Under the pieces are notes generated by a model, which saw only the letters and a program-made list of their open reading frames with translations, searched no databases and was not told the origin of the DNA. A stretch of DNA of 20,191 bases from a virus: positions 1 to 20,191 of the IMG/VR virus record IMGVR_UViG_3300004461_000602. One strand, 5' to 3'. Each line of letters opens with the position of its first letter. Position 1 is the first letter of the stretch. Both the position numbers and the translations under genes were made by a program. Positions 1-20,191 of this stretch are shown one piece after another.

Positions 1-23
1 CCGCCACTCTTAAATAAAATATA

Positions 24-53
24 TTGACTATTAGACAATATTCAGTGTATTAT
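24..53 (+). promoter_or_regulatory. Sigma70-like promoter for the HTH gene
   Basis: TTGACT (24-29) and TATTAT (48-53) are separated by 18 bases, about 60 bases before the ATG at 114. The stretch GTATTATATAG around the -10 resembles GTTATTATATG in the promoter at 10231, and both begin TTGACTA, suggesting one promoter class used several times in this genome. The start site is inferred, not shown. Confidence 0.6.
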
Positions 54-113
54 ATAGACAACATAGTAACAAAAGGTTGCTATGCATAAATCGATTAAAA
101 AAGGAAATAATCA

Positions 114-380
114 ATGAAAACTATTACCCCAACTGGACAAGACAAGGTTCTTGCCGTACTTAAGACAGGCGTTGCACTTACTGCAAAGCAAATCGAAGCT
201 CGTTTTGGCGTAGGCAATGCACGTTCAACTGTGTCAGCTCTACGTATGAAAGGCTTTGCTATCTACTGTAACGAATCTGTAGATACAAAAGGTCGTGTCA
301 AGAACAAGTATCGTATTGGCACACCAAGCCGTGCAGTAGTAGCCGCTGGTTACCGCGCACTAGCAAAAGCATCTGTTTAA
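114..380 (+). CDS. Small winged-helix/HTH DNA-binding protein
   Basis: This 88-residue basic protein probably binds DNA. Residues 20-50 (LTAKQIEARFGVGNARSTVSAL, read in two pieces) have the spacing of a helix-turn-helix: a recognition-type helix after FGVGNA followed by ALRMKG, as in winged-helix proteins, with a possible wing at residues 52-68 (SVDTKGRVKNKYRI). The start is supported by AAGGAA seven bases upstream. It is monocistronic, with its own sigma70-like promoter and a strong terminator immediately after it, which fits an abundant, separately controlled early regulator or chromatin-like protein. Its targets cannot be deduced. An alternative is a general nucleoid-binding protein, given the basic, Ala-rich C-terminus. 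Confidence 0.7.
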   Translation: MKTITPTGQDKVLAVLKTGVALTAKQIEARFGVGNARSTVSALRMKGFAIYCNESVDTKGRVKNKYRIGTPSRAVVAAGYRALAKASV

Positions 381-400
381 TACACATAAATTTTAAACCT

Positions 401-431
401 GGGCGGGATTTATTCCCGCCCTTTGCTTTTT
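401..431 (+). terminator. Rho-independent terminator after the HTH gene
   Basis: GGGCGGGA (401-408) pairs with TCCCGCCC (414-421) around a 5-base loop and is followed by TTTGCTTTTT. The 8-bp GC-rich stem plus U-rich tract is a classical intrinsic terminator, 20 bases past the stop codon of the HTH gene. Confidence 0.9.
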
Positions 432-442
432 ATAAGGACCAG

Positions 443-506
443 TGTTGAAACTACTAGTAACGAAGATAAATTTTTCTTGTAGTTCCAGGGTCAAATAGTT
501 TCAACA
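443..506 (+). repeat. 11-bp perfect inverted repeat enclosing 42 bases
   Basis: TGTTGAAACTA (443-453) is exactly complementary to TAGTTTCAACA (496-506). The 42-base interior holds a weaker AAGA/TCTT helix. It lies between the terminator at 401-431 and the start of infA, just before the ATAAATA box at 513-519. It could be a structured RNA or leader, or a binding site with two half-sites. It is not followed by a U-tract, so it is not a terminator in the forward direction. Confidence 0.6.
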
Positions 507-511
507 AATTT

Positions 512-519
512 AATAAATA
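512..519 (+). promoter_or_regulatory. Possible late-type -10 box before infA
   Basis: AATAAATA matches the ATAAATA core found before several virion genes here and resembles the T4 late promoter TATAAATA. It ends only 7 bases before the infA ATG, so a transcript starting in the usual place would be leaderless or nearly so. No Shine-Dalgarno sequence is visible before infA. The match could be fortuitous in AT-rich sequence. Confidence 0.35.
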
Positions 520-526
520 TCAGTAG

Positions 527-745
527 ATGACAAAAAACCAATTAATAGAATTAGAAGGCGTAGTTACAAAGATTATCCCAGGCGGTAAGTATCTTGTTGA
601 GCTTGAAAATAAGATGGAAGTCGTAGCACACCCAAACGGGCGTATGCGTATGAACAAGATTAACGTGCTGGTGAATGATCGAGTAACCATTGAAATGACA
701 CCCTATGATTTAACCAAGGGTAGATTAACCTACAGGCACAAATAA
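527..745 (+). CDS. infA: Translation initiation factor IF-1
   Basis: At 72 residues this matches the full length of bacterial IF-1, a single OB-fold (S1-like) protein that binds the A site of the 30S subunit during initiation. Recognisable IF-1 segments are IELEGVVTKIIPGGKYLVEL (7-26), the VVAHPNGRMRMNKINVL stretch with its basic 30S-binding residues (32-48), and VTIEMTPYDLTKGRLTYRHK (53-72), which parallels the C-terminus of E. coli IF-1 almost position by position. An in-frame TAG lies directly before the ATG, fixing the start, and no Shine-Dalgarno is visible. It is followed after one base by a Cys-rich ORF and then an A-type Fe-S carrier, so the three are probably co-transcribed. The role is inferred to be tuning host ribosomes toward phage mRNA. 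Confidence 0.93.
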   Translation: MTKNQLIELEGVVTKIIPGGKYLVELENKMEVVAHPNGRMRMNKINVLVNDRVTIEMTPYDLTKGRLTYRHK

Positions 746-746
746 A

Positions 747-914
747 ATGTCAGCACCGCACAAATGTAAGGAAAATGGAAGAATTTATGGATATGAATCT
801 TGCACCTCACATGTAGATGATGAATGGGTACCCAAGTGTATCTGTAAGGATGGATGTCAGTACACTAGCAATGGTTATAAAAAACAAGATTACTATGTAG
901 AAAGAGCAGCATAA
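747..914 (+). CDS. Small Cys-rich protein between infA and the Fe-S carrier
   Basis: This 55-residue ORF begins one base after the infA stop codon, and its TAA shares a base with the ATG of the next gene (TAATG), so it fills the gap exactly and looks translationally coupled. It has five cysteines, at positions 7, 19, 31, 33 and 37 (KCICKDGCQY), plus H5 and H22, a density suggesting a zinc or Fe-S site. I do not recognise a family. Its place directly before an A-type Fe-S carrier makes a metal-cluster client or adaptor attractive, but that rests on context only. Confidence 0.75.
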   Translation: MSAPHKCKENGRIYGYESCTSHVDDEWVPKCICKDGCQYTSNGYKKQDYYVERAA

Positions 915-1219
915 TGTTAACACTAACGCCAACAGCAAAAGAATATCTAAGCACAATGACTGAGCATGAGAATAAAAACTATGTTCGTCTAGGTGTTTTT
1001 GGTGGCGGTTGCAGCGGGTTTACATACAAGTGGGATTTTGTTGATGTTGCACAAGATGGCACTCTAGTAGAAGATCTGCTTGTTATTGATAGCATTTCAG
1101 AGATGTTTGTAATTGGATGCACAGTTGACTATGTTTGTGAACTAGGCGGCAGTTATTTAAAGGTAATTAATCCCCAAGCCAAATCAAGTTGCGGGTGTGG
1201 CGAGAGTTTCGCAGTTTAA
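914..1219 (+). CDS. A-type iron-sulfur cluster carrier (IscA/SufA/ErpA/HesB family)
   Basis: This 101-residue protein has the full A-type signature: Cys33 in GVFGGGCSGF and Cys93/Cys95 in SSCGCGESF near the C-terminus, the three cysteines that hold a [2Fe-2S] or [4Fe-4S] cluster for transfer to apo-proteins. The N-terminal LTPTAKEYL also fits the family. HesB-like genes are known in marine T4-like phages, where the client is unclear. Its start overlaps the stop of the Cys-rich ORF. The neighbours suggest cluster delivery to a phage-encoded or phage-remodelled host protein. No SufE, IscU or cysteine desulfurase is in the window, so it would draw clusters from the host. Which of IscA, SufA or ErpA it is closest to cannot be said. 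Confidence 0.93.
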   Translation: MLTLTPTAKEYLSTMTEHENKNYVRLGVFGGGCSGFTYKWDFVDVAQDGTLVEDLLVIDSISEMFVIGCTVDYVCELGGSYLKVINPQAKSSCGCGESFAV

Positions 1220-1245
1220 CACTGTTTTCATATAACAATACTATC

Positions 1246-1253
1246 GATAAATA
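1246..1253 (+). promoter_or_regulatory. T4-late-like promoter box
   Basis: GATAAATA lies 27 bases before the ATG of the 824-residue virion protein, with a strong GAGGAG ribosome-binding site (1270-1275) between. It is one of several ATAAATA boxes in front of late-type genes in this window. Confidence 0.6.
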
Positions 1254-1280
1254 CTATAAATGTTTACTTGAGGAGCATTT

Positions 1281-3755
1281 ATGGTCGCACCAGTTTGGGT
1301 AACTCCCCCAGGGTCTCTTGGTACTGTCGTTGAAAACGAGTTTTACCAGGTACAATTAAACGCAAATAATGCCGATACCTATGAGTATTTGAGTGGCATA
1401 CTTCCTGATGGGATTCGTATCACCATTTATGGGCAGTGCGAAGGCTTTCCTAAAAGTGTGGACTATATCCAGGGCGTTCCCCAGGAGGTTGGCACAGATG
1501 TAACCAGTGAGTTTGTGGTAAGAGCTACCAGTGACGATGGGTTGGTAGCAGATAGAGTGTTTACCATGACTATCACAGGTCCCGATGATCCAATAATTGA
1601 CACTCTTCCAGCAAGCGATCTTGGCAGTTACTTTGACGGGCAGGAAATTTCTGTACCACTAACAGCTACTGATCCAGATCCTTTTGATACACAAACCTGG
1701 AAAGTTATTGGCGGCGCATTGCCAGCTGGTGTTACATTAAGCACCAGTGGACTATTAAGTGGATGGCTATTACCGGTGCCATCAGAAACTGGCACACCAG
1801 GCTTTGATGTTAATAACTTTGACATAGGTAGTTTCAGCTTTGCTACACAAAGTGTGAGTAAAAACTATAAATTTACTGTCGAAGTAGTAGACAGCACTAA
1901 TAGATCATCTACCAAAGACTATAGTTTATACGTGGCAAGCCGCAATATATTAACCGCAGATAACACGGATCTAACAGCAGACACCTTTAGTCCAACAGTG
2001 GACAGCCTGCTTATTGAAAGTCAGATTACAGCGGATCTAGAAGTCAAACGTAGTCCTTATATTGTAACAAAGCCTGCAGATTTAGGCACAATACTACACG
2101 ACAACTATTATAACTTCCAGTTTATGGGCTACGATTTTGATGGAGACCCACTGGAGTTTTCCATCACCACAGGTGCTGCACTGGGATTTGATGCTCTTGG
2201 ATCAGGATTTGACCAGGATATATTTGATCGTGGTACATATAGTTTACCGCCAGGACTTACCATGGATATGAACAGTGGTTGGTTGTCTGGATATATTCCC
2301 AACCAAGCAGCAACTACCACAGAATACCAATTTGCTGTTAAGTGTTATAAGAAAAACAGTCCTGAATACGAAAGTCAGTTGGTATACTTTACACTGACTA
2401 TTGTGGGCAATGTTGCTGGCGTAGTGACTTGGCCAACTGCTGACCTGGGCACTATTAAAACAGGAGATGTGTCAGAGCTAGACATTCGTGCAAGCATTAG
2501 TAACAACAAACCTGTGCAATATGAACTTAAATCTAGTTACCCTAACAAACTACCACAGGGGTTGCGTTTGGAAACCAATGGATTGGTTACAGGTCGTGTT
2601 AGTTTTGAACACATGATGTTTGACACTGGTACTACTACATTTGATGGTGTGAGCAACACACTGTCAGCAGAAACAACCTTTGAGAGATCTTACAGTTTCA
2701 CAGTTAGAGCATACTCCAACGATCTAACTATCGACACTTTTCAGACATTTACTATTGATATAACACCAAGTTCCTTTAAACCTTATGAGAGTTTGTATAT
2801 TAAAGCATTGCCTGTAATTGAACAGCGTGATATTTACAGTAGTCTTATCAACAACGCAGACGATATTGATCCTGCGGATGTATACAGAAACGGTGATGTA
2901 AACTTTGGTATCCAGGGAAATATTAGAGCGATTGTTGCTAGTGGATTAAACCCTGTTCCCAACACTGACTATGTGGAAGCAATGGCACAGAATCACTTTA
3001 ATAATACCCTGCGATTTGGTGGGCTTAAAGTAGCCAGAGCCTATAATGCAGATGGTACTGGCAAATACGATATTGTTTATATTGAACTAGTGGACAAGGG
3101 CATGGGCGTTGATCCAATTACAATGCTGCCAACACCAGCTGGTCAGAGTATTGATTTACAGAAACAACAGAGTGTTACTGCAATGAGCGGATTTACCAAA
3201 GAGATTCGTGTTAGTGATGGCTGGCCTAAAATGGACACTGGCAATCTGAGCACTGACCAAAGTAACTACAGATATGCATATCCCAATGCTATTGAAAACA
3301 TGCGTACTAGAATTAGAAGTCAGATTGGCCAAGCAGTACTTGAGAGACTTACTCTGCCAGAATGGATGCAGGACAAACAACTACAGGATTCAGGCAAGGT
3401 TCTTGGATGGACACTATCAGCACCTGTTGTTTATTGCCAGCCAGGACAGGGCGACAAGGTTGCCTATCTACTAGAGCAGAGAACCAGTATTGATCTCAAG
3501 AAGATTAGTTTTGAAGTTGACAGATACATTCTTGACAATAACTTGAGTAGATACTACAATAAAGAAACAAACAAGTGGTTGAATACTGCTGAAACTACAT
3601 TTGATGTAGTGAATAGTCAGACTCAACCAAACTTTACACAAGCAACTACACTAGACGGTGATCAAACTAGATTCTTTGCAAGTGTAGACAAATATCAAGA
3701 ACCTGACGATGGAGACATGTATCTTAAGTTTCCGCAGAGATCAGTGTTTAGATAA
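1281..3755 (+). CDS. Large virion/tail protein with Ig-like (He_PIG-type) modules
   Basis: This 824-residue protein has four repeats of a putative Ig/cadherin-like module. Each opens with an LGT/LGS segment (about residues 13, 114, 268 and 389) and carries the LPxGL...G.LSG signature: LPDGIRI (41-47), LPAGVTL with GLLSGW (147-162), LPPGLTM with GWLSGY (322-338), and LPQGLRL with GLVTGR (424-439). Residues from about 490 to the end are non-repetitive and probably anchor the protein in the particle. Such Ig-like domains decorate phage tails and capsids and are thought to bind cell surfaces. It has GAGGAG before the ATG and a late-type box upstream. No signal peptide is visible. Tail versus baseplate or fibre placement cannot be decided. 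Confidence 0.8.
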   Translation: MVAPVWVTPPGSLGTVVENEFYQVQLNANNADTYEYLSGILPDGIRITIYGQCEGFPKSVDYIQGVPQEVGTDVTSEFVVRATSDDGLVADRVFTMTITGPDDPIIDTLPASDLGSYFDGQEISVPLTATDPDPFDTQTWKVIGGALPAGVTLSTSGLLSGWLLPVPSETGTPGFDVNNFDIGSFSFATQSVSKNYKFTVEVVDSTNRSSTKDYSLYVASRNILTADNTDLTADTFSPTVDSLLIESQITADLEVKRSPYIVTKPADLGTILHDNYYNFQFMGYDFDGDPLEFSITTGAALGFDALGSGFDQDIFDRGTYSLPPGLTMDMNSGWLSGYIPNQAATTTEYQFAVKCYKKNSPEYESQLVYFTLTIVGNVAGVVTWPTADLGTIKTGDVSELDIRASISNNKPVQYELKSSYPNKLPQGLRLETNGLVTGRVSFEHMMFDTGTTTFDGVSNTLSAETTFERSYSFTVRAYSNDLTIDTFQTFTIDITPSSFKPYESLYIKALPVIEQRDIYSSLINNADDIDPADVYRNGDVNFGIQGNIRAIVASGLNPVPNTDYVEAMAQNHFNNTLRFGGLKVARAYNADGTGKYDIVYIELVDKGMGVDPITMLPTPAGQSIDLQKQQSVTAMSGFTKEIRVSDGWPKMDTGNLSTDQSNYRYAYPNAIENMRTRIRSQIGQAVLERLTLPEWMQDKQLQDSGKVLGWTLSAPVVYCQPGQGDKVAYLLEQRTSIDLKKISFEVDRYILDNNLSRYYNKETNKWLNTAETTFDVVNSQTQPNFTQATTLDGDQTRFFASVDKYQEPDDGDMYLKFPQRSVFR

Positions 3756-3758
3756 ATA
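3751..3758 (+). promoter_or_regulatory. T4-late-like promoter box overlapping a stop codon
   Basis: GATAAATA contains the TAA stop (3753-3755) of the preceding virion gene and sits 25 bases before the next ATG, with ACGGAG (3771-3776) as ribosome-binding site. Confidence 0.6.
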
Positions 3759-3783
3759 ATGTTAATATATACGGAGTTTTTAG

Positions 3784-4527
3784 ATGGCCTCTTCAATTAA
3801 TGCAAATAACATAGACGGTACTTACCCTATCGCTGGTCAGGACAATGACAGTCAAGGCTTTCGAGATAATTTTACCAATATCAAAACTAACTTTACTAAT
3901 GCTAAGTCTGAGATTGAAGACCTGCAGAGTAAGGTAGTGCTCAAGAGTGCACTAACTGGCACCACACTGGACAACAGTGGCGGTGGTGCTATTATCAGTG
4001 ACTTTGAACAAAAAGATATGAGTGAAACTCGTGTTTCCAAGGGAACAACAAGTGGCGCAATTACATTTAACTTTGCAGAAGGCCCATACCAAACTGTAAC
4101 AACAAGTGGCAGTATTTCACCAGCATTTTCAAACTTTCCGGCAAGTGGTAAAGTTGGTAAGATACGCCTTGAAATTACAATTGCAAACACAGCACATACT
4201 GTAACACTACCAAGCAGTGTTACCATTGGCGCAGATACATTACAGGGTATTGTTCCAAGCACCAAAGTTATTACTTTTGATGCAACTGGGACTTATATTT
4301 TAGAATTTAGCACAGATGACGCTGGAACAACTGTTGCAGTTAACGATTTAACTCGCACACGCACAAAGCAGGATATCCGTAGTATTTCAACAGCAAACGA
4401 CCACGGACAAAGCGGCGATATTCCAGGAATGATGGTAGTAGATTCTACAAACATTTATGTATGCACAGGCACATATGATGGCTCAACAGTTATCTGGAAA
4501 AAAATAGCATTAACGGCAATAACCTAA
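3784..4527 (+). CDS. Virion structural / fibre-like protein
   Basis: This 247-residue protein starts ASSINANNIDGTYPIAGQDN and continues SQGFRDNFTNIKTNF (24-38), an N-terminal signature I associate with structural proteins of T4-like marine phages. After a short helical stretch (about 35-55) the rest is Thr/Ser/Gly-rich with alternating hydrophobics (SGAITFNFAEG, TVTLPSSVTIGADTL), as expected for a beta-rich fibre or decoration domain. The C-terminal PGMMVVDSTNIYVCTGTYD is a common ending of phage fibre-type domains. It lies between late boxes and next to the Ig-like protein, so late expression and virion location are likely. The exact site in the particle is unknown. Confidence 0.7.
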   Translation: MASSINANNIDGTYPIAGQDNDSQGFRDNFTNIKTNFTNAKSEIEDLQSKVVLKSALTGTTLDNSGGGAIISDFEQKDMSETRVSKGTTSGAITFNFAEGPYQTVTTSGSISPAFSNFPASGKVGKIRLEITIANTAHTVTLPSSVTIGADTLQGIVPSTKVITFDATGTYILEFSTDDAGTTVAVNDLTRTRTKQDIRSISTANDHGQSGDIPGMMVVDSTNIYVCTGTYDGSTVIWKKIALTAIT

Positions 4528-4538
4528 GGGATTAGACA

Positions 4539-4820
4539 ATGAACAAAGATCAATTTAAAAACCTACAAGCAAAACTAGAGAGCATCTGGAACGAAGATAG
4601 TTTCATCGTCAATGATGCTCCTGTTGAAGAAGCCGACGAAACTGAAGTTGCTGAAGCAGTAAAAGGTCCTGGAGTAGATGCAATAAATGATCTATTAGAC
4701 ATGGGCGTTAGCAAAGAAGACTTATTTGATCAAATGATGCGTGATCACAGTGATGACGAGCTTATGTCATTTGCAGACGATTTCCGTCGTATGAATGACT
4801 TCCCTGGAATGGAAGACTAG
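4539..4820 (+). CDS. Small acidic protein of unknown function
   Basis: This 93-residue, strongly acidic protein follows the fibre-like gene by 11 bases. It is mostly predicted helix, with acidic clusters at residues 28-42 (APVEEADETEVAEAV) and in the C-terminal half (DDELMSFADDFRRMND). No catalytic motif, signal peptide or cysteine is visible. Its position in a late operon and its acidity would suit a scaffold, chaperone or DNA mimic, but nothing in the sequence decides among these. I do not recognise the family. Confidence 0.6.
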   Translation: MNKDQFKNLQAKLESIWNEDSFIVNDAPVEEADETEVAEAVKGPGVDAINDLLDMGVSKEDLFDQMMRDHSDDELMSFADDFRRMNDFPGMED

Positions 4821-4828
4821 GAACTAAG

Positions 4829-5077
4829 ATGAAAACACCACAGGAATTTAGAAAACTAATTGAATCTATAGAAGTCCAGGAAGCAGCAGACGGTCCTAAA
4901 GAGCAACTCATGGACATCATGGAACAACTACGCCAACTATCCGCCGAGGCTGCTGGTATTATGGCAGAGCACTTCCCCCAAGCTCATCAGCAAGGCGATG
5001 CATATGACACTTCATTTGAAAGCATTTTAAATTCTATAGCAATTTTGAAGATGCTGCTAATGAAGCGGCATGGATGA
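4829..5077 (+). CDS. Small helical protein of unknown function
   Basis: This 82-residue protein begins 8 bases after the acidic protein, with the weak ribosome-binding site GGAACTAAG. Residues 1-50 are heptad-like helix (EFRKLIESI, MDIMEQLRQLSAEAAGIM), followed by an HFPQAHQQGD loop and a final helix ending in basic MKRHG. The next small ORF starts inside its last codons in another frame (8-base overlap), so the two may be translationally coupled. No known domain is recognised. Confidence 0.6.
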   Translation: MKTPQEFRKLIESIEVQEAADGPKEQLMDIMEQLRQLSAEAAGIMAEHFPQAHQQGDAYDTSFESILNSIAILKMLLMKRHG

Positions 5078-5153
5078 TGAACAGGCCCTTCAGAAAGTTG
5101 TCAGTAAATATGATGTTCCTATTGAAGAACTAGAAGATTACATGGGTAGATAA
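5070..5153 (+). CDS. Very small ORF (27 residues), possible end of the operon
   Basis: ATG at 5070 overlaps the end of the previous gene and encodes MDDEQALQKVVSKYDVPIEE, then LEDYMGR. The composition is that of a compact amphipathic helix-turn-helix rather than random sequence, and the overlap is the kind seen throughout this genome. It could be a separate micro-protein or, if a frameshift occurs near 5070, a C-terminal extension of the 82-residue protein. Evidence is limited to spacing and composition. Confidence 0.4.
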   Translation: MDDEQALQKVVSKYDVPIEELEDYMGR

Positions 5154-5154
5154 G

Positions 5155-5204
5155 AAACATATTGCATTAAAAGACTCCTGCTAGTATAATATAAACATAT
5201 TGCA
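5155..5204 (+). repeat. 12-base direct repeats flanking the mazG promoter
   Basis: AAACATATTGCA occurs exactly at 5155-5166 and again at 5193-5204. The first copy covers most of the -35 (TTGCAT), and the second covers the expected start site and reaches into the ribosome-binding site. Their 38-base spacing would place two protein-binding sites on either side of the promoter. Confidence 0.65.
5162..5190 (+). promoter_or_regulatory. Strong sigma70-like promoter for mazG
   Basis: TTGCAT (5162-5167) and a perfect TATAAT (5185-5190) are 17 bases apart. The expected start site is about 5197, inside the loop of the hairpin annotated at 5171-5215. A transcript from here would keep the AGGAG ribosome-binding site of mazG but lose the arm that pairs with it. 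Confidence 0.75.
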
Positions 5205-5215
5205 GGAGTTTTTTT
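5171..5215 (+). terminator. Hairpin plus U-tract that also hides the mazG ribosome-binding site
   Basis: ACTCCTGC (5174-5181) pairs with GCAGGAGT (5202-5209), and flanking AAG/TTT can lengthen the stem. It is followed by a run of T to 5215, directly before the mazG ATG at 5216. For transcripts from upstream it can act as a terminator or, if read through, sequester AGGAG (5204-5208). The 20-base loop contains the promoter -10. T4 genes such as e and soc are controlled by a similar pairing of long early transcripts and short internal transcripts. Confidence 0.8.
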
Positions 5216-5626
5216 ATGACACAAATTGATCTAAACAAATACAAAGAGTTTGTAGACGCTGTTACCAGCGATGAAAGCAAAGATAACAGTGCATATCAAA
5301 TGCGCCACAATCTATTGCAAAATTGTAGAACAGCAAACATTCCCCAACTAATGACAGCCGCAATGGGATTGTGTGCAGAGAGTGGCGAGTTTACCGAGAT
5401 TGTTAAGAAAATGTTGTTCCAAGGCAAGCCATTGGATGCTGATAACATCTTCCACATGAAGAGAGAATTAGGCGATGTACTCTGGTACTGGATGCAGGGC
5501 TGTTTGGCTATGGATGTAGACCCTAATGAAATTATCCAAATGAATATTGATAAACTTAAAGCACGTTATCCAGGTGGTGAGTTTGATGCTCACTACAGTG
5601 AAAACAGACAAGAAGGCGATGTTTAA
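5216..5626 (+). CDS. mazG: MazG-like nucleoside triphosphate pyrophosphohydrolase
   Basis: This 136-residue all-alpha NTP-PPase hydrolyses NTPs or dNTPs to the monophosphate and pyrophosphate; in marine phages it has been linked to nucleotide pools and to (p)ppGpp, with dNTP-type substrates also proposed. The metal-binding ExxE...ExxD motif is intact: E55 and E58 in LCAESGEF, E84 and D87 in MKRELGDVLWYW. The C-terminal KARYPGGEFDAHYSENR is typical of the phage family. The start is fixed by AGGAG (5204-5208) at 7-base spacing. Control is unusual: the ribosome-binding site lies in a hairpin stem whose loop holds a sigma70-like promoter. The next gene begins at the base after its stop codon. The substrate cannot be told from sequence. 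Confidence 0.9.
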   Translation: MTQIDLNKYKEFVDAVTSDESKDNSAYQMRHNLLQNCRTANIPQLMTAAMGLCAESGEFTEIVKKMLFQGKPLDADNIFHMKRELGDVLWYWMQGCLAMDVDPNEIIQMNIDKLKARYPGGEFDAHYSENRQEGDV

Positions 5627-5872
5627 ATGCATCCATTATCTCCTAATTTGAATGATATGAGCGATACTGATTTAGACGAAAGAATTAAATCACTAAACAC
5701 TAAACTTGTACAAGCATATCAGAGTTCTCCAGGAGTAGTTAATCAGATTCGTATGATGTTAGATGACTTTACTGAAGAACGGATGCGCCGAGACAAAGAA
5801 CAACTTAACAAACTAATGAAACAATCAACAGACAAGGGCGATAATTGGGACGATATTATCGATATTGGATAA
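5627..5872 (+). CDS. Small conserved-type phage protein, unknown function
   Basis: This 81-residue protein starts immediately after the mazG stop codon (TAA then ATG), indicating coupled translation. It opens MHPLSPNLNDMSDTDLDERI and is mainly helical and charged, with a probable coiled coil at 15-65 (RIKSLNTKLVQAY, EERMRRDKEQLNKLMKQ) and an acidic end (DNWDDIIDIG). I have an impression of similar short proteins starting MHPLSP in T4-like cyanophages, but assign no function. No metal site or membrane segment is present. Confidence 0.65.
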   Translation: MHPLSPNLNDMSDTDLDERIKSLNTKLVQAYQSSPGVVNQIRMMLDDFTEERMRRDKEQLNKLMKQSTDKGDNWDDIIDIG

Positions 5873-5875
5873 CAA

Positions 5876-6502
5876 ATGATTTCAATTAAACATAAATTTT
5901 TAGCGACAGTTATTATTGACGGCAGTCTTATTCCCAATAGTTGGGATCTAACCGTTAACTTAATTCCCAACTCCGTTAACTCGAACCATGATGTGGCAAT
6001 TGCTACTGAGAGACTTAACGTGTGGATTGAAGCAATGCTGGACAACTCAGTGCTGGTTGGTCCTGATGACATGGAGTTGTTAAAAAATATAGGACCACTG
6101 CCATTCTCAATCGGTGTTCATCCGTTGATCGATGAGCCATATGACCACATTGTAGGTATTAGCATTTACACAAAACTAAGTGCTATCTTAGAAAAGAAAC
6201 TATTTGTTGATAGTCTTTATCTAGAGAGTTACCAGGGCGGAAATATTAGCCATACACACCATGCTGAGGAAGGTGATATTGAAATACTCAGAAGTGCAGT
6301 CAATCCAGGACAAGAAGAATATGCAGAATACTGGTATCGCAAAGACCCAGTGTTCTTTAGAGTGGATCAAGAAGGCATTAAACTAGTTGAACAAACCTGG
6401 AGTGAACTAGAACTTGGTTTTAATAAGGACAAGGCAGAAAAAAATATTGTTAAGTTGTCGGAGTTTAAACCTAGAATTATCCCTGGTGATAAAGACGATT
6501 AA
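5876..6502 (+). CDS. Unknown protein with a His cluster
   Basis: This 208-residue protein begins 3 bases after the previous stop. I do not recognise its family. The N-terminal part is beta-rich (KHKFLATVIIDGSLIPNSWD), the middle has helices (ATERLNVWIEAML), and residues 121-131 contain SHTHHAEEGD, which could bind a metal. A YWYRKDPVFFR segment and a Lys-rich tail follow. It sits between mazG-side genes and a polymerase III-like fragment with 2-3 base gaps, so these genes are probably one operon. A nucleotide-related job is possible by context only. Confidence 0.6.
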   Translation: MISIKHKFLATVIIDGSLIPNSWDLTVNLIPNSVNSNHDVAIATERLNVWIEAMLDNSVLVGPDDMELLKNIGPLPFSIGVHPLIDEPYDHIVGISIYTKLSAILEKKLFVDSLYLESYQGGNISHTHHAEEGDIEILRSAVNPGQEEYAEYWYRKDPVFFRVDQEGIKLVEQTWSELELGFNKDKAEKNIVKLSEFKPRIIPGDKDD

Positions 6503-6504
6503 CG

Positions 6505-7017
6505 ATGGTAAACCTAGACCAATACTCTAGACAGATTTATACAGAAGATGATGCTCTGCAAGCTCTGTATTTAAATCCTGCTCTGGATCTAACTATGCTA
6601 GATATTGAATCTGTAAATCAATTTAACCAAGCAAGTCAATTACTATACTCTGGATTAGAGTTAAAGGCATCTGTTGCCCTTGATTGCAGTGTTAACAAAT
6701 ACCACAAACAAAACCAATCACAGTGGCACATGCCATCTGAGTATGCAGAGTTTGATATTGCTGCATGGTGTTTAGATCAATGCGAGAACGACGAACAGAT
6801 GCAAAGAGTAGGCCAGGAACTATTAATGTTTCAGGAAAGAGATATGCTACCACTTCTTAATTTCCTGAGATATTTTATTTCAGTAATGCGAGAAAACGAC
6901 GTCGTTTGGGGTGTAGGAAGAGGTAGTAGTGTCGCAAGTTATGTGCTATACTTACTTGGAGTGCACAAAATTGATTCACTGTACTTTGATCTCGATATAC
7001 ATGACTTTTTAAGATAA
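6505..7017 (+). CDS. Polymerase III alpha-like palm fragment
   Basis: This 170-residue protein ends with a region resembling the start of the palm of bacterial C-family DNA polymerase (DnaE). Residues 117-134 (LLNFLRYFISVMRENDVV) parallel the YFLIV..FI..AK helix, GVGRGSSVAS (136-145) parallels the nucleotide-binding GPGRGSAAGS loop, and LYLLGVHKIDSLYFDLDI (148-165) parallels ALGITDLDPLRFDL. The match stops at FLR, just before the catalytic PDFDxD aspartates of DnaE, and no PHP, finger or thumb domain is present, so it is unlikely to polymerise DNA. It may bind nucleotide, clamp or polymerase partners. The first 100 residues are unlike anything I recognise. The stop codon overlaps a late-type promoter box. 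Confidence 0.7.
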   Translation: MVNLDQYSRQIYTEDDALQALYLNPALDLTMLDIESVNQFNQASQLLYSGLELKASVALDCSVNKYHKQNQSQWHMPSEYAEFDIAAWCLDQCENDEQMQRVGQELLMFQERDMLPLLNFLRYFISVMRENDVVWGVGRGSSVASYVLYLLGVHKIDSLYFDLDIHDFLR

Positions 7018-7020
7018 ATA
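7013..7020 (+). promoter_or_regulatory. T4-late-like promoter box overlapping a stop codon
   Basis: GATAAATA includes the TAA (7015-7017) of the polymerase-like fragment and precedes the ATG at 7052 by 31 bases; AGGAG (7041-7045) is the ribosome-binding site of the downstream gene. Confidence 0.6.
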
Positions 7021-7051
7021 TAATATACGCATATAATATTAGGAGACCGTA

Positions 7052-7489
7052 ATGGCTAAAAAAACGTATAGAACTGCTCAGGGAAAAATGGTTGATTTTG
7101 GCACACTATTAAGCCAGAATGAAACTGTCCCAGCATTGGGCAATATGAATGTTAACGCTCGTGGAGATGAGATTGCTCCTGGTGGCGAGATTGTAAAAAC
7201 CCGTGCTCAAGTCATGCGTGAGTATCATGAAATGAATACCATGGTCCCACAGGATGGCGCGATTCCTGAAAGTGCTCAACAGGCTATTGTTGAAGATGAC
7301 TTTGTTGATTGGGAACCAAAAGTAGAAGCAGAACCAGTTAAAACACAGGAATCTGCGGAACAAGCACCAGCCGAAGCAGCAAAGCCCAGCGGTGGATTAG
7401 CAGCAAGCATTGCAGCATCAAAAACAGTGGTTAAAAATGTTAAACAAACACCTAAAGCAAATGATAAAGCAGGAGTAACCAGACTTTAA
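7052..7489 (+). CDS. Virion-type phage protein
   Basis: This 145-residue protein starts MAKKTYRTAQGKMVDFGTLL and contains LGNMNVNARGDEI (29-41), a sequence style I associate with T4-like marine phages, where relatives are treated as structural or structure-associated. The second half is low complexity, rich in Ala, Glu, Pro and Lys (about 88-140), and probably unstructured. It has AGGAG before the ATG and its own late-type box, and is followed after one base by the GroES-like gene, so the two are likely co-expressed late. The precise role is unknown. Confidence 0.65.
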   Translation: MAKKTYRTAQGKMVDFGTLLSQNETVPALGNMNVNARGDEIAPGGEIVKTRAQVMREYHEMNTMVPQDGAIPESAQQAIVEDDFVDWEPKVEAEPVKTQESAEQAPAEAAKPSGGLAASIAASKTVVKNVKQTPKANDKAGVTRL

Positions 7490-7490
7490 A

Positions 7491-7850
7491 ATGCCAGTAC
7501 TTAACACAAATATTTCAGGAAAATTTACACCATTGCGTGACGGCGTACTAGTTCGTAGTATGAAGTTTAGCGAATCCATTACCAAAGGTGGAATTATTGT
7601 ACTTGACGATAATGCAACTACTCGTGGTATCCATCCACGCTGGGCAGAAGTTATTGCAGTGGGCCGTGAACAGGATGATGTCCAAGTTGGACAGTGGGTT
7701 CTTGTAGCACATGGACGCTGGAGCCGTGGATTTACCTTGAATGGTGATGAGTCACGCACTGTTGATCCCAAGGATATTCTTGGTATCAGTGACACTCCTC
7801 CAGACGAAGATATTTACACTCCGACGATGGGACATCAAACTAATGTCTGA
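7491..7850 (+). CDS. GroES / gp31-like co-chaperonin
   Basis: The 119-residue protein has the GroES fold signature: FTPLRDGVLVRS (12-23) at the N-terminus, a mobile loop with GGIIV (33-37) that would contact GroEL, WAEVIAVGRE (51-60) for the beta-barrel, VQVGQWVLVAHGR (64-76), and VDPKDILGIS (91-100) near the end. T4 gp31 replaces host GroES so that GroEL can fold the major capsid protein; the same role is likely here. The C-terminal extension DTPPDEDIYTPTMGHQTNV is beyond the core domain. The start is set by the need for the N-terminal strand; AGGAG lies 15 bases upstream, farther than usual, so coupling to the preceding gene may help. The next ORF overlaps its end by 8 bases. Confidence 0.88.
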   Translation: MPVLNTNISGKFTPLRDGVLVRSMKFSESITKGGIIVLDDNATTRGIHPRWAEVIAVGREQDDVQVGQWVLVAHGRWSRGFTLNGDESRTVDPKDILGISDTPPDEDIYTPTMGHQTNV

Positions 7851-8004
7851 GACAGTAAACAGTACTTTTGATTTCATCCATAATTTAGAGACTGACAATA
7901 TTCTGTTAAAACAGGAAATAGCCCAGATGCAAAAAACCAATCACACTCTGATGATGCGCATCAAAGAGCTTGTAGAAGAAGTTGACAAACTAAAGAAATC
8001 ATAG
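7843..8004 (+). CDS. Small coiled-coil protein
   Basis: ATG at 7843 overlaps the end of the GroES-like gene and gives a 53-residue protein with heptad hydrophobics from about residue 14 to the end (LETDNILLKQEIAQMQ, LMMRIKELVEEVDKL), a probable parallel coiled coil or zipper. A longer in-frame start at 7741 would run inside the co-chaperonin gene and is less likely. The final codons carry the -35 TTGACA of the promoter for the exonuclease gene. Function is unknown. Confidence 0.65.
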   Translation: MSETVNSTFDFIHNLETDNILLKQEIAQMQKTNHTLMMRIKELVEEVDKLKKS

Positions 8005-8010
8005 TATTAT
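7982..8010 (+). promoter_or_regulatory. Near-consensus sigma70 promoter aimed at the exonuclease ATG
   Basis: TTGACA (7982-7987) and TATTAT (8005-8010) are 17 bases apart. The usual start site, about 7 bases past the -10, falls on or next to the ATG at 8017, implying a leaderless mRNA. No Shine-Dalgarno lies before that ATG. The -35 is inside the coding region of the small coiled-coil gene. Confidence 0.65.
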
Positions 8011-8016
8011 TATATC

Positions 8017-8562
8017 ATGACAACACATGGTATGATAGATTTAGAAACCCTGGGTACTGCACAGAACACTGTGGTGCTTAGTCTTGGTGCAGTTAAGTTC
8101 GATCCTTTCAACAGCGAGGATCCAACCCATGCACTTTATATTAAACCTGATGTAGATGAGCAAACTGCTACACTCAACAGAACAGTTGATGACGACACAC
8201 TTAGGTGGTGGAACAGTCAACCAGAAAGCATCAGAGACGAAGCACTGTCTGAAGATGACAGGATTAGTTGCCCAGAGTTTATTAAGCAAATTAATCGTTG
8301 GTGCGTCGGTATTGATGTTTTATGGTGCCAGGGTCCGTTGTTTGACTATGCTATTCTTGAAGACTTTTACAGGAATATGCAGCAACCGTGTCCCTGGCAT
8401 TACTGGCAGATTAGAGACTCAAGAACATTGTTTGCTTTAATGCCTAAAGATCCTAGAAAAGATATCCAACAAGAGTTACATAATGCACTAGCAGATGCTT
8501 ACTTCCAAGCACAGTGTGTTCAGAAAACCTACAAACACTTTAACATTACAACAGGGCGATAG
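8017..8562 (+). CDS. DEDDh 3'-5' exonuclease
   Basis: This 181-residue protein shows the exonuclease motifs in order: D8 and E10 in GMIDLETLGT (motif I), D110 in LFDYAILEDF (motif II) and H155...D160 in ELHNALADAY (motif III, DEDDh type). It resembles the Rv2179c-like exoribonuclease and T4 DexA families, which trim RNA or single-stranded DNA from the 3' end with two metal ions. The gene starts at a likely leaderless promoter and is followed by a small ORF and the clamp-loader gene, so a DNA replication or nucleic-acid turnover role is plausible. RNA versus DNA preference cannot be decided. The WQIRDSRTLFAL segment (130-141) also fits the family. Confidence 0.85.
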   Translation: MTTHGMIDLETLGTAQNTVVLSLGAVKFDPFNSEDPTHALYIKPDVDEQTATLNRTVDDDTLRWWNSQPESIRDEALSEDDRISCPEFIKQINRWCVGIDVLWCQGPLFDYAILEDFYRNMQQPCPWHYWQIRDSRTLFALMPKDPRKDIQQELHNALADAYFQAQCVQKTYKHFNITTGR

Positions 8563-8563
8563 A

Positions 8564-8731
8564 ATGAATAGTATGACTAAAGAAGATGTTACCAAATGGG
8601 CTCTAAATCAGATGAACAAGTATGGTATTAGACACCCCGACACATACACAGAGCAAGAGTTAATTGACTTTAATCCAACAGTTCCTGTAAACTTTATTAA
8701 ACAACATGTTAAAGAAAGAGACGCTGCATGA
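8564..8731 (+). CDS. Small protein between exonuclease and clamp loader
   Basis: The ATG at 8564 gives 55 residues (starting MNSMTKEDVTKWALNQMNKY) that look like a compact helical protein; its TGA overlaps the ATG of the clamp-loader gene (ATGA), showing translational coupling. An in-frame start at 8495 would lie within the exonuclease gene and lacks support. No known domain is recognised. The tight linkage suggests a job in replication, which is unproven. Confidence 0.65.
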   Translation: MNSMTKEDVTKWALNQMNKYGIRHPDTYTEQELIDFNPTVPVNFIKQHVKERDAA

Positions 8732-9648
8732 AAGAACTTTGGACTGAGAAGTATAGACCAGATACGTTAGACGGATATGTGTTCCGTGATGATGCACAAA
8801 AGCATCAGGTCGAAGGCTGGATTGCCAGTGGTATGATCCCGCATTTGTTGTTTAGTGGGGCACCTGGTGTAGGCAAGACTACACTAGCAAAGATCCTAAT
8901 TAATCAACTTGGTATTAACGAATACGATGTGTTAGAGATTAACGCCAGTCGTGAGAACAGTGTTGAATCAGTTAGGGAGAAGATCACTAACTTTGTAGCA
9001 ACCATGCCCTTTGGTGAGTTTAAGATTGTACTACTTGACGAGGCTGACTACATCAGTCCAAACGGTCAAGCAGCCCTGCGTGGTGTTATGGAAACATATG
9101 CCAGCACAGCACGGTTTGTCTTAACCTGCAACTATCCCAACAAAGTTATCCCAGCATTGCACAGCAGATGCCAGGGCTTCCATATTGAGAAGATTGACAC
9201 CACAGAGTTTACTGCACGTATTGCCACAGTGCTGGTAACTGAGAATGTTGAGATTGATCTGGACACGCTGGATAGTTATGTAAAAGCAACCTATCCTGAT
9301 CTGCGTAAATGCATTAACTTGGTACAGATGAACACAGTGGACGGAAAACTTATTCGCCCACAAGAGGGTGATAATGCTACAGCAGACTACAGACTTGCTG
9401 TAGTAGATCTGTTTAAAGAAGGAAAGATACTGGAAGCACGTAAGCTATTGTGCAGTCAGGTACGTGCAGATGAAATGGATGAACTGTTTCGCTGGATGTA
9501 TGATAACCTAGAACTATGGGGCTCTACACAAGAGCAACATGATGCGGCAGTGCTTGCTATTGCTAAGGGGTTGCGTAATATTCCCATGGTTGCAGATCAA
9601 GAGATCAATTTGGCGGCAACGCTCGTAGAATTAAGTCAGATAGCGTAG
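8728..9648 (+). CDS. 44: Sliding-clamp loader large subunit, gp44-like AAA+ ATPase
   Basis: At 306 residues this is close in length to T4 gp44. It has the N-terminal LWTEKYRPDTLDGYV typical of replication factor C and gp44, Walker A GAPGVGKTT (44-52), Walker B VLLDEAD (101-107), sensor 1 TCN (133-135) and the SRC arginine-finger motif (146-148). Together with gp62 it forms the loader that opens the gp45 clamp on primed DNA. No gp62 or gp45 gene is in the window. The ATG overlaps the previous stop codon. The last 18 bases overlap the end of the opposite-strand oxygenase gene, a tail-to-tail arrangement without a clear terminator between. Confidence 0.93.
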   Translation: MKELWTEKYRPDTLDGYVFRDDAQKHQVEGWIASGMIPHLLFSGAPGVGKTTLAKILINQLGINEYDVLEINASRENSVESVREKITNFVATMPFGEFKIVLLDEADYISPNGQAALRGVMETYASTARFVLTCNYPNKVIPALHSRCQGFHIEKIDTTEFTARIATVLVTENVEIDLDTLDSYVKATYPDLRKCINLVQMNTVDGKLIRPQEGDNATADYRLAVVDLFKEGKILEARKLLCSQVRADEMDELFRWMYDNLELWGSTQEQHDAAVLAIAKGLRNIPMVADQEINLAATLVELSQIA

Positions 9649-10203
9649 CATAATACTTCGTCTACTAACAACATCAACAACATCGCAACTATGCCAACTG
9701 TAGGCGTCATTGCGTATTATCCAACTAGTATTATTAGAGAACGGTATTTGTTTAAGGCAAGTACCGTTTTCGTCATTTAAGTTGGTGCCAGTATCTCCAC
9801 TTAAATATAACTGCCAGGCTATATTAATTTGACTGGCGTCTACATGATTACCTACAGCATATCCTGCTGTATCTTCGTATAAACTATCCATAATAGCACG
9901 GTTACGACTGTAACTTAGATCTTCTAAGCTATAAACAGCCTGTTGAATATTAGTGTGAGACATGATATTTTTCGAGTATTCTCGCCAGAATTTAGATCGT
10001 AAGTTGTATATCCGACGATTAATGTTTAACCCGGGGGTGTTACTAAGCCAGTTATCAGTGGGCCAATGCGTGTTGCATAAATGTAACAGATCAGGGTGTA
10101 GAGTATCCTCCACGACTACATGCCAGAACGGATCCCAACAAACCTGTGCATTTTTTATCTGATTTATGGTGAAATCCTGGTATTTTTGCCAGTTTATTGT
10201 CAT
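9631..10203 (-). CDS. 2-oxoglutarate/Fe(II) oxygenase-like protein
   Basis: This 190-residue protein has the arrangement of a double-stranded beta-helix oxygenase: H120-x-D122 (GNHVDAS), then NIAWQLYLSG, and a distal H171 (YSWHSCDV) followed by R181/R182 near RSIMLRYL, the expected iron and 2-oxoglutarate ligands. The N-terminal half is helical (FWREYSKNIM). Marine T4-like phages carry many such proteins; substrates are mostly unknown. It overlaps the clamp-loader gene tail to tail by 18 bases and is divergent from the gene at 10298. No clear ribosome-binding site precedes the ATG. Function beyond the fold is inference. Confidence 0.72.
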   Translation of the reverse strand: MTINWQKYQDFTINQIKNAQVCWDPFWHVVVEDTLHPDLLHLCNTHWPTDNWLSNTPGLNINRRIYNLRSKFWREYSKNIMSHTNIQQAVYSLEDLSYSRNRAIMDSLYEDTAGYAVGNHVDASQINIAWQLYLSGDTGTNLNDENGTCLKQIPFSNNTSWIIRNDAYSWHSCDVVDVVSRRSIMLRYLT

Positions 10204-10230
10204 AATAGTACTTATCTTTGCCCAAAACGG

Positions 10231-10258
10231 TTGACTATCTACTAGGGTGTGTTATTAT
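10231..10258 (+). promoter_or_regulatory. Sigma70-like promoter with duplicated leader, copy 1
   Basis: TTGACT (10231-10236), 16 bases, TATTAT (10253-10258). The leader that follows is nearly repeated before the gene at 10633: TATAGTTAGA and an exact 21-base block (10281-10301) carrying the AAAGGA ribosome-binding site and ATG. Confidence 0.7.
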
Positions 10259-10280
10259 ATGTATAGTTAGAGAAAACGAA

Positions 10281-10301
10281 ACAAAGGACCAAACGATATG
10301 A
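10281..10301 (+). repeat. 21-base leader/start repeat, copy 1
   Basis: This block (ACAAAGGACC followed by AAACGATATGA) is identical at 10616-10636. It spans the ribosome-binding site, the ATG and one base beyond, so both genes share the same translation start signal. Confidence 0.9.
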
Positions 10302-10558
10302 AAAACTTAAACGAAGTAGTAATTGGAACAAAAGTTACCGGAAATTGGGGCGCAATGATCGCTATAGATGAAGGTGTTGTTGTTAGCATCATCAAATCAG
10401 TAAGCGGTGTGTCAGTTCCTCCAGTTGCTGTTGTGAAATGGGAATATGAGAGCGGTCGGATTTGGCATTGTGATTACAACATCGCCGATATTAAAAATAA
10501 GGGTGAAACGTCCGTAAATGGTTCCCCAATTGGTGTTTATATCGACGATAGTTTGTAG
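10298..10558 (+). CDS. Small beta-rich protein of unknown function
   Basis: This 86-residue protein has alternating hydrophobic residues (VVIGTKVTG, EGVVVSIIKS, VAVVKWEYES) followed by RIWHCDYNIADI, consistent with a small SH3-like or beta-barrel fold. No catalytic motif is evident. It has its own TTGACT/TATTAT promoter and an AAAGGA ribosome-binding site in a leader duplicated before the next gene, pointing to strong expression of both at the same time. I do not recognise the family. Confidence 0.65.
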   Translation: MKNLNEVVIGTKVTGNWGAMIAIDEGVVVSIIKSVSGVSVPPVAVVKWEYESGRIWHCDYNIADIKNKGETSVNGSPIGVYIDDSL

Positions 10559-10564
10559 GAATGG

Positions 10565-10592
10565 TTGACTAAACACTAATCCGTGTTAATAT
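10565..10592 (+). promoter_or_regulatory. Sigma70-like promoter with duplicated leader, copy 2
   Basis: TTGACT (10565-10570), 16 bases, TAATAT (10587-10592), starting a few bases after the stop codon at 10558. Spacing and downstream leader match the promoter at 10231. Confidence 0.7.
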
Positions 10593-10615
10593 AGTTATAG
10601 TTAGAAAACACAAAC

Positions 10616-10636
10616 ACAAAGGACCAAACGATATGA
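10616..10636 (+). repeat. 21-base leader/start repeat, copy 2
   Basis: Exact copy of 10281-10301, covering the ribosome-binding site and ATG of the 242-residue protein. With the matching promoter it indicates a duplicated expression unit. Confidence 0.9.
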
Positions 10637-11361
10637 CACGCATTGATCCCAACACCATGTATCCTCTTGAAGATGTTATGGCACTGGCTGTAATGGCACA
10701 TCGTATAAACGATGATTATCTTGTTGTTGCTTTAACAGAAACAAACGACAGGCAAGAAGTAGTACGACGTCGTTTCGCTAATAAAGACCTGATTAAGTTT
10801 GGCCTGGGTATTAGTAAACTTACCAGTGTTGATCTTGATGGCAATCCTGATTTCCGTGCTGACAATGTTGCTGACGATGAAGACCTAGAGCAAGCACAGG
10901 AAATCATCTCCTACTATCAGGGTCTGATGATGAAGGCAATCAGTGGTAAGATCAACACCTTTGAAGAGCGAGTATTGCAAGTAGTGCGTGATAGTAAAGT
11001 TTCAGTACGAGATATTGGCGTTGTCGCGAGCCTTCCCAAGAGTTATGCACGAAGTGTTGAGCGTGAGAAGGTAGAAGAAACGCAACGATCTCTTAGTGTA
11101 GATAGCCAGCTTGTTGGAGCAGTAGGAGAAATCATGGATCTTGATCTAGAGATCCTACGCATGAACTATATTCAAAAGTTAATGTGCCATGTGGTTAACG
11201 CCAAAGATGCTGCTGGAAACCTGATTGTATTCTTTACTTCCAAAGAGCATGAGTTCAAGGGTAAAACTCAGGTTAATGTTCGCGGACGTATTAAGCGTCA
11301 TCAGGTTAGCAGTTACCACGGTGGTAACGAAACAGTTTTAAACTACGTAAAGGTAGTTTAA
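10633..11361 (+). CDS. 242-residue protein of unknown function
   Basis: I do not recognise this family. The N-terminal part (YPLEDVMALAVMAHRINDDY) looks like a small alpha/beta domain with VVRRRFANKDLIKFGLG; an acidic patch follows (NVADDEDLEQAQ, about 78-89), then a mostly helical centre (residues 90-190) and a basic C-terminus (KGKTQVNVRGRIKRHQ, about 214-229) that could touch nucleic acid. It is monocistronic, driven by a TTGACT promoter with a leader nearly identical to that of the previous gene, which suggests high, early-type expression. A structured RNA candidate and a terminator follow it, so its message probably ends at about 11580. Confidence 0.7.
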   Translation: MTRIDPNTMYPLEDVMALAVMAHRINDDYLVVALTETNDRQEVVRRRFANKDLIKFGLGISKLTSVDLDGNPDFRADNVADDEDLEQAQEIISYYQGLMMKAISGKINTFEERVLQVVRDSKVSVRDIGVVASLPKSYARSVEREKVEETQRSLSVDSQLVGAVGEIMDLDLEILRMNYIQKLMCHVVNAKDAAGNLIVFFTSKEHEFKGKTQVNVRGRIKRHQVSSYHGGNETVLNYVKVV

Positions 11362-11545
11362 CAGAGACGAGCCTTTTAACCCAGGGCTAGTAGGGTGTGG
11401 CTTCCCTATGATGAGAAGCGGTGTGGTAACCGTAAAAAAAAGCTCGAAGCCAAGTAGGCAATGTTATCTGGAACATTTTAAGACGACCTATGGTGGAGCC
11501 TATAGATAGAACACGGCATTGAAGCTAAGTTGCCCCAGACACAGA
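11362..11545 (+). ncRNA. Candidate structured RNA, family unknown
   Basis: About 185 bases without a convincing gene, richer in G+C than nearby intergenic DNA, and full of complementary segments. CGAGC (11368-11372) pairs with GCTCG (11442-11446) and encloses hairpins TAGGG/CCCTA (11391-11408) and CGGT/ACCG (11419-11432). Downstream, AATGTT/AACATT (11460-11477) can be enclosed by GTAGGC/GCCTAT (11454-11459 with 11498-11503), and GGCA/TGCC forms a last hairpin (11515-11534). An intrinsic terminator follows directly. It could be processed from the end of the upstream message or be a separate small RNA. It does not match tRNA, tmRNA, RNase P or 6S layouts that I can recognise. The strand is taken from the terminator and upstream gene. 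Confidence 0.5.
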
Positions 11546-11548
11546 AAA

Positions 11549-11583
11549 ACAGGGTGTACCTTAATTGATACACCCTGTTTTTT
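11549..11583. terminator. Bidirectional intrinsic terminator
   Basis: ACAGGGTGTA (11549-11558) pairs with TACACCCTGT (11569-11578). The stem is followed by TTTTTT on the plus strand and, because AAAAA precedes it, by a T-run on the minus strand too. It can end both the plus-strand transcript from 10565 and the minus-strand transcript through 11608. Confidence 0.9.
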
Positions 11584-11607
11584 ATTTGTTAGTCTAAAAT
11601 TACATTA

Positions 11608-12150
11608 TTAGGAATTGTCGACGTAAGACTTTGTCATCATCTCTGTGACAGCAATGTCAGCTTCAACATGATTAGTACTGATATTCATCGGGTACCAACC
11701 TTGGGTTGCATCGATTGTGCCGTTGTTGTCGCCAGTGTAAGCACTAGCGTGTGCCCAGTTAAATGATGCATCTTGAGTAAAGTCTGTAATTTCTGTAACA
11801 GCTGAATTTGAAACAGTTTCCCAGCTATCAGTAGTTGTACAAGTACAAGTGTAATACTTTCCATCATCAGCTTGCTTTGTATAACCACATGCTGACCAAA
11901 CAATGTTTCTGTCATTATCATCGTCAACATAATAGTCATTGAGTAATTCAACTTTAACAGGAATAGTTTGTGTTCCATCAGCATTTGGGTCAGTATCACT
12001 GGTTACATCATATGTGTAAAGTGTCGCTGATGTAGCTGAAATTTCTAAAGATTCAGCTACTACTGTGCCGTCAATAGTAATTTTAGCTAGTGCATTGTCG
12101 TCACCAGCAGAATCTTGTTGTAATTTTAGAGCAAATTTGTATTGCGCCAT
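11608..12150 (-). CDS. Virion-type protein with carbohydrate-binding-like domain
   Basis: This 180-residue protein has, in residues 20-95, the pattern of a Ca-dependent xylan-binding (CBM60-like) module: AKITIDGTVVAESLEIS, then TIPVKVELLNDYYVDDD (62-78) and NDRNIVW (79-85), where the acidic loop would hold calcium. The remainder is Thr/Ser/Asp/Trp-rich and beta-like (CTCTTTDSWETVSNSA, TQGWYPMNIS). Late-type box GATAAATA and GGAGAA ribosome-binding site precede it on the minus strand, so it is probably a virion surface protein that binds polysaccharide. No signal peptide is seen. The CBM assignment is from recalled motif similarity, not alignment. Confidence 0.65.
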   Translation of the reverse strand: MAQYKFALKLQQDSAGDDNALAKITIDGTVVAESLEISATSATLYTYDVTSDTDPNADGTQTIPVKVELLNDYYVDDDNDRNIVWSACGYTKQADDGKYYTCTCTTTDSWETVSNSAVTEITDFTQDASFNWAHASAYTGDNNGTIDATQGWYPMNISTNHVEADIAVTEMMTKSYVDNS

Positions 12151-12188
12151 AAGAGAAGTTCTCCTTAATAGTAAACATGTTTATGTTG

Positions 12189-12932
12189 TTATTTATCACC
12201 GTATATTGATAACACTTCACTTACGGCTGGATGTCTTTCAATATCCCCATGTGTAAAGTTAACCATTCTAATAAATTGACTATTGGCAAACTGTTCAAAC
12301 AATCTACCAAAATCGATGAGCCCGTTCTGTGCCTCACGTCGATCTGTTTGTTGGACATCGCCTGTAACAACCATGCGACTATCGTCACCAATACGTGTTA
12401 ACAGCATCTTCATCTGGTTTGGCGTAGCATTCTGCATTTCGTCTGCAATAATGTAGGCTTTCTTAAACGTTCTCCCCCGCATAAATGCAAGCGGACTAAT
12501 CTCAATAACACCCTCTTCCAGCATCTTTTTAACTTCGTTTGGTGAATAATATTCTTGGATAACGTCGAATATAGGTCTTGTCCAGGGTTCCATCTTGCTG
12601 TTAAGATCGCCTGGCAAGAAGCCGTGTTTCTCATCATCAACACCTACTGCTGGGCGAGTGACAACTATGCGGTCAACTGTGCCGTCTTTATATTCTTTAA
12701 TTGCTGCAAGCACTGCGAGCATGGTTTTACCGGTACCAGCAGGTCCGATACCAAACACAATAACATTGCTGGGATTTAATAATTTTTCGATATACGTTTC
12801 TTGATTAAGGTTTCGCGGAACTAACACAACTTGTTTTTTGCGTGTGACATAATGATCCATGTCAATGACATTACTGTTTTTTTGATTGTTGTTTTGATGT
12901 TTATGTTTTTTATTAAATCTTTGTCGACTCAT
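12189..12932 (-). CDS. phoH: PhoH family P-loop ATPase
   Basis: This 247-residue protein has the PhoH core: Walker A GPAGTGKT (63-70), Walker B YIIADE (160-165) followed by MQNATPNQMKMLLTR, and MVVTGDVQQTD in the sensor region. RIVVTRPAV (88-96) and GFLPGD (104-109) are also family marks. PhoH-like genes are among the commonest genes in marine phages; the protein is an ATPase linked to RNA metabolism or phosphate stress, but its phage role is unresolved. The first 35 residues are Lys/Gln/Asn-rich and likely disordered. AGGAGG provides a strong ribosome-binding site. It is divergent from the SGNH-like gene and is followed by the carbohydrate-binding-like gene. Confidence 0.93.
   Translation of the reverse strand: MSRQRFNKKHKHQNNNQKNSNVIDMDHYVTRKKQVVLVPRNLNQETYIEKLLNPSNVIVFGIGPAGTGKTMLAVLAAIKEYKDGTVDRIVVTRPAVGVDDEKHGFLPGDLNSKMEPWTRPIFDVIQEYYSPNEVKKMLEEGVIEISPLAFMRGRTFKKAYIIADEMQNATPNQMKMLLTRIGDDSRMVVTGDVQQTDRREAQNGLIDFGRLFEQFANSQFIRMVNFTHGDIERHPAVSEVLSIYGDK
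12190..12197 (-). promoter_or_regulatory. T4-late-like promoter box overlapping the phoH stop codon
   Basis: On the minus strand GATAAATA contains the TAA of phoH and lies 39 bases before the ATG of the carbohydrate-binding-like gene, with GGAGAA in between. It is the third case here of this box sharing bases with the stop codon of the preceding gene. Confidence 0.6.
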
Positions 12933-13030
12933 TTAATGTTGTCCTCCTGTTGTCAAGAAGAGCATCACACAGCCAAAAAACTGAATCTGTAAATTGGAGC
13001 ATGCGCCCCCCTTTCACTAGATATTTAAAG

Positions 13031-13059
13031 TTGCTTTATGATCATTATCAGTGTATATT
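13031..13059 (+). promoter_or_regulatory. Sigma70-like promoter upstream of the SGNH-like gene
   Basis: TTGCTT (13031-13036), 17 bases, TATATT (13054-13059). CAGTGTATATTATATTG resembles CAGTGTATTATATAG of the promoter at position 24. It would give a second, earlier-type transcript besides the late box at 13081. Confidence 0.45.
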
Positions 13060-13068
13060 ATATTGTAG

Positions 13069-13088
13069 GTGTCGTGACACTATAAATA
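13069..13088 (+). promoter_or_regulatory. Palindrome abutting a T4-late-like box
   Basis: GTGTCGTGACAC (13069-13080; 5-bp arms, 2-base centre) directly touches TATAAATA (13081-13088), 24 bases before the ATG at 13113. The box matches the T4 late consensus exactly. The palindrome could be an operator or an activator site. Confidence 0.55.
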
Positions 13089-13112
13089 TCTTTATAATCA
13101 GTGAGAAATTAA

Positions 13113-13865
13113 ATGACAGTACTAATTGCCGGCGGTGATAGTTTTACATTTGGCAGCGAGTTACCCAGTCAAGAACATGCTTGGGCTAATTTACTTGCTG
13201 ATAAACTTAACATGAACATATGCAATACTGCACGACCAGCAGCAAGTAATAGTGCTATTCGCCGCAATGTAATGAATGCAGTACACAAGTACCGAGATTT
13301 AGATTTATTTGTTGCAGTTATGTGGAGTTTTCCCAATCGTTATGAGTTTAGATTTGCATATGACACAGGACAGTTAGATAGTCCTTGGTATAGTATTAAT
13401 CCGTGGACTTATAACGATGAGAACTTTGAAGATCATTTCTTTAATAAAGATAATAATACACTTAAAAAACAAATAGAAAATCGTAAAAACGCAGAAGCAC
13501 TAGGCATGACTAACTTTGCTAAAAGTTATGTACAGAATGTAGCGCAAACCGAGTATTGGGAAATATACAACAGTTGGTGTGAGATAGTAATGCTGCAAAA
13601 TTATCTTGTTAAGCATAACATACCTTACGTCTTTACACAAGTAGACAACAGTTTATTTGAATTTAATGGTAAGATAGATAATACACTTAGTACACTCAGA
13701 GCTGACATTGACATGACCAAGTTTATTACTAATGAAGGCATGTTTAACTGGGCAAAACGCACCAAACAACAGTTTTATACAACACACCCACATGAATCTG
13801 CACACAAGATTTGGTTGGATCAGATCTTGCTACAGAGTGATTTGTTGCATAAATACATTATATAA
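13113..13865 (+). CDS. SGNH/GDSL-like hydrolase-fold protein
   Basis: This 250-residue protein has block I AGGDSFTFG (6-14, nucleophile Ser10), ARPAASNSAIRRN (40-52) in the place of block II, and THPHESAHKIW (224-234) in the place of block V, where H225 would be the catalytic His. These marks fit SGNH hydrolases (esterases, acyl or sugar deacetylases). The aspartate usually three residues before the His is not present, so activity may be altered. Late-type box TATAAATA and a weak GTGAG ribosome-binding site precede it, pointing to a late product that might modify lipopolysaccharide or polysaccharide during adsorption. There is no signal peptide. Confidence 0.65.
   Translation: MTVLIAGGDSFTFGSELPSQEHAWANLLADKLNMNICNTARPAASNSAIRRNVMNAVHKYRDLDLFVAVMWSFPNRYEFRFAYDTGQLDSPWYSINPWTYNDENFEDHFFNKDNNTLKKQIENRKNAEALGMTNFAKSYVQNVAQTEYWEIYNSWCEIVMLQNYLVKHNIPYVFTQVDNSLFEFNGKIDNTLSTLRADIDMTKFITNEGMFNWAKRTKQQFYTTHPHESAHKIWLDQILLQSDLLHKYII
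13848..13855 (+). promoter_or_regulatory. Late-type box within the end of the SGNH-like gene
   Basis: CATAAATA lies in the last codons of the SGNH-like gene, 28 bases before the ATG at 13884, which has AAAGGG as its ribosome-binding site. Confidence 0.45.
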
Positions 13866-13883
13866 CTTTAAAGGGCCCTGCTT

Positions 13884-14384
13884 ATGGACATCGAAAACAT
13901 CGTTAAAAACACTAAAAAGATCTACATGAGCGATAGCAGCATGGAAACTCTCATGGACTTTGAAAGAGTTCTTGATGAAGTTGACCTGTATGCTTTTAAA
14001 AATTGGAAACGTGGCGAACTCATTGAAGGTCCTATTAAGACCACTCATTGGGTAGAGTGTAGTTTTATGTGGCCTTATAAAATGATGCCTGATCCCGACG
14101 GCGGCAAGAGATTGCTTGGCTATAATGTTATCGTTGAATATAGCAAAGACAAACTTAAAACTCCAGTTAAGCTCAAAGACTACGGTGACTTCCAACCTGG
14201 CACAAGAAAGCCAAAACTTAAAACAGATCCAGTTTGGGTTGTTAAGATTAAAATGCCCAGTGAACTGGTTAAAGATGCAGTTGAAGGGTTTATTGAACTA
14301 GAGGGTCGTGAGATTGATATGGCTGACCTAGACGATGCTTATCAAGAAGATTTAGACAACATGACAGCAGGAACACCAACATAA
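13884..14384 (+). CDS. Probable virion or tail-associated protein, unknown
   Basis: This 166-residue protein is one I cannot assign. Residues 1-35 are helical (SMETLMDFERVLDEVDLYAF), and residues 36-130 look beta-rich (THWVECSFMWPYKMMPDP, KRLLGYNVIVEYSKD, DPVWVVKIKMP). The tail is acidic (DMADLDDAYQEDLDNM). A late-type box precedes it, and its TAA shares a base with the next ATG. It is the first gene of a long operon running into the lysis cassette. A structural role is suggested by timing and neighbours only. Confidence 0.6.
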   Translation: MDIENIVKNTKKIYMSDSSMETLMDFERVLDEVDLYAFKNWKRGELIEGPIKTTHWVECSFMWPYKMMPDPDGGKRLLGYNVIVEYSKDKLKTPVKLKDYGDFQPGTRKPKLKTDPVWVVKIKMPSELVKDAVEGFIELEGREIDMADLDDAYQEDLDNMTAGTPT

Positions 14385-14929
14385 TGAAACTTAGTGAAGG
14401 CATGGACCCTAACGATCTAGTAGACAGAGTAAAACCTGAGGTACACTTTGACGAGTTTGGCGCAAAGATGGGATCAGATGATGATACTATCGTCGCCAGT
14501 TTTAAGGTCATGGGTCAATCAGCGGCTGTTGATTTAGAAACATTTCTAGAAAAAGGTTATGACTGGATCCTTGATGCTGAAACAAGTGCTGGGGAAATTG
14601 AAGACAGCCATTATTTGGTGTTTATTGAAGCAGAACGCCGTAGTAATTATCCAGAAAAGTTTATGGGTCTCATTAGTGATTTAAAAAATATTACTGGCAT
14701 TGAAGACAGCGATTGGGCTATGCAGCCTTATCTGGGAACTAAAAAAGATCCAAAGTATAATCTAACTCAAAACAACATTTCAACACACGTACCGCTTAGT
14801 CCTAAAAAATACAGGGACAACCAAGCAGCGAAGCAAGTGATGGAAGGCATGTTAAACATTGCGAGAGTACCTCGCAAATCAGGAGATATCAATGAATTTA
14901 GAGCAACTGCAAAAAGACCTAGAGGTTGA
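14384..14929 (+). CDS. Protein of unknown function before the lysozyme
   Basis: This 181-residue protein starts in the stop codon of the previous gene (TAATG). It has an acidic N-terminus (GMDPNDLVDRVKPEVHFDEF), a central stretch SHYLVFIEAERR (95-106) followed by FMGLISDLKNITGIEDSDWA, and a basic end (RVPRKSGDINEFRATAKRPR). No recognised motif, signal or membrane segment is seen. The lysozyme gene starts inside its last 38 bases in another frame. Because it is coupled to the previous gene, the two products may act together, perhaps in the virion. Confidence 0.6.
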   Translation: MKLSEGMDPNDLVDRVKPEVHFDEFGAKMGSDDDTIVASFKVMGQSAAVDLETFLEKGYDWILDAETSAGEIEDSHYLVFIEAERRSNYPEKFMGLISDLKNITGIEDSDWAMQPYLGTKKDPKYNLTQNNISTHVPLSPKKYRDNQAAKQVMEGMLNIARVPRKSGDINEFRATAKRPRG

Positions 14930-15335
14930 TGAAGGCGTAGTATACGCTGTATATAAAGACCATCTAGGTTATCCTACATTTGGCATTGGCCATTTAATTT
15001 TAGAATCAGATCCAGAGTATGGACAGGACGATGACACTCCAGTAAGCGAAGATCGTGTTACTGAGGCGTTCCAATCTGATTGCGAATCAGTGTTAAAAGA
15101 CTGTGATATCTTGTATCCAGATTTTGATGACTTGCCTGAAGAAGCACAGTTAGTTATTGCTAACATGATGTTCAACATGGGCCGCCCAAGACTAAGCAAG
15201 TTTAAAGGAATGAAGCGCGGCGTTGATGCTAGAGATTGGGATGCTGCCGCTGACGAAATGGTTGACTCAGGTTGGTACAAACAAGTTACCAAACGTGCTG
15301 ATAGACTGGTTGCTAGAATGAGAGCATTAGCCTAA
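14892..15335 (+). CDS. e: T4-type lysozyme (GH24 endolysin)
   Basis: This 147-residue muramidase cleaves the MurNAc-GlcNAc bond of peptidoglycan. The catalytic triad matches T4 lysozyme spacing exactly: E14 in VDEGVVYAV, D23 in YKDHLGY and T29 in PTFGIGHL correspond to T4 E11, D20 and T26. IANMMFNMG (about 90-98) and WYKQVTKRADRLVARMRAL at the C-terminus also match. AGGAG (14881-14885) at 6-base spacing supports this start rather than 14859. The gene overlaps the previous one by 38 bases and the inner spanin by one base. There is no signal peptide or SAR domain, so it needs a holin. Confidence 0.93.
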   Translation: MNLEQLQKDLEVDEGVVYAVYKDHLGYPTFGIGHLILESDPEYGQDDDTPVSEDRVTEAFQSDCESVLKDCDILYPDFDDLPEEAQLVIANMMFNMGRPRLSKFKGMKRGVDARDWDAAADEMVDSGWYKQVTKRADRLVARMRALA

Positions 15336-15796
15336 TGGGTCTTAAACTTGCAGGGATTATGATGATACTAATGCTGGCCATGGGTGGCATTGGGTATTGG
15401 TACTATACTGATACACAAAGTCGTATGAGTATCTTAGTTGCTAACGAAGCTAAAGCTACATTAGCAGTTCAAGAATCAGAGAAAGCCAAGAAGGTAATGG
15501 AAGAAAACTTCCAACGAATTACGCAAGAGCTTAAAGAAGTAAACGATAAGTTTGCAACAATAAGAGCCAGTAATAACGTATTGTCGCAGAAATTAGAAAA
15601 GCATGACCTAGGCGTACTAGCAAACAAAAAACCTGGCTTAGTACAGAAAATAATTAATAGAGCCACAGTTAATGTCAATAGATGTTTTGAATTAGAAAGT
15701 GGTGCAAAACTTACGGAGAAAGAATCAAATGCAAAAACAGGTAAAGCGTTCAATAATGAATGTCCTTGGTTGTGGAGTGGTGCTAGTACTCCTTAG
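15335..15796 (+). CDS. Inner-membrane spanin (i-spanin, Rz-like)
   Basis: The 153-residue protein begins with a hydrophobic membrane anchor (about residues 3-23, LKLAGIMMILMLAMGGIGYW) and continues as a long coiled coil (about 40-92, KAKKVMEENFQRITQEL, NNVLSQKLEKHDL). A KKPGLVQKIIN segment (about 98-108) and two cysteines (in NRCFELES and NECPW) follow. This is the layout of i-spanins, which with an outer lipoprotein fuse the two membranes at the last step of lysis. Its ATG overlaps the lysozyme stop (TAATG) and the outer-spanin gene starts inside its 3' end, as in classic Rz/Rz1 pairs. Confidence 0.85.
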   Translation: MGLKLAGIMMILMLAMGGIGYWYYTDTQSRMSILVANEAKATLAVQESEKAKKVMEENFQRITQELKEVNDKFATIRASNNVLSQKLEKHDLGVLANKKPGLVQKIINRATVNVNRCFELESGAKLTEKESNAKTGKAFNNECPWLWSGASTP

Positions 15797-16205
15797 TGCC
15801 TGTAGCTCACCAAGAGTACTTGAGATTACGACTACCCCAATAGCTAAACCTGAGCTAACTCTTCCCAGTGTAGATGTGCTTAGGACAAAGCCAGTAGAGT
15901 TTTTCATTATTACTCCTGAAAACTATGCTGAAGTATTTGCTAAGATTAAGAAAACAGGAAGACCTGTTGCATTATTTGCCCTAACAGACAAGGGATACGA
16001 GAATCTTGGAACAAATCTCAGTAGTGTTAGAGCTCTTATCGAACAACAAAAAACAATAATTGCCGCATACGAAAGCTATTACAAAGAGTCTAAAGATGCT
16101 ATTGATTCAGCTAACAAGCAAATAAAAGAAACTGAAGACAAAGTTAACGAAGAAAACAGCCAACCCAAGCCAGGCCTACTAGACTCATTAAAGGGGTTGT
16201 TTTAA
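15729..16205 (+). CDS. Outer-membrane spanin lipoprotein (o-spanin, Rz1-like)
   Basis: From the ATG at 15729 this is a 158-residue lipoprotein: signal peptide MQKQVKRSIMNVLGCGVVLV followed by lipobox LLSAC with the acylated Cys at residue 25. The mature part has a FFIITPENYAEVFAKI region and an extended coiled coil (about 100-140, KTIIAAYESYYKES, DSANKQIKETEDKVNEE). GGAG (15715-15718) supports this start; a longer frame from 15699 would bury the signal. It overlaps the i-spanin gene by 68 bases in another frame. It is much longer than most Rz1 proteins, so it may reach the inner spanin by itself. Confidence 0.82.
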   Translation: MQKQVKRSIMNVLGCGVVLVLLSACSSPRVLEITTTPIAKPELTLPSVDVLRTKPVEFFIITPENYAEVFAKIKKTGRPVALFALTDKGYENLGTNLSSVRALIEQQKTIIAAYESYYKESKDAIDSANKQIKETEDKVNEENSQPKPGLLDSLKGLF

Positions 16206-16393
16206 TGGCTTCTATTGATGGTGGAACAATGTTGGGTTTCACTGAAGTTGGTGGTAATTCCTGTCAGAATTGTGGTCACGGTAGCCACTGTGGTAATCCT
16301 CTCAGAGAAGATGCATACAGCGGTCGTGGAGATCGGCTAGGTGTTATTGAGATTTGCCGACAGTGTCGTTGTAAGAGTTGTGAGAAAAAATAA
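16205..16393 (+). CDS. Small Cys-rich zinc-finger-like protein
   Basis: The 62-residue protein has seven Cys and two His in two clusters: CQNCGHGSHCG (residues 20-30) and CRQCRCKSC (residues 51-59). This suggests one or two zinc sites (a treble-clef or ribbon). The start overlaps the o-spanin stop (TAATG), and the stop overlaps the next start, so it sits inside the lysis operon by coupling. The partner or nucleic acid bound cannot be inferred. I have an impression of similar small proteins in T4-like marine phages. Confidence 0.72.
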   Translation: MASIDGGTMLGFTEVGGNSCQNCGHGSHCGNPLREDAYSGRGDRLGVIEICRQCRCKSCEKK

Positions 16394-16623
16394 TGTCGAT
16401 TTGGCGAAGAATTAAATTATGGTTTGATCCAGATCATAGACTTACAGTAAAGCATATGAAAAAGAATAAAGTCTTTGAAGTTGCATCTTTTAATAGTAAG
16501 CGAGACACTAGACTATCTGGTACTACCATTGACGGAAAGTATTTTCTATTAAAAAGTGAGACGCCCATGGAATATGAAATTATTCAAATGGACATCTCAG
16601 ACAAGGCATACAAGGAGAAATAA
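16393..16623 (+). CDS. Small basic protein of unknown function
   Basis: This 76-residue protein starts MSIWRRIKLWFDPDHRLTVK, an amphipathic, aromatic and basic N-terminus that could lie on a membrane, then a beta-rich stretch (KVFEVASFNSKRD, GKYFLLKSET) and an acidic to basic tail. It is linked by TAATG to the gene before. No known domain is recognised. Its place between spanins and a candidate holin makes a lysis-associated role possible. Confidence 0.6.
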   Translation: MSIWRRIKLWFDPDHRLTVKHMKKNKVFEVASFNSKRDTRLSGTTIDGKYFLLKSETPMEYEIIQMDISDKAYKEK

Positions 16624-16624
16624 T

Positions 16625-16906
16625 ATGTGGGACATGATCACTAATATGGCGACCGACAGAGTGTGGATTTATACAGGTATTGCAGGCAGTTTATTTGGTG
16701 CCGCTTTTGTATTTTGGTTTAAAGATACTTCAGCTGGGTTATGGTGTTATGCTAAGTTTGCAAGTATGCTAAACTACTTTGTAGAGAGATGGGGGTGGAC
16801 TTGGCTCGCACCAAACCCAGATGCATGGAGAACCAAGTATCCACATATAACAATAAAGATAGACGAACTAGAAACCCGCCTTCAAAATCTGGAAAAGAAA
16901 AAATAA
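16625..16906 (+). CDS. One-TM protein, candidate holin
   Basis: The ATG at 16625 has AAGGAG about 7 bases upstream and gives 93 residues. Residues 11-30 (VWIYTGIAGSLFGAAFVFWF) form one clear membrane segment, followed by an aromatic stretch (AKFASMLNYFVERWGWTWLA) that may be a second, weaker one, and a short coiled coil with a Lys-rich end (IDELETRLQNLEKKK). A small membrane protein with a charged end, just after lysozyme and spanins, is the best holin candidate in the window. An upstream in-frame start at 16556 lies in the previous gene and is rejected. Confidence 0.55.
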   Translation: MWDMITNMATDRVWIYTGIAGSLFGAAFVFWFKDTSAGLWCYAKFASMLNYFVERWGWTWLAPNPDAWRTKYPHITIKIDELETRLQNLEKKK

Positions 16907-17071
16907 ATGATAGTAAATAGAAGTTGCAGTTTCTGCAATTGGTCAAGACAGGTCCTAGTAAAAGGATATAACACTGTCTTTGGTAATACTATTCCATCCA
17001 AGAGACCAGTACACGAACTTAAGAAGAATGAACACGACGAAAAAATCAATCACAAGGAGTTAACTCAATGA
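16907..17071 (+). CDS. Tiny CxxC protein coupled to the Ala-rich gene
   Basis: The ATG at 16907 follows the previous stop codon directly and gives 54 residues whose TGA overlaps the next ATG (ATGA). It has CSFC (residues 7-10) as its only Cys pair, then a basic, polar tail (SKRPVHELKKNEHDEKINHK). Both junctions fit the coupling pattern of this operon. One CxxC and two or three His could form a zinc site. The last part of the ORF also contains the AAGGAG ribosome-binding site for the Ala-rich gene. Function unknown. Confidence 0.65.
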   Translation: MIVNRSCSFCNWSRQVLVKGYNTVFGNTIPSKRPVHELKKNEHDEKINHKELTQ

Positions 17072-18699
17072 GTGCTGAACAAGATAAAGCCAATGCTGAA
17101 GCTAAGAAACAGCAAGAGCAACAAAAATTAAATGATGCTGAGAATCAAAAGCATCAAGCTGAATTGCAGGAACAATCAGCTAACCAAAACAAACAATCTG
17201 CACAACAAAAACAAGATCAAGCGGCGGCTAACCAAAAGCAAGCAGAAGCCGACGCTGCCAAAGCACAAGCTGATCATGATGCCGCTTTAGCAGATGAAAA
17301 AGAAAAAGCAGACGAATATGCCGCCGCTGAAGCCGCTGTTGCAGAAGCACAAGGCAAGGTTATCGAAGTTTCTAAACCACAGTACACAGTTTCTGCTGCC
17401 GCAAGCGTTGCTGTTGAAACTGGCGGGTCAGTGGGAAACGATCAAGCTGGTGCTAGTTATAACGCAGGCGCACATGCTAGTGCAGAAGCAGGCGCAAGTG
17501 CAGGTTATGAAGTAACAGACTCTAGTGTTGCTGCTGGTGCAGAAGTTCATGCTAGTGTAGAAGCTGGTGCTGAAGCTAGTGGTGAAGCACACGCAAGTCA
17601 GGAAATTATCCCTGGAGTAGATGCTGTTGCTAGTGCAGAAGGTACTGCTGAAGCACACGCAAGTGCAGAAGCAGAAGCACATGCTGAAGGCAGTGCAGGC
17701 TGGGACGGAAGTGACGCAACTGTGGCTGCTTCCGTTGGAGCAAGTGCAAGAGCTGAAGCTGGTGTTAGTGGTTCCGCAGAAGCAGAAGCAGGTCTTGAAA
17801 CACCACTGGGTGATGTTAAAGTGTCAGGCGAAGCTGAAGGCGAAGCAGGCGTACATGCAGAAGCATATGCACAAGCTGGCGGTTCAGCCAGTGTTGGTGA
17901 GCATGGCGTTGAAGTTCAAGGCGGTGCCATTGCTGGTGCTAACGTTGGTGCAGATGCTAGCGGTTCTGCTGGATTTGATTCACCAATCGGTGGTGCTGAA
18001 GTAAGCGGCGAAGCTGGTGTAAGTATTGGCGCTCAAGTTGGTGTACAGGGGTCAGCTCATGCTACTTACGAGGATGATACAATCTCGTTTGGTATCGACG
18101 GCCAGGCAGCATTGTTGCTAGGCTTGGATGTTGACGTTGATGTTGATGTTGACATTGGCCCACTTGTTGATGGCGCACAGGCTATCCTAGACGCAGGCGG
18201 GACTATCGACGAAGCCATGGACCATGTAACTGATGGTATTGACAAAGCACAAGACGAAGCAATCAAGGTTGCTAAACAAGCTGAACAGGCTGCCAAGCAA
18301 ACTGCTAAAGTAGCCAACGATGCATACAAAGATGCAAAGCAAGCCACACAGGCAACAGAAAAAGTAGCTAACGATGCAGCTAAGGCATGCACACAGGCCG
18401 CTAACGAAGTTGCACACTGGGGCAATGAAGTAGCAAACTGGACAAACCAAGCATTCAGTGCAAAGAGTATGCAAAATACTGCTAACCAAACCATTAATGC
18501 ATGTAATGGGGCAATTAATGACTGTAATAATGCTATTAACAGTGCAACGAAAGCAATTGATGATGCTGCTAAAGCTGCTCAGAAAGCCGCAGAACAAGCC
18601 GCAGCCGAAACAGCTAAGGCCGCTAAAGATGCTGCTGACTGGTCTAAGAAAGCCGCTAAAGACACAGGCAAAGCATTTAAGAAAGCATTTAAATGGTAA
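17068..18699 (+). CDS. 543-residue Ala/Gly-rich protein: coiled coils flanking a beta-like core
   Basis: I do not recognise this protein. Three regions are visible. Residues 1-97 are a Gln/Ala/Lys coiled coil (EAKKQQEQQKLNDAENQKHQ). Residues 105-350 alternate Ala/Gly/Ser with polar residues (AGASAGYEVT, EAHASAEAEAHAEGSAG, ASVGASARAEAGVSGSAEA), suggesting stacked small-residue beta strands or a beta-solenoid, with recurrent GAEVSGEAG-like elements. A DVDVDVDVD run (354-362) follows, then a second Ala/Lys coil with LEA-like AKQAAK repeats (about 400-535), ending KDTGKAFKKAFKW. No signal peptide is seen. It is strongly translated by AAGGAG and coupled by ATGA to a tiny CxxC gene. It could be a fibre, an ejected internal protein, or a protective LEA-like protein. 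Confidence 0.75.
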   Translation: MSAEQDKANAEAKKQQEQQKLNDAENQKHQAELQEQSANQNKQSAQQKQDQAAANQKQAEADAAKAQADHDAALADEKEKADEYAAAEAAVAEAQGKVIEVSKPQYTVSAAASVAVETGGSVGNDQAGASYNAGAHASAEAGASAGYEVTDSSVAAGAEVHASVEAGAEASGEAHASQEIIPGVDAVASAEGTAEAHASAEAEAHAEGSAGWDGSDATVAASVGASARAEAGVSGSAEAEAGLETPLGDVKVSGEAEGEAGVHAEAYAQAGGSASVGEHGVEVQGGAIAGANVGADASGSAGFDSPIGGAEVSGEAGVSIGAQVGVQGSAHATYEDDTISFGIDGQAALLLGLDVDVDVDVDIGPLVDGAQAILDAGGTIDEAMDHVTDGIDKAQDEAIKVAKQAEQAAKQTAKVANDAYKDAKQATQATEKVANDAAKACTQAANEVAHWGNEVANWTNQAFSAKSMQNTANQTINACNGAINDCNNAINSATKAIDDAAKAAQKAAEQAAAETAKAAKDAADWSKKAAKDTGKAFKKAFKW

Positions 18700-18734
18700 G
18701 TAATGTACAATTACCGGAAAAGGAGTAAAATAAA

Positions 18735-19124
18735 ATGACAGTTAAAACACCAAAAATTAAAGTTCCAAAGGCACCAAAAATGCCTAAAGGCTGGGACAAG
18801 GCAATGAAAGATGCTGAAAAAGCAGCTAAAAAAGCACAGGCAGATGCCGACAAACTTGCTAAACAAGCTGCAAAGGCAGCAGAAAATGCTGCTAAACTAG
18901 CAACATCTCATGCTGATGAAGCAAAAAAAGCATCAATTGCCGCAGCAGATATTGGCGTTGATAGTGCTCAGCAAGCCGCAGACTCGGCAGCATCAGCAGC
19001 AAAGCTAGCCGCAGAAGCCGCTAGCAATACTGCAAAGCACATTATCGGTGGTCCTGGGTCTATCCCAGATTTCTTAAAGCCAGCTGAGCCAAGCAATCCT
19101 TTAAAAAAGTTAAAGTTTTGGTAA
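18735..19124 (+). CDS. 129-residue Ala/Lys-rich LEA/H1-like protein
   Basis: The N-terminus (TVKTPKIKVPKAPKMPKGWD) is a KxPK-rich tail of the kind found in H1-like DNA-binding proteins. Residues 22-100 are an Ala/Lys helix with repeated AKxAAK and AAKLA units, and residues 101-129 end PSNPLKKLKFW. The tail resembles that of the 543-residue neighbour (KAFKKAFKW), so the two may share a C-terminal signal and origin. AAGGAG precedes the ATG. DNA compaction inside the head, protection from desiccation-like stress, or membrane contact are all possible; no catalytic site is present. Confidence 0.7.
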   Translation: MTVKTPKIKVPKAPKMPKGWDKAMKDAEKAAKKAQADADKLAKQAAKAAENAAKLATSHADEAKKASIAAADIGVDSAQQAADSAASAAKLAAEAASNTAKHIIGGPGSIPDFLKPAEPSNPLKKLKFW

Positions 19125-19133
19125 GATAGCAGA

Positions 19134-19712
19134 ATGAAGGTAGAAACCCTTTTTTCTTGTCAGTATTTGACCGGGTGTTTAGAAGAAATAGACACCCGGT
19201 CTATTGCTGATATGGTATTAAAGAATTACCATAAAGGCAGGCTAATGTCCAAGGATATTGCAAGTATCCGTAACGAAGATGTTCGCATCGACTTTAACAG
19301 CGACATACAGCTACTGGCAAAACTATTATGTGAACAGTGGAAACTTGCATTTGATCAGGATATTGCATTGTGTTGGCACAGTGAAATGGTCAACGTAGAT
19401 CCTAACCAAGCAGCATGGGCAGTCGTTCATGCTCCTGGTGACCAAACTAATACTCACAGTCACGAAAGTTCAGAAAACTACGAAAACGGCGCTCATGTAA
19501 GTGCGGCGTTCTGGGTACAATATCCTGAGCACAGTGGTGACTTTGTGTTTCAGTATAAGACTAACCCTTATTTAAATCATCAACATTCAATAACACCACA
19601 GCAAGGATGGTACTGCATGTTTGATAGTACCTTACCACATAACGTTACTAAAAATTTAAGTGACGATTTACGCATAGTTATTAGCATGAATTTTAAATTT
19701 TTAGATAACTAG
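19134..19712 (+). CDS. 2-oxoglutarate/Fe(II) oxygenase-like protein (putative 2OG-Fe(II) oxygenase family)
   Basis: The 192-residue protein has the family layout: THSHESSEN with H108 and H110, HVSAAFWVQYPEHSGDFVFQ (121-140), then GWYCMFDSTLPHNVTKN (158-174) with distal His169, and R180 in DDLRIVISMNF. These are the expected iron and 2-oxoglutarate ligands. The N-terminus LFSCQYLTGCLEEID also fits the family, supporting this start despite a weak ribosome-binding site. Such proteins are frequent in T4-like marine phages, often near structural genes; the substrate is unknown. A 13-bp hairpin lies within codons 12-23. It follows the Ala-rich genes by 9 bases. Confidence 0.78.
   Translation: MKVETLFSCQYLTGCLEEIDTRSIADMVLKNYHKGRLMSKDIASIRNEDVRIDFNSDIQLLAKLLCEQWKLAFDQDIALCWHSEMVNVDPNQAAWAVVHAPGDQTNTHSHESSENYENGAHVSAAFWVQYPEHSGDFVFQYKTNPYLNHQHSITPQQGWYCMFDSTLPHNVTKNLSDDLRIVISMNFKFLDN
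19169..19201. repeat. Strong inverted repeat inside the oxygenase gene
   Basis: GACCGGGTGTTTA (19169-19181) is complementary to TAGACACCCGGTC (19189-19201) with one G-U, around a 7-base loop GAAGAAA. It lies in codons 12-23 of the oxygenase gene. No T-run follows on the plus strand, so it is not a standard terminator. Confidence 0.85.
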
Positions 19713-19740
19713 TTATATATACATATTAAAAGGAAAAACA

Positions 19741-20115
19741 ATGTCCACGAAACTTGGTGAAGATACAGAACTTACAATGCCCATTAAGACTATAGTAATG
19801 GTTGTTGCCTTCCTAATTTCGTCTTCATGGTATGTGTTTAACACACAGTCAAAGATTTCAAGTTTAGAAAGTGACATTGCTGTTATTCAGGAAAGCGTAA
19901 AACTAAACAATGAGTTTAGAACCGTTGCGCCTAATGCACCACAGTTAATTGAGTCTCATACGAAAGTATACGAGATACAATCATCCATTAATGCAATAAG
20001 GGCAACTTTAGAAATGTATGCCAAACAACCTAGTAGAGGACACACAGATATTGAAGTATTGAAGTCAACTGTTTGTTTCCTGCAAAAACAAATTGATGAT
20101 ATTAAGGGTGAGTAA
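19741..20115 (+). CDS. One-TM coiled-coil protein, unknown
   Basis: The 124-residue protein has a short polar N-terminus, one membrane segment (about 15-34, IKTIVMVVAFLISSSWYVF) and a long coiled coil (about 37-122, SKISSLESDIAVIQESV, IEVLKSTVCFLQKQIDDI). AAAAGGA gives a good ribosome-binding site. The shape, an N-anchored protein with a coiled coil, resembles i-spanins and some antiholins, but an i-spanin is already present at 15335. Possible roles are membrane attachment, superinfection control or a second spanin. An ATG at 20118 begins the next gene, of which only two codons remain before adapter sequence. Confidence 0.65.
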   Translation: MSTKLGEDTELTMPIKTIVMVVAFLISSSWYVFNTQSKISSLESDIAVIQESVKLNNEFRTVAPNAPQLIESHTKVYEIQSSINAIRATLEMYAKQPSRGHTDIEVLKSTVCFLQKQIDDIKGE

Positions 20116-20123
20116 TTATGGAA

Positions 20124-20191
20124 AGATCGGAAGAGCGTCGTGTAGGGAAAGAGTGTAGATCTCGGTGGTCGCCGTATCATTAAAAAAAAAA
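20124..20191. other. Illumina adapter read-through plus poly-A (assembly artefact)
   Basis: AGATCGGAAGAGCGTCGTG begins at 20124 and the match to the reverse complement of the standard Illumina TruSeq universal adapter continues to 20181; ten A residues follow to the end. The true sequence stops at about 20123. Any gene or similarity based on this tail, including a minus-strand ORF through it, is artificial. Confidence 0.97.

Follow-up and report, generated by a model that had tools for sequence, protein, structure and literature searches.

The leader of the mazG gene in this virus raises the question of which transcripts can be translated when a promoter and a hairpin covering the ribosome-binding site (RBS) share the same bases. 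The window, meaning the whole stretch of DNA that was analyzed, is a virus record of 20,191 bases with adapter sequence at its end. Positions 20124-20191 consist of Illumina adapter sequence (AGATCGGAAGAGCGTCGTGTAGGGAAAGAGTG...) and poly-A, and a minus-strand open reading frame at 19956-20180 that reads MIRRPPRSTLFPYTTLFRS was discarded as an artefact, namely, translated Illumina adapter. The controlled gene, mazG (5216..5626, on the plus strand, like all parts of the element described below), encodes a MazG pyrophosphohydrolase of 136 amino acids (Pfam PF03819, E 3.3e-8; PHROG 229, E 6.9e-57). On its 5' side lie a gene with a Putative Ig domain (Ig-like) and small genes, a block that is probably structural, and on its 3' side lie replication and metabolism genes. 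The order mazG, chaperonin, clamp loader, PhoH is common to the window and PA5oct-like jumbo phages, which also gave the closest match to the clamp loader found among cultured phages (54%). For the MazG protein alone, cyanophage MazG was closest (66%), and megablast of the window against cultured phages returned no match. Compared with L018, a locus otherwise nearly identical to it, the gene immediately 5' of mazG (4829-5152) is missing short stretches at three places (36, 16, and 19 nt); their absence breaks the frame in the window and reflects either real deletions or an assembly fault. The intact L018 frame ends at the TAA stop codon at 5150..5152, 9 nt 5' of the -35-like hexamer of the element. 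Elsewhere in the window, 401-421 form a strong intrinsic terminator of the classical kind (GGGCGGGATTTATTCCCGCCC, then a T-rich run).

The sequence-only reading had described a single hairpin whose loop holds the -10 box of a promoter and whose 3' arm holds the RBS of mazG. When the sequence was re-read, all of the coordinates proved correct, and sequence and fold agree on this arrangement. ACTCCTGC (5174-5181) is fully complementary to GCAGGAGT (5202-5209). From this 8-base core the stem runs on outward, further than had been proposed, through G5173-U5210 and A5169-A5172/U5211-U5214 to give 13 continuous pairs (A5169-C5181 with G5202-U5214), one of which is G-U. The 5' arm, AAAAGACTCCTGC (5169..5181), is identified by sequence, fold, and covariation as an anti-Shine-Dalgarno arm that lies within the promoter spacer, 5' of the predicted start. 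Its partner in the fold, the 3' arm GCAGGAGTTTTTT (5202..5214), contains AGGAG (5204..5208), the Shine-Dalgarno sequence (SD) of mazG according to sequence and computed accessibility. Seven T's after the stem (5209..5215) form a terminator-like U-tract, optional in the family, that doubles as the spacer between the SD and the ATG at 5216.

The loop carries a perfect TATAAT -10 box (5185..5190), which is kept in relatives, spaced 17 nt from TTGCAT (5162..5167). This hexamer is only weakly -35-like (three of the six bases of TTGACA, where most relatives have TTGACA or TTGACT), and the mazG site was therefore not listed by a generic promoter scan. Promoter geometry predicts a transcription start at about 5197, 7 nt past the -10 box and between the two arms. 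The 12-base direct repeat that had also been pointed out, AAACATATTGCA, is exact at both places (5155..5166 and 5193..5204). It is absent from L002, the nearest divergent relative, so it is probably incidental and was rejected as a functional part.

The leader hairpin is far beyond chance. The fold of 5169-5218 has a free energy of -18.4 kcal/mol, compared with -5.3 ± 2.2 for shuffled sequences (z -6.1), and none of 200 shuffles was as stable. RNA from 5195 on is without a stable fold (-3.3, z +1.7), and the computed probability that the SD is unpaired was 0.0002 in read-through RNA versus 0.73 in the promoter's own RNA. By computed fold and accessibility, the hairpin is thus predicted to sequester the RBS in transcripts that enter from upstream. 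A search of Rfam returned no family above the gathering score and only two sub-threshold chance matches.

We consider it probable that this leader is a self-liberating RBS, by which a gene is translated only when its own embedded promoter fires and is insulated from neighboring transcription. A host-sigma-type promoter would be overlaid on an RNA hairpin, with the spacer between -35 and -10 encoding the anti-Shine-Dalgarno arm. RNA entering from upstream would contain both arms and would fold, hiding the RBS and preventing translation; where a U-tract is present, as in the window, much of this read-through RNA would probably also terminate. RNA from the embedded promoter would start in the loop without the 5' arm, and its RBS would be open for translation. 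According to the computed folds, it is most likely that only RNA started at the element of about 50 bases can be translated. This explanation brings together the computed anatomy, the covariation of the arms, recurrence before unrelated genes, and predicted SD accessibility; promoter activity, the start site, silencing in vivo, partial termination, and purpose are what we infer. The sequence-only reading is partly supported.

Relatives of mazG were gathered by two protein searches, with protein similarity as the sole criterion, yielding 160 loci. With the window added, 159 had sufficient upstream sequence, and 84 of these were nonredundant. A promoter of the TTGAC/TATAAT type was present in 25 of the 84 upstream regions. 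In these relatives, host-type TTGAC, 17 nt, and a TATAAT-like box follow one another, and the spacer encodes an anti-Shine-Dalgarno arm that mostly begins at, or overlaps, the -35 element (TTGACTCCT..., TTGACATCCT..., TTGACCTCCT...). When each sequence was scored with its own arm, the stem score was 22.48, compared with 15.32 ± 0.62 in 300 permutations between sequences (maximum, 16.90). This permutation retains the SD, so the stem score measures pairing beyond the SD. The arm letters vary widely (CTCCTAG, CTCCTTATATAA, TCCTATCCAACA, CTCCCGGT, ACCTCCTAGT), each with its own matching 3' arm. A weak -35 keeps the window and L002 from being counted among the 25, yet both have the stem and TATAAT. 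Compensatory stem changes together with a conserved loop promoter, which had been suggested as a check among relatives, are therefore found, in the form of own-arm pairing and a kept TATAAT. The other 59 of the 84 regions failed the promoter screen, so a mazG gene does not in itself require the device. Most of them have no recognizable promoter, and many begin right where the preceding gene ends or inside its last part. For the mazG genes of P-SSM2 and PA5oct, there is no room for the element, the upstream gene being close or overlapping.

A search of IMG/VR for the complementary-arm pattern found at least 120 stretches, nearly all of those listed being at start codons, whereas the control, its 5' arm scrambled, yielded 28 across all of IMG/VR, mostly away from start codons. 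Many of the 120 or more loci are closely related, so independent cases are far fewer; pooling of all sets and removal of near-duplicates left 64 strong elements, some of which are still related. Among the matches listed, the genes that follow the pattern belong to several mazG groups or are homologs of window 5627-5872 (next after mazG) or of the exonuclease at window 8017-8562; others encode a membrane protein of 54 to 56 amino acids or a basic protein of 97 to 100 amino acids, and further genes occur as well. The basic proteins, which start MG..YGS (L153-L268, several dozen loci), are preceded by the device, whose promoter hardly varies among them, and only partial relatives of them occur, in a few cultured phages. 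The layout precedes genes other than mazG mainly in uncultivated aquatic phages. The notion of a mazG curiosity was not borne out, since the layout is reused before many genes. Different letters with preserved pairing, in diverse relatives and before many other genes, indicate a real, reused device.

The device is not a general property of promoters in these phages, most of whose other strong promoters are without it. Among records of the window lineage, the mean stem was 13.09 versus 11.93 ± 0.19, a modest excess that comes from a few strong cases. Only three matches to the strict pattern were found in bacterial genomes (L381, a Christensenella MAG; L380; and L379), all at start codons and one of them preceding an Rrf2-like regulator gene; three are too few to interpret. 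In whole genomes, a loose pattern (TCCT...TANNNT...AGGA) was uninformative, its count being equal to that of the reversed control. A different hairpin before start codons, ACTCCAGAT..ATCTGGAGTACTCT, hides the RBS in L065 (about 5410-5455) and L066 (about 1210-1260); with its tight AT-rich loop and no -35, it is possibly another kind of RBS control.

Stems of this sort could in principle arise by chance, because an AT-rich spacer that contains TCCT is complementary to any SD, and weak stems of 5 to 6 pairs are indeed common among all promoters (permuted mean, 12 to 15). The window fold (z -6.1) and the SD-retaining permutations, which never reach the observed scores, speak against this, and we give chance almost no credence; for the strong cases, it is refuted by the permutation and location controls. 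An inverted repeat over a promoter could also be a DNA operator, a repressor dyad, dyads around the -10 box being a usual feature of such operators. In the present elements, however, the arm letters change from gene to gene and from phage to phage, complementarity alone is kept, and the SD sits in the downstream arm. The internal mismatches bear on the same point. Under neutral scoring, the pooled strong elements had 39 G-U and 9 A-C mismatches, and a set not picked by pattern had a weaker excess, 31 G-U to 17 A-C, where the ratio expected by chance is 0.96. This bias moderately favors selection on the transcribed strand. With variable arms and G-U bias both counting against it, we regard a DNA operator as very improbable.

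A further possibility is that the element mainly serves to terminate the upstream operon, as a compact intrinsic terminator joined to a promoter, with the SD placed in the 3' arm for economy and occlusion as a by-product. The window copy itself fits this well, since a strong stem of 13 pairs and seven T's stand directly past the upstream stop codon, and AGGAGTTTTT is present in many relatives. This terminator-like combination is not conserved in the family, however. The U-tract after the stem is absent in L318, L319, L326, L340, and L343, as well as at the strongest sites of Sinorhizobium phage Phosso, while the SD stays paired at all of these and the promoter is kept in the five loci. In addition, the 3' arm lies on or at the SD not only in the pooled strong cases, which were selected so, but also in the unselected mazG set. 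Loss of the U-tract with retention of an SD-covering stem indicates that RBS occlusion, not termination, is the shared core, and we consider the terminator explanation unlikely. The proposal that upstream transcripts either terminate or are silent would hold for the window copy, but across the family termination appears to be an addition, confined to copies with a U-tract, that can be dispensed with. A U-tract-free pattern gave equal numbers of distinct matches with the real and the scrambled arm (10 versus 10; strong stems, 6 versus 2) and, because of these equal counts, was not used as evidence of enrichment.

Among cultured phages, Phosso carries more of the layout across its genome than expected by chance. 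Its 85 promoter-gene pairs had a mean stem of 15.94, compared with 13.44 ± 0.30 when permuted (z about 8), and the stem score reached 16 in 32 pairs versus 17 expected. The excess peaks in the spacer segment, segments 5' of the -35 being lower (12.85 and 12.04), and the best stems have 16 to 17 pairs. Phosso was not a random pick, having been flagged by the loose pattern, but the permutation test does not depend on how often that pattern occurs. All eight sites that were checked (7860, 9460, 10249, 12112, 14680, 143319, 224226, and 278085) are immediately 5' of independently annotated starts and mostly just past the preceding gene, and the element lies between runs of small genes on one strand. 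Pseudomonas phage PA5oct has a single case and no genome-wide stem excess. That copy (NC_071039.1, 216211-216265) is perfect, with ten pairs (TAACTCCGTT/AACGGAGTTA), TTGACT, and TATAAT, and lies exactly 5' of the start of PQE65_gp174, between an adhesin gene and a DNA polymerase gene. The first 50 kb of T4 contained no pair under the promoter definition used, and no control was obtained from it.

It had also been proposed that timing is reversed at mazG, the gene being silent in late read-through RNA and active only in early host-sigma RNA. This is a special case of the self-liberating RBS, and the probabilities of the two overlap. Gene order is consistent with it, as the Ig-domain gene upstream of mazG is probably structural and replication and metabolism genes follow, and the PA5oct copy likewise lies between the adhesin and the DNA polymerase region. 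Moreover, the T4 late-promoter sequence TATAAATA was below expectation in genomes of the window lineage, with no excess, so no T4-type late box explains the element; a T4-type late promoter as the loop promoter was ruled out on this ground. TATAAACA at 5190-5197 is one mismatch from TATAAATA and is not conserved in mazG relatives. In Phosso, by contrast, the element stands between co-oriented runs of small genes, where insulation within one class of genes is equally likely, which makes insulation the more general reading. Early/late reversal is thus plausible in the window and PA5oct, and simple insulation explains Phosso as well; we place the reversed timing of mazG at somewhat below an even chance.

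We see an even chance that anti-Shine-Dalgarno arms encoded in promoters serve several phage lineages, jumbo phages included, as a modular insulator of general use. If so, each cassette would carry a unit of about 55 bp comprising promoter, hairpin, and RBS, its translation would depend on its own promoter regardless of upstream transcription, and genes could be shuffled without rewiring of expression. Gene-dense phage genomes are short of room for terminators, and how neighbors are expressed separately is an open practical question. The layout would answer it in a form that can be read from sequence, picking out genes whose translation depends solely on their own promoter, and, as a natural insulator of small size, it would be of interest to builders of gene circuits. 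Its occurrence in the cultured phages Phosso (Sinorhizobium) and PA5oct (Pseudomonas) makes these ideas directly testable.

The closest known parallel is gene e of T4, in which long transcripts hide the SD and internal late promoters give open RNA; soc, 49, and I-TevI have inhibitory leader hairpins like that of e (PMC3014915). The analogy to e and soc that had been drawn from the sequence is apt, the hairpin logic being the same (PMC3014915). As in e, upstream RNA would hide the SD in a helix, and RNA from a promoter that overlaps the 5' strand would lack that strand and be translated. Unlike e, with its TATAAATA late promoters and gp55, the present elements have promoters of the host-sigma type (TTGAC, 17, TATAAT), their arm lies in the -35/-10 spacer, and the layout recurs before many genes and repeatedly within a genome. 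In IS10 and IS50, read-through RNA folds over the transposase RBS, and RNA from the internal host-sigma promoter does not. This protection of the transposase from external promoters was reportedly described by Davis, Simons and Kleckner in 1985 and by Schulz and Reznikoff in 1991. An embedded host-sigma promoter and an RBS-occluding read-through hairpin are shared with these insertion sequences, here on the evidence of sequence and computed folding. The insertion-sequence device, however, serves a transposase in one family of elements, whereas the phage version precedes unrelated genes, each with an arm of its own sequence; the guarded genes encode MazG, exonuclease, small membrane proteins, and other phage proteins, and no transposase. 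Intrinsic terminators whose 3' arm overlaps a downstream RBS likewise have a GC-containing stem and a U-tract directly past the upstream gene; the present elements differ in having a promoter in the loop and in tolerating loss of the U-tract within the family. The open-access literature that was searched held no description of a host-sigma, spacer-encoded version. The proposed device would bring the T4 late-gene hairpins and the protection of insertion-sequence transposases under a common scheme, itself working in like manner but with host-sigma promoters, spacer-encoded arms, and repeated use per genome.
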